A DNA stretch of 64,000 bases from Aquirufa beregesia. Lineage in GTDB: Bacteria; Bacteroidota; Bacteroidia; Cytophagales; Spirosomataceae. Below the pieces are notes generated by a model. That model had not been told where the DNA came from, did not search any database, and saw nothing but the letters and a program-made list of their open reading frames with translations. Both the position numbers and the translations under genes were made by a program. This document shows positions 1-64,000 of the stretch, piece after piece; the first letter of the stretch is position 1; each line of letters opens with the position of its first letter. Location of the stretch: contig NZ_SEWW01000001.1 of assembly GCF_011090385.1 (NCBI RefSeq), forward strand, positions 682,001 to 746,000. Direction: 5' to 3'.

Positions 1-1203
1 GAAATTGAGAAAAATACGGCTAATCCAAATCCCACAGCCTTTTATAACCGTGGTTTTGCGAAGTATAATTTGAAGGATTTTCGGGGAGCTATTTTGGATT
101 TCGAAAAAGCGATTGAATTAAAATCCACTTATTATGAGGCATTCATAGCTCGTGGGCAAAGTTATAGCAAGCAAGACAATCATAAAATTGCCATTCAAGA
201 CTACAATGAAGCCATTCGCTTAAATCCATTAGAAGCTACGGCTTATTATTCCAGAGGATTGTCTAAAAGTAAATTAGAAAACTACCGTGGTGGCTTATCT
301 GACTTTAATAAATCCCTGGAATTAAACCCTGAATATGCGCCATGCTTGGCCGCCAGAGGAGATTGCAAAGCGAAATTAGGCGAATATGCCAGCAGTATAG
401 AAGACTACAGTAAGGCCATTGAGATTAGTCCCAAAAGATCTACTTATTACTCAGGTAGAGGGTTTGCCAAAATGAAGTTGAATGATTTTGCCAATGCCCT
501 AAAAGATTTTAATGAAGCCTTAAAAATAAGTCCAGATGAAGCCAATGATTGGTATAATTCAGGATTTTGCAAAACACAACTGGAGAATTTCAGAGGAGAA
601 AATGGAGAAAAAGGAGCATTAGAAGATTTCAATAAAGCATTGGAATTAGAACCCGCTAAAGTGGAAGCATTCTATGGAAGAGGTTTTGTTAAATCAAAAC
701 TAGGAGATCAGCGGGGTGCCATAGAAGATTATACCAAAGCTGTGGATATGGGAAATTTGGACAATGCTAAAATTTCATATACGGCTAAAATGAATAAAGC
801 GGTATTGGATGAATTACGTAATTCTGTTCAAGATAAAATTAAAATTGCTGAATTCAGCGCTGAAAGGGCTGAAATTTATTTTAACCGAGGCTTGGCCAAA
901 TCTAAATCTGGAGACCCTAAACAAGCTATGGATGATTACAATCGGGCGATTTCACTAAATCCCATTTATGCGGATGCCTATTTCATGAGAGCTATGGCCA
1001 AATCCAATGTAGGGGATCAGCGTAATGCCATTCAAGATTGCAGTAATGCAATCAAATTGAATGCCAAATACGCAGAGGCCTATTTTGTTAGAGGTATCAT
1101 CAAATTAGTATTAGCCGATACCACTGGATGTTTGGATTTAAGTAAAGCGGGAGAATTGGGATATAATCCATCCTTCCAAGTAATCCGAGATTACTGTAAC
1201 TAA
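1..1203 (+). CDS. TPR-repeat protein, 5' end outside window
   Basis: The reading frame is open from base 1, so the gene begins to the left of the window; a TTG at 70 lies inside a repeat and is not the real start. The visible part is an almost unbroken array of about ten 34-residue tetratricopeptide repeats, each with the pattern of a small residue, Y/F-x-x-R-G and a closing D-[FY]-x-x-A-[IL]. TPR arrays are protein-interaction scaffolds; no catalytic domain is visible. A slightly divergent linker near residues 245-285 separates the last three repeats. The gene ends two bases before the convergent AMP nucleosidase gene. Partner and cell location cannot be told without the N-terminus. Confidence 0.85.
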   Translation, partial: EIEKNTANPNPTAFYNRGFAKYNLKDFRGAILDFEKAIELKSTYYEAFIARGQSYSKQDNHKIAIQDYNEAIRLNPLEATAYYSRGLSKSKLENYRGGLSDFNKSLELNPEYAPCLAARGDCKAKLGEYASSIEDYSKAIEISPKRSTYYSGRGFAKMKLNDFANALKDFNEALKISPDEANDWYNSGFCKTQLENFRGENGEKGALEDFNKALELEPAKVEAFYGRGFVKSKLGDQRGAIEDYTKAVDMGNLDNAKISYTAKMNKAVLDELRNSVQDKIKIAEFSAERAEIYFNRGLAKSKSGDPKQAMDDYNRAISLNPIYADAYFMRAMAKSNVGDQRNAIQDCSNAIKLNAKYAEAYFVRGIIKLVLADTTGCLDLSKAGELGYNPSFQVIRDYCN

Positions 1204-1205
1204 AA

Positions 1206-1979
1206 TTACTCGAAACGTAAGTGTTTAACGGATTCTCCTGAAGAAGCTAATTCTTCCAAGGCATCTATACCTATCTGAAGGTGTAGGTTTACATAGTTGT
1301 CGGTTACTTTCTTATCGCTAACATCTGTTTTTACTCCATCGGGAGTCATGGGATTATCCGATACTAAAAGTAAAGCTCCACGAGGAATTTTATTGACAAA
1401 TCCTACCGTAAAAATAGTAGCCGTTTCCATATCAATACACATGGCACGGATATCGGATAAATACTTTTTGAACTCTTCATCGTGCTCCCACACTCGACGA
1501 TTGGTGGTGTAAATTAAACCTGTCCAATAATCCTTTTCATGTTTCTTAATCATAGAAGACACGGAACGTTGCAATCGGAAAGAAGGTAAAGCAGGTATTT
1601 CTTTGGGCATATATTCATCGGAAGTCCCTTCTCCCCTGACAGCCGCAATGGGAAGGATTAAATCCCCCAAAGCAAGGTTTCTTTTAAGTCCGCCACATTT
1701 ACCCAAGAACAGTACTGCTTTAGGTGAAATAGCAGAAAGAATATCCATCACAGTAGCAGCCATGGGTGAGCCCATTCCAAAATTGATGATGGTAATATTA
1801 TCAGCCGTGGCTGTTTGCATGGGGCGATCCTGTCCCAGAATTTCTACGTCAAATTTTTGTGCAAACATATCAACGTAGTTCTTGAAATTGGTCAATAAAA
1901 TATACTGGCCAAATTTGTCCAATGGTGTACCTGTGTAGCGAGGTAACCAATTTTGTACAATTTCTTCTTTAGTTTTCAT
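1206..1979 (-). CDS. amn: AMP nucleosidase, short form
   Basis: Predicted to hydrolyse AMP to adenine and ribose 5-phosphate in purine salvage. The 257-residue protein has the nucleoside phosphorylase fold: a glycine-rich phosphate-site segment (INFGMGSPMAATVMD, about 68-82), FLGKCGGL (about 91-98) and the MCIDMETATIF segment (about 181-191) typical of base and ribose binding. Proteobacterial Amn is near 480 residues with an extra N-terminal domain; the short form is usual in Bacteroidota. The gene is divergent from the gene at 2046, and a perfect 10-bp inverted repeat (2002-2025) lies between them. The family is well recognised; activity is inferred. Confidence 0.85.
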   Translation of the reverse strand: MKTKEEIVQNWLPRYTGTPLDKFGQYILLTNFKNYVDMFAQKFDVEILGQDRPMQTATADNITIINFGMGSPMAATVMDILSAISPKAVLFLGKCGGLKRNLALGDLILPIAAVRGEGTSDEYMPKEIPALPSFRLQRSVSSMIKKHEKDYWTGLIYTTNRRVWEHDEEFKKYLSDIRAMCIDMETATIFTVGFVNKIPRGALLLVSDNPMTPDGVKTDVSDKKVTDNYVNLHLQIGIDALEELASSGESVKHLRFE

Positions 1980-2001
1980 GAAAAGAGATAGTTCGTGATG
2001 A

Positions 2002-2025
2002 AATTAATCTACAAATAGATTAATT
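2002..2025. promoter_or_regulatory. Inverted repeat between divergent genes
   Basis: Ten-base arms (AATTAATCTA and TAGATTAATT) are perfectly complementary around a four-base centre. The site lies in the 66-bp gap between the divergent genes at 1979 and 2046. The position suits an operator acting on one or both genes, but no regulator is nearby and it may be only a hairpin in a leader. Confidence 0.35.
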
Positions 2026-2045
2026 TAGAGTTTGTGTAATGGCCT

Positions 2046-2507
2046 ATGATGCAACCTATAGCTGACCTGACGCTCCAGTTCCCCCCTTATGATTACAAAT
2101 TAAAAAAAAAGGATGGAAAACTCTATATTTTTGACCCCATTGCTAAAAAATATAGATTGCTTTCTCCAGAGGAATGGGTTCGTCAACATTGTTTGCAATA
2201 CATCACCAGTCACCTACATTATCCCTGTGGAATGATTCAAATTGAAGGAGGCATCAGCATCAATCAATTACAAAGAAGAAGTGATATTCAAATATTTGCT
2301 AAAGATGGAACTGTGTTTATGATCATTGAATGTAAAGCACCTCATGTAAAGCTTACAGAAGTTACTTGGCAACAGATTAGTCAATATCAAAAACAGATTA
2401 ATTCCAAATATTTAGTACTCACTAATGGTCTAGAAACCAAACTATTAGAAATAGATTTATTACACCAAAAAACAAATACATTAACACAATTTCCTATTTA
2501 TTCATGA
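2046..2507 (+). CDS. Stand-alone HsdR N-terminal-like nuclease-fold protein
   Basis: A 153-residue protein resembling the N-terminal domain of type I restriction subunit R (HSDR_N type, PD-(D/E)XK fold). The likely active-site signature is RSDIQIF (about 79-85) followed by IIECKAP (about 97-103), giving the D...ExK arrangement. There are no helicase motifs and no hsdM or hsdS nearby, so this is not a restriction system. Stand-alone proteins of this kind are common in Bacteroidota and their role is not established. The stop overlaps the next gene by four bases (ATGA), suggesting translational coupling. Two consecutive ATG codons open the frame and the first is used here. Confidence 0.75.
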   Translation: MMQPIADLTLQFPPYDYKLKKKDGKLYIFDPIAKKYRLLSPEEWVRQHCLQYITSHLHYPCGMIQIEGGISINQLQRRSDIQIFAKDGTVFMIIECKAPHVKLTEVTWQQISQYQKQINSKYLVLTNGLETKLLEIDLLHQKTNTLTQFPIYS

Positions 2508-4141
2508 AAAGAACGACACAAGTATTTGCCTATTTGATTATCAGTCTACTTAGTGTAAGTGCGACTTGGGCTCAAAACAAGACTAAAACATTAGCCAAAA
2601 GACCAGCCTTGGTTGTAGGTATTGTGGTTGACCAAATGCGATATGATTATTTATATAAATACCAAGATCGCTATAGTGACAATGGCTTTAAGCGATTGAT
2701 GCGTGAAGGTTTAAATTGTCAGGATAATCATTATAACTATGCTCCAACAGTAACAGCAGCTGGCCATGCGAGTGTTTATACAGGAACAGTACCAGCAGTT
2801 CATGGAATTGTTGGAAATGACTGGACGGATGTAGCCACTGGCAAAAAGGTATATTGTACTGAAGACAGTACAGTTACCACTGTTGGGACCACAGGCAAAA
2901 CGGGGTATATGTCGCCCAAAAATCTTTGGACAAGTACTATAACGGATCAATTGCGAATAGCACAAAATTTCCGTTCAAAAACGATTGCTATTGCATTAAA
3001 AGACCGTGGAGCCATTTTACCAGGTGGCCACACTGCCAATGCCTCTTATTGGTATGATTCTAAGGAAGGCCGATGGATAACTTCTTCTTTTTACATGAAA
3101 GAATTACCGACATGGGTTCAAAAATTCAATTCAGAAGAAAAAGCAATTAAATATGTCAAACAAGGATGGAATACCTTGTATCCTATTGAAACCTATGTTC
3201 AAAGTGCGGAGGACAATTTACCATTTGAAGGCAAATTACCTTCGGAAAAAACACCTACATTCCCTCATGCATTAGAAGGTTCTAATCCTTTAGAAATTAT
3301 TCGTTCTACACCTTATGGCAATTCGATTACTAAAGATTTTGCCCTAAAGGCGATTGAAGAAGAAAAATTGGGACAAAACAATGCTACTGATTTTCTAGCT
3401 GTTAGCTTTTCTTCCACGGATTATGTAGGACATGCCTTTGGCCCTCAATCCATTGAATTAGAAGATACCTATTTACGATTAGATCGAGATATTGCTGAGT
3501 TATTGGCATATTTAGACAAGCAATTTGGTAAAGATCGCGTATTGGTATTTTTAACAGCTGACCATGCTGTAGCGGAGGTTCCTGGATACTTACATTCTAA
3601 AAAATTGCCAGGTGGGGTATTTGAAGCTAGCAAGGCCTTAACTGAGGCAAAAATTGCCTTGCAAAAAGAGTTTGGTTCAGATAAATTAATTGTGGGTAGT
3701 GAAAACTCTCAAATTTACATTGACCATCAATTAGCTGAAAAATTAGCCATCAATCGTAAAAAATTACACCAAGTAATTTTAGCTGCTTATTCCAAAATAG
3801 AAGGTACATCGACAATCGTTGATATGCAGGATGTTGCCAATAGCACCTTAATTCAACCTTATAAAGAATTGGTTTCTAATGGGTATCATCCAGCACGCAG
3901 TGGGGATTTTATGATTTTATTGAAACCACAATGGTTTATGGGAGGAAAAACAGGAACTACCCATAGTACGCTTTATGCATATGACACACATGTCCCCTTA
4001 TTGTTTTATGGTTGGAAAGTTAAACCTCAAGAATTAAGTAGTAGAACTAGTATTAGTGACATATCAACCACCTTAGCTAATTGGTTAGGTTGCATGGAAC
4101 CTTCGGGAAGTATTGGTAAAATTATACCGATGGCTAAATAA
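2504..4141 (+). CDS. PafA-like alkaline phosphatase superfamily protein
   Basis: Predicted exported phosphomonoesterase or phosphodiesterase. A signal peptide is visible at residues 1-24, ending at AQ. Metal-binding landmarks follow in order: VVDQMRYDY (Asp43), PTVTAAGHASVYTG (about 80-93, holding the nucleophilic Thr), SSTDYVGHAFGP (about 302-313), LTADHAVAEV (about 349-358) and a late YDTHVPLLFYG with the C-terminal metal His. This is the layout of PafA, the phosphate-insensitive phosphatase of Flavobacterium, and the 545-residue length fits. The gene overlaps the nuclease-fold gene upstream by four bases. Release of phosphate from organic esters in the periplasm is the likely role; substrate range is inferred. 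Confidence 0.85.
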   Translation: MKRTTQVFAYLIISLLSVSATWAQNKTKTLAKRPALVVGIVVDQMRYDYLYKYQDRYSDNGFKRLMREGLNCQDNHYNYAPTVTAAGHASVYTGTVPAVHGIVGNDWTDVATGKKVYCTEDSTVTTVGTTGKTGYMSPKNLWTSTITDQLRIAQNFRSKTIAIALKDRGAILPGGHTANASYWYDSKEGRWITSSFYMKELPTWVQKFNSEEKAIKYVKQGWNTLYPIETYVQSAEDNLPFEGKLPSEKTPTFPHALEGSNPLEIIRSTPYGNSITKDFALKAIEEEKLGQNNATDFLAVSFSSTDYVGHAFGPQSIELEDTYLRLDRDIAELLAYLDKQFGKDRVLVFLTADHAVAEVPGYLHSKKLPGGVFEASKALTEAKIALQKEFGSDKLIVGSENSQIYIDHQLAEKLAINRKKLHQVILAAYSKIEGTSTIVDMQDVANSTLIQPYKELVSNGYHPARSGDFMILLKPQWFMGGKTGTTHSTLYAYDTHVPLLFYGWKVKPQELSSRTSISDISTTLANWLGCMEPSGSIGKIIPMAK

Positions 4142-4186
4142 GTTTTGATAATACGATTCAATTATAAATTTTAAAAGAAAAATGGC

Positions 4187-4194
4187 TATTTTTG
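4187..4194 (+). promoter_or_regulatory. Putative -7 promoter element for ugd
   Basis: TATTTTTG matches the Bacteroidota -7 consensus TAnnTTTG and lies 34 bases before the ugd start, giving a leader of about 27 bases. No clear -33 element was seen. Confidence 0.45.
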
Positions 4195-4227
4195 AGCCAA
4201 ATTTTTGAACTAAATAAAGATTAACCT

Positions 4228-5541
4228 ATGAAAATTGCGGTAGTAGGAACGGGATATGTAGGCCTTGTCACAGGAACATGTTTTTCAGAAACGGGTAACC
4301 ACGTCACATGTGTCGATATCAATGAGGCTAAGATTAATCAGATGAAAGCGGGTATTGTACCCATTTATGAACCAGGTTTGGAAGATTTATTTCACCGCAA
4401 TGTGGAGGAAGGGCGATTAAACTTTACCACTTCCTTGGTGGAAGGAATAGAAGGAGCAAAAGTGATCTTCTTAGCACTTCCAACGCCTCCAGGAGAAGAT
4501 GGTTCGGCGGATTTGAAATACATTTTGCAAGTAGCCCATGATTTAGGTCCATTATTGAAAGAATACACCGTTATCATCGATAAAAGTACTGTTCCTGTAG
4601 GCACTTCGGAATTGGTAAAAAATGCCATTGCGAAAAATGCTCAGGTTCCTTTTGATGTAGTTTCCAATCCTGAATTTTTGCGTGAGGGGGTGGCCGTAGA
4701 GGATTTCATGAAACCAGATCGAGTGGTGATTGGAACTGAATCTGACAGAGCTAAGGAATTAATGACCAAATTATATGCCCCATTGGTTCGTCAAGGGAAT
4801 CCTATCATTTTTATGGATGAACGCTCGGCTGAAATGACTAAATATGCGGCCAATGCATTTTTAGCGACCAAGATTACCTTTATGAATGAAATAGCCAATT
4901 TATGTGAATTGGTTGGTGCTAATGTGGATGATATTCGTCGTGGTATTGGCACAGATTCACGTATTGGTAAGCGGTTTTTATTTGCAGGGATAGGATATGG
5001 TGGAAGTTGTTTTCCAAAAGATGTACAAGCATTGGCCAAAACTTCCGAAGAAAATAATTACAAGTTCCATATTTTGGACAGTGTGATGCGGGTGAATGAA
5101 AATCAAAAAACTAAATTATTACCGCAAGTTCGACAATATTTTAATGAAGATTTAGCTGGTAAAACCATTGCTATTTGGGGATTGGCATTTAAGCCATATA
5201 CGGATGATATTCGTGAAGCACCAGCTTTGTATAACATTGAAGCTTTATTAGAGGCAGGATGTACCATCAAAGCCTATGATCCAGAGGCGATGCCGAATGT
5301 TCAGGCTTTATTAGGTGATAGCGTACAATTTTGCAAAAATCCTTATGAGGCCTTAGAAGAAGCTGATGCCTTATTAATTGTTACTGAATGGCCCCAATTT
5401 CGTACACCTGATTTCGAGAAAATGGACTCTTTACTGAAAAATAAAGTCATTTTTGATGGTAGAAATTTATATGAATTATCTCAAATGAAAGAATTGGGAT
5501 ATACGTATTATTCCATTGGCCGTCAAACCGTATTATCATAA
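4228..5541 (+). CDS. ugd: UDP-glucose 6-dehydrogenase
   Basis: Oxidises UDP-glucose to UDP-glucuronate with two NAD+. The N-terminal Rossmann motif GTGYVGLVTG (7-16) binds NAD, and the catalytic cysteine is Cys261 within GYGGSCFPKD. The 437-residue length and three-domain order match the bacterial Ugd/TuaD family. The next gene, nine bases downstream, is a UDP-glucuronate decarboxylase, so the pair should convert UDP-glucose to UDP-xylose for surface polysaccharide or glycosylation. A TAnnTTTG element lies upstream at 4187. Confidence 0.93.
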   Translation: MKIAVVGTGYVGLVTGTCFSETGNHVTCVDINEAKINQMKAGIVPIYEPGLEDLFHRNVEEGRLNFTTSLVEGIEGAKVIFLALPTPPGEDGSADLKYILQVAHDLGPLLKEYTVIIDKSTVPVGTSELVKNAIAKNAQVPFDVVSNPEFLREGVAVEDFMKPDRVVIGTESDRAKELMTKLYAPLVRQGNPIIFMDERSAEMTKYAANAFLATKITFMNEIANLCELVGANVDDIRRGIGTDSRIGKRFLFAGIGYGGSCFPKDVQALAKTSEENNYKFHILDSVMRVNENQKTKLLPQVRQYFNEDLAGKTIAIWGLAFKPYTDDIREAPALYNIEALLEAGCTIKAYDPEAMPNVQALLGDSVQFCKNPYEALEEADALLIVTEWPQFRTPDFEKMDSLLKNKVIFDGRNLYELSQMKELGYTYYSIGRQTVLS

Positions 5542-5550
5542 ATCATAGAA

Positions 5551-6525
5551 ATGAAAAGAGTATTAATAACTGGAGGTGCTGGATTTTTAGGGTCACATTT
5601 GTGCGATCGTTTTATCAAAGAGGGTTTTCATGTGATTGCCATGGATAATTTAATCACGGGCGATTTGAAAAACATTGAGCACCTGTTTAAGCTTCCCAAT
5701 TTTGAATTTTATCATCATGATGTATCCAAATTCATCCATGTACCTGGTGAATTAGATTATATCTTACATTTTGCTTCTCCTGCCTCCCCTATTGATTATT
5801 TGAAAATCCCGATACAAACCTTAAAGGTGGGTTCATTGGGTATTCATAATTGCTTGGGATTGGCACGAGTAAAAAATGCTCGTGTACTGATTGCCTCTAC
5901 TTCTGAAGTTTATGGAGATCCTTTGGTTCATCCGCAAACAGAAGAGTATTGGGGAAATGTAAATCCAGTAGGTCCAAGAGGAGTTTATGATGAAGCTAAG
6001 CGCTTTCAAGAGGCTATGACCATGGCCTATCATACCTATCATGGAGTAGAAACACGTATTGTCCGAATTTTCAATACTTATGGACCTAGAATGCGTCTGA
6101 ATGACGGTCGTGTTTTACCTGCATTTATAGGTCAGGCATTACGTGGAGAAGATTTAACCATGTTTGGCGATGGTTCTCAAACAAGAGCCTTTTGCTATGT
6201 AGACGATTTAGTAGAAGGAATATATCGCTTGCTATTAAGTGATTATGCCCAACCTGTGAATATTGGGAATCCCGATGAAATTACGATCAAGGAGTTTGGG
6301 GAAGAAATTATCAAGTTGACAGGAACAAGTCAAAAGTTAATCTCCCTTCCTTTGCCTACGGATGATCCGAAACAAAGAAAACCAGATATCACCAAAGCAA
6401 AAGCCATATTAGGTTGGGAACCTAAAGTTTCTAGAGCGGAAGGATTAAAAATCACCTATGAATATTTCAAATCATTAAGCCAAGAAGACTTACATCGATT
6501 AGCACATCATAAGGAGTTCAAATAA
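5551..6525 (+). CDS. UDP-glucuronate decarboxylase (UDP-xylose synthase)
   Basis: Decarboxylates UDP-glucuronate to UDP-xylose through an NAD-bound 4-keto intermediate. The short-chain dehydrogenase features are visible: [13 protein letters not shown] (8-20) for NAD, the STSEVYG segment (about 116-122), and the YDEAK pair with Tyr146 and Lys150. The [11 protein letters not shown] and [10 protein letters not shown] segments are typical of the UXS group rather than of UDP-glucose epimerases. It follows ugd directly and probably shares its mRNA, ending at the hairpin at 6547. Confidence 0.9.
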
Positions 6526-6546
6526 AACTCATGACATATTGTGATT

Positions 6547-6574
6547 AAAAGGCTAGCGAATGCTGGCCTTTTTT
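6547..6574 (+). terminator. Rho-independent terminator after the ugd-uxs pair
   Basis: An 11-bp stem (AAAAGGCTAGC with GCTGGCCTTTT, one G-U pair) closes a GAAT loop and runs into six T. It begins 22 bases after the decarboxylase stop. Confidence 0.8.
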
Positions 6575-6654
6575 AATGTCTCATTTTTATCAAGGACTTG
6601 ATAATGAAATATGATTTGAAATAAAATTATTTTCAAAATCGTTATCAACGCACA

Positions 6655-6685
6655 ACGCTGTCAAGGTTTAAAACCTTGACAGCGT
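6655..6685. repeat. Perfect 31-bp palindrome with AAGGTTTAAAACCTT core
   Basis: Fifteen-base arms are exactly complementary around one central A. A second inverted pair (CAACGCA at 6647-6653 and TGCGTTG at 6694-6700) flanks it. The plan resembles the palindromes at 32718 and 32785, which have a GAGGATTTAAATCCTC core. It sits between two ordinary terminators in a convergent gap, so it is not needed to explain termination. Confidence 0.75.
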
Positions 6686-6704
6686 GAGAAAAATGCGTTG
6701 AAAT

Positions 6705-6738
6705 CAAAACAGGCTGTCCAAATGGACAGCCTGTTTTG
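6705..6738 (-). terminator. Terminator of the Oar-like receptor gene
   Basis: Perfect 15-bp arms (CAAAACAGGCTGTCC and its complement) surround a four-base loop, 25 bases beyond the stop of the minus-strand receptor gene. Arms begin in A and end in T, so it could also work on the plus strand. Confidence 0.75.
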
Positions 6739-6763
6739 AAATAAGGGAATCGTAATATTTAGA

Positions 6764-10336
<3,573 letters not shown>

Positions 10337-11374
10337 TTGGACACTAGCATTAAATTAACTTCGTTTTCACATGGAGCAGGTTGTGGATGTAAAATTTCAC
10401 CCCAAATTTTAGATCAAATTCTACATACGGATACTCCTAAAAAAAATCATCCTCTATTATTAGTTGGTAATGAAAGCCGAGATGATGCCGCCGTATTTGA
10501 TTGGCAAAATGGAGAAGCTGTTATTTCTACGACCGACTTCTTCATGCCCATTGTGGATGACCCCTTTGATTTTGGAAAAATAGCTGCCACCAATGCCATT
10601 TCAGATATTTATGCCATGGGTGGTTCTCCCCTGATGGCTATCGCTATTTTAGGGTGGCCGATTGATAAATTAGCTCCTGAAATTGCCAAAAAAGTATTAG
10701 AGGGTGGTCGGGCAGCCTGTGCAGAAGCCGGAATTCCTTTAGCAGGTGGACATTCCATTGATTCGCCTGAACCCATTTTTGGTTTAGCTGTAACCGGTAA
10801 AGTAAAAAAGGAATATTTAAAACAAAATGATCAGGCTAGCGATAATTGCCTGTTATATTTAACCAAACCATTAGGAGTAGGTATATTATCCACAGCACAA
10901 AAACGAGGCATTGTAAGCCCTGAAGACTTAGCATTAGCTGTTAAGCAGATGAGTACACTCAATCAATTGGGTGAAAAATTGGGGCCTTTAACTTATGTCA
11001 AATCATTAACAGATGTGACTGGTTTTGGATTATTGGGTCATTTGGTGGAAATGTGTGATGGATCTGGAGTCAGTGCCCAATTGTATTTTGATAAAATCCC
11101 TAAGCTTCCCCAGATAGGCCACTATTTGGAACAAAAATGTTTCCCTGGTGGTACTTCTAGAAATTGGGCAAGTTATGGACACCGAGTAGAGGATGGTATT
11201 TCAGAATTTCAACAACTCATCGGCGCTGATCCACAAACCTCCGGTGGTTTATTGATTGCTGTAGATGCTAATTTTCAATCCGAATTTGAATCTTTTGCTC
11301 AGAAACAAGGATTTTCATTAGACGTGATAGGTAAAACTATCTCACAAAAAGATAAAGCAATTTATATCCAATAA
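10337..11374 (+). CDS. selD: Selenide, water dikinase (cysteine form)
   Basis: Makes selenophosphate from selenide and ATP. The N-terminal signature [11 protein letters not shown] (about 12-22) carries Cys16, Cys18 and Lys19, so the active-site position often filled by selenocysteine is cysteine here. ATP-binding features follow: [22 protein letters not shown], and [10 protein letters not shown] near residue 230. The 345-residue length is normal. The start is a TTG placed by homology, since no ATG precedes the conserved N-terminus. It heads a tight + strand run; the hydrolase gene begins at the next base. No selA, selB or mnmH homologue lies in this window. Confidence 0.92.
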
Positions 11375-12136
11375 ATGAAACTATACTTCAGAAAGGTAGG
11401 AGAACAAGGCCCTGCCATCATTATTTTACACGGAATTTTTGGTTCATCAGACAACTGGTTAGGAATAGCCAAGATGCTTTCTGATACATTTCAAGTGTAT
11501 TTAGTTGATCAAAGAAATCATGGACAATCTCCTTGGTCAGATGAATTTGATTACCAAGTTATGTCCGAAGATTTATTGGAATTTATTCAAGAGCATGCAT
11601 TGGATAAACCCATCATCATAGGTCATTCCATGGGAGGTAAAGTGGTGATGCAATTTGCCCTAAATCATCCTGACATAGCTCAAAAGATGGTGGTAGTGGA
11701 CATTGCCCCTAAATTCTACCCAGTTCATCATACAGCCATTTTGGAAGGTTTAAATAGCTTGGATTTAACAAGTCTTGGAAGTAGAACAGAAGCCAATGAA
11801 CATTTAAAACGATTTGAGGAAAAAGAAGGGGTTCGTCAATTTTTATTGAAAAACCTTTACCGAAATGATCAGCAAGAATTTGCTTGGCGAATTAATGTGC
11901 GCGTAATCACCAAGAACATTGATGTGGTTGGTCATGAACTTTGGGTTAAAAACTCCGTGAATATCCCCGCTTATTTCATCAAAGGGGCAGAATCACATTA
12001 TATCCAACCCGAAGATGAACGATATATTGCAGAAATTTTCCCCAACTTTGAACTAATTGAAATCCCCAATGCGAGTCACTGGGTACAGGCTGACCAACCC
12101 GAGGCATTTGTAGACGTTTTACGTAGTATTTTATGA
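11375..12136 (+). CDS. Alpha/beta hydrolase, YbfF-type esterase
   Basis: A cytoplasmic 253-residue alpha/beta-hydrolase. LHGIFGSSDNW (about 18-28) forms the oxyanion region, GHSMGGK (83-89) carries nucleophile Ser85, and NASHWVQADQPEAF near the C-terminus supplies the His. The set matches the YbfF/acyl-CoA esterase group; the substrate is unknown. It starts directly after the selD stop and overlaps the next gene by four bases, so it is probably co-transcribed and translationally coupled with both. Confidence 0.85.
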   Translation: MKLYFRKVGEQGPAIIILHGIFGSSDNWLGIAKMLSDTFQVYLVDQRNHGQSPWSDEFDYQVMSEDLLEFIQEHALDKPIIIGHSMGGKVVMQFALNHPDIAQKMVVVDIAPKFYPVHHTAILEGLNSLDLTSLGSRTEANEHLKRFEEKEGVRQFLLKNLYRNDQQEFAWRINVRVITKNIDVVGHELWVKNSVNIPAYFIKGAESHYIQPEDERYIAEIFPNFELIEIPNASHWVQADQPEAFVDVLRSIL

Positions 12137-12855
12137 AGATCTATTTGATTCCTTGTCCTATCGCCGAAAATACTGCTGCTCAAGTAGTAACTCCTGAGGT
12201 AAGTCAAGCCCTAGTATCATGCCAATATTTTTTGGTAGAAAATGTACGTACGGCTCGTCGATTCATTAGCGAATTAAAATTAGGCATTAAGATAGATGAT
12301 GTAGTTTTTGAAGTACTGGATAAGGATAGCTCGTCAAGTGATATTGAAAAATTCATCCAAACTCAGGCTCAAGAAAACCATTCCATTGGTATTATTTCAG
12401 AAGCTGGTTGCCCTGGAATTGCTGATCCAGGAGCTTTAGCCGTTTCTATTGCTCATCAATTGCACATTGAAGTAATTTCGCTGGTCGGCCCCTCTTCTAT
12501 CCTATTAGCTTTAATGGGGTCTGGTTTTTCGGGTCAAAGTTTTTGTTTTCATGGTTATTTACCCATTGATAAAAATGCCCGAATCAAAAAGATAGACCAA
12601 TTACAAAAGGAAGTAGAGAAATCAGGGCAAACCCAATTATTCATTGAGACGCCCTATCGAAACAATGCCTTATTGGCTGATTTAATCCAGATTTGTCCAA
12701 AGCATCAGTTGATTTGTATTGGATGTGACATTCAGGCTCCAACAGGCTTTATCCAAACAAAAACGGTGGAAGCATGGGCTAAATTAAATCCAGATTTGCA
12801 TAAAAAACCTTGCTTATTCTTATTAGGGCAATATCAATTTACAGGAAATAAGTAA
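12133..12855 (+). CDS. RsmI-like tetrapyrrole-methylase-fold methyltransferase
   Basis: A 240-residue SAM-dependent methyltransferase of the RsmI group (2'-O-methylation of C1402 in 16S rRNA in E. coli). It opens with YLIPCPIAE, the counterpart of the usual YLVATPIGN, and has the SEAGCPGIADPGA segment corresponding to the SDAGTPLISDPG SAM-site motif, then LVGPSSILLALMGSG. These departures from the RsmI consensus mark a second RsmI-like family in Bacteroidota, so the exact RNA target is uncertain. It is coupled to the upstream hydrolase by an ATGA overlap. Confidence 0.8.
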   Translation: MKIYLIPCPIAENTAAQVVTPEVSQALVSCQYFLVENVRTARRFISELKLGIKIDDVVFEVLDKDSSSSDIEKFIQTQAQENHSIGIISEAGCPGIADPGALAVSIAHQLHIEVISLVGPSSILLALMGSGFSGQSFCFHGYLPIDKNARIKKIDQLQKEVEKSGQTQLFIETPYRNNALLADLIQICPKHQLICIGCDIQAPTGFIQTKTVEAWAKLNPDLHKKPCLFLLGQYQFTGNK

Positions 12856-12878
12856 TTTGCATTCAAAACAGATCATTC

Positions 12879-13520
12879 GTGGTATATAAAGAAGTTTTTA
12901 CATGTAATCCATTTCAAGAAAACACCTATTTACTTTGGGATGATGCAGGAAATGGCATCATTTTTGATCCAGGTTGCCACAATTACGAGGAAAGAAAAAC
13001 AATCACGGACTTCATAGGATCCAAGAATATCCAATTGAAATACTGCCTCAATACACATGCTCACATTGATCATGTCTTAGGCGTTCATTATATTAAAGAG
13101 CATTTCAAGGTTCCTTTTGCCTTACATCCTAAAGATTTACCCTTATTAAATGATGCAACTAATCGGGCTGCGGTATATGGATTCCCTGCCTTCCAAGCTG
13201 TGGAAGTAGACCGTTTTTTAGAAGATGATGAGATCCTTGAAATTGGAGAAATGAAGCTGAAGGTTTTATTTGTTCCTGGACATGCTCCTGGGCATGTGGC
13301 CTTTTATTTAGAAGATCAGGGCTGGCTATTGGATGGGGACGTGCTTTTTAGACGAAGTATTGGCAGAACAGATTTCCCCATGTGTAATCATGCGGACTTA
13401 GTTAATAGCATTCAGAATCAATTGTATGTATTACCAGAAGAAACAGAAGTTTTTCCTGGTCATGGAGGTAGTACTACGATTGGAATAGAGAAGATTCAAA
13501 ATCCATTTGTAAGAGCATAA
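12879..13520 (+). CDS. Metallo-beta-lactamase-fold hydrolase, glyoxalase II-like
   Basis: A 213-residue binuclear-metal hydrolase. The HxHxDH motif is THAHIDHVLG (about 59-68). Further metal ligands are VPGHAPGHVAFY, LLDGDVLF and the final FPGHGGSTTIGIEK. This short single-domain form is close to the YcbL/glyoxalase II-like group, which acts on thioesters such as S-lactoylglutathione, but the substrate is not proved. The start is GTG, chosen because the conserved region begins within a few residues and no ATG fits. It lies 23 bases after the methyltransferase and one base before pssA. Confidence 0.85.
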   Translation: MVYKEVFTCNPFQENTYLLWDDAGNGIIFDPGCHNYEERKTITDFIGSKNIQLKYCLNTHAHIDHVLGVHYIKEHFKVPFALHPKDLPLLNDATNRAAVYGFPAFQAVEVDRFLEDDEILEIGEMKLKVLFVPGHAPGHVAFYLEDQGWLLDGDVLFRRSIGRTDFPMCNHADLVNSIQNQLYVLPEETEVFPGHGGSTTIGIEKIQNPFVRA

Positions 13521-13521
13521 G

Positions 13522-14244
13522 ATGTCAATAAAAAAAGAAATTCCGAATACCTTAACCTTAGGCAATTTACTGTCTGGTTGTTTTGGTATCTATTTTGTCA
13601 TGCAAGGACATATTTTATGGGCCTCATATTGTATTTTGATTTCACTCGTATGTGATTTCTTAGATGGATTTTTAGCGAGATTATTGCACGCCTATTCGGA
13701 ATTAGGTAAAGAGCTAGATTCCTTAGCTGATATGGTTTCTTTTGGCGTATTACCCGCTTTCATGCTTTTTCATTTGGTGGAAGCTAGCTGTGGAACGCAA
13801 TGTTCCGTTGGCCTATTGGGCTTTTATAAACCATTTATCGTTTTTTCTTTGGCTATTTTTTCTGCTTATCGTTTGGCCAAATTCAATGTGGATACCCGAC
13901 AAAGTGATCAATTTATTGGCGTACCTACACCTGCCAATGGAATTGTAATCGCTGCTTTGCCGCTCATTTTGGAATTTCAGCCTGAATTTAGTGCATATGT
14001 GCTCAACTTTAAAGGCCTATTGATTTACTCGGTAATCATGAGTTATTTGCTTGTGTGTGAATTACCATTGATGGCCTTTAAGTTTAAAACTTGGGATTGG
14101 AAAAGCAATCAAATTAAATTCATTTTCCTAGTTTTTTGTGTTGCTGGACTGATTTTCCTTAAATTTGTAGCATTGCCACTGTTAGTAGCATCCTATATTC
14201 TCCTTTCAGGAGTTCTTTACATACTTAATACCCAAAAAAAATGA
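13522..14244 (+). CDS. pssA: CDP-diacylglycerol-serine O-phosphatidyltransferase
   Basis: Condenses CDP-diacylglycerol and serine to phosphatidylserine, the precursor of phosphatidylethanolamine. The CDP-alcohol phosphotransferase signature DGxxARx8GxxxDxxxD is complete: Asp48, Gly49, Ala52, Arg53, Gly62, Asp66 and Asp70. The rest of the 240 residues is made of hydrophobic helices, about eight in all, so it is an inner-membrane enzyme. It starts one base after the upstream gene and overlaps purS by four bases. Confidence 0.92.
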   Translation: MSIKKEIPNTLTLGNLLSGCFGIYFVMQGHILWASYCILISLVCDFLDGFLARLLHAYSELGKELDSLADMVSFGVLPAFMLFHLVEASCGTQCSVGLLGFYKPFIVFSLAIFSAYRLAKFNVDTRQSDQFIGVPTPANGIVIAALPLILEFQPEFSAYVLNFKGLLIYSVIMSYLLVCELPLMAFKFKTWDWKSNQIKFIFLVFCVAGLIFLKFVALPLLVASYILLSGVLYILNTQKK

Positions 14245-14492
14245 AATTTTTAGCTGAAATCAACGTAATGCCTCAAAAAGAAATCCTTGATCCACAAGGT
14301 AAAGCTGTGCGTATAGGTTTACAAAACTTAGATATTCATCAGGTGGCTGATGTGCGTATTGGCAAACATATTCAGCTACAAATAGAAGCGAATTCGGAGG
14401 CTGAAGCCAACGAAATTGTGACGAATGCTTGTAAGAAATTATTAGCTAACTTAATTATGGAGGAATTTGACTTCGTATTAAAAGCTATCTAA
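14241..14492 (+). CDS. purS: Phosphoribosylformylglycinamidine synthase subunit PurS
   Basis: An 83-residue protein with the compact alpha/beta layout of PurS: KFLAEINVMPQKEILDPQG at the start and AVRIGLQNL next. PurS bridges PurL and PurQ in the fourth step of purine synthesis. The length is typical. It overlaps pssA by four bases and ends the + strand run; purL and purQ are not in the window. Confidence 0.88.
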   Translation: MKFLAEINVMPQKEILDPQGKAVRIGLQNLDIHQVADVRIGKHIQLQIEANSEAEANEIVTNACKKLLANLIMEEFDFVLKAI

Positions 14493-14501
14493 ATAAGAAT
14501 G

Positions 14502-14533
14502 GGTATCTGTTGGGATAAAAACCGACGGATACC
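14502..14533. terminator. Hairpin between convergent genes
   Basis: Twelve-base arms (GGTATCTGTTGG and CCGACGGATACC, with G-U pairs) enclose an eight-base loop. It lies between the purS stop and the stop of the minus-strand gene at 14536. There is no strong T run on the plus strand, so it may terminate weakly or only protect 3' ends. Confidence 0.5.
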
Positions 14534-14535
14534 TA

Positions 14536-14892
14536 TTAAAATTGCCCAGTTTGCAATAATACCAGGGTACAGGCTTCTTCAGTCAATATCCCTTCCTCGT
14601 TCAAACTCTTCTCTAGTTTTTCATTTTCCGTACCTGGGTTGAAAATCACTCTTCTGGGTTTTAATTTTCTCAGGTAGTCCAACAGTCCTTCTTGATTTTG
14701 TGGACCAACATATAAAGTGACCGTATCTACGTTCGCCTCTATCCAATCATTAGGCCGGATTGAAGCTCCTAATAATTCTCCTTTTTTTATTCCCACTAAT
14801 ACTAATTCATGACCTTTTTGATGTAACATATGGGCAGCTAAATAAGCATATCGTTGTGGATTTATAGAGGCACCGTAGATTAAAACTTTCAT
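14536..14892 (-). CDS. CoA-binding domain protein
   Basis: A 118-residue single Rossmann-like domain of the CoA_binding_2 type. It opens KVLIYGASINPQRYAYLAA (nucleotide-binding turn), and continues with the DTVTLYVGPQNQ segment and RVIFNPGTENE, which are characteristic landmarks of the family. Stand-alone members bind CoA and may be involved in redox or acylation control, but no function is established. It is transcribed towards purS. Confidence 0.8.
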   Translation of the reverse strand: MKVLIYGASINPQRYAYLAAHMLHQKGHELVLVGIKKGELLGASIRPNDWIEANVDTVTLYVGPQNQEGLLDYLRKLKPRRVIFNPGTENEKLEKSLNEEGILTEEACTLVLLQTGQF

Positions 14893-14955
14893 GAAATAGG
14901 GAAAAAGAAAGACAATATTACTTATTCTTTTCGAATAGAGATTAATTGGTCTTAA

Positions 14956-15255
14956 TTATAGATTTATATTTCCAATATCTATCTTTGATTTAACAGAACC
15001 CTCCATAAAATCATCCAATAGCTTATTAGAATCAAATAGAAAATACACAAGGACTTTGAAAATGCTATTCCGTATTTTTATGCTTTTGAAAACAGTTTGA
15101 CCACAATTATTCCAAGAAATATCAATGACTATAAAAAAGCTAGCATCAAGATATTGACACCAGAAATATTCATCACCCATCATAAGTAAAAATTCCTTCT
15201 TTTTGACTAAGCCTTTGAAAGAAGCATTATCTCCACCGAATCGAATAAAAACCAC
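14956..15255 (-). CDS. Hypothetical protein, uncertain
   Basis: An open frame of 99 residues with a GTG start. An internal ATG pair near codon 25 would give about 75 residues. The protein is hydrophobic and aromatic-rich, with no motif I recognise. It lies in an AT-rich gap between the CoA-binding gene and the HNH gene. I include it because nothing else occupies the stretch; composition alone does not prove it is coding. Confidence 0.35.
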   Translation of the reverse strand: MVFIRFGGDNASFKGLVKKKEFLLMMGDEYFWCQYLDASFFIVIDISWNNCGQTVFKSIKIRNSIFKVLVYFLFDSNKLLDDFMEGSVKSKIDIGNINL

Positions 15256-15392
15256 TCATCCTTTTTTTGATGAAAGAATCAAAATTCTTAGCAATTTTAT
15301 TCAGTCTTTTTCGTTCTGACCTAAACTTTTGCAATTCAAGGAATATAATTAAATTGCGATTACTACAGTTCTATAATACGTACAATAATACT

Positions 15393-15962
15393 ATGACCGC
15401 CTTAAAAAACTATTGGAATGAGCAATGGATGCGCATTCCATTCCCTGAATTTGATAATCAAATTCACTATGAAATTTCTAATTATGGCCGAGTAAAAAGC
15501 TTTCAGAATAATCCAGAAGGTTATTTAATACAAGGTTCAATGATTCAAGGATATCGTTCACTCAATATTCGATTTCAGCAAAAATCTGCTAATCGGTACA
15601 TCCATAAATTGGTAGCCGAATGTTTTGTCAATAAAAAAGATGATTCAGAGAATTTTGTGTTGCATTTAGACCATGACAAAATGAATAACCGAGCAGAAAA
15701 TTTAGCTTGGGGAAATCGAAGTCTAGTCACCGCACACAATAAAAACAATCCGAGTGTGATTAATCGTCAAATTCCGAAAAGAACCAAGAATTACAAGCTG
15801 ACGGAAAGCAAAGTGTTGATGATTAAAAAGATGCTGAAATCGGAGAAAAGTCGGTTCAAAATGATTGCCAAGCAATTTGGCATTACACATACTCAGCTCA
15901 ACCGCATTCGTTCTGGAGAAAACTGGAAACATGTTAAACTCGAAGAATCAGGAGTCATATAA
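15393..15962 (+). CDS. NUMOD4/HNH homing-type endonuclease
   Basis: A 189-residue protein. The NUMOD4 DNA-binding motif lies at the N-terminus (WMRIPFPEFDNQIHYEIS then NYGRVKSF). The HNH nuclease centre follows (LHLDHDKMNNRAENLAWGN, about 93-111). A C-terminal helix-turn-helix-like segment comes last (IAKQFGITHTQLNRIRSG). This is the plan of free-standing homing endonucleases of phage and mobile origin. The frame is open back to 15267, but the extra 42 residues are unlike the family and the ATG at 15393 starts directly before NUMOD4, so I use that start. It ends at a strong terminator and no intron or intein is visible around it. Confidence 0.85.
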   Translation: MTALKNYWNEQWMRIPFPEFDNQIHYEISNYGRVKSFQNNPEGYLIQGSMIQGYRSLNIRFQQKSANRYIHKLVAECFVNKKDDSENFVLHLDHDKMNNRAENLAWGNRSLVTAHNKNNPSVINRQIPKRTKNYKLTESKVLMIKKMLKSEKSRFKMIAKQFGITHTQLNRIRSGENWKHVKLEESGVI

Positions 15963-15997
15963 AAAAAGGAGCGATCATTTAATCGCTCCTTTTTTTT
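15961..15997. terminator. Bidirectional terminator between the HNH gene and metF
   Basis: A 15-bp stem (seven A, then GGAGCGAT, pairing with ATCGCTCC and a T run) closes a six-base loop. A/T tails on both sides make it work on both strands. It overlaps the last base of the HNH stop and two bases of the metF stop. Confidence 0.88.
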
Positions 15998-16949
15998 AAA
16001 ATAGTGCTGATGCTATCGATCGGACACTATCTGACTTGCTCATAGTATAAAAATGCAAGGCTGGAACACCTGCTTGGATCAATTCTTTTCCTTGTTGAAT
16101 TGCCCATTCAATTCCTGCTTGTTTAATACCTGCAGCATTGGAAGCTGATAAAACAGCTTCAGCTAATTCCTGTGGAATTTCTAAATGAAAAATAGCCGGT
16201 AAAACTTCTAATTGCTTCGCTGTGGTTAAAGGTTTAATACCTGGTATAATAGGAACCTGAATACCAATAGCTCGACAAGCTTTCACAAAATCAAAGTATT
16301 TTTGATTATCAAAAAACATTTGAGTGACTACATAATCAGCTCCTGCATCCACTTTTTGTTTTAAATAGTGTAAATCTGTTTCTAGGGAAACTGCTTCAAA
16401 ATGTTTCTCCGGATAAGCGGCTACGCCCACACAAAAATTGGTTGGAAATGATTCGGTTTCCTCATACAGCAATTGTCCTTTATTCATACGACTAATTTGC
16501 TCGACCAATTCATTGGCATAGGCATGTCCTCCCATTTTAGGAATAAAACGATCTTCGCCTTTTTCTTGGTCACCTCGTAAGGCTAAAACATTCTCAATTC
16601 CTAAATAATGCAAATCAATCAAAAAATCCTCGGTCTCTTCTTGGGTAAATCCTCCGCAAATAACGTGTGGAACTGCTTCCACTTTAAATTTTTGCATCAA
16701 AGCGGCACAGATACCCAAGGTTCCAGGGCGTTTTCTAATTGGAATTCTCTTTAACTCACCATTTACCACTTTTTCTATGAATTCTTCCCGATGGTAGGTT
16801 ACCTCTATAAAGGGTGGCTTAAATTCCATCAATGGCTCAATATGCCCCATTAATTCACCTAAATGCTGACCTTTAACAGGTGGAATGATTTCAATGGAAA
16901 ATAAAGTTTTACCTCCTGAATTCTTAAAATACTCGGTAATTTTAGTCAT
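15996..16949 (-). CDS. metF: Methylenetetrahydrofolate reductase
   Basis: Reduces 5,10-methylene-THF to 5-methyl-THF, the methyl donor for MetH. The 317-residue single TIM-barrel form matches bacterial MetF. Visible landmarks are FSIEIIPPVKG with the catalytic Glu region (about 17-27), NVLALRGD (about 119-126), and DYVVTQMFFDNQ (about 206-217) for FAD and folate binding. It follows metH after a three-base gap on the same strand, so the two are very probably one operon. Confidence 0.93.
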   Translation of the reverse strand: MTKITEYFKNSGGKTLFSIEIIPPVKGQHLGELMGHIEPLMEFKPPFIEVTYHREEFIEKVVNGELKRIPIRKRPGTLGICAALMQKFKVEAVPHVICGGFTQEETEDFLIDLHYLGIENVLALRGDQEKGEDRFIPKMGGHAYANELVEQISRMNKGQLLYEETESFPTNFCVGVAAYPEKHFEAVSLETDLHYLKQKVDAGADYVVTQMFFDNQKYFDFVKACRAIGIQVPIIPGIKPLTTAKQLEVLPAIFHLEIPQELAEAVLSASNAAGIKQAGIEWAIQQGKELIQAGVPALHFYTMSKSDSVRSIASALF

Positions 16950-16952
16950 ATT

Positions 16953-19900
16953 CTATGCATCGTAATTTAATACTGGACTTAACCAACGTTCAATCTCCTC
17001 TACTGGCATCTGCTTGCGTTTGGCATAATCCTCCACTTGATCTTTGGTAATTTTACCTAAACCATAATACGTTGATTTAGGATGAGAAAAGTAAAAGCCT
17101 GAAACGGAAGATGCTGGATACATGGCATAACTTTCAGTCAACTTAATCCCTATTTTGTCTTCGGCATCCAACAATTCAAAAAGACGTTTCTTTTCTGTGT
17201 GGTCTGGACAAGCTGGATAACCTGGTGCTGGACGAATACCCGTGTATTTCTCCGAAATGAGGTCTTCATTGGATAAATCTTCATCTTGCTCATAGCCCCA
17301 GAACTCCTTACGGACACGTTCATGCAATAACTCAGTCAAGGCTTCCGCCAAACGATCCGCTAAAGCCTTGACCATGATGGAATTATAATCATCATGCGCT
17401 TTATCGTATTTTTCTAATAAGGCTTCGATCCCTATTCCAGCAGTTACAGCAAAAGCCCCAACATAATCCGTTTGGCCAGTTTCTAATGGAGCCACGAAAT
17501 CACTGAGACAATGATTTGCCAAATTGGCTGCTTTGACATTTTGCTGACGCAAATGATGTAGCCATTGGCTAGAATCAGAGTTTTCGTTATTCTTTTGAAT
17601 CTCGTATTGGACATGGACGTGCTCTCCATGCTTTTCACATGCTACTTTATTTTCATTGACTTTGAAGTCATGCAAAATGATATCATCCCCAAAAGCATTC
17701 GCAGGGAAAAATCCCAGAGCAGCTTTAGCTTGTAAGGATTTATCTCGAATAATTTCTGCCAATAAATCCTGCGCATCTTGGAATAGCTTCTTGGCTTCAT
17801 GACCCACTACCGCATCATCAAAAATGCGAGGATATTTTCCACTCAATTGCCAAGTAGCAAAGAATGGAGTCCAGTCGATGTATTTAGCAATTTCCGCCAA
17901 AGAATAATCTTCAAAATACTTAACTCCTAAGAAATTAGGTTGATGGGATTTGAAATCTGCCCAATCTATCCCTCTGGATTTTTGTCGAGCTTGTTCTATC
18001 GTCAAATAATTTTTCTCTTGCTGACGTGCGGCATGTTGCACTCGAATTTGTGCATATTCCTCCTTGATTTCAGTGAATATTTCCTTTTGAGATAATTCAC
18101 TTTGCAATAATCTACCTGCTACTGGTACGGAACGGGAGGCATCCAATACGTGAATAACGGGTCCATCATAATGCGGATCTATTTTTACTGCGGTATGTAA
18201 GCGTGAGGTGGTAGCTCCGCCAATCAACAAAGGAATGGTAAAGCCCAAGCGCTTCATTTCTTTAGCGACATAGACCATTTCATCTAAACTAGGGGTAATT
18301 AATCCTGATAAACCCACGATATCCACTTGATGTTCTTTGGAAGCAGCCAAAATCTTATCACAGGAAACCATGACACCTAAATCAATTACTTCATAGTTAT
18401 TACATGCCAAAACTACTCCCACAATATTTTTACCGATATCATGAACATCGCCTTTGACGGTGGCTAATAATATTTTCCCGGCTGAAGAACTCTCTCCGTC
18501 TTGCTTTCCTGCTTCGATGTATGGCAAAAGATAGGCTACTGCCTTTTTCATTACACGGGCAGATTTAACTACCTGTGGTAAAAACATTTTACCTGCACCA
18601 AACAAATCTCCCACTACGTTCATTCCATCCATCAAAGGACCTTCAATAACCTGAATTGGGCGTTCAACTAGCTTTCTGGCTTCTTCTGTATCTTCATCGA
18701 TAAACTCAGTCAAACCCTTGATCAAAGCATGTTCAAGACGTTTATTAACAGGCAATTTCCTCCAAGCATCATCGATCACTTGTTCTTTTCCTGAGGACTT
18801 GACCGTATCGGCAAAGGCTACTAATTTCTCCGTTGCATCAGAATTTCTGTTGAGTAGTACATCTTCACATAAATCCCTTAAAGGTTGAGAAATTTCATCG
18901 TAAACACCTAACTGACTGGCATTAACGATACCCATATCCATACCCGCTTGAATGGCATAGTATAAAAATACGGTGTGCATGGCTTCACGAACAACTTCGT
19001 TTCCGCGGAATGAAAACGAAATATTGGATACACCACCAGACACCTTGGCATAGGGCAGATTTTTCTTAATCCAGGCGGTAGCTTGAATGAAATCATTGGC
19101 ATAATTATTATGCTCTTCCATTCCAGTGGCTACGGTTAATATATTCGGGTCAAAGATGATATCCTGAGGTGGAAACGCCACTTCATTGACTAAAATATCA
19201 TAGGCTCTTTGACATATTTCTATACGACGTTGATAAGAGTCTGCTTGGCCTTGTTCGTCAAACGCCATGACTACCACTGAGGCTCCATAACGCTTAACTT
19301 TTTTAGCTAATTCGATAAATCGTTCTTCGCCTTCTTTCAGCGAAATTGAATTGACCACGGACTTTCCTTGAACGCATTTCAAACCCGCCTCTATGACCTC
19401 CCATTTGGAAGAATCAATCATGATAGGTAAACGAGAAATATCAGGCTCAGACATCAGCAAATTCAGGAATTGCGGCATCATTTTAACCCCATCAATCATA
19501 CCTTCGTCTAGATTGACATCCAATATTTGAGCACCACCATCTGCTTGTTCTCTGGCTATGGCAATAGCTTCTTCAAAATTCTCCTCACGAATTAAACGGG
19601 CGAATTTCTTAGAACCCGTCACGTTACAACGCTCCCCGATGTTGACAAAATTGGTCAATTCTGTAATCTCCAAAGGCTCCAAACCAGAAAGTTTTTGGTT
19701 TGGATTTTTGGTCGGCAATTGATGTGGGGGATATTTGGCCGCAGTTTCTGCGATTAAACGAATGTGTTCTGGAGTGGTTCCGCAGCATCCACCAATGATA
19801 TTGATAAAGCCATTTTGCAGATAATCTTCAATCACCTCAGCCATTTGCTCAGGGCTTTGATCATATTCCCCCATTTCATTGGGTAAACCTGCATTGGGAT

Positions 19901-20714
19901 GCGCTGAAACTAAAAATGGAGATTTATCTGAAAGTGTCTTAATGTATGGTCGCATTAAATCCGCCCCTAGAGCACAGTTAAGTCCAACAGACAACAAAGG
20001 CATGTGGGCTATGGAAGCTAAAAATGCTTCGGTAGTTTGCCCAGAAAGTGTTCTTCCTGAAGCATCCGTAATGGTACCGGATACCATCACTGGCAAATAG
20101 GGTTTGTCTGGATTTTGCTGAAAATATTGATCGATGGCAAAAAGAGCTGCTTTGGCATTTAAGGTATCAAATACCGTTTCTACCAAAAGTAAATCAACGC
20201 CACCATCCACTAATCCTTTTACTTGGTCTTGATAAGCTTCTACTAATTCATCGAAAGAAACAGCTCTAAAACCAGGATCATTCACGTCAGGAGACAATGA
20301 CAAAGTTCGGTTAGTAGGTCCAATAGAACCTGCCACATAACGAGGTTGATCTGGATTTTTTAGACTAAACTCGTCTGCCACTTCTTTGGCGATCTTGGCT
20401 GATTCAAAATTCAATTCATATACCAAATCCTCCATGTGGTAGTCTGCCATGGCAATGGAAGTACCTGAGAAGGTATTGGTTTCAGCAATATCGGCTCCAG
20501 CTTCAAAATATTTAGCATGAATTTCCTTGATAACATCTGGTCTAGTAATGGACAATAGGTCATTATTCCCCTTTACTTCATGAGGAAAGTCTTTAAACCT
20601 TTCTCCACGGTAATCGGCATCTGTTAGTTGATATTGCTGAATTAAAGAACCCATGGCGCCATCAAGCACCAAGATTCGATCTTTCAATTGATCCAAAATA
20701 TTTTGTTTCTGCAT
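16953..20714 (-). CDS. metH: Cobalamin-dependent methionine synthase
   Basis: Transfers a methyl group from 5-methyl-THF to homocysteine through B12. Domains in order: homocysteine-binding barrel with the zinc motif GGCCGT near residue 310; pterin-binding domain from about 355; cap and B12 domain with DVHDIG near 755, where His is the lower cobalt ligand; and the reactivation domain with [12 protein letters not shown] near 1163. At 1253 residues it is full length. The frame extends ten codons upstream to a TTG, but the ATG at 20714 starts the conserved region and has a GGAGAAGG purine run about 15 bases before it. No cobalamin or SAM riboswitch was seen in the 100 bases upstream. Confidence 0.95.
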
Positions 20715-20814
20715 ATAGATATAAACCTTCTCCGAATCGTACAAAAATCCGAATAATCACATAAAAATCTGATAAAGATACACCTTTTGCAGGTTTAGAT
20801 AAAGGGAAATTAAT

Positions 20815-21567
20815 TTAAAGGAAGCCTAATTTCTTAATTTTTTCTAAATCAGATGGGCTATCAATTCCGACCGTTTCATGCTGAGTTTCGATGAGCTTAA
20901 TTTGAAATCCATGCTGCAACCAACGCAACTGTTCCAGCATTTCTGCCTTTTCTAAACTAGAAACGGGTAATTGACTTAATATAGGTAAAACGTCTGCCCG
21001 ATAGGCATACAATCCAATATGCTTAAAAAAGTGATGATGATCAAACCAATCTTCGGTTGCCACTCCTCTTAAATAAGGGATGGTTTGTCTGGAAAAATAC
21101 AAAGCATTATGTTGATCATCCATAACCACCTTGGGCACATTCGTATTGAACAAAGTTAGTTCATCATGGATCTCTTTAACCAAGGTTAAAATGGGTGCAT
21201 TACTTTCAAAACCAGAACTTAATTCCAACAATTGATCAGGATTAATGAAAGGCTCATCTCCTTGTATATTGACTAAGTAATCTACTGGATTATCTAAATA
21301 ACCTAAAATTTCAGCACAGCGGTCGGTTCCTGATTGATGTGACACATCGGTCATCATGACTTCTGCTCCAAATTTCTTAGCTACCGCAAAAATACGTTCA
21401 TCGTCCGTGGCAATGATGATGCGTTCCCATCCGGGTACGGATGCCACTTGATCATAGGTTCGTTGAATCATGGGTTTACCTCCCAAATCAACCAAAGGTT
21501 TTCCTGGAAAGCGAGTAGAAGCATACCTAGCAGGGATTACGGCTACGACTTTTTTGCCTTGCATCAT
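20815..21567 (-). CDS. kdsB: 3-deoxy-manno-octulosonate cytidylyltransferase
   Basis: Activates Kdo to CMP-Kdo for the lipopolysaccharide inner core. The nucleotidyltransferase loop IPARYASTRFPGKPL lies at residues 10-25, followed by IIATDDERIFAVA and the VNIQGDEPFINPDQL segment that binds metal and substrate. The open frame runs upstream to 21675, but that would overlap the divergent gene at 21616. The paired ATG codons at 21567/21564 give the usual length of 250 residues. metH follows on the same strand after 100 bases. Confidence 0.93.
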   Translation of the reverse strand: MMQGKKVVAVIPARYASTRFPGKPLVDLGGKPMIQRTYDQVASVPGWERIIIATDDERIFAVAKKFGAEVMMTDVSHQSGTDRCAEILGYLDNPVDYLVNIQGDEPFINPDQLLELSSGFESNAPILTLVKEIHDELTLFNTNVPKVVMDDQHNALYFSRQTIPYLRGVATEDWFDHHHFFKHIGLYAYRADVLPILSQLPVSSLEKAEMLEQLRWLQHGFQIKLIETQHETVGIDSPSDLEKIKKLGFL

Positions 21568-21615
21568 ATTCAGATGTACGTTAATTGATAGAATATTGCC
21601 AAATTTGCACATTAT

Positions 21616-22395
21616 TTGCCTAGAAACCTTTTGTCCGACTTGAAAAAAAAATTCCATTATCGTTTTCCGCAGCATATCTGGAGCCTAGGCTATTGGGGCT
21701 CAAAGGAAGCGCCCAAACTTTGGATTGAAGCCAAAGATGCTCAACAAGGAAATTGGTATGCCTATGATTTCGAAAAAAATGAAATCTGCATTATTTCATC
21801 TATTCCATCTCACAGTAGCCATTTACAATGGCTAAAAGGGAGAGATAAGTTAGGGATTTTTGTTCGTTTACAATCGGGAAAGAACCCGGGAATAGAAGCC
21901 ATTGAGGCCTATGATTTACAGCAGGGAAAATGCCAATATGTGATTGAAAGTCAACAAGCTAAAGAATTAACGGAAGATCAGCTCATCATTCAACAGGGGA
22001 ATTCTGTTTTACTCTTGGATTTAGAAACTGGTAAAATCCTTGAAGAACAAAAAAAATCACCTGTTTTAGCTGGTTTTACCTTTGAAAGTCCGCATCATAT
22101 CGAGGAGAGTCAAGAACAATTTAATGCCTTTAAACAATTTTTTAGTCTTAAATTCAGTTTACAGATTGCAAAGGGTTTGGATTATTGGGAAGGCGAGGAT
22201 AAGCTAATTTTTTCTTATTATCTTTACGATGGTGCTTGGAAAAATTACCTTTTGGTCTGCGACCTAGACTTCCAAATTTTACTACATGAACTATTGGAGG
22301 AGGGGGAATTAATGGGATATCATACCTTTCAAATTTTCCAAAATCACCTATTATTTATTCAACATAAGCTACAACTTGAAATCTATGAATTTTAA
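21616..22395 (+). CDS. Conserved Bacteroidota protein, probably DUF4905
   Basis: A 259-residue cytoplasmic protein beginning at a TTG; no suitable ATG lies near the N-terminus. It has short beta-rich repeats with alternating charged and aromatic residues (WSLGYWGSKEAPKLWIEA; WYAYDFEKNEICIIS), as in a small beta-propeller-like fold. It resembles the Bacteroidota family DUF4905 by my recollection of its pattern; function is unknown. The end overlaps the LysM gene by 11 bases, so it probably heads a + strand run through to 25217. Confidence 0.65.
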   Translation: MPRNLLSDLKKKFHYRFPQHIWSLGYWGSKEAPKLWIEAKDAQQGNWYAYDFEKNEICIISSIPSHSSHLQWLKGRDKLGIFVRLQSGKNPGIEAIEAYDLQQGKCQYVIESQQAKELTEDQLIIQQGNSVLLLDLETGKILEEQKKSPVLAGFTFESPHHIEESQEQFNAFKQFFSLKFSLQIAKGLDYWEGEDKLIFSYYLYDGAWKNYLLVCDLDFQILLHELLEEGELMGYHTFQIFQNHLLFIQHKLQLEIYEF

Positions 22396-23314
22396 ATCAT
22401 TTATACTCTTTCTATTTATTTGTTTAGGTATTTCCTTGCAAATAAACGCCATTACGGTAGATTCTCTTGGCTTAAAAAAAGAAAACAATAAAACGTATAT
22501 CGTATTTAAAGTAGGTCCAAAACAGTCTTTGTTTTCCATACTTCGTCGCTATAATTTATCATTAACTGAATTCAAACAAGTTAATCCTGAAATTGCCATT
22601 CCCGTAAAAACGGGAGAATTGGTATTTCTTCCATTGCATTATTTAGAAGAAAGTCCGAGTATTCTTAAAACCATCGACAAACCTAATGAAACGAGTGTCA
22701 CACCTGCTGCCAATGAAAAAACAGTAGATGATGGAAATAAGTCGGACAAAGGAATTCACATCGTAGCTCGTCGACAAGGCCTTTTAACCATTGCCAATAT
22801 GCATCAGGTGACCATGGCTCAAATTAGAAAGTGGAATAATCTTACTTCTGATCGATTGCAAGAAGGTCAACGGTTGATTATTGTCGAACCAAGTGCCGCT
22901 ACCAGCATAGATAAGTCAAGCTTGTTACCTAACAAAACCGAGAAGGCCCCTGCTAGCACGGAGGCAAAGATTGATATGGCTTTACCGGCGGCAAAAGAAA
23001 ATGCCTCAACCAGCACAAGTCCAGAAAGTACTAGTCAAGAAGGTATTCGTAAAACGATTGAAACAGGAATTGCAGAACTAATTGATGTTCCAGATAATTC
23101 AGGAAAGTATTTGGCCTTGCATAAATCAGCGCCCATTGGAACGTTGGTTTTAGTGAAAAACCTTGCCAATAATCAAAGTATCTGGGTGAAGGTGATTGGA
23201 AGATTACCGAATACAGATAATAAGGTTATCATTAAATTGTCACCGAAGGCATTTGAACGATTAAATGCGGTAGATAAACGTATCCGAGCTGAAATTAGTT
23301 ATTTAGTTCAATAA
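22385..23314 (+). CDS. LysM protein with C-terminal RlpA-like barrel
   Basis: An exported 309-residue protein. A signal peptide covers about residues 1-22. LysM-type modules follow, roughly 40-95 (FSILRRYNLSLTEFKQVNPE) and 125-172 (GLLTIANMHQVTMAQIRKWN). A Ser/Thr/Pro/Ala linker comes next, then a C-terminal domain like the double-psi barrel of RlpA (KYLALHKSAPIGTLVLVKN, then SPKAFERLN). LysM binds peptidoglycan; the RlpA catalytic Asp/His pair is not evident, so a structural role is likely. The ATG at 22385 is preferred to a TTG nine bases upstream because it begins the signal peptide. Confidence 0.8.
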   Translation: MNFKSFILFLFICLGISLQINAITVDSLGLKKENNKTYIVFKVGPKQSLFSILRRYNLSLTEFKQVNPEIAIPVKTGELVFLPLHYLEESPSILKTIDKPNETSVTPAANEKTVDDGNKSDKGIHIVARRQGLLTIANMHQVTMAQIRKWNNLTSDRLQEGQRLIIVEPSAATSIDKSSLLPNKTEKAPASTEAKIDMALPAAKENASTSTSPESTSQEGIRKTIETGIAELIDVPDNSGKYLALHKSAPIGTLVLVKNLANNQSIWVKVIGRLPNTDNKVIIKLSPKAFERLNAVDKRIRAEISYLVQ

Positions 23315-23315
23315 G

Positions 23316-23480
23316 ATGGCAAAACGTAAAAGGCCCATTACTGCAGGAAATATCGTATTTGAGATATTTTTTATCTTATCCTACCCTTTCATTGCCGTAT
23401 TTTCTGTGTTAGTAACCACCATAGTTTGGATTTTCTCCTTACCCTCCAAAATCATTGCATTCTTTGGTTCAAAAAAATAG
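23316..23480 (+). CDS. Small membrane protein, 54 residues
   Basis: A short ORF fills the gap between the LysM gene (stop at 23314) and the gene at 23485. It starts one base after one stop and ends four bases before the next ATG. The protein opens with a basic MAKRKRP, then has a long hydrophobic stretch (about 13-51, room for one or two membrane spans) and ends in GSKK. The spacing, positive-inside ends and absence of any other gene argue that it is real. It is probably co-transcribed with its neighbours. I recognise no family. Confidence 0.7.
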   Translation: MAKRKRPITAGNIVFEIFFILSYPFIAVFSVLVTTIVWIFSLPSKIIAFFGSKK

Positions 23481-23484
23481 GAAG

Positions 23485-24267
23485 ATGCAGCAAGAGCTGG
23501 CTGAGCTACTGGATAAGAAAGTGGCCTTTTTCAATCATCCTAGATTCATTGAACATGACCCTATTTCCATCCCGCATTTATTTAGTAGAAAGCAGGACAT
23601 TGAGATTATGGGATTTTGGATTGCCATGTTAGCTTTGGGACAGCGAAAAACCATCTTGCAGAAAGGAAAAGAGTTGATTGATTTGATGGATGGAGCACCT
23701 TATGATTTTGTGCTGGGGCATCAGGTAAAAGATCTCAAACGATTTGAATCATTCAAACACCGAACCTTCAATAGTACGGACACGTTGTATTTTCTTTCTT
23801 TTTTCCAAAGACATTATCAACAACAATCAAGCCTTGAAACAGCCTTTACTCAAGGGGAATTTAATCTTGAAAACGAAAATATAGAACAAGCCTTGAATGG
23901 CTTTTATCGCTATTTTTTTGCATCTGAATGGACTCCAGAAAGAACGAAAAAACATGTGTCAGCTCCCCAGAAAAACTCGGCTTGTAAAAGATTATGTATG
24001 TTTTTGAGGTGGATGGTTAGGAAAGATCAAGCAGGAGTTGACTTTGGGATATGGTCACAAATTTCACCCAATCAATTAATTTGTCCATTGGATGTTCATT
24101 CCCAAAGAACAGCGGAAAAATTAGGCTTAGTTGCTGCGGGTCCCACCAATTGGAAGAAAGCCTTGGACTTAACTCGAGTTTTAAAACAATTTAATGTAAC
24201 AGATCCTGTGCAATATGATTTTGCTTTGTATGGTATGGGTATAGAAGATAAAACACTATGGAAATAA
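23485..24267 (+). CDS. TIGR02757/DUF2400 family protein
   Basis: A 260-residue protein of the family usually annotated TIGR02757 (DUF2400). Its most characteristic stretch is near residues 165-225: ACKRLCMFLRWMVRKD, then GVDFGIW, LICPLDVHSQRTAEKLGL and TNWKKALDLT. It resembles a helix-hairpin-helix DNA glycosylase fold, but no activity is established. The frame is open from a TTG at 23455, which would overlap the 54-residue ORF; the ATG at 23485 is used instead. It overlaps the next gene by ten bases. Confidence 0.82.
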   Translation: MQQELAELLDKKVAFFNHPRFIEHDPISIPHLFSRKQDIEIMGFWIAMLALGQRKTILQKGKELIDLMDGAPYDFVLGHQVKDLKRFESFKHRTFNSTDTLYFLSFFQRHYQQQSSLETAFTQGEFNLENENIEQALNGFYRYFFASEWTPERTKKHVSAPQKNSACKRLCMFLRWMVRKDQAGVDFGIWSQISPNQLICPLDVHSQRTAEKLGLVAAGPTNWKKALDLTRVLKQFNVTDPVQYDFALYGMGIEDKTLWK

Positions 24268-25217
24268 ACTTTTTCGATTCAGTGGATGGCCAAGTAATTC
24301 AACTTAGCAATCCTAAAACGAGAGAATCAGCAGAAATTTTACAAGATGTAGGAGGTGCATTAAAAAGCTTGCATCTACTTATACAAGGGAAAGTGGAAAA
24401 TATCATCGCGATTCCTCAGGCTAGTCAATTTTCCATCCATGAGAACGATTTGTATCCTAGTGCATTGCTCTGCCCATGGGTTAACCGAGTAAGAAATGGA
24501 AATTATTCCTTTTTAGGAAAAAACTACCAATTGCCCATTAATGAAAAGGCTCTAGGGAATGCGATTCATGGATTTTTGGCAAGAAAGAAATTTGAATTAG
24601 GAAAACAGGAAAGTACTGCGGAATATGCTCGAGTGGTTCTTTTTTATAAGTACTTAGGTGGTTATGAAGGCTACCCATTCCCTTTTCAATTTGAGTGGGA
24701 ATTCACGCTGTTTCAAGATGGTAAATTGGATGTTTCTATGAAATGTCTAAATACGGGAGAAAGCGACATGCCCTTTGCCTGTGGATGGCATCCATATTTT
24801 CAAATACCTGGAACCGACTTGGCTGATTACCATATTTTCTTTCAAGGAAAAAGTCGATTTTTGTCTGATTCACAAATGATTCCAATGAAAGAGGAAATAT
24901 TGGAAATGAAGAACGGTTTATCTTTTAGAACTCAACAAATTGACCATGTTTTTCGATTGAATCCATCAGATGTTCATGTGACTGAATTGGTAGACACAAA
25001 GCTAAAAAGGGCTTTATTTGTTCAGCAATCAAGTAAGTTATTTCCCTTTTTGGTGGTCTTTGCTCCTGGCAATGAGCAGTGCATTGCGATAGAACCCATG
25101 ACAGCCAATACGGATGCCATGAATACCCTAGATGGACTGATTCACTTAAAATCGAAAGATTTTTTTCAAGGAAATGTACAAATCTGGGTAGGAAATCCGT
25201 TAGAGCTCACAAGGTAG
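24258..25217 (+). CDS. Aldose 1-epimerase family protein
   Basis: A 319-residue galactose-mutarotase-fold protein. NRVRNGNYSFLGKNYQLP (about 75-92) and NAIHGFL (about 97-103) carry the substrate Arg and first His, and CGWHPYFQIP (about 173-182) carries the second catalytic His. Such proteins interconvert alpha and beta anomers of sugars or sugar phosphates; the exact sugar is not predictable. It starts inside the end of the preceding gene, which suggests coupled translation. Confidence 0.82.
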   Translation: MEINFFDSVDGQVIQLSNPKTRESAEILQDVGGALKSLHLLIQGKVENIIAIPQASQFSIHENDLYPSALLCPWVNRVRNGNYSFLGKNYQLPINEKALGNAIHGFLARKKFELGKQESTAEYARVVLFYKYLGGYEGYPFPFQFEWEFTLFQDGKLDVSMKCLNTGESDMPFACGWHPYFQIPGTDLADYHIFFQGKSRFLSDSQMIPMKEEILEMKNGLSFRTQQIDHVFRLNPSDVHVTELVDTKLKRALFVQQSSKLFPFLVVFAPGNEQCIAIEPMTANTDAMNTLDGLIHLKSKDFFQGNVQIWVGNPLELTR

Positions 25218-25243
25218 AACAATCATTTTTGTACATTTGTCTC

Positions 25244-26134
25244 ATGAAAGTCCATTTACTCCTAATTTTCGCTGGCATTTTTATTGCTTTTCAGTCGATG
25301 GGCTCGATGAAACCTGATAGCGTTATTCGAAAGTGGAAGCAGGAGTTTACTACGGGTATTAACCTGAATCAATCAAGCTTTAGTGATAATTGGAAAGGTG
25401 GGGGAACGAATACATTCGCCACGGGATGGTATTTAAACCATTCGGCTAGTGTACAAAATAATTCCTGGCGTTTAGCGAGTGACTTACAAATGCAAGTGGG
25501 TTTTTTACAAAATAGAACGCAAAGTTTACGTAAAAATGTGGACCGGATCTTTTATGAGTTTAAAGCGGGTTATCGGATTAGTCCAAAATGGGACTATTAC
25601 GGATCTACCAACTTTCAGACTCAATTTTTCCAAGGATTTGAATATAATAAAAAGAATAGTGCTGGGATTCCAGTCGATTCGATAACTTCTTCCATTTTCG
25701 CACCTGCCTATTTAACCACCTCTATGGGTTTTGAGTACCATCCTCAAAAGGCATTTTATACTCGATTTGGTATTGGTAGTTTACGTCAAACCTTTGTTTT
25801 GGATGAACGAATTTCTCGTGCTGGCCTATACGGTTTACAAAAACCAGGTGATAATATTCGTAACCAATTTGTATTCCAGTTTTTGGCCAACGTGGATAAA
25901 AACATTTTTGAGAATGTGAATTTAAAGGCTCGATATTCAGCCTTGATGGATTATTTCCGATTTGGCGTTTCGAATGGAATCGTACATCGATTTGATGCTA
26001 ATTTAACCATGAAAGTGAATAAATACTTGAGCACGAATGTACAAGCAGTTTTATTTCGAGATTATGACCAAGATCCCAATTGGCAGTTTTCTCAAATCCT
26101 TTCAATGGGATTGTTGTATAAAATAACGAAATAG
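25244..26134 (+). CDS. DUF3078 outer membrane beta-barrel protein
   Basis: A 296-residue exported protein, family DUF3078. A signal peptide covers roughly residues 1-23. The family landmark NLNQSSFSDNWKGGGTN follows and the rest alternates in amphipathic beta-strands typical of an outer membrane barrel, closing with GLLYKITK. The frame is open back to 25079, but the upstream part overlaps the epimerase gene in another frame and lacks a signal peptide; the ATG at 25244 restores it. Function is unknown. Confidence 0.85.
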   Translation: MKVHLLLIFAGIFIAFQSMGSMKPDSVIRKWKQEFTTGINLNQSSFSDNWKGGGTNTFATGWYLNHSASVQNNSWRLASDLQMQVGFLQNRTQSLRKNVDRIFYEFKAGYRISPKWDYYGSTNFQTQFFQGFEYNKKNSAGIPVDSITSSIFAPAYLTTSMGFEYHPQKAFYTRFGIGSLRQTFVLDERISRAGLYGLQKPGDNIRNQFVFQFLANVDKNIFENVNLKARYSALMDYFRFGVSNGIVHRFDANLTMKVNKYLSTNVQAVLFRDYDQDPNWQFSQILSMGLLYKITK

Positions 26135-26193
26135 GGATTAGACAGGGTGTAGAATGAAGAATTTGACTACAAATCTATACCCTAAACTAATAA

Positions 26194-27084
26194 CTATTTT
26201 TTGCGTTGTAAATAGCGATCATACAAGAGTTGGATAATTCCGTCCTTAAGTCCTAAGTCAGGCACAAAAATTTCATCACACTCTGCCGTTTTCATGGCAG
26301 CTAAATAGATTGAAGCAGCGGGAACAATGACATCTGCACGGTCTGTATTCAACCGTAATTTATGTACGCGCTCTTCGTAAGTAAACGAGGCCACATAATC
26401 AGAAATGCGCTGCAACTCACTGAATTGCATCATTTTAGACTCATTGACCTTTTCCGATATATTGTACAATTTGCTAATGTTACCCCCAGTTCCCACGGCA
26501 ATCATTTGTCCAGGAATTTCCATTTTTTGTTGGGTAATCCACTTTTGCATCTTTTCCCAATCGCCCTCTTTCTCTTTTCCTTCAAGCAAACGAACGGATC
26601 CTATTTTAAAGGATTTGGAGGCCAATTTCTGGCGATTTTGGTAAATATTTAATTCGGTAGAACCTCCACCTACATCGATATGTAAGTAGTTTTTCTTGGG
26701 ATGCAAAGATTGAACTACCACATCATTGATCAATTCGGCTTCTCTACTACCATCAATCACATTGATTTTCATATCCAAAATTTTATGAATACGTGTAATG
26801 ATATCTGAAGCATTGGAGGCTTCCCTCATGGCGGATGTAGCGCAAATGGCATAATCCTTTACTTCATGTAAATCCATGAGTAATTTATATGCATGCAATA
26901 ATTTAAAGATGCGGACTTCTGAATCAGGAGAAATGACCCCATCGATGAATACGTCGTGACCTAAACGTAAGGCAAAACGAACATATTCAATACGTTTAAA
27001 GCTAATGACTCCGTCATTTTCCAATACACTGGAAATTTGTAGTCGGGCAGCATTGGAACCGATATCAATAGCAGCAAATTTCAT
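26194..27084 (-). CDS. Ppx/GppA-family exopolyphosphatase
   Basis: A 296-residue actin-fold phosphatase. The first phosphate loop is IDIGSNAARL (5-14), and the second is HIDVGGGSTELN (about 135-146). MIAVGTGGNI gives the third glycine-rich segment. Members hydrolyse inorganic polyphosphate or pppGpp. This single-module form lacks the C-terminal domains of E. coli Ppx (about 510 residues), as usual for the phylum, and which substrate it prefers cannot be told. The start overlaps the stop of the IscA-like gene by four bases (ATGA). Confidence 0.85.
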   Translation of the reverse strand: MKFAAIDIGSNAARLQISSVLENDGVISFKRIEYVRFALRLGHDVFIDGVISPDSEVRIFKLLHAYKLLMDLHEVKDYAICATSAMREASNASDIITRIHKILDMKINVIDGSREAELINDVVVQSLHPKKNYLHIDVGGGSTELNIYQNRQKLASKSFKIGSVRLLEGKEKEGDWEKMQKWITQQKMEIPGQMIAVGTGGNISKLYNISEKVNESKMMQFSELQRISDYVASFTYEERVHKLRLNTDRADVIVPAASIYLAAMKTAECDEIFVPDLGLKDGIIQLLYDRYLQRKK

Positions 27085-27377
27085 AAAGTAGCGGGTTTAT
27101 GTAAATAAAAACCATTGGCACGGGCTTCAAAATCTATTTCTGTACCTAACACAAAAAGCAATTGTCGACGATCAATTAACAAAGGAATTTCATCAATCAC
27201 ATATTCTTCATCAAATTCTGTTTTGGAATCAAAACCTAAAACATAGGAACCGCCACAGGTCCCTCCTTTCATCCCAACACGAAGGAAAGGCTCTGGCATT
27301 TTACCTTCGTGAACTAAGGGTAGCAAATTTGCCTTGGCACTTTCAGTAAAACGAACAGGAGCATTTGGAATAGCCAT
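27081..27377 (-). CDS. IscA/HesB-like protein lacking C-terminal cysteines
   Basis: A 98-residue protein with the A-type Fe-S carrier fold: FTESAKANLLPL at the start, LRVGMKGGTCGGSYVLGFD (32-50), DRRQLLFVLGTEIDF and a final FEARANGFYLHKP. Canonical IscA binds iron or clusters with three cysteines, one near 35 and two in a C-terminal CGCG. Only Cys41 is present; the CGCG position reads as a non-cysteine tail. It may bind clusters as a dimer, or may have lost this role. It is translationally coupled to ppx. Confidence 0.8.
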   Translation of the reverse strand: MAIPNAPVRFTESAKANLLPLVHEGKMPEPFLRVGMKGGTCGGSYVLGFDSKTEFDEEYVIDEIPLLIDRRQLLFVLGTEIDFEARANGFYLHKPATL

Positions 27378-27399
27378 TGAAAAAAATGATTAGCAAAAC

Positions 27400-27415
27400 A
27401 AAATTAGCTAATTTT
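27400..27415. promoter_or_regulatory. AT-rich palindrome in the iscA-like/porX divergent gap
   Basis: AAAATTAGCTAATTTT is a perfect 16-bp palindrome, 23 bases upstream of the IscA-like gene and 101 bases upstream of porX. It could be an operator for either gene; its composition makes chance occurrence possible. Confidence 0.25.
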
Positions 27416-27515
27416 AGGTGACCAAAACCTAGATTGTTCATTTAACAAAAATTAAATTTTTGGCTGGACAATATTTATCACACAGATTGGTTTAGGAAGA
27501 ATAAAACAATGTTAT

Positions 27516-29081
27516 ATGACGTATTCGATACTTTGGGCTGACGACGAAATTGATTTATTAACCCCCTATATTCTTTTTCTGGAAAACAAGGGCTATCAAG
27601 TGACTACGGTGAATTCAGGAGCTGATGCTCTGGAATTGGTGGAAAAACAAAAATTTGATGTGCTATTTTTAGATGAGAATATGCCTGGCATGTCGGGTTT
27701 AGAAGTATTGATTTCCATCAAACAAATTAGACCGAATCTTCCTGTAATTATGATTACCAAATCAGAGGAAGAGGAACTCATGGAAGATGCGATTGGATCA
27801 AAAATTGCGGATTACTTAATTAAACCACTCAATCCCAATCAATTACTTCTTTCTGTTAAACGTATTTTTGACAAAAAACGACTGGAAGAGGAAAAGACCA
27901 ATATCAGTTACCAACAAGAGTTTAGGGCTTTATCCTTACAATATCAAGACCAATTGAGTGCTAAAGAGTGGGCAGATATCTACAAAAAATTACTGTATTG
28001 GGAACTTGAAATTGACAAAACGGAAAATAAGTCGATGGCGGAAGTTTTAAGTAGTCAAAAATCAGAAGCCAATGTCCATTTTAGTAAATTCATTGAGAAT
28101 TCATATGAAAACTGGCTCCAAAAACCCGATGCTGAGACACCCATACTTTCACATCTTATGATGCGAAAGTATGTCTTTCCTAAGCTGAAAGAGAAAAGCC
28201 CCCTATTCTTTATTTTGGTAGATAATTTACGTTTTGACCAGTGGAAAATATTGGAAGGATTTATACAAGAGTATTTCCAATTGGAACAGGAGGAGACGTA
28301 TTATTCTATCCTTCCTACTACAACGGCATACGCAAGAAATGCCATTTTTGCGGGTATGATGCCCTTAGAAATTCAAAAAAATTACCCCGATAAATGGATA
28401 TTTGATTTAGGCGATTCAGAAGATGAAGAAGGCTTTAATCAATACGAGGAATTCTTTTTACAAGAGCAATTGAAACGTTTAAGGATAAATGCCAAAGCAT
28501 CCTATCATAAAATCATTCATCAATACCAAGGCAAAAACTTGGTAGATAATTTCAGTAAATTATTGACTAATGACTTAAATGTGATTGTATACAATTTTGT
28601 CGATATGCTTTCCCATGCTAGAACTGATATGGCCATGATTAAAGAATTAGCACCGGATGAATCAGCTTATCGGAGCTTAACGGCTAGTTGGTTTTTGCAC
28701 TCTCCCCTTTTTGACCTATTAAAAAGAATTGCGGATAAGAAAGGTCGCGTGATTATCACCACCGACCATGGGATGATTCGGGTGCAAAATCCCATTAAAA
28801 TTGTGGGGGATAGATCGACGAATACCAATTTACGCTATAAGCAGGGGAAAAATTTGAATTGGGATAATACCAATAAAATGATGATATCGCGTAGACCAGA
28901 GCAATTATTCTTACCTAAACCGAATGTATCAACCACGTATGTGTTTAGTAAAGAGGATTATATGTTTGCATACCCAAACAATTACAATCACTATGTAAAT
29001 CACTACCGAAATACTTTTCAACATGGTGGTATTTCTTTGGAAGAATGCATCATACCTGTGGTATACCTGACTGGCAAGTAG
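27516..29081 (+). CDS. porX: PorX-type response regulator with PglZ domain
   Basis: Regulator of the type IX secretion system. The receiver domain (about 1-120) has the acidic pair Asp9/Asp10, phospho-acceptor Asp53 in LFLDENMPG and the conserved Lys in DYLIKPL. A linker leads to a PglZ/alkaline-phosphatase-like domain (about 220-521) with VDNLRFDQW, LPTTTAYARNAIFAG, TTDHGMIRV and FQHGGISLEE, which carry the metal ligands. In Porphyromonas, PorX is phosphorylated by PorY and works with an ECF sigma factor; its effector domain has phosphodiesterase activity. Neither partner is in this window. The 521-residue length matches the family. Confidence 0.93.
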   Translation: MTYSILWADDEIDLLTPYILFLENKGYQVTTVNSGADALELVEKQKFDVLFLDENMPGMSGLEVLISIKQIRPNLPVIMITKSEEEELMEDAIGSKIADYLIKPLNPNQLLLSVKRIFDKKRLEEEKTNISYQQEFRALSLQYQDQLSAKEWADIYKKLLYWELEIDKTENKSMAEVLSSQKSEANVHFSKFIENSYENWLQKPDAETPILSHLMMRKYVFPKLKEKSPLFFILVDNLRFDQWKILEGFIQEYFQLEQEETYYSILPTTTAYARNAIFAGMMPLEIQKNYPDKWIFDLGDSEDEEGFNQYEEFFLQEQLKRLRINAKASYHKIIHQYQGKNLVDNFSKLLTNDLNVIVYNFVDMLSHARTDMAMIKELAPDESAYRSLTASWFLHSPLFDLLKRIADKKGRVIITTDHGMIRVQNPIKIVGDRSTNTNLRYKQGKNLNWDNTNKMMISRRPEQLFLPKPNVSTTYVFSKEDYMFAYPNNYNHYVNHYRNTFQHGGISLEECIIPVVYLTGK

Positions 29082-29102
29082 AGCTGAAGCAGTGCTTCAG
29101 CT
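29082..29102. repeat. 21-bp palindrome with GAAGCAGTGCTTC core
   Basis: Ten-base arms (AGCTGAAGCA and TGCTTCAGCT) flank one G, directly at the porX stop codon. The same 13-base core occurs in the larger palindrome at 29116. It could act as a terminator-like hairpin between the convergent porX and ftsE genes. Confidence 0.75.
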
Positions 29103-29104
29103 AA

Positions 29105-29172
29105 ACGGGAAAGATGATAGCATATAGAGCCGAAGCAGTGCTTCGGCTCTATATGCTATCCACGGGAAAGAT
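29105..29172. repeat. 11-bp direct repeats flanking the palindrome
   Basis: ACGGGAAAGAT occurs at 29105-29115 and again at 29162-29172, immediately either side of the palindrome at 29116-29160. The right copy is inside ftsE (encoding IFPV on the minus strand) and the left copy is beyond its stop. This is the pattern expected from a duplicated target site or a local duplication. Confidence 0.65.
29116..29160. repeat. Perfect 45-bp palindrome overlapping the ftsE end
   Basis: Two 22-base arms are exactly complementary around one central G. The right arm encodes the final residues and stop codon of ftsE, so this element lies within and just beyond the gene. It shares the GAAGCAGTGCTTC core with the palindrome at 29082. 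Confidence 0.8.
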
Positions 29173-29820
29173 TTTCCCTGCTTCGCATTTTAGGAATTTG
29201 CCTGAAACTTGGCGCATGGTATTATAGTCATGACTAGCCATCAAAATAGCCGTTCCTTGTTGGTTCAATTGCTTAAACAATTGCATAATTTCTAAGGAGA
29301 CTTCTGGATCTAGATGCCCAGTAGGTTCATCCGCTAATAAAAGTACAGGATTATTCAATATAGCTCTGGCTATACAGATGCGTTGTTGCTCTCCTCCGGA
29401 AAGTCGATGTACACGTTTCTGAATCGCATTGCTCATTCCTACTTGAGCTAAAACTTGTTCTATTCTGAAACGAATTTCGTCTGGATTGGAATGTCCTGTG
29501 GCTTCCAAAACAAATGAAAGGTTCTTTTCGACATTACGATCTGTCAATAACTGAAAGTCTTGAAATACAAATCCTAGCTTACGACGTAGAAAAGGCACAT
29601 CACTACGTTTAATGTCGTTCAATGAATAACCTGCAACGTGGGCGACACCTAATTCAATGGGTAGTTCCGCATAAATGGAGCGAAATAGTGTACTTTTCCC
29701 ACTTCCTGTTTTGCCGATTAAATAGGCAAAATCTCCCTCATTCATCTCCAAATTGATATTTTGCAAGGTAGGGATACCATCTTGCAAAATAGTAACATTT
29801 TCAAAAGATAGAACGGCCAT
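29149..29820 (-). CDS. ftsE: FtsE-like ABC transporter ATPase
   Basis: ATPase of the cell-division FtsEX complex, which controls peptidoglycan hydrolases at the septum. Walker A is GKTGSGKS (36-43), the signature is LSGGEQQR, and Walker B is LLLADEPTGHLD, with a switch His in MASHD. No ftsX lies beside it; in Bacteroidota the two genes are often apart. The last residues (DSI) and the stop are supplied by the right arm of a 45-bp palindrome. The distal copy of the flanking direct repeat would instead end the protein at IFPV followed by TAG. Confidence 0.85.
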   Translation of the reverse strand: MAVLSFENVTILQDGIPTLQNINLEMNEGDFAYLIGKTGSGKSTLFRSIYAELPIELGVAHVAGYSLNDIKRSDVPFLRRKLGFVFQDFQLLTDRNVEKNLSFVLEATGHSNPDEIRFRIEQVLAQVGMSNAIQKRVHRLSGGEQQRICIARAILNNPVLLLADEPTGHLDPEVSLEIMQLFKQLNQQGTAILMASHDYNTMRQVSGKFLKCEAGKIFPVDSI

Positions 29821-29828
29821 AGGATTGC

Positions 29829-30488
29829 TTATTTATTCTTTGCTTTTTCATAATCAGCCAAGAAAGTAGCTAAACCGCTATCTGTCAATGGATGTTTTAA
29901 TAAAGCTAGAATAGCAGATAATGGACCAGTCATCACATCAGCACCTACTTCAGCGCAATTAATGATGTGCATCGGGTGACGAACAGAAGCGGCTAAAATT
30001 TCCGTTTCAAATTCATAGTTATCATAAATCAATCGAATTTGTTCGATTAATTGAATTCCGTCGTAAGAAATATCATCCAACCGTCCAATGAAAGGTGATA
30101 CATACGTGGCACCTGCCTTAGCAGCTAACAAAGCTTGTCCAGCTGAAAACACCAAAGTGCAATTGGTTTTAATACCATGATCAGAAAAATACTTGAGGGC
30201 TTTAACACCGTCTTTAATGATGGGTATTTTAACGACAATTTTCTCATCCAACTCTGCTAACTCTTCTCCTTCACGAATCATTCCTGCAAAATCTGTGGCA
30301 ATTACCTCAGCAGAAACATCTCCATCAACGATGTCACAAATAGCTTTATAATGCTTTAAAACCTGGTCTTTACCGCTGATGCCTTCTTTGGCCATCAAGG
30401 ATGGATTGGTCGTTACACCATCTAAAATACCTAGATCTTGTGCTTCTTTAATGTGCTCTAAATTAGCTGTATCAATAAAAAATTTCAT
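29829..30488 (-). CDS. Small transaldolase / fructose-6-phosphate aldolase family
   Basis: A 219-residue TIM-barrel transaldolase of the TalC/FSA subfamily. [16 protein letters not shown] opens the protein, [13 protein letters not shown] (about 26-38) follows, and the Schiff-base Lys lies in IVVKIPI (about 82-88). Members transfer dihydroxyacetone units between pentose-phosphate sugars, or cleave fructose 6-phosphate. The FSA-specific features cannot be separated from transaldolase by eye. The frame continues seven codons upstream, but the ATG at 30488 begins the conserved protein. The SRP RNA ends about 25 bases before it on the same strand. Confidence 0.9.
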
Positions 30489-30514
30489 GGGAAGAATTGG
30501 TTTAAACAAAAAAA

Positions 30515-30595
30515 TGGCAAATTCACCGCTACAACCAACTTACCCTTGCTTCGATCAAGACCTGGGGGATTCAGCGGGAGCTGGTAATTTGCCAT
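30515..30595 (-). ncRNA. ffs: Signal recognition particle RNA, small bacterial type
   Basis: Read on the minus strand, the closing stem TGGCAAATT pairs with AATTTGCCA. Inside lies the SRP core: CCCAGGTC, a short apical loop, then GAAGCAAGGG, which corresponds to the E. coli AGGTC...GAAGC core with the same 17-base spacing. A run of seven T follows the closing stem at 30508-30514, giving a built-in terminator. The RNA, about 81 nt, scaffolds Ffh for membrane protein targeting. The apical loop is not the usual GGAA. Confidence 0.82.
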
Positions 30596-30658
30596 TGCAA
30601 ATATAATAAAAAATGCCCCTTTTTTCAAAATACATACCGATATTTTAGCGCCAGGCAT

Positions 30659-30666
30659 TAACTTTG
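30659..30666 (+). promoter_or_regulatory. Putative -7 element deciding the TPR lipoprotein start
   Basis: TAACTTTG fits TAnnTTTG exactly. Transcription would start near 30673, which rules out upstream TTG/GTG/ATG codons at 30664-30670 and favours the ATG at 30685. Confidence 0.5.
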
Positions 30667-30684
30667 GTGATGCTTTTAATCAAC

Positions 30685-31401
30685 ATGCGTTTCCTAAATT
30701 ACTGGCCCTTAGTGGGCTGTCTCCTATTGACCCTGATATCTTCTTGTTCATCTTCATCTGATGCTTGGCTAGAAGAGGGTAAAACACGTTTAAAAAAGGG
30801 TGAATTAGTTTCTGCAAGAGAGGCTTTAAAAAAATCCATTGACAAAAATCCTGGTTCAGCAGAAGCCTATAATATGATGGGGGTGATTGATTTCCAAGAG
30901 AAAAAATTCGTGGAAGCAGAAGGCAACTACATCAAAGCTACAGAATTAAAGCCCTCCTTGTATCAAGCTCAGCTTAATTTAGCCGCAGTAAGAATGGAAA
31001 AATCGGAATGGGAAAAAGCATTGGCTCCTTTAGAAATTGCCATTAAAAATGCCCCTGATTCGGCTTCTGCTTATTTACAAAGAGGAATTGTATGGGCTGC
31101 TTTAGCTAAACCTAAACTTGCTTTAGCTGATTTTACTACTTGCTTAGCTAAGAACCCCAAGGAAATTAATGCTTTATACAATCGTGGTAATATCCATTAT
31201 CAAGGGAATAACCTAACAGAGGCGGCCAAGGACTTTGAAAAAACTGTTGAAATTAATCCTACTTTTGGCAAAGGTTATTATGCCTTAGGATTAAGTTTAT
31301 ACCAACAAAAATTGAGCGAAAAAGCTTGCCTAGCTTTTCAGCAAGCAAAAAAAATGAATTATCCAGGGGCCAAAGAGGCTGTCCATAAACTCTGTGAATA
31401 A
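30685..31401 (+). CDS. TPR-repeat lipoprotein
   Basis: A 238-residue predicted lipoprotein. A hydrophobic signal segment leads to the lipobox LISSC followed by several serines, so it should be lipid-anchored. About five or six TPR units follow, ending in a Cys/Glu tail. The role is protein binding; partners are unknown. Start chosen at 30685 because an upstream TAnnTTTG element puts earlier start codons outside the transcript and because it opens a normal signal peptide. The gene is divergent from the SRP RNA. Confidence 0.85.
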   Translation: MRFLNYWPLVGCLLLTLISSCSSSSDAWLEEGKTRLKKGELVSAREALKKSIDKNPGSAEAYNMMGVIDFQEKKFVEAEGNYIKATELKPSLYQAQLNLAAVRMEKSEWEKALAPLEIAIKNAPDSASAYLQRGIVWAALAKPKLALADFTTCLAKNPKEINALYNRGNIHYQGNNLTEAAKDFEKTVEINPTFGKGYYALGLSLYQQKLSEKACLAFQQAKKMNYPGAKEAVHKLCE

Positions 31402-31419
31402 CACCTAAACCATACCAAC

Positions 31420-31779
31420 ATGAACAAAGCATTTCTTATTTCAGGCATCTTATTTACCCTCATATTCCTCTTATTTGCCTATTGGCAATTGAATGACCCA
31501 GATCCAATATTATGGGTACCCGTTTACCTGATTCCCACCTATACCGCTTTTAGAGCTATATCTGGAAAAGTAAACTCCGAATTGATGGTGGTACTTTTTA
31601 TACTTTCTGGTGTGGCTGGACTACAAACTTGGGTAGAAATGACAGCTTGGGAAGGTTTCATCACGGATGGCTTGAGCATGAAAACCATGAATCAAGAATT
31701 AGCCCGTGAGGCAGTTGGCCTATGGATTACCACATTTTCATTTGCAACATTTTATTTTCTAGATAAAAAATACAATTAA
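31420..31779 (+). CDS. Transmembrane family 220 protein
   Basis: A 119-residue membrane protein with four likely helices (about 4-24, 28-46, 54-72, 97-114). The segment FAYWQLNDPDPILWVPVY (about 19-36) is typical of the small TMEM220-like family found in bacteria and animals. The biochemical role is unknown. It lies 18 bases after the TPR lipoprotein and three bases before the isomerase-like gene, so the three are probably one operon. Confidence 0.75.
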   Translation: MNKAFLISGILFTLIFLLFAYWQLNDPDPILWVPVYLIPTYTAFRAISGKVNSELMVVLFILSGVAGLQTWVEMTAWEGFITDGLSMKTMNQELAREAVGLWITTFSFATFYFLDKKYN

Positions 31780-31782
31780 CAC

Positions 31783-32703
31783 ATGCTTGATTTAGGATTT
31801 GTTTCAGCTATTCTACCCAATAAAACATTGTGGGAAGTATTAGATTTTGCTCATGCACAGCAATTTGCTTGTGTAGAAATTATGTGTTGGCCATCCAGTA
31901 ATGCAGATACTCGTCGCTATGCCGGTGTAAGTCATATAGCAATAGATGCCCTTTCAAATGAAGAATTATTGACCTTAAAAGCCCAATTAGCTCTTCATCC
32001 GGTTAAGATTTCTGCCTTAGGATACTATCCCAATCCCATGGATCCAAATGAAGAACAAGCATTATTTTATCGGGAACATATCAAAAAAATAATCCAAGCG
32101 GCTTCCGTCTTAGGAATTAGTACTGTTACTACTTTCGTTGGTCGAGATTATACCAAAAACGTTGCCTATAACATAGGCAAGTTTACCGAAGTATGGCCTG
32201 AGATAATCGCCTTAGCAGATTCTCTGAACATCAAAATTGGAATCGAAAATTGTCCGATGTTTTTCACAGACGATGAGTGGCCAGGCGGTAAAAACTTGAT
32301 GACCACGCCTAAAATTTGGGATCAATTATTTAGCATTATCCCATCTAAAAACTTTGGATTAAATTATGATCCATCGCACATGGTCTTCCAAATGATGGAT
32401 TACACCTATCCTATTTATCATTATGGAGAAAAATTGCATCATGTTCACCTCAAGGATATCAAGGTTTACCCTGAAAAATTAAACCGAGTAGGAATTTTAG
32501 CTAATCCTTTGGAATACCATTCGCCTAAAATCCCTGGATTAGGAGATATCCATTGGGGAAAATTCATTTCTGCTTTAAATGATGTGAGGTATCGTGGTCC
32601 GATCGTTATTGAAGTGGAAGATAAAGCCTATGAGGGATCTGATGAAGATATTGAAAAGGCCATTTTAAGTGCTCGGAATCATATCAAGCAGTATTTGCCT
32701 TAA
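31783..32703 (+). CDS. Sugar phosphate isomerase/epimerase (xylose isomerase-like)
   Basis: A cytoplasmic 306-residue TIM-barrel protein of the AP_endonuc_2/xylose isomerase-like superfamily. Candidate metal ligands follow the family plan: the Glu in CVEIMCWP, GIENCPMFF (about 165-173), the YDPSHMVFQ segment (about 199-207), HHVHLKDIKV (about 221-230) and VIEVEDKAYEG near the C-terminus. Members isomerise or epimerise sugars and inositols; the substrate is unknown. Directly downstream lie two palindromes. Confidence 0.85.
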   Translation: MLDLGFVSAILPNKTLWEVLDFAHAQQFACVEIMCWPSSNADTRRYAGVSHIAIDALSNEELLTLKAQLALHPVKISALGYYPNPMDPNEEQALFYREHIKKIIQAASVLGISTVTTFVGRDYTKNVAYNIGKFTEVWPEIIALADSLNIKIGIENCPMFFTDDEWPGGKNLMTTPKIWDQLFSIIPSKNFGLNYDPSHMVFQMMDYTYPIYHYGEKLHHVHLKDIKVYPEKLNRVGILANPLEYHSPKIPGLGDIHWGKFISALNDVRYRGPIVIEVEDKAYEGSDEDIEKAILSARNHIKQYLP

Positions 32704-32717
32704 TTGAGACTAGGGTG

Positions 32718-32737
32718 CCGAGGATTTAAATCCTCGG
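32718..32737. repeat. 20-bp palindrome, GAGGATTTAAATCCTC core
   Basis: CCGAGGATTTAAATCCTCGG is its own reverse complement. An identical 20-base unit recurs 53 bases on in the larger palindrome at 32785. Confidence 0.8.
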
Positions 32738-32784
32738 AAATATATCTGAGAAATTGCCTCTAAAATGTATTGATTTTACAAACT

Positions 32785-32814
32785 AAACGCCGAGGATTTA
32801 AATCCTCGGCGTTT
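32785..32814. repeat. 30-bp palindrome, second copy of the core
   Basis: Fifteen-base arms are exactly complementary and contain the same 20-base palindrome as 32718-32737, extended by AAACG and CGTTT. It lies 28 bases beyond the stop of the minus-strand gene at 32842 and could end transcription on either strand. Confidence 0.8.
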
Positions 32815-32841
32815 TCATGATGAATCATATTATATCAAGAC

Positions 32842-33579
32842 CTATTTTTTGCCTGGCTTAACAAAAATGGCTGCTTCCAAAGCAGGATTGATTTCAATGG
32901 ATGTAGTATCCACTTGCATCGTTCCTCCACCCATAGGGTTGGCTGTTTCTATAGAAAAAGGAAAATACAAACCATCCACTGCCTTATAATTCGAGAATTT
33001 TAATTCCGTATCTACTGATTGACCTCCAAGGTTCACTTTAGCCGCAAACTTTAAGATTAAGTAGGTACTAGCTGAAACATAGACCGTGCCCACATCCCCG
33101 TCCTTCTTGGTAATTTGACATACATAAACATCGGCACCATCCAACTTCTCTTTATTGACCAAGTCGATTTTGCTACCTTCCAATTTGGCAGTCAATAATA
33201 ATGAACCCACGGACTCTTGATTTTTACTCACTTTAATCATCTCCTTGGGCATTTCTTCAGGCTCACCAGAACCACCCATCATTTGAGGACGAATCCACCA
33301 TCCATTTTCACCCTCCACAACTTGTACCATTTTATTCCCCATTACTTCAATCTCCGATCGAAAGGCCTTCCCCACTAGAATAGATGATTTAGATTGGATT
33401 TCCATACCCTGAATGGTAAACTTGGTATTTTGAACAAGAGATTTAACTTTACTCCACTTATCTGCCCCTCCCATAGCCTCTTGATGCTTAGCTAAAATTT
33501 CATCTACACTTTGAGCTGAAACAACAAACGAACTTACACTTAAGGCAATGATTGCCCATAGATAAACGATTTTTTTCAT
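32842..33579 (-). CDS. Exported LolA-like protein
   Basis: A 245-residue protein with a signal peptide ending near SAQ (about 23). The following pattern (VDEILAKHQEAMGGADKW, then long amphipathic strands) is that of outer-membrane lipoprotein-sorting or LolA-like half-barrels seen widely in Bacteroidota. These are not proven to carry lipoproteins, and a role in binding a hydrophobic ligand is only inferred. It is a single gene, with palindromes downstream and an AT-rich gap upstream. Confidence 0.7.
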   Translation of the reverse strand: MKKIVYLWAIIALSVSSFVVSAQSVDEILAKHQEAMGGADKWSKVKSLVQNTKFTIQGMEIQSKSSILVGKAFRSEIEVMGNKMVQVVEGENGWWIRPQMMGGSGEPEEMPKEMIKVSKNQESVGSLLLTAKLEGSKIDLVNKEKLDGADVYVCQITKKDGDVGTVYVSASTYLILKFAAKVNLGGQSVDTELKFSNYKAVDGLYFPFSIETANPMGGGTMQVDTTSIEINPALEAAIFVKPGKK

Positions 33580-33665
33580 GATTAGGGTTTTTTATTTGAA
33601 TTCAAAATTATAGGAATAACCCAGAATATGAAAATCACTTATCCCCCAAATACACCTATTATCAA

Positions 33666-34886
33666 TTAAATCCTTTTTCTAGAAGAAATAGAAGACAATA
33701 CGACGGCTAAACCAATAAATACAAGAATTCCAGCAATAAAAAATGCTGCCCCAGGGAATTGAATGGGTGCAGAAGTAGAGGTAAAATAAGCAAACAAATT
33801 AGACGCTACTAAGGGCCCTAAAATGGTGGTGATGGATTGTAAACTAGTTAAACCGCCTTGTAACTCCCCTTGTGCATCTGGGCCCACTTGCTGTGTAATC
33901 ATACTCTGTAAAGCAGGTCCGGCAATCCCCCCTAACCCAAAAGGAACCATAAACACATACATCATCCAGGATTTAGTGGCATAGGCAAATAAGAAAAAAC
34001 CTAAACCATACATCATTAATCCATACAAAATAGCTCTTTTATCCCCCAATTTAGGCATGATAAAACGAGACAAACCTCCTTGTACAATAGCTACAATAGC
34101 CCCAACAAAAGCCAAGGAATATCCCACTTCTGTAGGTGTCCAAGAAAACACTTTCATCGTAAAATAAGACCAGGTACTTGGATGAGCCTGACCAGCCAAT
34201 TGCAAACAAAAATACCCCCCCACTAATCCCGTAATCAAGGGATAACGGGTGAAAATTTTCAATGATCCCAACGGATTTGCACGTTTGATATCAAACTTTC
34301 TACGATTTTCTACTGCTAGGGACTCAGGTAATACAAAATATCCGTACAAGGCGTTGAGCAAAGTCAAAATGGCTGAAGCATAAAAAGGCACTCTAACACC
34401 ATAACTTCCTAAAAATCCACCCACTGCTGGGCCAATAATAAATCCTATACCAAAGGCCGCTCCTACCATTCCAAAGTTTTTAGCTCTTTCTTCTGGTTTT
34501 GAAATGTCCGCAATGTAAGCTTGGGCTGTGGTAAAACTAGCCCCTGTAATACCCGAAAAAATACGCGCTAAAAACAACCACATCAAATCAGGTGCAATGG
34601 CTGAAATTAGATAGTTTAAACTAAAGCCTAATAAAGAAATTAGAATAATGGGTCTACGTCCAAACTGGTCCGACAAACCTCCTAAAACTGGGGAAAACAA
34701 GAATTGCATGATGGCATAAGAAGCCATCATCCATCCCGAATATTGAGAAGCCGAGCTTAAATCACCCCCAGTAAAACTAGAAATCAAAGTAGGCATAATA
34801 GGCACAATCAAACCTATGCCTAAAACATCTATAACCAGCGTAATGAAAATGAATAAAATACTTGCCGAACCTTTTTTACGAGCCAT
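33666..34886 (-). CDS. MFS efflux transporter, TetA-like
   Basis: A 406-residue inner-membrane transporter with twelve predicted helices. The loop 2-3 motif A is GGLSDQFGRRPI (about 68-79), and GLIVPIMPTL in helix 1 and the FTTAQAYIADI segment in helix 4 are typical of the TetA/drug:H+ antiporter group. It may export a drug or a sugar; the resemblance does not prove tetracycline resistance. It ends a minus-strand run with the isomerase-like gene 19 bases upstream. Confidence 0.82.
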   Translation of the reverse strand: MARKKGSASILFIFITLVIDVLGIGLIVPIMPTLISSFTGGDLSSASQYSGWMMASYAIMQFLFSPVLGGLSDQFGRRPIILISLLGFSLNYLISAIAPDLMWLFLARIFSGITGASFTTAQAYIADISKPEERAKNFGMVGAAFGIGFIIGPAVGGFLGSYGVRVPFYASAILTLLNALYGYFVLPESLAVENRRKFDIKRANPLGSLKIFTRYPLITGLVGGYFCLQLAGQAHPSTWSYFTMKVFSWTPTEVGYSLAFVGAIVAIVQGGLSRFIMPKLGDKRAILYGLMMYGLGFFLFAYATKSWMMYVFMVPFGLGGIAGPALQSMITQQVGPDAQGELQGGLTSLQSITTILGPLVASNLFAYFTSTSAPIQFPGAAFFIAGILVFIGLAVVLSSISSRKRI

Positions 34887-34905
34887 TTTATACTAATTGA
34901 GGCAT

Positions 34906-35808
34906 TTATACAAACTTGTAGTTGATTGAATCCCGTAAAAAATCTCGACTGATTGTACCGCATTGCAAAGGTGTTTTCGCTTTATCTGGTACGCCATCCA
35001 ATTCCACAATAGCCCATCCTTTGAACTTGATCTTACGAATATTGGTGAAAATTCCTTTCATATCCACATTACCTTGTCCTAATTCTACAAACTTATAGGA
35101 CGCTGGATTGGATTCTTGCCCTTTGATAGGACTCTCTACATCCTTAATGTGAAACGAATGAATGATATTCTTGTATTTTAAAACAGCATCAGCTGGCTTG
35201 CCTCCTCCTTGATGGTAATGTGCCACATCTAACAACAAACGTAGATAAGCTGGATTCATGCTCTTAACTAGGGTATCTACTTCTTCTGGAGTCTCTCCAA
35301 ACTGGTTCATGTGATTGTGGTAAGTAGCCTGAACACCCACTTCTTTCGTTCTTCTTCCAATTTCATTCATCACCTCAGCCAGCTTATGCAAATCTTCTTT
35401 ACTAGGCATTTCTCCTTTCTTACGTAAACTATTCGTTAATTGAATGGAATCTCCTCCTAAAGCTTTTACAAACTTCGCATGGTTAACGTGTTGCTCAATG
35501 GATGCTGGAACTTTGGCAGGATCAATCTCCACATTTCCACTGGAAAACATCACTAATTGAAGTTTAGATGCATCCAATAGTGCCTTTAAATCCTGAGGGT
35601 TGTCTTTGTATTTGGTATAAGAATTGGCTCTCAATTGGATTCCCTTAAATCCTAAAGAGGCAATATCCAAAATGGCTTGATCATCTTTTCCTCCCCAAGT
35701 AATGGCAGAATACCCCATTTTGAAGGACGAATCTGCCGCTGAAGCAGGAAAGGAAGCCATGATGGCCAATAAAGAACTTTGCTGGAGAAACTCCCGACGC
35801 TTAATCAT
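34906..35808 (-). CDS. Exported sugar phosphate isomerase/epimerase-like protein
   Basis: A 300-residue xylose isomerase-like TIM barrel with a twin-arginine type signal (KRREFLQQSSLLAIMASF, ending near ASAA at 22-25), so it is probably exported folded with its metal. Likely ligands: TYHNHMNQFGETPEE (about 160-174), LLLDVAHYHQGGG (about 189-201), HSFHIKDVES and a late VELDGV. Its pathway is unknown. The gene is 40 bases from the GDPD-like gene upstream and 19 bases from the MFS gene downstream, suggesting one operon. Confidence 0.82.
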   Translation of the reverse strand: MIKRREFLQQSSLLAIMASFPASAADSSFKMGYSAITWGGKDDQAILDIASLGFKGIQLRANSYTKYKDNPQDLKALLDASKLQLVMFSSGNVEIDPAKVPASIEQHVNHAKFVKALGGDSIQLTNSLRKKGEMPSKEDLHKLAEVMNEIGRRTKEVGVQATYHNHMNQFGETPEEVDTLVKSMNPAYLRLLLDVAHYHQGGGKPADAVLKYKNIIHSFHIKDVESPIKGQESNPASYKFVELGQGNVDMKGIFTNIRKIKFKGWAIVELDGVPDKAKTPLQCGTISRDFLRDSINYKFV

Positions 35809-35848
35809 AGTTGTAGGTTTATAGAGTAAAGGTAAGGTTTTGTATATT

Positions 35849-36595
35849 CTACTTAACGGCTAATCGCAAGAAATCGGCTAATTCACTTAAATGATCCGTC
35901 CCAATATAATCCACGCCTAAATCATATAAAGTTTGATACCCTAATAAACTATCGGGTGTAGCCCATAAGCGTAATTTTCTCCCTTGAGCATGTACACGGT
36001 CGACATAAGCTTTCAATTTTTCTTTCAATTCTGGACTCATAGGCCCCTGTCCGCTCCAAACACCAAATTTGTATAAAGACTCACTCTCTAAAACTACCCA
36101 ATTACCCAATCCTACTGGATATATCTCCGTAGATCGGCCATCAAATGTGATCCAAGTGGGATACAACACATAGTTTTTAATCGCTGGTCGATTGCCGGAA
36201 ATGACAATCCTTAGGCCTCTTTGAATGAACAAATCTTTATGAGGCTCTAAAGCTTTAATCAAAACAGGCAAGGTAGAATCTGCGCTGGTTTTGAAATCAA
36301 TAAGGAATTGATGAAAATTACCCTGTTTATTTTCTGTCAAAACCTTGACAATAGGGTCAATATACAAGGTTTTCAAAGTTCTATCTGCTTTGACATCTTT
36401 GACATCATGGGCCACCAACAATTCCCCTTTGATGGAGTAAACATCCGCCTCAATAGAACCAAAGCCTAAATTAAATGCTTCATAGAATGGTTTTGTATGC
36501 TCATAATCATTGTGGGCGTGCGCCTTTAACAAGGCTTTTTGAGCCAGCAAATTGCTGGAAACAAGGCAAAATAAAATCCCAAAGAATATTTTCAT
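35849..36595 (-). CDS. Glycerophosphodiester phosphodiesterase-like protein
   Basis: A 248-residue exported protein with a signal peptide of about 18 residues ending in LLAQ. The PLC-like TIM barrel is seen in AHAHNDYEH (about 24-32), the metal-binding GSIEADVYSIKGELLVAHD (about 47-65), and a final YLGVDYIGTD-like strand. The first His and the EAD residues are as expected; the substrate is probably a phosphodiester but this Bacteroidota subgroup is not characterised. It begins one base before the stop of the pyruvate carboxylase gene. Confidence 0.75.
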   Translation of the reverse strand: MKIFFGILFCLVSSNLLAQKALLKAHAHNDYEHTKPFYEAFNLGFGSIEADVYSIKGELLVAHDVKDVKADRTLKTLYIDPIVKVLTENKQGNFHQFLIDFKTSADSTLPVLIKALEPHKDLFIQRGLRIVISGNRPAIKNYVLYPTWITFDGRSTEIYPVGLGNWVVLESESLYKFGVWSGQGPMSPELKEKLKAYVDRVHAQGRKLRLWATPDSLLGYQTLYDLGVDYIGTDHLSELADFLRLAVK

Positions 36596-36596
36596 C

Positions 36597-39500
36597 TTAT
36601 TTCTTCAAATAATCACCTGAAACAATTTGCGTATCGGCTTGAGTAGGTCTATTATACAAATAGGCATAGCTTTCAACTTCTTGTCCATTCAATTGGACCT
36701 GAACTTTGGTTCTGACAAACAAACTTTTATCTGGTTTATCTGCATCAAACTCCTCATATTCATCCAATACGCTTAATAATTTAATCGTATTAGATAATAA
36801 ATACAACTCCCCTACTACCTGATCTTTCTGATCATCTGATGCGATAATACCAGGATATTCCGCAACTTGATACATACGACCTTGGTAGGTTGCCATACCA
36901 ATATAATCGGAATTACGCGCCAATAATCGATGTAAGTCATTACCGCAATCACGACGCAGTGTACCATATACAAATAAGTATTCCTCTACATTCGGTTCAG
37001 GTAGCTTAGCCTCCTCCAAGGTTAATACTAAATCATCTTGTTCTACCACAGTCCCTTCATGCAAAACCACATTTCCTATGATCCCTTCAAATGGAGCCGA
37101 TACAATGGATTCCATCTTCATGGCTTCAATCACATACAATGGTGCGTTTTTCTTTACCTCTTCACCTGGTTTCACCAAAATGCGGCTTATTCGACCTTGC
37201 AATGGGGCTCCAATATCTCCTTTTTGAGAGGCTTTCACATGTTGAGGTCGTTCTACTTTGATATTCTTGTCCAATACCTTAATTCGACGAGCCTGACCGT
37301 TCAATTCAAAGGTTACATTGCGTAAGCCTGATTCATCAGGTTCAGACATATGCAAGAATTTCACGATAATCGTTTTTCCTGGCTCTATTGTAATCATGAT
37401 TTCTTCATCCTGCTTTAAGCCATAGAAGAATGCAGGTGTCGGCATTGCCGTTAAATCACCATAAATTTGATGATTCTTGTAGTAGTCTTCATATACTTTC
37501 GGGTACATTTTATACGACAAGTAATCATAGAATCCCCCTTCATTATCGGGGAATTTTGCTTGAAAAGCAACAAAATCTTTATCGAAATCAATAGGAGCCA
37601 AATGATCGTTTGGTCTTCCTTCCATAGGAATCTCTCCTTTCAAAATGATTTCCTGTAATTGCTTAGGGAATCCTTGATAAGGTTGGCCTAGGCCTCCTTT
37701 GAAGAAATCTTTTACTGACTCTGGGAAAGAAAGGGTCGCTCCTTTGGCATACACATCTTCCGCTGTCAAGGAATTGGCCGTCATAAAAATAGCCATATCT
37801 CCTACTACTTTTGAGGAAGGAGTTACTTTAACAATATCACCAAATAACTTATTCGCTTCCGAATAATTGTCTTTCAATAATTCAAACTTATCCCCTACGC
37901 CCAAGGCAACAGCTTGTCCACGTAAGTTGGTATATTGACCACCCGGAATTTCATTATCATATACTTCAGCAGTTCCTGCTTTTAATTCGGACTCAAATGG
38001 TGTATACCAAGTTCTAACTGCTTCCCAATAGTTGGAATATTGGTTCATCTCATCCAAATCCAGCAAATCTTGGTTTGCTTGGCCCTGCATCATGGCAACC
38101 AACGAGTTTAAATTCGGTTGGGAAGTAAGACCCGACATGGCAGCTAATGCACCATCAACCACATCTACTCCTGCTTCAATCGCCTTTAAATAGGTAGCAG
38201 ATTGAATGGAGGCGGTATCATGTGTATGCAAATGGATAGGAATATCCACTGCCTTTTTAAGTTCTTTTACTAATAACTCAGCTTGGAATGGTCTCAATAA
38301 ACCAGCCATATCTTTAATGGCCAACATGTGTGCTCCCTCATCTTCCAATTGGCGAGCCAAATCCAAGTAATACTGTAAATTATACTTCTCATTCGTAAAA
38401 ACGTCGCCTGTATAACAAATGGCTGCTTCAGCTATACCTGGGGTTCTTTCTCTCACGGCACGAATCGAAACTTTCATCGCCTCTACCCAGTTCAACGAAT
38501 CAAAAATTCTAAAAACATCTATACCCGCTTCAGAGGATTTCTCGACGAACTTCTCGATCAAATTATCGGGATAGGCTGAATATCCTACGGCATTCGACCC
38601 TCGGAATAACATTTGAAGGAGCATGTTTGGCATAGCCTGACGGAATTCTTGCAATCGCTTCCAAGGAGATTCTTGTAGAAATCGCATAGCTACGTCGAAC
38701 GTGGCACCTCCCCATACTTCCATAGAAAATAATTGAGGGAATGATTTGGCAAAGCCAGACGCCACAGCCAACATATCCTGTGTTCTAACACGTGTAGCTA
38801 ATAAAGACTGATGGCCATCCCGGAAAGTGGTATCCGTAAACAACACTTGTTTGGTTTCCCGAATATGCTTAGCAAATTTCTCTGGTCCCAATTCCATCAA
38901 CAACTGCTTGTAGCCCTTTGGATATTCAGACAAAGCATCAGAATAAGGTATAATGGGTGATCTAAAACTTGTAGTTGGTTTAACCTTAACATCCGGGTTT
39001 CCATTGACAATCACCTCACCTAAATAACGTAAGGCTTTCGTAGAACGGTCCCGGGTTGGGGTAAACTTAAATAACTCAGGATGTGAATCAATGAATTGTA
39101 CCGTACACTGCCCATTTTGAAAGATGGGATGGGAAATTACATTTCTTAAAAAAGGAATGTTGGTTTTTACCCCGCGAATACGGAACTCCGTTAATGCACG
39201 ATTTAAACGTTCAGCTGCTCCAAGCAATGTCCTTCCTTTGGCAGATACCTTCACCAGCATGGAGTCAAAATAGGGAGATATTTTTACCCCTGGATAAGAA
39301 GACCCTTCATCTAAGCGAATACCAAAACCAGCGGCATTTCGGTAAGCAATAATAGTACCAAAATCAGGCTTAAATCCATTGGATGGATCCTCAGTCGTAA
39401 TACGACATTGAATAGCGAATCCTTTCAATGGAATATCTTCCTGCGACAAGATATAAATACCTGGATCAGACAGTTTGTAATTTTGGGCAATTAATATCTG

Positions 39501-40457
39501 AGTACGTACAATATCGATTCCGGTAACTTCTTCAGTAATCGTGTGCTCTACCTGAACCCGAGGGTTTACTTCAATGAAATAAATATTTTCATCGCGGTCT
39601 ACTAAAAACTCAACCGTACCCGCATTGTAGTAATTGACTGCTTTACCAATAGACAAAGCATATTGGTATAATTTCTTTTTCGTTTCATCTTTAAGACCAA
39701 AAGAAGGGGCAATTTCAACCACCTTTTGGAATCGACGCTGAACGGAGCAATCACGTTCATATAAATGCACCAAATTTCCATGCTGGTCACCTAATAATTG
39801 TATTTCAATATGCTTAGGCTGATCTATGAATTTCTCAATGAAAATTGTTTCATCACCAAAGGCATTTTTAGCCTCATTACGAGCCTCATTATACGCTTTT
39901 TCTAAATCTTCTTCCAATCGAACAACCCGCATACCACGTCCTCCCCCACCAGCAGCCGCTTTCACCATAACAGGAAAACCGATACGTTTAGCTTCTGACA
40001 ATGCCAAAGAATAGACCGATAAATCTCCTTTGGAATCTTGAATCATAGGTACATTGGCCTTCATAGCTGCTACTTTAGCTGCTACTTTATCTCCTAACGC
40101 ACTCATAGCTTCGGGTGAAGGTCCTACAAAAACAATACCCTCTTCTCTACAGCGACGAGCCAAGTTGACATTCTCCGATAAAAATCCATATCCTGGATGT
40201 ATTGCATCGATATGTTTACTTTTACACAAAGCAATTAATCCTTCGTAATCTAAATAGGGTTTTAAAGGCTCATCATCTTTACCAATTTGGTAGGCTTCAT
40301 CCGCTTTATACCGGTGTAATGAGTACCTATCTTCAAAGGTATAAACAGCGACAGTCCGAATCCCCAACTCGGAGGCAGCACGCATGATACGAATAGCGAT
40401 TTCACCACGATTGGCGATAAGGAGACTAGAAATTTTTCTTACGTATGACTTTGGCAT
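36597..40457 (-). CDS. pyc: Pyruvate carboxylase with C-terminal GGCT-like domain
   Basis: Carboxylates pyruvate to oxaloacetate with biotin. In order: biotin carboxylase (LLIANRGEIAIRIM near 15; AAAGGGGRGM ATP loop near 165), carboxyltransferase (TFRDGHQSLLATR near 547) and biotinyl domain with EAMKMES near 1114. Typical pyruvate carboxylases stop near 1150 residues. Here the same frame continues to 1286, adding a gamma-glutamylcyclotransferase/AIG2-like domain from about 1158 (FVYGTLRRDCGNDLHRLL, then VVGELYLL and LDEYEEF). The fusion is seen directly; what the extra domain does is unknown. A TTG three codons upstream is rejected in favour of the ATG at 40457. Confidence 0.92.
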   Translation of the reverse strand: MPKSYVRKISSLLIANRGEIAIRIMRAASELGIRTVAVYTFEDRYSLHRYKADEAYQIGKDDEPLKPYLDYEGLIALCKSKHIDAIHPGYGFLSENVNLARRCREEGIVFVGPSPEAMSALGDKVAAKVAAMKANVPMIQDSKGDLSVYSLALSEAKRIGFPVMVKAAAGGGGRGMRVVRLEEDLEKAYNEARNEAKNAFGDETIFIEKFIDQPKHIEIQLLGDQHGNLVHLYERDCSVQRRFQKVVEIAPSFGLKDETKKKLYQYALSIGKAVNYYNAGTVEFLVDRDENIYFIEVNPRVQVEHTITEEVTGIDIVRTQILIAQNYKLSDPGIYILSQEDIPLKGFAIQCRITTEDPSNGFKPDFGTIIAYRNAAGFGIRLDEGSSYPGVKISPYFDSMLVKVSAKGRTLLGAAERLNRALTEFRIRGVKTNIPFLRNVISHPIFQNGQCTVQFIDSHPELFKFTPTRDRSTKALRYLGEVIVNGNPDVKVKPTTSFRSPIIPYSDALSEYPKGYKQLLMELGPEKFAKHIRETKQVLFTDTTFRDGHQSLLATRVRTQDMLAVASGFAKSFPQLFSMEVWGGATFDVAMRFLQESPWKRLQEFRQAMPNMLLQMLFRGSNAVGYSAYPDNLIEKFVEKSSEAGIDVFRIFDSLNWVEAMKVSIRAVRERTPGIAEAAICYTGDVFTNEKYNLQYYLDLARQLEDEGAHMLAIKDMAGLLRPFQAELLVKELKKAVDIPIHLHTHDTASIQSATYLKAIEAGVDVVDGALAAMSGLTSQPNLNSLVAMMQGQANQDLLDLDEMNQYSNYWEAVRTWYTPFESELKAGTAEVYDNEIPGGQYTNLRGQAVALGVGDKFELLKDNYSEANKLFGDIVKVTPSSKVVGDMAIFMTANSLTAEDVYAKGATLSFPESVKDFFKGGLGQPYQGFPKQLQEIILKGEIPMEGRPNDHLAPIDFDKDFVAFQAKFPDNEGGFYDYLSYKMYPKVYEDYYKNHQIYGDLTAMPTPAFFYGLKQDEEIMITIEPGKTIIVKFLHMSEPDESGLRNVTFELNGQARRIKVLDKNIKVERPQHVKASQKGDIGAPLQGRISRILVKPGEEVKKNAPLYVIEAMKMESIVSAPFEGIIGNVVLHEGTVVEQDDLVLTLEEAKLPEPNVEEYLFVYGTLRRDCGNDLHRLLARNSDYIGMATYQGRMYQVAEYPGIIASDDQKDQVVGELYLLSNTIKLLSVLDEYEEFDADKPDKSLFVRTKVQVQLNGQEVESYAYLYNRPTQADTQIVSGDYLKK

Positions 40458-40670
40458 TATCTTCAATTATTGCATTCTAACAAAAATGCTAAAATAATTG
40501 GCATTTTTGCATTAATTAGCCCATTTTCTTTGCCGAATATTAAAAATTTACAATAATTGTAGGGTTCGTTACCAATTTGACGATAGATTATTTTCTGAAA
40601 TAGGGCCAATAAAAAAAATCAAGCCCTCTTCCCTCGAAATTTCTTAACTTGCAGGCTGAATTTTTGAAGC

Positions 40671-41678
40671 ATGAACACAAATAAACCTTTGATTGGTATT
40701 AGCCTAGGTGATTATAATGGCATAGGTCCAGAGATCATTTTAAAAGCATTGGGTAGCCCAAGAATTTTGAAATGGTGTACTCCTGTTATTTATGGTTCCC
40801 AAAAGGTCTTGGATTTCTATCGTCAAAAATTAGAACTAAAAGATTGGTCCATTAAAACCATAGATAACTTAAATCAGGCTATTGAAGGTCAGAGTTATTT
40901 AGTGAAAGCCTGGGACGACAAAGACACACTAGTAGAACCTGGAAAAGTGACGCAAGAGGCAGGAAAAGCGGCTTTTGATTGTTTAGAATTGGCCATTAAA
41001 GATTTAGATCGGGGACTATTATCCGCTTTAGTAACCGCGCCAATCAATAAACACAACATCCAGTCTGAGGAATTCTCATTTCCTGGACATACCGAATATT
41101 TAACCGAACGATTTGACGCTAAATCATCCTTGATGATGATGGTCAGTGACAACCTTCGTATGGGCGTTGCTACAGGTCATTTGCCTTTGCAAGAAGTAAG
41201 CAATGCACTTAATGCTCAATTGCTTAAAGATAAAATCAGCTTGTTTTTAAAGAGTTTGAAAGAAGATTTCTCCATCGATAAGCCTAAATTGGCGGTATTG
41301 GGTTTAAATCCTCATGCAGGAGAATCTGGACTTTTAGGAAAAGAGGAATTAGAGATCATTCAACCCGTCATCGATGAGTTTAGAAGTAAAGGGAATTTAG
41401 TGTTTGGACCATATCCGGCAGATGGATTTTTTGGTAAAGCACAATTCAAAGAATTTGATGGCGTTTTAGGAATGTACCATGACCAAGGGTTGATTCCATT
41501 CAAATACATTGCTTTTGATACAGGTGTCAACTTCACTGCGGGTCTTCCTATCATTAGAACATCCCCAGACCATGGAACAGCCTATGATATTGCTGGTAAA
41601 AATGAAGCAGATCCAAGTTCCTTCATGCATGCCATCTTTTTGGCCCTTGATTTAGTAAAAAATAGAATGCAAGCATAA
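40671..41678 (+). CDS. pdxA: 4-hydroxythreonine-4-phosphate dehydrogenase
   Basis: Oxidises 4-phosphohydroxy-threonine in pyridoxal 5'-phosphate synthesis by the DXP-dependent route. The 335-residue protein has GISLGDYNGIGPEI at the start, PINKHNI near 125, metal His in FPGHTEYL (about 139-146), YHDQGLIPFKY (about 267-277) and SPDHGTAYDIAGK near 305. The leader contains TAACTTGCA at 40645-40653, also present upstream of the PASTA gene. The dehydrogenase gene follows after one base, so the two are probably co-transcribed. Confidence 0.93.
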   Translation: MNTNKPLIGISLGDYNGIGPEIILKALGSPRILKWCTPVIYGSQKVLDFYRQKLELKDWSIKTIDNLNQAIEGQSYLVKAWDDKDTLVEPGKVTQEAGKAAFDCLELAIKDLDRGLLSALVTAPINKHNIQSEEFSFPGHTEYLTERFDAKSSLMMMVSDNLRMGVATGHLPLQEVSNALNAQLLKDKISLFLKSLKEDFSIDKPKLAVLGLNPHAGESGLLGKEELEIIQPVIDEFRSKGNLVFGPYPADGFFGKAQFKEFDGVLGMYHDQGLIPFKYIAFDTGVNFTAGLPIIRTSPDHGTAYDIAGKNEADPSSFMHAIFLALDLVKNRMQA

Positions 41679-41679
41679 T

Positions 41680-42606
41680 ATGCGCGCCCAAGTCCTGATC
41701 ATCGACGAAGTACATGAATCCATGGCCATAGGCTTGGAGGCTATGAATTTCTCTGTGGTGGATGGAAGTACTTGGAGTAAAGAGAAAATACTCCAACAAA
41801 TTGAGTATTTTGAAGGATTAGTGGTACGTAGCAAACTCAAAATAGATGCTCCATTTCTGGCAAAAGCTGTTTCACTTCGGTTCATTGCCCGAGCAGGTGC
41901 AGGATTGGATTTGATCGATTTGGATGCCGCCAATCGGCAAAATATTGCCGTATTTGCAGCCAATGAAGGAAACAAAGAAGCCGTGGCCGAACATGTCATT
42001 GGACAATTATTAAGTCTCGCTCACCATTTGCATAAATCCGACCGAGAGGTACGACAAGGAATCTGGGATAGAGAAGGAAATAGAGGCTGGGAGATTTCTG
42101 GAAAAACCATTGGCATCATTGGCTATGGGCACATGGGGCAATCAGTAGCAAGTAGGTTGAGCAGCTTTGGATCAACCATATTAGCTTATGACAAATACCA
42201 GCCTGTCAGTAGATATAGTGCTGAAATGCAGGATATTTTTAATCAAGCAGACATCGTTTCATTGCATATTCCCTTAACGGAGGAAACCCGTGGCATGGTC
42301 AATGAACAATGGCTTTCTCAGTTTAAAAAGCCCATTGTATTCATTAATAGTTCCCGAGGTGCGATTAGTCCATTGCCCGCCTTATTATCCGGATTACAAC
42401 GTGGTCAAATCCAAGGGCTAATCTTAGATGTTTTGCCCAATGAAAAAATCAATACTTGGTCAGAAGACGAAAAAATGCTCTTTAACCAAATAAGTTCTTA
42501 TCCTGCTACCCTATTCAGTCCACACGTAGCTGGATGGACAAACGAAAGTTACCGAAAAATCAATGAGGTAATGCTTGCCAAAATTAAAGCCTTTTACACT
42601 GCATGA
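41680..42606 (+). CDS. D-2-hydroxyacid dehydrogenase, SerA-like
   Basis: A 308-residue NAD-dependent dehydrogenase. Substrate side: VVRSKLKIDAP and FIARAGAGLDLIDLDAA (about 68-84). NAD-binding Rossmann loop: GIIGYGHMGQSVA (about 146-158). The Arg segment reads NSSRGA and the catalytic His lies in FSPHVAGWTNE (about 286-296). It could be phosphoglycerate dehydrogenase or the erythronate-4-phosphate dehydrogenase step that precedes PdxA in vitamin B6 synthesis; the adjacent pdxA makes the latter worth considering. It overlaps mutS2 by four bases. Confidence 0.85.
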   Translation: MRAQVLIIDEVHESMAIGLEAMNFSVVDGSTWSKEKILQQIEYFEGLVVRSKLKIDAPFLAKAVSLRFIARAGAGLDLIDLDAANRQNIAVFAANEGNKEAVAEHVIGQLLSLAHHLHKSDREVRQGIWDREGNRGWEISGKTIGIIGYGHMGQSVASRLSSFGSTILAYDKYQPVSRYSAEMQDIFNQADIVSLHIPLTEETRGMVNEQWLSQFKKPIVFINSSRGAISPLPALLSGLQRGQIQGLILDVLPNEKINTWSEDEKMLFNQISSYPATLFSPHVAGWTNESYRKINEVMLAKIKAFYTA

Positions 42607-45044
42607 ATTACCCCGAAGGATTAGCTGATAAAATAGGCTTTAGCCATGTTCAGGCCGACATCAAAGCGGCATGTCTCAGCCAAATGGGAGTAGAATTCGC
42701 GGAGAAAATGCGCTTTTCTAATCGATTTCCTTTGGTGAAACAGTGGGTCAATCAAGTGCATGAAATGAAGCAATTGATGGCCGAACGTGGAGGAGAATGG
42801 CCGCAAGTAGATTACTATGACTTACGTCCTTGGCTTGCACCCTTAACGTTGGAAGGCAATTACTTGTCTGCAGATCAATGGAGAGATTGGCAAAGAGGAT
42901 TAGAAGTACTATATCAATGTATCCGATTCTTTCATTTATTGGATGCAGAAAGCTACCCAGAATTACATCAATTAACCCGACAATATTCTCAAAAAATCAC
43001 TGAAATATCGGATCAGGATTACATGCAGTTACTGCCTGTATTACAAGAATTAGGTCGAGTGTTTGATGCCAATGGACAAATTAAAGAGAGCGCTTCATCG
43101 GAATTAGGAGAAATTAGAAGGAAGAAAAATGCGGAGGAGCAGGGTTTACGAAAGAAGCTAGATAGTTTATTGAATCAAGCCCAACAACAAGGCTGGATTT
43201 CCAAGGATTTTTCATTGACCCTCAGGAACGGCCGTATGGTGATTCCATTGGCCGCTGAGCATAAACGTAAGATTAAAGGATTTGTTCAAGATGAATCCGA
43301 TACCGGTAAAACCGTCTTTTTAGAACCGGCCGATGCCTTAACAGCCAATAATGAGATTAAATCATTGGAGTCGGCTGAAAAAAGAGAGATTATTCAAATT
43401 CTTTCTCGCTTATCGGACCGAGTAAGACCCATGGTCCCTATGCTGGCTCAATGGTTGCAATGGTTAGGATTAATTGATTTCATTCGGGCAAAAGCCATGT
43501 GGGCTCAGGAACACCGAGCCATTTTACCTCATTTACAAGAAAAACCTAGTTTGGATTGGCGAAATGCCCGTCATCCATTGTTGGAAAAATCATTGGAAAA
43601 GATAGGTAAAAAAATTAAGCCCTTGTCGATTCATTTAGACGAAAAGAAACGACTCATGGTCGTCTCCGGGCCTAATGCAGGAGGTAAATCAGTGACATTA
43701 AGTACCGTTGGTCTATTGCAATACCTATACCAATCGGGTTGTTTGGTGCCCATAGAAGAGGGTTCCAGCATGGGATTCTTTCAACAGATTTTTCTGGACA
43801 TGGGCGATGAACAGAATCTAGAAAATGAATTAAGTACTTACAGTTCTCACCTCAGCAACATGCGCTATTTTCTCCAACATGCCAACGCTAAAACCTTGGT
43901 GTTGGTGGATGAATTTGGAACAGGTACAGAGCCTTCCTTGGGAGGAGCCATAGCTGAAGCCATTTTAGAGAAATTGGCGGAGAAAGGTTGCTATGGAGCC
44001 ATCAATACGCACTTTGGTAATCTAAAAAGCTTAGCTGACAGAAAAGAAGGCTTATTCAATGCCGCCATGAGGTATGATACAGCCCATCTAGAACCCCTGT
44101 TCATACTAGATATGGGGAAACCTGGTAGTTCATTTGCTTTTGAAATTGCTCAAAAAATAGGCTTACCCAATGGAATCATTGAAAATGCCCGAAAAAAATT
44201 GGGTAAAAAGCAAGTTGATTTCGATAAACTATTGTTGGAAACTGAAACTGAAAAGCAGATTTGGCAAAGTAAAAATATGGGGCTTAGTCTTCAAAATGAA
44301 CAAGTAGACGCCATCAAACAGCAGTATGAGCAGTTGAAAAGTCATTTGCAAGATGAACAAAAAAACATCATCAATAAGGCCAAATCAGAAGCCAAGCAAT
44401 TGGTAAAAGAAGCCAACCAACGCATTGAGCAAACCATTCGAGAGATCAAAGAAAAGGCAGCAGGAAAGGAAGAAACCAAAATAATTCGGGAGAAGCTGGA
44501 TGATTTTGCTCAAAAATCACTCATTGAAGTCCCTGTCAAACCTAAACCGATTTCGAATCCTGTTGTCAAGATTATTAGTGGTCCAATCACCGTGGGAGAT
44601 TGGGTAGCAATTCAAGATGGAGGAAGTGAACCAACCATTGGACAAGTGTTGGAAATCAAAGGAAAAGATGCTTTACTGGCATTGGGATCCATCAGCTCTA
44701 CCATCAAATTAAAGCGTTTACAAAAAGTACAAGCTCCCAAATCGGAGAAAATAAAAACAGCTCCTTTAAAAGGCATTGATATCAATGACCGAATGGCTCA
44801 ATTTAGCTTAACGCTGGATTTACGAGGCAAAAGAGGTGAGGAAGTCTGGGTGACATTGGACCAATACATCAACGATGTGCTACTATTAGGGGCCCCCGAA
44901 GTGCGAATATTACATGGCAAAGGAGATGGCATATTACGGAGTTTGGTTAGAGAACAATTAAAACGCTATGCCCAAATTAAGCAAGTTCAAGATGAACATG
45001 CCGACCGTGGAGGTGCAGGTATCAGTGTCATTACGATGAAATAG
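42603..45044 (+). CDS. mutS2: Endonuclease MutS2
   Basis: An 813-residue MutS2 protein, which in other bacteria limits homologous recombination or helps split collided ribosomes. The core and lever helices come first, then Walker A GPNAGGKSVTLST near 352, the VDEFGTGTEPSLGGA Walker B region near 434, a long charged coiled coil (about 510-640), a KOW-like segment, and a C-terminal Smr nuclease domain (LDLRGKRGEEVW; ILHGKGDGILR). No mismatch-recognition domain is present, as expected for MutS2. The start overlaps the dehydrogenase stop. Confidence 0.93.
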   Translation: MNYPEGLADKIGFSHVQADIKAACLSQMGVEFAEKMRFSNRFPLVKQWVNQVHEMKQLMAERGGEWPQVDYYDLRPWLAPLTLEGNYLSADQWRDWQRGLEVLYQCIRFFHLLDAESYPELHQLTRQYSQKITEISDQDYMQLLPVLQELGRVFDANGQIKESASSELGEIRRKKNAEEQGLRKKLDSLLNQAQQQGWISKDFSLTLRNGRMVIPLAAEHKRKIKGFVQDESDTGKTVFLEPADALTANNEIKSLESAEKREIIQILSRLSDRVRPMVPMLAQWLQWLGLIDFIRAKAMWAQEHRAILPHLQEKPSLDWRNARHPLLEKSLEKIGKKIKPLSIHLDEKKRLMVVSGPNAGGKSVTLSTVGLLQYLYQSGCLVPIEEGSSMGFFQQIFLDMGDEQNLENELSTYSSHLSNMRYFLQHANAKTLVLVDEFGTGTEPSLGGAIAEAILEKLAEKGCYGAINTHFGNLKSLADRKEGLFNAAMRYDTAHLEPLFILDMGKPGSSFAFEIAQKIGLPNGIIENARKKLGKKQVDFDKLLLETETEKQIWQSKNMGLSLQNEQVDAIKQQYEQLKSHLQDEQKNIINKAKSEAKQLVKEANQRIEQTIREIKEKAAGKEETKIIREKLDDFAQKSLIEVPVKPKPISNPVVKIISGPITVGDWVAIQDGGSEPTIGQVLEIKGKDALLALGSISSTIKLKRLQKVQAPKSEKIKTAPLKGIDINDRMAQFSLTLDLRGKRGEEVWVTLDQYINDVLLLGAPEVRILHGKGDGILRSLVREQLKRYAQIKQVQDEHADRGGAGISVITMK

Positions 45045-45128
45045 CCTAAAAACTTCCCAAATTCATACCTCGATTAATAAAAAAAATACTGACCTTTGTC
45101 TCTGATTTTTTACACTTAACAATTCATT

Positions 45129-48001
<2,873 letters not shown>

Positions 48002-48005
48002 GTAT

Positions 48006-48896
48006 ATGATTTATTCGATGACCGGTTTTGGGAAGGCCCAAAAAGAAATACAAGATCTTCAAATCAAAGTAGAGGTCAAGAGTTTGAATTCCAAGTTCAC
48101 CGATTTGTTTTGTCGCCTGCCTAGGTCACTTTCAGCCAGAGAAATCGAAGTAAGAAATTACCTTACTCAGCAGCTAGAAAGAGGTAAAATAGAGCTGTCT
48201 TTGACCATGCAAAAAGCCAACGAAACGGTTTCTTCTAGTTTACTACCAGAAAAACAAATAGGAGAATTATTCCAAGAATTAAAGCGGGTAGCTACACAAA
48301 TTAACGTTGAATCTGTCGATGAGACCGCCTTGTATTTGCATGCTTTATCTATGCCCAATACCATTCAAGCAGAGCAAAGCCAAGAATCAGAAGAAGAGGT
48401 AGAAGCACTTTGGCAGTCCATTTTTGAGATCATCCAAGAAGCGACACAAGAATGTAAAGCTTTTCGTTTGAGAGAAGGAAATGTGGTGGAAGAGAAGTTC
48501 AAGGAATACATTGCTTCCATTAAATTGGGCTTGGATGCAGTAAAAGAGCAAGATTTGATTCGTATGCCCAACATTCGTGAACGTATGAAAAAATCACTGT
48601 TGGACTTAGGTTTGAATGAAGATTTTGATCAAAACCGTTTCGAACAAGAGGTCGTTTACTACATTGAGAAATTCGATATTTCTGAAGAAAAAGTTCGCTT
48701 AGCGACTCACCTAGAGTATTTCTTAGAGGTATTGAAAGAAGGAAATGGTAAAAAATTAAACTTCATGGCTCAAGAGATTGGTCGAGAAATCAATACCATA
48801 GGTTCCAAGGCCAATGATTCGCAGATTCAGCGTATCGTGGTCAACATGAAAGACGAATTGGAAAAGATTAAGGAGCAAACGGCGAATGTGCTATAA
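48006..48896 (+). CDS. yicC: YicC-family endoribonuclease
   Basis: A 296-residue YicC-type protein. MTGFGKAQ at the start and VEVKSLNSKFTDLFCRLPR (about 22-40) are the N-terminal landmarks. The C-terminal DUF1732 part has GKKLNFMAQEIGREINTIGSKANDS split across about 252-274. Homologues are endoribonucleases acting on small RNAs. Often the next gene is gmk (guanylate kinase), but here a repeat-rich gap follows instead. Confidence 0.9.
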   Translation: MIYSMTGFGKAQKEIQDLQIKVEVKSLNSKFTDLFCRLPRSLSAREIEVRNYLTQQLERGKIELSLTMQKANETVSSSLLPEKQIGELFQELKRVATQINVESVDETALYLHALSMPNTIQAEQSQESEEEVEALWQSIFEIIQEATQECKAFRLREGNVVEEKFKEYIASIKLGLDAVKEQDLIRMPNIRERMKKSLLDLGLNEDFDQNRFEQEVVYYIEKFDISEEKVRLATHLEYFLEVLKEGNGKKLNFMAQEIGREINTIGSKANDSQIQRIVVNMKDELEKIKEQTANVL

Positions 48897-48970
48897 GTAG
48901 TGATTAGTTATTAGGGAATAGTGTCTTTTGTGTCTTGTCCTGAAATAAGTTGATCTTTGGTTTATTACTC

Positions 48971-49010
48971 ATTAAAACCTAATAAAATAATTCTACATTA
49001 TTAGGTTAAT
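48971..49010. repeat. Hairpin downstream of yicC
   Basis: ATTAAAACCTAATAA pairs with TTATTAGGTTAAT (two-base bulge) around an 12-base loop. It could be a weak terminator for yicC but has no T run. Confidence 0.4.
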
Positions 49011-49123
49011 CCCTTCGAAAGATTGGAACGTAGCTTGAGCGAAGCGTAAGGCGGATCTTTGACCATGCGCATAAGCTATGTGCGTAAGCGTCAAAGATTA
49101 AAGCCGTAAGCGGAGTGACAATC

Positions 49124-49384
49124 GGTTCCGCGAAGCGGAATTCGTCTTGAATTAACCGTATTCATTCTGTTTTTTTGTTTCTTTTTTTTATAAAAAAAAG
49201 AAACTCCTAAGTACTTTTTAGTCCAAAAATGTCGATCAAATAAAGAAAATTGAAAAATTAACCCGTTTACAATTCAGCATTTACCATTTCTTACTTTACC
49301 AAGGCTTTTCTTTTTTTTCAAAAAAAGAAACAAAAAAAATCTTTTTATGTCGTCCAGCAAAGGCGAATTCCACTTCGCAGAACC
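49124..49384. repeat. 261-bp inverted-repeat element with colinear arms
   Basis: Two separate arm pairs share one axis at 49254. The first is 49124-49144 with 49364-49384 (19 of 21 complementary). The second is 49170-49188 with 49320-49338 (19 of 19; T7-G-T3-C-T7). Weak similarity extends outwards to about 49109 and 49399. The interval between the arm pairs is not complementary. This is an inverted duplication or a MITE-like hairpin. Confidence 0.7.
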
Positions 49385-49463
49385 GTGATTCATTTCGCTG
49401 GAGCTGAACGACAGTATTTACTTTCGAAAAAATTCTAATAACCAAACACTAATCCCTAATAAC

Positions 49464-49853
49464 TTATTTCCCCACAGTCAAGCTCAATCCAGTTCTGAAT
49501 TCCCCATCATAGTAAAATTCAAAAGCGTATTTCCCGAGCGTATCCAGTTTAGAATGAACTAAATTCCAAATGATATTCAAGGTAGTATGGTCCGCATTGG
49601 GATTCTTCACTACGGTGAACTCCCCCTTGAAGGGCTCATGGAAATTATCTCCCTGTGGATTTAAGGCATCTATTTGGAAATAATGTAATCCAGCCTCTTT
49701 ATTTGCTATTCGAATACGTGCAACAATCGCACAAGATGGATGGATAGCAGGAAATTCTTTGGCCGTGATATTATCAAAGGTGCCATTGATCACCAATTTG
49801 CCTTGTCCATAGTCGGCAGCATAATCCGCCAAGGTGAAAATTTCTATTTCCAT
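49464..49853 (-). CDS. Conserved hypothetical protein, DUF6941-like
   Basis: A 129-residue protein with no signal peptide or membrane segment. It is beta-rich, opening MEIEIFTLADYAADYGQGKL (1-20) and continuing with INGTFDNI, CAIVARIRI and FEFYYDGE. The pattern recalls family DUF6941, whose function is unknown; the assignment is from memory of the pattern. It lies nine bases downstream of the DMT transporter gene on the same strand and ends at the outer repeat of the adjacent gene-free region. Confidence 0.6.
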   Translation of the reverse strand: MEIEIFTLADYAADYGQGKLVINGTFDNITAKEFPAIHPSCAIVARIRIANKEAGLHYFQIDALNPQGDNFHEPFKGEFTVVKNPNADHTTLNIIWNLVHSKLDTLGKYAFEFYYDGEFRTGLSLTVGK

Positions 49854-49862
49854 ATTTTTATA

Positions 49863-50729
49863 TTAAAGCAATAATAGCACAATGGCGATGCAGCCTAAAC
49901 TAATTCCAATGCTCTGTCGACCGCTAATTTTCTCCTTAAAAAACAAATAAGCAACGGCCGTGGAGCCAACAATAACACCAATATTAAAAATAGGTAAGAC
50001 AATGGCGCCATTGTTTCCAAAGTAATCCAAGGTTTTCAATAAAAAATAAAAGGAGAAGAAATTAGGCAACCCAAGAGGTAAAGCAGCTATTACAGAAGCT
50101 TTATTCCAAGTAAATTTCCCAAGTATCGTTCCTCGAATTAATTCCAACACCGATGCACCAATCGCCCCAGCGACAATCATCAACATAAAAGGAATGGTTC
50201 CTCCTGCTTCAGTCGCAACCTCCGCATTTAAAAAATTAAAGGCGGTGTTGGTAATTCCATAACCGACAAAAACCAACAATAAAGCGGTCAATGATTTATT
50301 CTGACCTTTTCCTTCTATTTGAGGACTACAAAAATAAATAGCACCGAAAGCTAAAAGTAAACCTACAATAATCTGCCAAGTCCAAGTAGCCCCTCCCCGA
50401 TTCCAAATCAATAAATTAAAAAGCACAGGTATGACCAAAGAGATATTATTGGCGAGGGAGGTCGTTGCCATGCCGTTTTTCTGGGTAGAAAAACCTGTTA
50501 GTAAGAAAGTCACCACAAAACCCAAACCTAAGGCCAACATACCCATGGAATAGGGCATATCTGGCCAATGAAATGGTAAAGCATTGGGCTGTACCGCCCA
50601 TCCAGTTAAAAAACAGATGGGATAATTTAATAGAATGGTCAAACTCGTATCCACTCCAAATTTGGCATGCATCCGAAAATTGACCAATAATAAAATGGCG
50701 AAGAAAACACTTAAAACAAAGTATATCAT
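49863..50729 (-). CDS. DMT-superfamily transporter (EamA-like)
   Basis: A 288-residue membrane protein with ten hydrophobic helices in two similar halves, the plan of the drug/metabolite transporter superfamily. A Gly/Ala-rich second half (PFMLMIVAGAIGASVLEL; NFFSFYFLLKTLDYFGNN) and the end VAYLFFKEKISGRQSIGI match EamA-type carriers. The substrate cannot be inferred. It lies four bases from hemH upstream and nine bases from the hypothetical gene downstream; co-transcription is likely. Confidence 0.82.
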   Translation of the reverse strand: MIYFVLSVFFAILLLVNFRMHAKFGVDTSLTILLNYPICFLTGWAVQPNALPFHWPDMPYSMGMLALGLGFVVTFLLTGFSTQKNGMATTSLANNISLVIPVLFNLLIWNRGGATWTWQIIVGLLLAFGAIYFCSPQIEGKGQNKSLTALLLVFVGYGITNTAFNFLNAEVATEAGGTIPFMLMIVAGAIGASVLELIRGTILGKFTWNKASVIAALPLGLPNFFSFYFLLKTLDYFGNNGAIVLPIFNIGVIVGSTAVAYLFFKEKISGRQSIGISLGCIAIVLLLL

Positions 50730-50733
50730 GGCT

Positions 50734-51744
50734 TTATGATTGATGCACCAAATCCTTCAAGAAATTTACCCATTCAGGTGAATTATTCAAACTTTCCACC
50801 AATTGCCAATGCTCCCCTCCTGCTTCTTCAAATAATTCCTTGTATTCTTCCCCTACTTCAATCGTCGTTTCCAGACAATCAGCCACAAAGGCTGGAGAAA
50901 AAGCCAAAATCTTCTTTTTCCCTTCTTTCACTAATTTTTTAATAGTTTCATCGGTATAAGGTTGAAGCCAAGGGTCTCTTCCTAATCGACTTTGAAAGGC
51001 CGTACCAAATGTCCCATCTTTCAATCCCATCTCCTTAGCAATCAAACGAGTGGTTTCAAAACATTGGGCACGATAACATCCATGATTCTTCTCGGTGATT
51101 TGCTCACAACAAGGACCAAATACACAGGTATTTTTTGTGATATCTCCATTTCGAATGTGACGTTCAGGAATTCCATGATAAGAAAACAGATAATAATCAA
51201 AGTCATGTTCAGCTTGGTACTTCTTGGCTTTTTCAGCAAAATAAGCTGCAAATCCCAGGCGTTGATAAAAATAACTCACCAAGGAAATATTGGGCATGAT
51301 TTGCCATGAACTCATGAGTTCCATCACTCGTTCATACACAGAACCCGTAGTGGCTGAGGCGTACTGAGGAAACAAAGGAATGATGATCAACTTATCCAAT
51401 TGCATCCTTTCCATTTCCTTCAAAACCGAAGGTAAATCGGGATTTTGATAGCGCATGGCTAATTTAACCACGTATTCCGAACCTAGACTCTTTTGTAATT
51501 CATCCCGCACATCCTCTCCATAAAACTTTAATGGAGAACCTCGTTCTTCCCATAACTGTTGATAAATCTTGGCTGATTTAGGAGCCCGAAATGGAGCAAT
51601 GATGCCATTAACCAACAGAAATCTAAAAGGATACGGAATATCAATTACCCGTCCATCCATTAAAAACTCCCTTAAATATCGACGAACTGAAGCTGTATCC
51701 GGAGCGTCCGGAGTACCTAAATTAACCAATAAAACTCCTACCAT
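50734..51744 (-). CDS. hemH: Ferrochelatase
   Basis: Inserts Fe2+ into protoporphyrin IX (or coproporphyrin III) to make haem. VLLVNLGTPDAPDTASVRRY opens the protein (4-23), and the active-site His lies in YLFSYHGIPERH (about 185-196). A cysteine group (CVFGPCCEQ, about 207-215) is followed by TAFQSRLGRDPWLQPYT, a strong family segment. The 336-residue length is normal. It is first in a minus-strand run with the DMT transporter. Confidence 0.93.
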   Translation of the reverse strand: MVGVLLVNLGTPDAPDTASVRRYLREFLMDGRVIDIPYPFRFLLVNGIIAPFRAPKSAKIYQQLWEERGSPLKFYGEDVRDELQKSLGSEYVVKLAMRYQNPDLPSVLKEMERMQLDKLIIIPLFPQYASATTGSVYERVMELMSSWQIMPNISLVSYFYQRLGFAAYFAEKAKKYQAEHDFDYYLFSYHGIPERHIRNGDITKNTCVFGPCCEQITEKNHGCYRAQCFETTRLIAKEMGLKDGTFGTAFQSRLGRDPWLQPYTDETIKKLVKEGKKKILAFSPAFVADCLETTIEVGEEYKELFEEAGGEHWQLVESLNNSPEWVNFLKDLVHQS

Positions 51745-51780
51745 TTTGTACTAATTTGCCGCAAAGATGATGCAAAAATC

Positions 51781-52935
51781 TTATAAAGTCCACCCTTCCG
51801 GTGTAATCTTTGTTCTTGTTGACCCTTCAAAGCATGGAACTCGGTCCTGACAACCTGGAACGGCACCTGGACAGTAAAACATTTCTCCCGGAACTTGAGG
51901 TATAAATGCCTTTTCTCCTGGAGGAATGCCCTTAGTACGGTCAATATAAAAGATTTTCTTACTTACAGAAAACACGTTGAATATACCTAAAATCTTTTCT
52001 GTAGGATTCGTAACCGACTTCACATTGACACTAAATCTTGTTTCAGCAGGCACATCAAATAAAGAGCCACTAGATTGAACTTGAGCAATCAAACTTTGAT
52101 AAAACAAAAAGGCACTTTTTGAAATACCTCTTTGCTCTAAACGAAAGTAATAAGGTGTGTAATTATCAAAGGGTGTCCGTGCCACCTGACGACCTACGAT
52201 ACGTTGACCATTGGTCAATACATCAGAAAATACATTCAAATCATTATTGGTTGATATGTCCCAACACTTACCATCACATGAATAATTCAAAATTTGGTCA
52301 GTAGCCACAGCGGGAGTTATGCAAGTATTTTGCTTAAAATTCCAGGTTCCCCCACCTCCGCAGGTCGCGCAAATAGTAATGGGTTCATAATGCTTCCAAT
52401 TCCACATGTAATAATCGCCTTCTTTAGGGCTGTCTTTGAAATCCAAATAAACCGTGTAACCTGCCCGGCGAACATCTCCTTTGGAATATTGATCCAAGAC
52501 TTCAAATTGAGTGACAATATTTTCAATCTCAGGAACGGCATTCATTTCTTCCTGACTACTCTGATATTGTCTACCATCTAAGGTCTTAATAAATAATTGA
52601 TAGGTAGAACCTACTTTACCAGCGAAACCTGTAGGTGGTAAATACGTGCCTGTAGCGCCACCTGTGACTTCCTTAAACGTAGTTTTGGTACCGGCTTGGT
52701 CTACAATGTACACATCTGCTTTGGTCACAGGGAGTGACAGCACCGACATGATTCTATTAGCTGAACTGGTCAAACGGATTTTACACATGGTGGGGTCATT
52801 GACAATGTCCGCCTCTATGGTCATGTAAGAAGTAGAGTCTTTCTGTGCAAAATCTTTGATGGGATTAATGCAGGCCCAGGTCATAAAAACCAAGGCAAAG
52901 CTCAAGAAAATATAGCTAATTAACTTATTAGGCAT
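51781..52935 (-). CDS. DUF4249 lipoprotein
   Basis: A 384-residue lipoprotein: hydrophobic segment then MTWAC, with Cys22 as the lipidation site. The body fits DUF4249, a Bacteroidota family of outer membrane lipoproteins found beside TonB-dependent receptors. It has an unusual number of cysteines (ICATCGGGG near 195; NYSCDGKCWD near 225; CPGAVPGCQDRVPC at the end), which may form disulfides. The receptor gene lies two bases upstream on the same strand, so the pair should be co-expressed and may form one uptake complex. Confidence 0.85.
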   Translation of the reverse strand: MPNKLISYIFLSFALVFMTWACINPIKDFAQKDSTSYMTIEADIVNDPTMCKIRLTSSANRIMSVLSLPVTKADVYIVDQAGTKTTFKEVTGGATGTYLPPTGFAGKVGSTYQLFIKTLDGRQYQSSQEEMNAVPEIENIVTQFEVLDQYSKGDVRRAGYTVYLDFKDSPKEGDYYMWNWKHYEPITICATCGGGGTWNFKQNTCITPAVATDQILNYSCDGKCWDISTNNDLNVFSDVLTNGQRIVGRQVARTPFDNYTPYYFRLEQRGISKSAFLFYQSLIAQVQSSGSLFDVPAETRFSVNVKSVTNPTEKILGIFNVFSVSKKIFYIDRTKGIPPGEKAFIPQVPGEMFYCPGAVPGCQDRVPCFEGSTRTKITPEGWTL

Positions 52936-52937
52936 TT

Positions 52938-55349
52938 CTATAAAAATTTAAAATTATAGGTCAAGGAAACAAATGGGGCAGCGAATACACTTAGCTCATA
53001 CGCTTGCAGTGCTTGCTTATTCGATTTAAAGAATACCGAATAAGGGTTTTGTCTTCCATATAAATTATACACGGTAAAGACCCAACTTCCCTCCCATCTC
53101 TTTTTCACCATGGATGGGTTACTGATGGTCCAAGAGAAATCCAAACGATGGTAATCTCGAATGCGGTCATTATTACGTGAAGCAAAGACCGGATATCGCT
53201 TTCCTCCAATCTCATAACTACCTGATGGAGAAGAGAATGGACGACCCGTATTATAGGCAAACGTAAAAGAGAAACTATGGTGCGTGGTTGGTTGAATATT
53301 CAACATCATGTTAAAGGTATGGGGCTTGTCGTAATTGGTAGCAAACCATTCCCCTCCATTTATCGCCTGAATCTCAGGAAAATCACCAATCATTTGATTG
53401 AAAGCACGAGCATAGGTATAACTCACCCATCCAGAAACTTCCCCTTTCTTCTTTTGAACCATTAACTCAACACCGTAAGCCTTACTTTTTCCCGTAATCA
53501 ATTGTGTTTCTATCGTTGGGTTCAATTGTAAATTGGCACCAGAAACAAAATCAAGTGTATTTCTTACATCTCGGTAATAGGTTTCCAAGGAAGCCTCGTA
53601 CACATTCTCATTATAGGTTTTAAAGAATCCTAAGGAATAAAAATCCGATTGCTGGGGCTTAATGAATGAATCCGCCGTTTTCCAACGAGAAGTAGGTAAT
53701 GGTGTGGTATTATTAGAAAGCAATTGAAAAAATTGCTGCATGCGATTATACCCAAATTTCATGGTGGTGTTTTCTGCCAAAGAATACTTCATGGTCAGTC
53801 GGGGTTCCAAGCCACCGTAAGAAGCCATTACTTCTCCATCACCATATACTTTTTTCCCAATCACACTGTTCGCTGAAGGCATACGATTAGGTGCATATTC
53901 ATTAACAATACCAGCACCCAAGCGCCAATATTGCGCATAACGTAAACCTGCTTGAATAGTAAACTTAGGATTAATAGTCCATTCATCATCTGCATAAATA
54001 GCTGCCTCCACGGATTGTTCATCGGGTAAAACAACTCTGGCAACACGAGAAACTACACCGTCATTTAAAGATCCCGGCTTCACATAATAACGAGTAGCCA
54101 TGGCACCAAAATTCATTTTATGGCTATCTCTAGGTTGATAGTCAAAGCTCATATGAACATTTTTGTAATCAATAGAACTTTGTAAATCGATGGTATTAAC
54201 CGTATCAGGAGAATAGGTTTTTGTTTTATACAAAGTGCTCGTAGCACTTAACATCATATTTAGCTTATCGGAAAAATAATGATTCCAATGAATGGCTAGG
54301 TTATTATGTCCGTAATCAAAGGATGTCCGCTTAGCGATAACGTTTTCAATACTAAACAAGGAGTCTACCCGATAGAAATCCTGACTCAAATAATTGGAAA
54401 TAGAGATCGTATTTTTAGAATTGGGACGATAAAAAACTTTAGTCGCCACATCCATGAAATTGGCTCGGATATTCTTTAATTCCGTTGGCGCAAACCACTT
54501 GAACATAAAATCATTGACAGAAAGTCGGCCTGCTATGAGTATAGATAACTTTTCCTTAATGATAGGAATCTCTGCCATCGCACGATTGGACACTAAACCA
54601 ATTCCTCCTTGCATTTTAAACTTGTCGGTATTAGGTTCTATCATCTTGATATCCAATACCGCAGCCGTTCTTCCTCCAAAACGAGAAGGAACTCCCCCTT
54701 TATATAATTCTAAATCCCTAATGGCATCTGAGGCAAATACCGAAAACAAGCCAAACATGTGAGTGGGATTGAAAATGGGCGTATTATCAATGAAAATCAA
54801 ATTTTGATCTACATTGGAACCCCGAATATTCAAGCCATTCGCCCCTTCACCCACCGAAGAAACCCCGGGAAGTGTTTGTAGGCTTCTAATCACATCAACC
54901 TCCCCCATCATGGTAGGAAGCTTTTTAATTCCTTTTAAACTTAGAACAGTAACTCCCAAAGAAGGTGTTTGAATATCTCGCTTAGTAGCCGCACTGGATA
55001 CAATAACTTCTTCCAACTGCTTGGTGACATCATTCAGTTGGGCATTGAGTGTTGTATTGGTTTTGATGTAAACCTTGGCACGGAAAGGATTATATCCTAC
55101 ATGGCTAATTTTTACCACAAATTCCCCGTAAGGTAAATAAATACGGTACTTACCTAAAGAATCAGTCGATGTTCCTGATTTCTTAAAGTCAACAGAAATA
55201 TCCGCTCCTCGGAGAGGTTCTCCTGTCTGCGCATCAATAACTTTTCCTTCTAAATAGGGTAAAGTGGTAGTGGCGGATTGTGAATAGCTTTTGTGAAAAA
55301 TGACTAGGCAACATAATGCACAAAAGACTCTAGTAAAGAGTTTTATCAT
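52938..55349 (-). CDS. TonB-dependent receptor with carboxypeptidase-like domain
   Basis: An 803-residue outer membrane receptor. The signal peptide ends near SYSQ. A carboxypeptidase-regulatory-like domain (LEGKVIDAQTGEPLRGADI, about 32-50) is followed by the plug (VDVIRSLQTLPGVSSVGEG, then LNIRGSNVDQN and PSRFGGRTAAVLDI) and a 22-strand-type barrel ending in SLTYNFKFL. It is paired with the DUF4249 lipoprotein downstream; the substrate is unknown. The frame extends nine codons further upstream, but the ATG at 55349 gives a normal signal peptide. Confidence 0.88.
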   Translation of the reverse strand: MIKLFTRVFCALCCLVIFHKSYSQSATTTLPYLEGKVIDAQTGEPLRGADISVDFKKSGTSTDSLGKYRIYLPYGEFVVKISHVGYNPFRAKVYIKTNTTLNAQLNDVTKQLEEVIVSSAATKRDIQTPSLGVTVLSLKGIKKLPTMMGEVDVIRSLQTLPGVSSVGEGANGLNIRGSNVDQNLIFIDNTPIFNPTHMFGLFSVFASDAIRDLELYKGGVPSRFGGRTAAVLDIKMIEPNTDKFKMQGGIGLVSNRAMAEIPIIKEKLSILIAGRLSVNDFMFKWFAPTELKNIRANFMDVATKVFYRPNSKNTISISNYLSQDFYRVDSLFSIENVIAKRTSFDYGHNNLAIHWNHYFSDKLNMMLSATSTLYKTKTYSPDTVNTIDLQSSIDYKNVHMSFDYQPRDSHKMNFGAMATRYYVKPGSLNDGVVSRVARVVLPDEQSVEAAIYADDEWTINPKFTIQAGLRYAQYWRLGAGIVNEYAPNRMPSANSVIGKKVYGDGEVMASYGGLEPRLTMKYSLAENTTMKFGYNRMQQFFQLLSNNTTPLPTSRWKTADSFIKPQQSDFYSLGFFKTYNENVYEASLETYYRDVRNTLDFVSGANLQLNPTIETQLITGKSKAYGVELMVQKKKGEVSGWVSYTYARAFNQMIGDFPEIQAINGGEWFATNYDKPHTFNMMLNIQPTTHHSFSFTFAYNTGRPFSSPSGSYEIGGKRYPVFASRNNDRIRDYHRLDFSWTISNPSMVKKRWEGSWVFTVYNLYGRQNPYSVFFKSNKQALQAYELSVFAAPFVSLTYNFKFL

Positions 55350-55410
55350 AGAGTTGGTTTGAGGTAATAAAACCAATGATACGTATAATACCCGAGAAGT
55401 AGAAATGAAA

Positions 55411-56499
55411 TTACATGAACATCGACCAAATCGAGGATATTGCGACGAAAACCAAAGCGGCTGGAGTTAATACTTTCCAACATAAATACATCAATTGATC
55501 AACCCGCAAGCGAGGTAAAGTCCAACGAACCCACATTTGTATGGCAATCAGAACATAGGTCTTTAACATAATCCAAACAAAACCTAAAACGGTTGCCCTT
55601 ATAGTTCCTGGAGTACCATTGGTCCAATCTGCCAAACGTAAACTTCCAATGTTTGGAAAAGGAGAATACCATGCACCCCAAAAAAGTATTACCCCTAAAA
55701 CACTCACGAGGAGCATCATTCCATATTCCGACAAAAACAATAATGCCCAACGCATTCCAGCATATTCCGTATGAAAACCTCCTACTAATTCAGATTCTGC
55801 TTCAGGTATATCAAATGGCGCGCGATTAGCCTCAGCTAAACTGGTGATGAAAAACAAAATGAACAGAAAAAAGAAGAACGGCACTCGTACTACATTCCAA
55901 GTCAAAATCCCACCTACATGTGTCACATCCCATTGTAAAAAAGATAAACCGAATAAGAAGTTGGTCTGTTGACTAAATATCCCTTGTTGTAAGGCGATCT
56001 CTTGTAAATTCAAACTGGAGGAAATCAATACGACACAAAGAATACTCAAACCCATGGGAATCTCATAGGAAACCAATTGTGCCGCTGAACGAATCGCCCC
56101 AAGGAGTGAATACTTGTTATTGGAAGTCCATCCTGCCAGTAGTATCCCTAAGGAATCTAAAGAAACGATGCCCATTAATAACATGACTCCCATTTCGGTT
56201 TGGCTGCCTTGCAAGAAACTACCTGAACTTAAGGGAATTACTGAAAATGAGCCAAATACAGCCAAAAAAATGATCCAAGGAGCAAATAAGAACAATTGCT
56301 TTTGAGCGGATGCAGGGACAATGTCTTCCTTTTGAAATAATTTCAATAAATCAGCAAATACTTGCAATAAACCCCATTTGCCCACCTCCATAGGTCCTAG
56401 ACGGTCCTGCATGAAGGCAGATAGTTTGCGTTCTACATAAACACCCACCACCACATTGATAGTCAGTAAAGCCAAACATACCACTAGGGCTATCCACAT
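55411..56499 (-). CDS. nuoH: NADH-quinone oxidoreductase subunit H
   Basis: Membrane subunit at the quinone-site end of respiratory complex I. The 362-residue protein has eight or nine helices and the conserved loops DRLGPMEVGKWGLLQVFADL (about 36-55) and the acidic FITSLAEANRAPFDIPEAES region near 222-241, with EYAGMRWALLFLSEYG after it. All key charged residues appear intact. No other nuo gene lies beside it: metZ is directly upstream and a receptor gene downstream. Confidence 0.92.
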   Translation of the reverse strand: MWIALVVCLALLTINVVVGVYVERKLSAFMQDRLGPMEVGKWGLLQVFADLLKLFQKEDIVPASAQKQLFLFAPWIIFLAVFGSFSVIPLSSGSFLQGSQTEMGVMLLMGIVSLDSLGILLAGWTSNNKYSLLGAIRSAAQLVSYEIPMGLSILCVVLISSSLNLQEIALQQGIFSQQTNFLFGLSFLQWDVTHVGGILTWNVVRVPFFFFLFILFFITSLAEANRAPFDIPEAESELVGGFHTEYAGMRWALLFLSEYGMMLLVSVLGVILFWGAWYSPFPNIGSLRLADWTNGTPGTIRATVLGFVWIMLKTYVLIAIQMWVRWTLPRLRVDQLMYLCWKVLTPAALVFVAISSIWSMFM

Positions 56500-56502
56500 G
56501 GA

Positions 56503-57666
56503 TTAGAGTTGATTTAGCGCGTTTAAGAAATCTTCTTTCAAATCTTCAATCGCTTCCAAACCGACTGCCACACGAACTAAACCATCCGTAATGCCTACCG
56601 CTGCCCGATCTTCTACAGATAATTTGGAGTGGGTGGTAGACGCTGGGTGTGTCAAAATGGTTCGAGTATCTCCTAAATTGGGTGAAATAGAAACGATTTG
56701 AAGCAATTGGCTTAATTTTTGAACTTGAGCAAAGCCCCCTTTGATATCCAAGGTTAAAATTCCACCTCCATATTTCATTTGCTTCTTAGCCAATGCATAT
56801 TGAGGATGACTAGGTAAGAAAGGATATTTAACCGCTTGTACTGCTGGATGACCTTGTAAAGCTTCCGCTAATGCCAGCGCATTTTCCGAGTGTTTTTGCA
56901 TGCGTAAATCCAATAATTCCAAACTCTTGGATAATACCCAAGCGTTGAAAGGAGATAACGATGGGCCTGTATGACGCGCAAAAAAACGAATTTCAGTCAT
57001 GTATTCCGCTTTTCCACAAACAACACCACCTAGCACACGTCCTTGTCCATCAATGTATTTAGTAGCCGAGTGAATGACTAAATCTGCTCCTAAATCCAAA
57101 GGTGTTTGCAAAATAGGTGTAGCAAAACAGTTGTCTACGGCTAAAATGATATTCTTTCCTTTTCTTAATTCAGCCAATTCCGCAATATCGATTAAATCCA
57201 AACCAGGATTAGAAGGACTTTCGCAGAAAAAGAATTTCGTATTATCCTTGATAGCAGCTTCCCAAGCTTTGATATCATGACCATCCACAAAAGTGCATTC
57301 AATGCCCCACTTTGCCGTGATTTTAGTCAAAATTTGAATGGCAGAACCAAAAAGAGCATTGGATGCTACCACATGATCTCCTTGCTTCAATAAACCAGCC
57401 AATGAAGAAAAAATAGCCGCCATACCAGTTGAAAATGCTAGTCCAGCTTCCGCATTTTCCAACATACACATCTTCTCCACAAACTCATCTACGTTGGGAT
57501 TTTGGTAACGAGAATAGATATTACCGGGAATCTCTTCGGCAAAAATAGCCCGTCCCTGTTCCGAATCCTCAAAGGTAAAACTGGAGGTTAAATACAAAGG
57601 CACCGAGTGCTCACGGTTATGTGATCGCTTGGCTTGAATTCGGATGGCTTGAGTTTGTTTCTTCAT
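56503..57666 (-). CDS. metZ: O-succinylhomoserine sulfhydrylase (MetZ-like)
   Basis: A 387-residue PLP enzyme of the Cys/Met metabolism family. The Schiff-base Lys203 lies in HSATKYIDGQGR; the GQGR that follows favours MetZ over cystathionine gamma-synthase. Other landmarks are NIYSRYQNPNVDEF (49-62) and AFSTGMAAI (about 77-85). It would add sulfide to an activated homoserine to give homocysteine, the substrate of MetH. nuoH follows after three bases. The acyl donor (succinyl or acetyl) is not certain. Confidence 0.85.
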   Translation of the reverse strand: MKKQTQAIRIQAKRSHNREHSVPLYLTSSFTFEDSEQGRAIFAEEIPGNIYSRYQNPNVDEFVEKMCMLENAEAGLAFSTGMAAIFSSLAGLLKQGDHVVASNALFGSAIQILTKITAKWGIECTFVDGHDIKAWEAAIKDNTKFFFCESPSNPGLDLIDIAELAELRKGKNIILAVDNCFATPILQTPLDLGADLVIHSATKYIDGQGRVLGGVVCGKAEYMTEIRFFARHTGPSLSPFNAWVLSKSLELLDLRMQKHSENALALAEALQGHPAVQAVKYPFLPSHPQYALAKKQMKYGGGILTLDIKGGFAQVQKLSQLLQIVSISPNLGDTRTILTHPASTTHSKLSVEDRAAVGITDGLVRVAVGLEAIEDLKEDFLNALNQL

Positions 57667-57871
57667 ATAGGCGAAAATTTAATCTACAAATTTAATGGAA
57701 TAGCCCGAAAATCAAATTTAATATTTCGCCTGAACGCATTCTCTGCCAAATTCAGCTATATACATAGAAGGTCAATGCCCCACAGAAAAATACAAGGATT
57801 AATTTGGAGAATTTGAGTAAATCAATTCTTTTTAGGACTTTTACGAGTAATTAATACAATTAAAAGAAACT

Positions 57872-59233
57872 ATGAAAAAATTATTAACTCTACTCCTTTG
57901 TTTAGGGGTATTGATGCCTGCTCTGGCGCAAAATGAACAATGGACCAATCTTTTTGATGGTAAAACGTTCAAAGGATTTAAACAACTCAACGGTCAAGCC
58001 AAATACGAAGCTAAAAATGGTGTCATGATGGGTACTACCGTATCCAATACGCCTAATTCTTTCATGGCCACGGAAAAAGAATATGGTGATTTTATCTTAG
58101 AAGTGGATGTTAAAGTGGACAACTCCATGAATTCGGGTATTCAAATCCGTAGTCTTTCCTCTCCTGATGTCATGAATGGTCGTGTACATGGATACCAAGT
58201 GGAAATTGACCCTTCTGACCGTGCATGGTCAGGTGGCTTATACGACGAGGCGCGTCGTGGCTGGTTATATCCCGTTGAAGAAAATGTAGCAGCAAAAAAA
58301 GCTTTCAAAAAAGGTGAGTGGAATCACTATCGTATAGAGGCTATCGGAACTACCATCCGTACCTGGGTTAATAATATTCCCGTTACCTATTTAGTGGATG
58401 ATATGACTGCCAAAGGATTTATCGCCTTCCAAGTTCATGCCATTGGTAAAGATCAAAAAGAAGGAACGCAAGTGATGTGGAAAAACATCAAGATTCAGAC
58501 AGGAAGCCAAATGCATCCTCGTCCTTTGGACAAAACGACTCCTGTAGAAAATTACACCTTAAATACCCTTTCTCCACAAGAACAAGCTCAAGGATATAAA
58601 TTATTGTTCAATGGTAAGGATTTAAACGGCTGGCGTTCGGCTTACAAAACTACAGCTCCTCCATCTGTTTGGACAGTAGAATCAGATGGTACTTTACACG
58701 TGAATAGTAAAGGTGGTAAAGAATCAGGTAATGGTGGCGATATTTTGACGAATGATCAATTCGGAGCCTTTGAATTGGTTTTTGATTTCAAATTAACCGA
58801 AGGAGCCAATTCAGGAGTGAAATATTTTGTGGATGAATCCTACAACTCAGGCATGTCGGCCATCGGATTGGAGTTTCAAGTATTGGATGACGACAAACAC
58901 CCAGATGCTAAATTAGGAACAGTAGGTAATAGAACCTTATCCAGCTTATATGACTTGATTCCATCTGACAAAGACAAGCGCGCCATTAAAAAGATTGGCG
59001 ATTGGAATCGTGGTCGTGTGATTGTCTATCCAAATAATGTGGTTCAACACTGGCTAAATGGCTTCAAGGTGATTGAATATGTGCGTGGAAGCAATATTTA
59101 TAAAGTTTTAGTAGCTCATAGTAAATACAATAAATGGCCTGGTTTTGGTATGAAAGCGAAAGGACCTATCTTGTTGCAAGAGCATGGTGATTCTGTCTTT
59201 TATAAGAACATCAAAATCAGAGAAATTAACTAA
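57872..59233 (+). CDS. Exported DUF1080 (3-keto-disaccharide hydrolase-like) protein, two domains
   Basis: A 453-residue exported protein. The signal peptide is about residues 1-19 (ending ALAQ). Two DUF1080 domains of the concanavalin-like fold follow: the first about 22-212 (WTNLFDGKTFKGF), the second about 235-452 (YKLLFNGKDLNGWRSAY). DUF1080 proteins occur with sugar oxidoreductases, and some cleave 3-keto-disaccharides. The Gfo/Idh-type oxidoreductase lies 29 bases downstream, consistent with a shared pathway of sugar oxidation and cleavage. Confidence 0.87.
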   Translation: MKKLLTLLLCLGVLMPALAQNEQWTNLFDGKTFKGFKQLNGQAKYEAKNGVMMGTTVSNTPNSFMATEKEYGDFILEVDVKVDNSMNSGIQIRSLSSPDVMNGRVHGYQVEIDPSDRAWSGGLYDEARRGWLYPVEENVAAKKAFKKGEWNHYRIEAIGTTIRTWVNNIPVTYLVDDMTAKGFIAFQVHAIGKDQKEGTQVMWKNIKIQTGSQMHPRPLDKTTPVENYTLNTLSPQEQAQGYKLLFNGKDLNGWRSAYKTTAPPSVWTVESDGTLHVNSKGGKESGNGGDILTNDQFGAFELVFDFKLTEGANSGVKYFVDESYNSGMSAIGLEFQVLDDDKHPDAKLGTVGNRTLSSLYDLIPSDKDKRAIKKIGDWNRGRVIVYPNNVVQHWLNGFKVIEYVRGSNIYKVLVAHSKYNKWPGFGMKAKGPILLQEHGDSVFYKNIKIREIN

Positions 59234-59262
59234 TAACCGATACCTCAAAAATTAATTTTAAC

Positions 59263-60597
59263 ATGAAAAGAAGAGATTTCATCCAAAAGAGCGCTGTTGC
59301 CTCCCTAGGAACATTTGCCTTCAGTCCTAAATCTTACAGCAAGATTCTTGGAGCAAATGACCGTGTTCGTGTAGCCTGTGTAGGTTTTTCAGACCGTCAC
59401 CGTTCTTCACACGTACCTCCATTCAAAATTTTACAAAAAGAAATGAATTTTGAAATGGTGGCAGTATCTGACCTTTGGAACCGTAGACGTGAAGAAGGAA
59501 AGGCTTATTTGGAATCCCAATTAGGAAGCAAAATCACCACATACCGTAATAACGATGAGTTATATGCAGCTAAAGGTGTAGATGCTGTATTTATCTCTAC
59601 TGCTGATTTCCAACATGCCTTGCACACCATTGAAGCCGTTAAAGCGGGCTGTGATGTGTATGCTGAAAAGCCCTTGGCTGAAACCATGGAAGATGCACGT
59701 GCCGTATTAAAAGCGGTGAAGGAATCAGGTAAAATTGTTCAGATTGGTTCGCAGCGCCGTAGTGGTGCCAACTACTGGGCGGCCGATGAATTCATTAAGT
59801 CAGGCAAGTTTGGTGATATCAAAATGGTGGAATTGATGTGGAACGTCAATCAACCTGGTCGCTGGAGAAGAGTGAACTTGTGCAAAGACTTAAAAGAATC
59901 GGATATCGATTGGAACCGCTTCTTGATGAACCGTCCAAAAGACTCATTTGATCCTCGTAAATATTTAGAATATCGTTTATTCTGGCCATATTCTTCAGGA
60001 ATCCCAGGCCAATGGATGTCGCACCAAATTGATACCGTACACTGGTTCTCTGGCTTAGCTCATCCACGTTCAGCGGTTTCCAATGGAGGTATTTACCAAT
60101 GGAACGATGGACGTAAAAATCCTGATACCATGACTACGGTATTTGATTACGGCCCAGCAGATCAACCAAACAAAGGCTTCCAAGTGAGCTTTACGTCTCG
60201 TTTCTCTAACTCAGCCGGTGGCACTAAAGAAATTTACTACTCCAATGGTGGTGAATTAAACTTAGACACCAACATGATTTCACCTACAGGTGGATTAACC
60301 GAAGGAGAAGCTAGAGGCATGGGCATGCAGGCTAATTTATTGCCTACCTTGAAAATTGAAGGTCCTAAAGTAGAGACTGGATCTAACACAGGTGGTGATA
60401 GCTTAACTTTTGAGCACATCAAAAACTGGATGCAATGCGTACGTTCACGTAAAACGCCAAATGCTCCGATTGAAGCAGGTTACCAACACTCCATTGCGAC
60501 GATCATGGCCAATGCGGCATATCGTACAGGAGAGCGTGTTACCTTCAACGAGAAAACACAAGAAGTAATGGCAGGTTCAAAAGTATTCAAATACTAA
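59263..60597 (+). CDS. Gfo/Idh/MocA-family oxidoreductase with Tat signal
   Basis: A 444-residue NAD(P)-dependent oxidoreductase. A twin-arginine signal (MKRRDFIQKSAVASLGTFAF) suggests export to the periplasm with bound cofactor. The Rossmann domain follows (VRVACVGFSDRHRSSHV), with DAVFISTADFQHALHTIEA and CDVYAEKPLAETMEDARA, where EKP holds the usual catalytic Lys. The C-terminal alpha/beta domain includes WMSHQIDTVHWFSG. It is probably co-transcribed with the DUF1080 gene and ends at the terminator at 60616. The sugar is unknown. Confidence 0.88.
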   Translation: MKRRDFIQKSAVASLGTFAFSPKSYSKILGANDRVRVACVGFSDRHRSSHVPPFKILQKEMNFEMVAVSDLWNRRREEGKAYLESQLGSKITTYRNNDELYAAKGVDAVFISTADFQHALHTIEAVKAGCDVYAEKPLAETMEDARAVLKAVKESGKIVQIGSQRRSGANYWAADEFIKSGKFGDIKMVELMWNVNQPGRWRRVNLCKDLKESDIDWNRFLMNRPKDSFDPRKYLEYRLFWPYSSGIPGQWMSHQIDTVHWFSGLAHPRSAVSNGGIYQWNDGRKNPDTMTTVFDYGPADQPNKGFQVSFTSRFSNSAGGTKEIYYSNGGELNLDTNMISPTGGLTEGEARGMGMQANLLPTLKIEGPKVETGSNTGGDSLTFEHIKNWMQCVRSRKTPNAPIEAGYQHSIATIMANAAYRTGERVTFNEKTQEVMAGSKVFKY

Positions 60598-60615
60598 GAA
60601 TCAGCTGAGAATAAG

Positions 60616-60647
60616 AACCGGGTGGCTTTAAACTACCCGGTTTTTTT
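60616..60647 (+). terminator. Rho-independent terminator after the Gfo/Idh gene
   Basis: AACCGGGT and ACCCGGTT form the stem, with a loop of about 11 bases, followed directly by seven T. It lies 18 bases beyond the stop. Confidence 0.85.
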
Positions 60648-60736
60648 ATGTCCAAACGAGGGATTGGGTTGACAAAATGGGTTTTTGTTTTCCCGACAAT
60701 TCCCTAACTTGCATCCAATATTTGAACGCATCCCTC

Positions 60737-61510
60737 ATGATGAAAATCCCTACCCAAACCAAAAAAGATCTGTACACGCACATCGCGATTCTGATCTCCT
60801 TATTTCTGGTTTTATTTTTCGGGTTCTTTTTTGTGTATTTGCCTTGGAGTACCCATCATGGGGAAACCATCAAAGTGCCTAATTTGAAGGGAATGAGCAT
60901 GGAAAAAATGGGGGAATTGGTAGATGCCAATGATTTAACCTATGAAATTTCTGATTGTACCTTTACGGCAGATAAACCTCCTTTGACGATACTTTCCCAA
61001 TACCCTTTACCCAATGCCTTGGTGAAGTCGGGAAGAAAAATTTACATCACCATCAATTCTGAAACCCCTCCTACCATCAAAATGCCCGGCTTGATAGGCT
61101 TATCGGTGCGAAGTGCCGAGCAGCAATTGTTGATTTCTGGATTGAGAAAGGGAATTGTGCATGAAATCAATGACCCAAGAGTGAAGGAGGTGATTGAAAT
61201 GCAAGTGAATGGACGTAAGATTGAGGCCGGAGCGACCATTCCTAAAGGAACCATGGTGGATTTATTCATTGGAAATGGTACAGCTAACGTGGAAATGGAA
61301 TTACCAGATTTAGTGGGCAAACCATTGGATGAAGTCAACATTATTTTGGCAGGAATGAACCTGACCGTTGGTAAAATTTATTATGAAGCCAATGAGGAAT
61401 TTCAGCCGGGAATCGTATTTAAACAAGTTTGTGCCACTTGCACAGGAACCAGTATTCACCCAGGAGACACCATTGACCTTTGGGTTGTAGGTGGAGGAGA
61501 AAATCAATAA
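60737..61510 (+). CDS. PASTA-domain membrane protein
   Basis: A 257-residue protein with a short cytoplasmic start, one transmembrane helix (about 15-37) and three extracytoplasmic PASTA domains (about 45-110, 112-180, 185-257), each with the pattern V-P-x-L-x-G-x-[SP]. PASTA units bind peptidoglycan stem peptides or muropeptides. No kinase or transpeptidase domain is attached. The frame is open from 60677, but the paired ATG at 60737/60740 sits just before the helix. TAACTTGCA lies at 60705-60713, as upstream of pdxA. Confidence 0.85.
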   Translation: MMKIPTQTKKDLYTHIAILISLFLVLFFGFFFVYLPWSTHHGETIKVPNLKGMSMEKMGELVDANDLTYEISDCTFTADKPPLTILSQYPLPNALVKSGRKIYITINSETPPTIKMPGLIGLSVRSAEQQLLISGLRKGIVHEINDPRVKEVIEMQVNGRKIEAGATIPKGTMVDLFIGNGTANVEMELPDLVGKPLDEVNIILAGMNLTVGKIYYEANEEFQPGIVFKQVCATCTGTSIHPGDTIDLWVVGGGENQ

Positions 61511-61514
61511 TCAC

Positions 61515-61814
61515 ATGGATATTACAATAGAAGAATTAAAAGAAAGAAGGGATAAAAATGAGTCATTGTACATCATTGACGTCCGTGAAGAACATGAATT
61601 TGATGAGTTCAATATCGGAGCTCAATTAATCCCTTTAGGGGAACTTCCTGAGCGTTTGGATGAAATTGAAGCAGATAAAGATGCGGAAATCATTGTTCAT
61701 TGTCGCTCAGGAGCACGTTCTGGCCGTGCGCAACAGTATTTGAGCAGTGAAGGCTACGGCAATGTCCGTAATCTAGTAGGCGGCATGCTCGCTTGGCAGG
61801 CTGCTGGCTATTAA
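61515..61814 (+). CDS. Rhodanese-like sulfurtransferase
   Basis: A 99-residue single rhodanese domain with the active-site cysteine Cys63 in VHCRSGARSGRA. IIDVREEHEFDEFNI (about 20-34) is the usual CDC25-like start, and NLVGGMLAWQAAGY the usual end. It transfers sulfane sulfur to an unknown acceptor. The frame reaches back to 61491 within the PASTA gene, but the ATG at 61515 starts the domain. A second rhodanese gene follows after one base. Confidence 0.88.
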   Translation: MDITIEELKERRDKNESLYIIDVREEHEFDEFNIGAQLIPLGELPERLDEIEADKDAEIIVHCRSGARSGRAQQYLSSEGYGNVRNLVGGMLAWQAAGY

Positions 61815-61815
61815 G

Positions 61816-62097
61816 ATGCAATCCATTTCGGCTGTTTCTTTCAAAGAACAAATCAGCCACTTACACCTCCTAGATATACGTACTCCCCGCGAATGGGACG
61901 ACTTTAATCTGGGAGGTGTTCATATTCCCCTCGATCAATTATTGGACCATATCGAAGAAGTCCAACGTATCCCCCAACCCATCACCGTCATTTGTTACAA
62001 TGGTACCCAAAGCTACATCGCTTGTCGATTGCTATTGGCGAAAGGCATTTCATGCCAGAATCTGGAGGGTGGATTGGAGGGGTATTTGGGGATATAA
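61816..62097 (+). CDS. Second rhodanese-like protein, shorter
   Basis: A 93-residue rhodanese domain with candidate active Cys60 in VICYNGTQSY. The loop after the cysteine (YNGTQS) lacks the basic residues of its neighbour (RSGARS), so sulfur acceptor or activity probably differs. LDIRTPREWDDFNLGGVHIP (19-38) is well conserved. It lies one base after the first rhodanese gene, in the same frame order, and the two may have come from a tandem duplication. Confidence 0.82.
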   Translation: MQSISAVSFKEQISHLHLLDIRTPREWDDFNLGGVHIPLDQLLDHIEEVQRIPQPITVICYNGTQSYIACRLLLAKGISCQNLEGGLEGYLGI

Positions 62098-62152
62098 TTT
62101 AATAGTTATTAAAAATTATAATTCATAACTTCAAACTGACTATAAGACAAAT

Positions 62153-63133
62153 ATGGCTAAACCAAGAATTTTCGTTAGCTCAACATTCTATGACCTTCGT
62201 CAAGTAAGAGCAGACCTTGATAGATTTATAAAAGACTTAGGATATGAACCGGTTCTGAATGAATTAGGTAATATATCTTATGGAAAAGATGAAAAACTGG
62301 AAGAATATTGTTACAAAGAAATTAGCAATGTAGATATATTAGTTTCGATTATTGGGGGGCGTTTTGGTAGCGAAAGTCAACATAAAAATAATTCAATATC
62401 ACAAATTGAAGTTAGGACAGCTTTAGAATTAAATAAACAAGTTTATATTTTCATAGAAAAAAACGTATTTTCTGAATACCAAACCTTCCTATTCAATAAA
62501 TCTACTAATGAGTTTAAATGTAGATTTGTCGACAATATAAAAGTATATGAATTTATTGAACAACTTGAATCACTTCCCAATAACAACAATATTCATTCAT
62601 TTGAAACCTCTCAAGAAATCACAAATTACTTAAAGGAACAGTGGGCAGGTCTTTTTCAACGATTTTTACAAGAACAGCCAAGAATAAAAGAAATAAATTT
62701 ACTCAAAGGAATAGAAGGAACGGCAAAAACTCTAAATCAATTAGTTTCATTTTTGACTGAAGAAAGAAAAGACAAAGACCAAGCTATTCATGACATATTA
62801 CTAAGTAATCATCCAGCTATGGAAGAAATGAGACAATTACTTAATGTTAATTATAGAGTATACTTTACCACTACGGATGAAATGAATGAATGGCTATCTG
62901 CAAGAGGTTATAAAACTCCTGAGCTAAATTTTTTATTTGGTGATGAAAATTTATACGAATACACACTAATTGACAACAGACAAAAAAAGCAATTCACGTT
63001 AAAAGTAAAAAAAGAAATTTTTAATAGTGAAGGAAAACTAAAGGTTTTCACTAAGGATGAATGGCGAAATGACTATATTTTATTAACAGAAGAGCTATTT
63101 GACAAAAAAGATGATGATGCACTTCCATTTTAA
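62153..63133 (+). CDS. DUF4062-domain protein
   Basis: A 326-residue protein. The N-terminal DUF4062 domain is clear: RIFVSSTFYDLRQVRADL (5-22), then NVDILVSIIGGRFGS (about 57-71) and ISQIEVRTALELNKQVYIFI (about 79-98). This fold is related to TIR and nucleoside-deoxyribosyltransferase-like domains, and it is often the sensor or effector part of larger NTPases in defence-like genes. The rest has a charged helical segment (about 170-225) and a C-terminal domain I do not recognise. It is more AT-rich than the genes to its left, which suggests recent acquisition. Confidence 0.82.
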   Translation: MAKPRIFVSSTFYDLRQVRADLDRFIKDLGYEPVLNELGNISYGKDEKLEEYCYKEISNVDILVSIIGGRFGSESQHKNNSISQIEVRTALELNKQVYIFIEKNVFSEYQTFLFNKSTNEFKCRFVDNIKVYEFIEQLESLPNNNNIHSFETSQEITNYLKEQWAGLFQRFLQEQPRIKEINLLKGIEGTAKTLNQLVSFLTEERKDKDQAIHDILLSNHPAMEEMRQLLNVNYRVYFTTTDEMNEWLSARGYKTPELNFLFGDENLYEYTLIDNRQKKQFTLKVKKEIFNSEGKLKVFTKDEWRNDYILLTEELFDKKDDDALPF

Positions 63134-63578
63134 AAAACACCAAAACATACATTTTGGTAATGTATGAACTTATTTTCCCATGTATTTAAAGAGAATAATT
63201 ACATCATGTTTCTCATAAATTAGGCACACAAAAGTTCAGTAATTTTTGGACATTATTGAAGACAATTAATCCTTTGCCCCATCTCGAAAAGTGTGTAAGT
63301 AGAAAATAATGTTGGATTCAGCCCTCACTATTTTTTTACATTTAAACACTTCCTAGATGGAGATGGACACAAAAGAGCCAATTCTCTTCCCTTTCTAACT
63401 AATTCTAATTATCGGCAATATTTTAAATTTACTGCCGTATTATAGTATTCTACACTTTTTTTAAGGTCTGAAAGGGCATGTCGAACGACTGAGAATTTGG
63501 ATTTGTAATCCAAAATAAAATCAAACTATTTATAAGATAAGCCACTGCCATCGCTTGGAAATTTGTTCCATTATTAGT
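63134..63578. other. AT-rich gap between DUF4062 and toxin genes
   Basis: About 445 bases with no convincing ORF. A hairpin with eight-base arms (CATACATT and AATGTATG) at 63146-63166 may terminate the DUF4062 gene. A promoter match for the toxin gene lies at the right end. No repeats or attachment-site-like duplication was recognised. Confidence 0.5.
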
Positions 63579-63586
63579 TAACTTTG
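63579..63586 (+). promoter_or_regulatory. Putative -7 element of the toxin-antitoxin pair
   Basis: TAACTTTG matches TAnnTTTG and ends 19 bases before the apparent TTG start of the toxin reading frame at 63606. Confidence 0.45.
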
Positions 63587-63605
63587 CCAGTGTTCAAAAT
63601 TTCTA

Positions 63606-63957
63606 TTGGAAACGGTAAGACAAATCATCTTACAAGGATTTCTTTCTTGACTTTTTAAATAACCAAACAGAGAAAGTCAAAGAAAAAATCGATTACGTTT
63701 TATATGTCATCACAGTTACAGAAAGAGTACCAAAGAAATTTTTTGAGTACTTGGAAGGAACAGATGGACTTTATGAGGTACGCGTTGAATTCCAAAGTAA
63801 TATTTTTAGAATATTTTGTTGTTTTGACGAAGGGAAAGTAGTTGTTCTATTCAATGGCTTCCAGAAAAAATCTCAAAAAACGCCTCAAGGAGAAATTGAC
63901 AGAGCTTTAAAAATTAAAGTCGAATATGTTGAAGAAAAAAATCAAAAATTAAGATGA
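63606..63957 (+). pseudogene. HigB/RelE-type toxin gene, apparently frameshifted
   Basis: The main frame, open from 63619 to 63957, encodes the toxin body: YKDFFLDFLNNQTEKVKEKI, then EGTDGLYEVRVEF, FRIFCCF and VVLFNGFQKKSQKTP, the pattern of HigB mRNA-interferase toxins. It has no ATG or GTG before the conserved body. The expected N-terminus (METVRQIIL) is encoded in another frame from a TTG at 63606, and joins the body at about 63630 if two bases (TA) are restored. This looks like a two-base deletion, or a sequencing error. Without the first strand the product from an internal TTG would probably be inactive. Confidence 0.7.
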
Positions 63958-64000
63958 AAGCTATAAATGAGAATAATAAGACCATCACGACCTTTGAGGA
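63954..64000 (+). CDS. Start of a HigA-like antitoxin, cut by window end
   Basis: An ATG overlaps the toxin stop by four bases (ATGA). Fifteen codons are visible (MKAINENNKTITTFE), matching the short start seen before the HTH domain in antitoxins of HigB systems. Assignment rests mainly on its position behind a HigB-type toxin; the DNA-binding domain lies beyond the window. Confidence 0.55.
   Translation, partial: MKAINENNKTITTFE

Follow-up and report, generated by a model that had tools for sequence, protein, structure and literature searches.

Pyruvate carboxylase refills the central metabolic cycle of the cell, and it is a well-studied enzyme whose polypeptide does not usually extend beyond the biotin carrier. 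The 64,000-nucleotide stretch of Aquirufa beregesia DNA analysed here (the window) carries a pyruvate carboxylase gene (pyc) whose frame continues beyond that point, which raises the question of whether the additional C-terminal domain is a genuine part of the protein, where it came from and what it might do there. Both halves of the protein belong to known families; the joined architecture was surveyed within Bacteroidota, and no published report of a pyruvate carboxylase–GGACT architecture was found in the open-licence literature.

Domain Architecture of the Fused Gene

The fused gene occupies 36597..40457 on the minus strand and encodes 1286 amino acids in a single open frame starting with ATG, with an in-frame TTG three codons upstream. 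The preliminary description of the window, made from the sequence alone, stated that the carboxylase frame runs on past the biotinyl domain, and this was borne out with the coordinates it gave: no stop intervenes between the biotinyl domain and the downstream region. Pfam recognizes the complete pyruvate carboxylase domain set in canonical order, followed by the GGACT family PF06094. All on the minus strand, these are the biotin carboxylase region (Biotin_carb_N, CPSase_L_D2 and Biotin_carb_C; residues 9–457, 39087..40433), the HMGL-like carboxyltransferase region (residues ~536–809, 38031..38852; Pfam and NCBIfam), the PYC_OADA conserved carboxylase domain (residues 832–1033, 37359..37964) and the biotinyl carrier domain, BCCP (residues 1082–1147, 37017..37214), within which the AMKM motif places the biotin site at K1114 (37116-37118). 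The NCBIfam pyruvate carboxylase model PRK12999, for which the cut-off is 965, scores 1677 bits over residues 7–1148, and TIGR01235, with a cut-off of 1114, scores 1620 bits on the protein. Thus the BC–CT–PYC_OADA–BCCP set is full and the equivalog scores lie above their cut-offs, and the biotinylation motif AMKM is accompanied by the catalytic motifs TDTTFRD and KDMAGLL. Judged by domain set, scores and motifs, residues 7–1148 are a complete pyruvate carboxylase.

A linker of 12 residues (1148–1159, EEAKLPEPNVEE; 36981..37016, minus strand) leads to the GGACT/AIG2-like domain at residues 1161–1284 (36606..36977, minus strand). The YGTLR and GELY...LDEYEEF motifs, from which the tail had first been read as GGCT/AIG2-like, are both present, and that reading is upheld by a PF06094 match over the whole model (78.9 bits against a cut-off of 22.8, E 5.9e-22, profile positions 1–119 of 120). 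The A. beregesia genome has one PYC_OADA and one GGACT domain, both in the fused gene.

Occurrence of the Fusion in Related Genomes

With the protein sequence of the tail as query, 37 of 38 Aquirufa genomes were matched with no internal stop, and the fused frames measure ~1290–1340 amino acids wherever the contig of a matched genome is long enough. The sole genome lacking a match is a draft of 89% completeness. A stop and a start codon between the two parts in close relatives had been named beforehand as the observation that would speak against a fusion; none was found in the 37 matched Aquirufa genomes, all of which are open across the junction. Presence in related Cytophagales had also been put forward as a check. 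Among the best 80 of 275 loci in a scan of contigs, the same architecture was found in Aquirufa and in four further named genera, Sandaracinomonas, Flectobacillus, Arcicella and Pseudarcicella, while in Emticicia, Spirosoma, Larkinella, Siphonobacter, Fibrisoma and others the match extends only to about residue 1148. In the unfused relatives examined the carboxylase ends directly after the biotinyl domain, save for tails of a few residues. By NCBI names, the fused genera with a lineage shown belong to Flectobacillaceae and Emticicia to Leadbetterellaceae.

A fused pyc is also borne by genome records that go under the names 'Cellulophaga sp. BC115SP' and 'Spirosoma fluviale' (MAGs). Two of these records, placed in the trees described below, group with Flectobacillus and Aquirufa, and pyc is unfused in Spirosoma fluviale strain DSM 29961; the species names on these fused records look wrong.

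Both sides of the junction are under selection. Pairwise dN/dS, taken from pairs with unsaturated dS only, is 0.016–0.078 for the GGACT part and ~0–0.04 for the carboxylase parts, and the mean identity among fused genes is 63% for the GGACT domain versus 86–90% for the carboxylase domains. The GGACT domain is therefore under strong purifying selection, though the constraint on the carboxylase is tighter. A missed stop codon or a misassembly, for which no supporting point was found, is refuted by this selection on either side of the junction together with the conservation of the same frame in 37 Aquirufa genomes and in other genera, among isolates and MAGs alike; as an explanation it is scarcely credible. 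The covalent fusion is real and is not an assembly error.

A free domain made from an internal translation start was considered as well and was rejected: among 12 fused genes, taken from several genera, none has an ATG in the linker region, and no GTG or TTG position is conserved there, which makes it unlikely that GGACT is also produced separately. The linker itself is strongly conserved across genera, its residues EE, L and PEP (EE..LPEP) being invariant in 23/23 fused sequences, and this suggests more than a passive tether.

Origin of the Fusion

Within the GTDB family, 214 of 223 genomes, from 35 of 36 genera, contain PF06094. It occurs as a free GGACT protein of ~130–170 amino acids in most of these genera and inside the ~1290-residue frame in the fused subset, with one match in nearly all family genomes and one in every fused genome listed. 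Of 48 GGACT domains placed in a tree, the 15 from fused genes group together as a single clade (support 100/99; 200 of 200 bootstrap trees), and its sister consists of the free genes from a single further genus in the family (91/90). The fused sequences are also one clade (100) in a carboxylase tree of 54 sequences, where the sister is the Siphonobacter group. The fusion thus has a single origin, the fused sequences being monophyletic in both trees; since the sister groups differ between the trees, the exact branching outside the fused clade is not settled.

The sister free gene lies in the order ispG–yjbR–TPR–GGACT, where yjbR was assigned by Pfam, and ispG and YjbR also adjoin the free gene in some other genera. 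At the ispG locus of A. beregesia the GGACT gene is absent, which, together with the ispG location of the sister gene, indicates replacement and not duplication. As there is no second GGACT domain in the fused genomes and no second PYC in the host, the fusion replaced both. We infer that a free gene was moved or copied once onto the 3′ end of pyc and that the original was then lost. Independently of this, the IspG of the host is the long form (686-residue open frame; positions 484000-497000 of its contig) in which the GcpE profile is split into two stretches, and this suggests an insert domain.

A precursor pair of neighbouring genes joined by read-through is not visible today. No free GGACT gene lies in the flanking sequence retrieved on either side of unfused pyc, the free copies sit in neighbourhoods other than pyc among those examined, and no conserved neighbour joins the two genes. 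This lack of linkage, which argues that there was no prior functional association, would fit a neutral event in which relocation and loss of a stop codon joined two non-interacting housekeeping functions, each selected in its own right, and the much faster evolution of the GGACT part fits it too. Such hitchhiking is nevertheless rather doubtful, since the joined state is kept, with no re-split seen, in all the members examined across at least five named genera, and since the linker is unusually conserved. Elsewhere in Bacteroidota no independent fusion was found, either in 391 genomes of the order searched by profile or in 393 across the phylum. A borderline PF06094 match of 22.7 bits was seen in a 6170-residue frame of another Bacteroidota genome (379111-379371).

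Active Site and Fold of the GGACT Domain

The catalytic site of mouse GGACT comprises Tyr7, Gly8, Thr9, Leu10, Ile50, Glu82, Tyr88, Tyr115 and Tyr143 (PMC2954230). We placed the equivalent residues by means of profile alignments and scored their conservation over 23 fused and 33 free sequences. The YGTL substrate loop (Y1164–L1167; 36957..36968), E1235 (36753..36755), which corresponds to the catalytic Glu82 of the mammalian enzyme, and Y1266 (36660..36662), the counterpart of Tyr115, are invariant in 56/56 sequences (all positions on the minus strand). The fused domain thus carries both hallmarks of PF06094, the YG(T/S)L loop and the catalytic glutamate, the latter being the residue that the preliminary description had singled out as a check. 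Tyr115 of mammalian GGACT is retained and Tyr88 is not: its position is taken by F1247 (36717..36719, minus strand), Phe in 23/23 fused sequences and Tyr in 31/33 standalone ones. Judging from the aligned sequences, this change in every fused copy may mean weaker catalysis. From the profile alignment Phe apparently also stands at this position in B. subtilis YkqA, so the substitution does not seem unique to the fused clade.

The predicted model of the GGACT domain (pLDDT 88, pTM 0.82) appears closest, in a fold search, to YkqA and to mouse and human GGACT. A weaker match to structures of Kluyveromyces lactis allophanate hydrolase (E ~7e-5, TM 0.57) brings in the idea that the domain acts on the carrier itself, for example by discharging carboxybiotin when pyruvate is short, much as the GGCT-fold C domain of allophanate hydrolase works alongside urea carboxylase. 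In urea amidolyase the N and C domains of that hydrolase break allophanate down in successive steps, in one chain with a biotin-dependent carboxylase (PMC5770610). Such chemistry on the carrier is very improbable here. The family profile, searched against the PDB, finds GGACT, GGCT, YtfP and YkqA and does not match allophanate hydrolase at E ≤ 1, though the latter is present there; moreover, the catalytic signature is that of GGACT, and the domain in urea amidolyase belongs to the hydrolase side and has no reported action on biotin. A model of the C-terminal 760 residues, which concerns the docking of the GGACT domain on the carboxylase, was dropped (pLDDT 47, pTM 0.36).

Possible Roles of the Tethered Domain

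Mammalian γ-glutamylamine cyclotransferase releases 5-oxoproline from γ-glutamyl amines, and for the GGACT homologues of bacteria no substrate is established to our knowledge. The preliminary description saw in the fusion a pairing of oxaloacetate supply with γ-glutamyl or amine metabolism. That part of it found little support, while its views on domain identity, true fusion, presence in relatives and the catalytic glutamate did: neither of the two 5-oxoprolinase families searched, the PxpA and hydantoinase_B types, was found in the host, which leaves the presumed product without a known sink, and no gene linkage accompanies the pairing. A connection to glutathione was likewise rejected, as a search for a GCS2-type glutamate–cysteine ligase in the host found none and neither of its two γ-glutamyltranspeptidases is near pyc. 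Pyruvate carboxylase goes unmentioned in a cancer paper that deals with human GGCT and anaplerosis.

Xylose isomerase-like TIM-barrel proteins are encoded near the fused gene at 34906-35808 (minus strand) and 31783-32703 (plus strand), with an MFS transporter between them; this order is conserved within Aquirufa and Sandaracinomonas, and Flectobacillus and Arcicella do not share it. In Aquirufa, Flectobacillus and Arcicella, the genes for PdxA and for a D-2-hydroxyacid dehydrogenase are located divergently on the upstream side of the fused pyc (40671-41678, plus strand).

The direct attachment of the domain to the carrier through a short, highly conserved linker could be taken to mean that it is a regulatory module, a ligand-binding unit of this kind being the alternative raised in the preliminary description. 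Such a module would bind a glutamate- or 5-oxoproline-like metabolite, alter the travel of the carrier from one active site to the other and so tune oxaloacetate supply to the nitrogen status of the cell. The clade-specific replacement of Tyr88 by Phe, in a binding loop that is otherwise unaltered, would fit binding without efficient catalysis, and the activity of pyruvate carboxylase depends on translocation of the carrier, which is under allosteric control (PMC5895798). Even so, such a module is possible but not probable, because the catalytic glutamate is invariant and the fused copy, as the sole GGACT, presumably has to cover the role of the free protein. The RIRG and DR motifs also speak against it. 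We take these motifs to be part of the acetyl-CoA site of pyruvate carboxylase, and fused and unfused enzymes alike retain them, which gives no indication of a transfer of allostery to the GGACT domain; a replacement of acetyl-CoA control by the domain was rejected on this ground. The more general claim of a new regulatory or carrier-acting module, by which the GGCT-fold domain controls or discharges the biotin carrier in response to a glutamate-family metabolite, is unlikely. If it were true, a GGCT-fold module riding on the carrier would tie nitrogen status to anaplerosis.

The reading we tentatively prefer, at somewhat less than an even chance, is that the tethered GGCT-fold domain is still an enzyme and retains its ancestral role. 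It is preferred to a regulatory module and to a neutral join by analogy with urea amidolyase, in which fusion to a biotin carboxylase raises the activity of the hydrolase and channelling is not seen (PMC5770610). The fused copy is the only GGACT left, so presumably it continues the job of the free protein. On this tethered-enzyme reading, the only GGACT-family gene of the cell would have been joined to the 3′ end of pyc in the ancestor of the Flectobacillus–Arcicella–Aquirufa clade. The product would be an ordinary biotin-dependent pyruvate carboxylase, with a GGCT-fold domain of 15 kDa hung on its mobile biotin carrier by the short conserved linker. The domain would still catalyse the ancestral reaction, most likely the cyclisation or hydrolysis of a small amide of γ-glutamyl type, with a specificity probably altered by the Tyr-to-Phe change, and the tether would serve mainly co-expression, stoichiometry and stability and not substrate channelling. 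The same Tyr88 to Phe change in all fused sequences may count against an active enzyme. So does the lack of both 5-oxoprolinase families, which makes a high-flux reaction forming 5-oxoproline unlikely unless the product is excreted.

A domain on a mobile carrier that has been kept across genera and has replaced the sole free copy is a natural experiment on carrier mobility and gene fusion. It also offers a handle on PF06094, a widespread yet functionally obscure bacterial family, through an easily assayed protein, and the fusion could serve as a marker for one clade of bacteria common in fresh water.

Comparison with Known Systems

Urea amidolyase, which joins urea carboxylase and allophanate hydrolase, is likewise a biotin-dependent carboxylase chain with a domain of similar fold. 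There the domain belongs to allophanate hydrolase, alongside an amidase domain, and consumes what the carboxylase makes; the C domain of allophanate hydrolase shares with the fused GGACT domain a likeness of fold only. The GGACT/AIG2-like proteins of PF06094 (mammalian 3jub, 3juc and 1vkb, YkqA 2qik and Escherichia coli YtfP 1xhs) agree with the fused domain in profile, with a match far above the cut-off, and in fold, and the YGTL loop, the catalytic Glu and the Tyr115 equivalent are common to both. Compared with mammalian GGACT, the fused domain has Phe for Tyr88 and is tethered to a carboxylase; counterparts of Ile50 and Tyr143 were left unplaced, as the alignment does not reach Tyr143. Single-chain pyruvate carboxylase (TIGR01235/PRK12999; Staphylococcus aureus PC, 3bg5) has the same full-length BC–CT–PYC_OADA–BCCP order and shares the AMKM biotin motif and the catalytic motifs, and to this plan the fused protein adds 138 residues after BCCP, predicted to form a folded GGACT domain.
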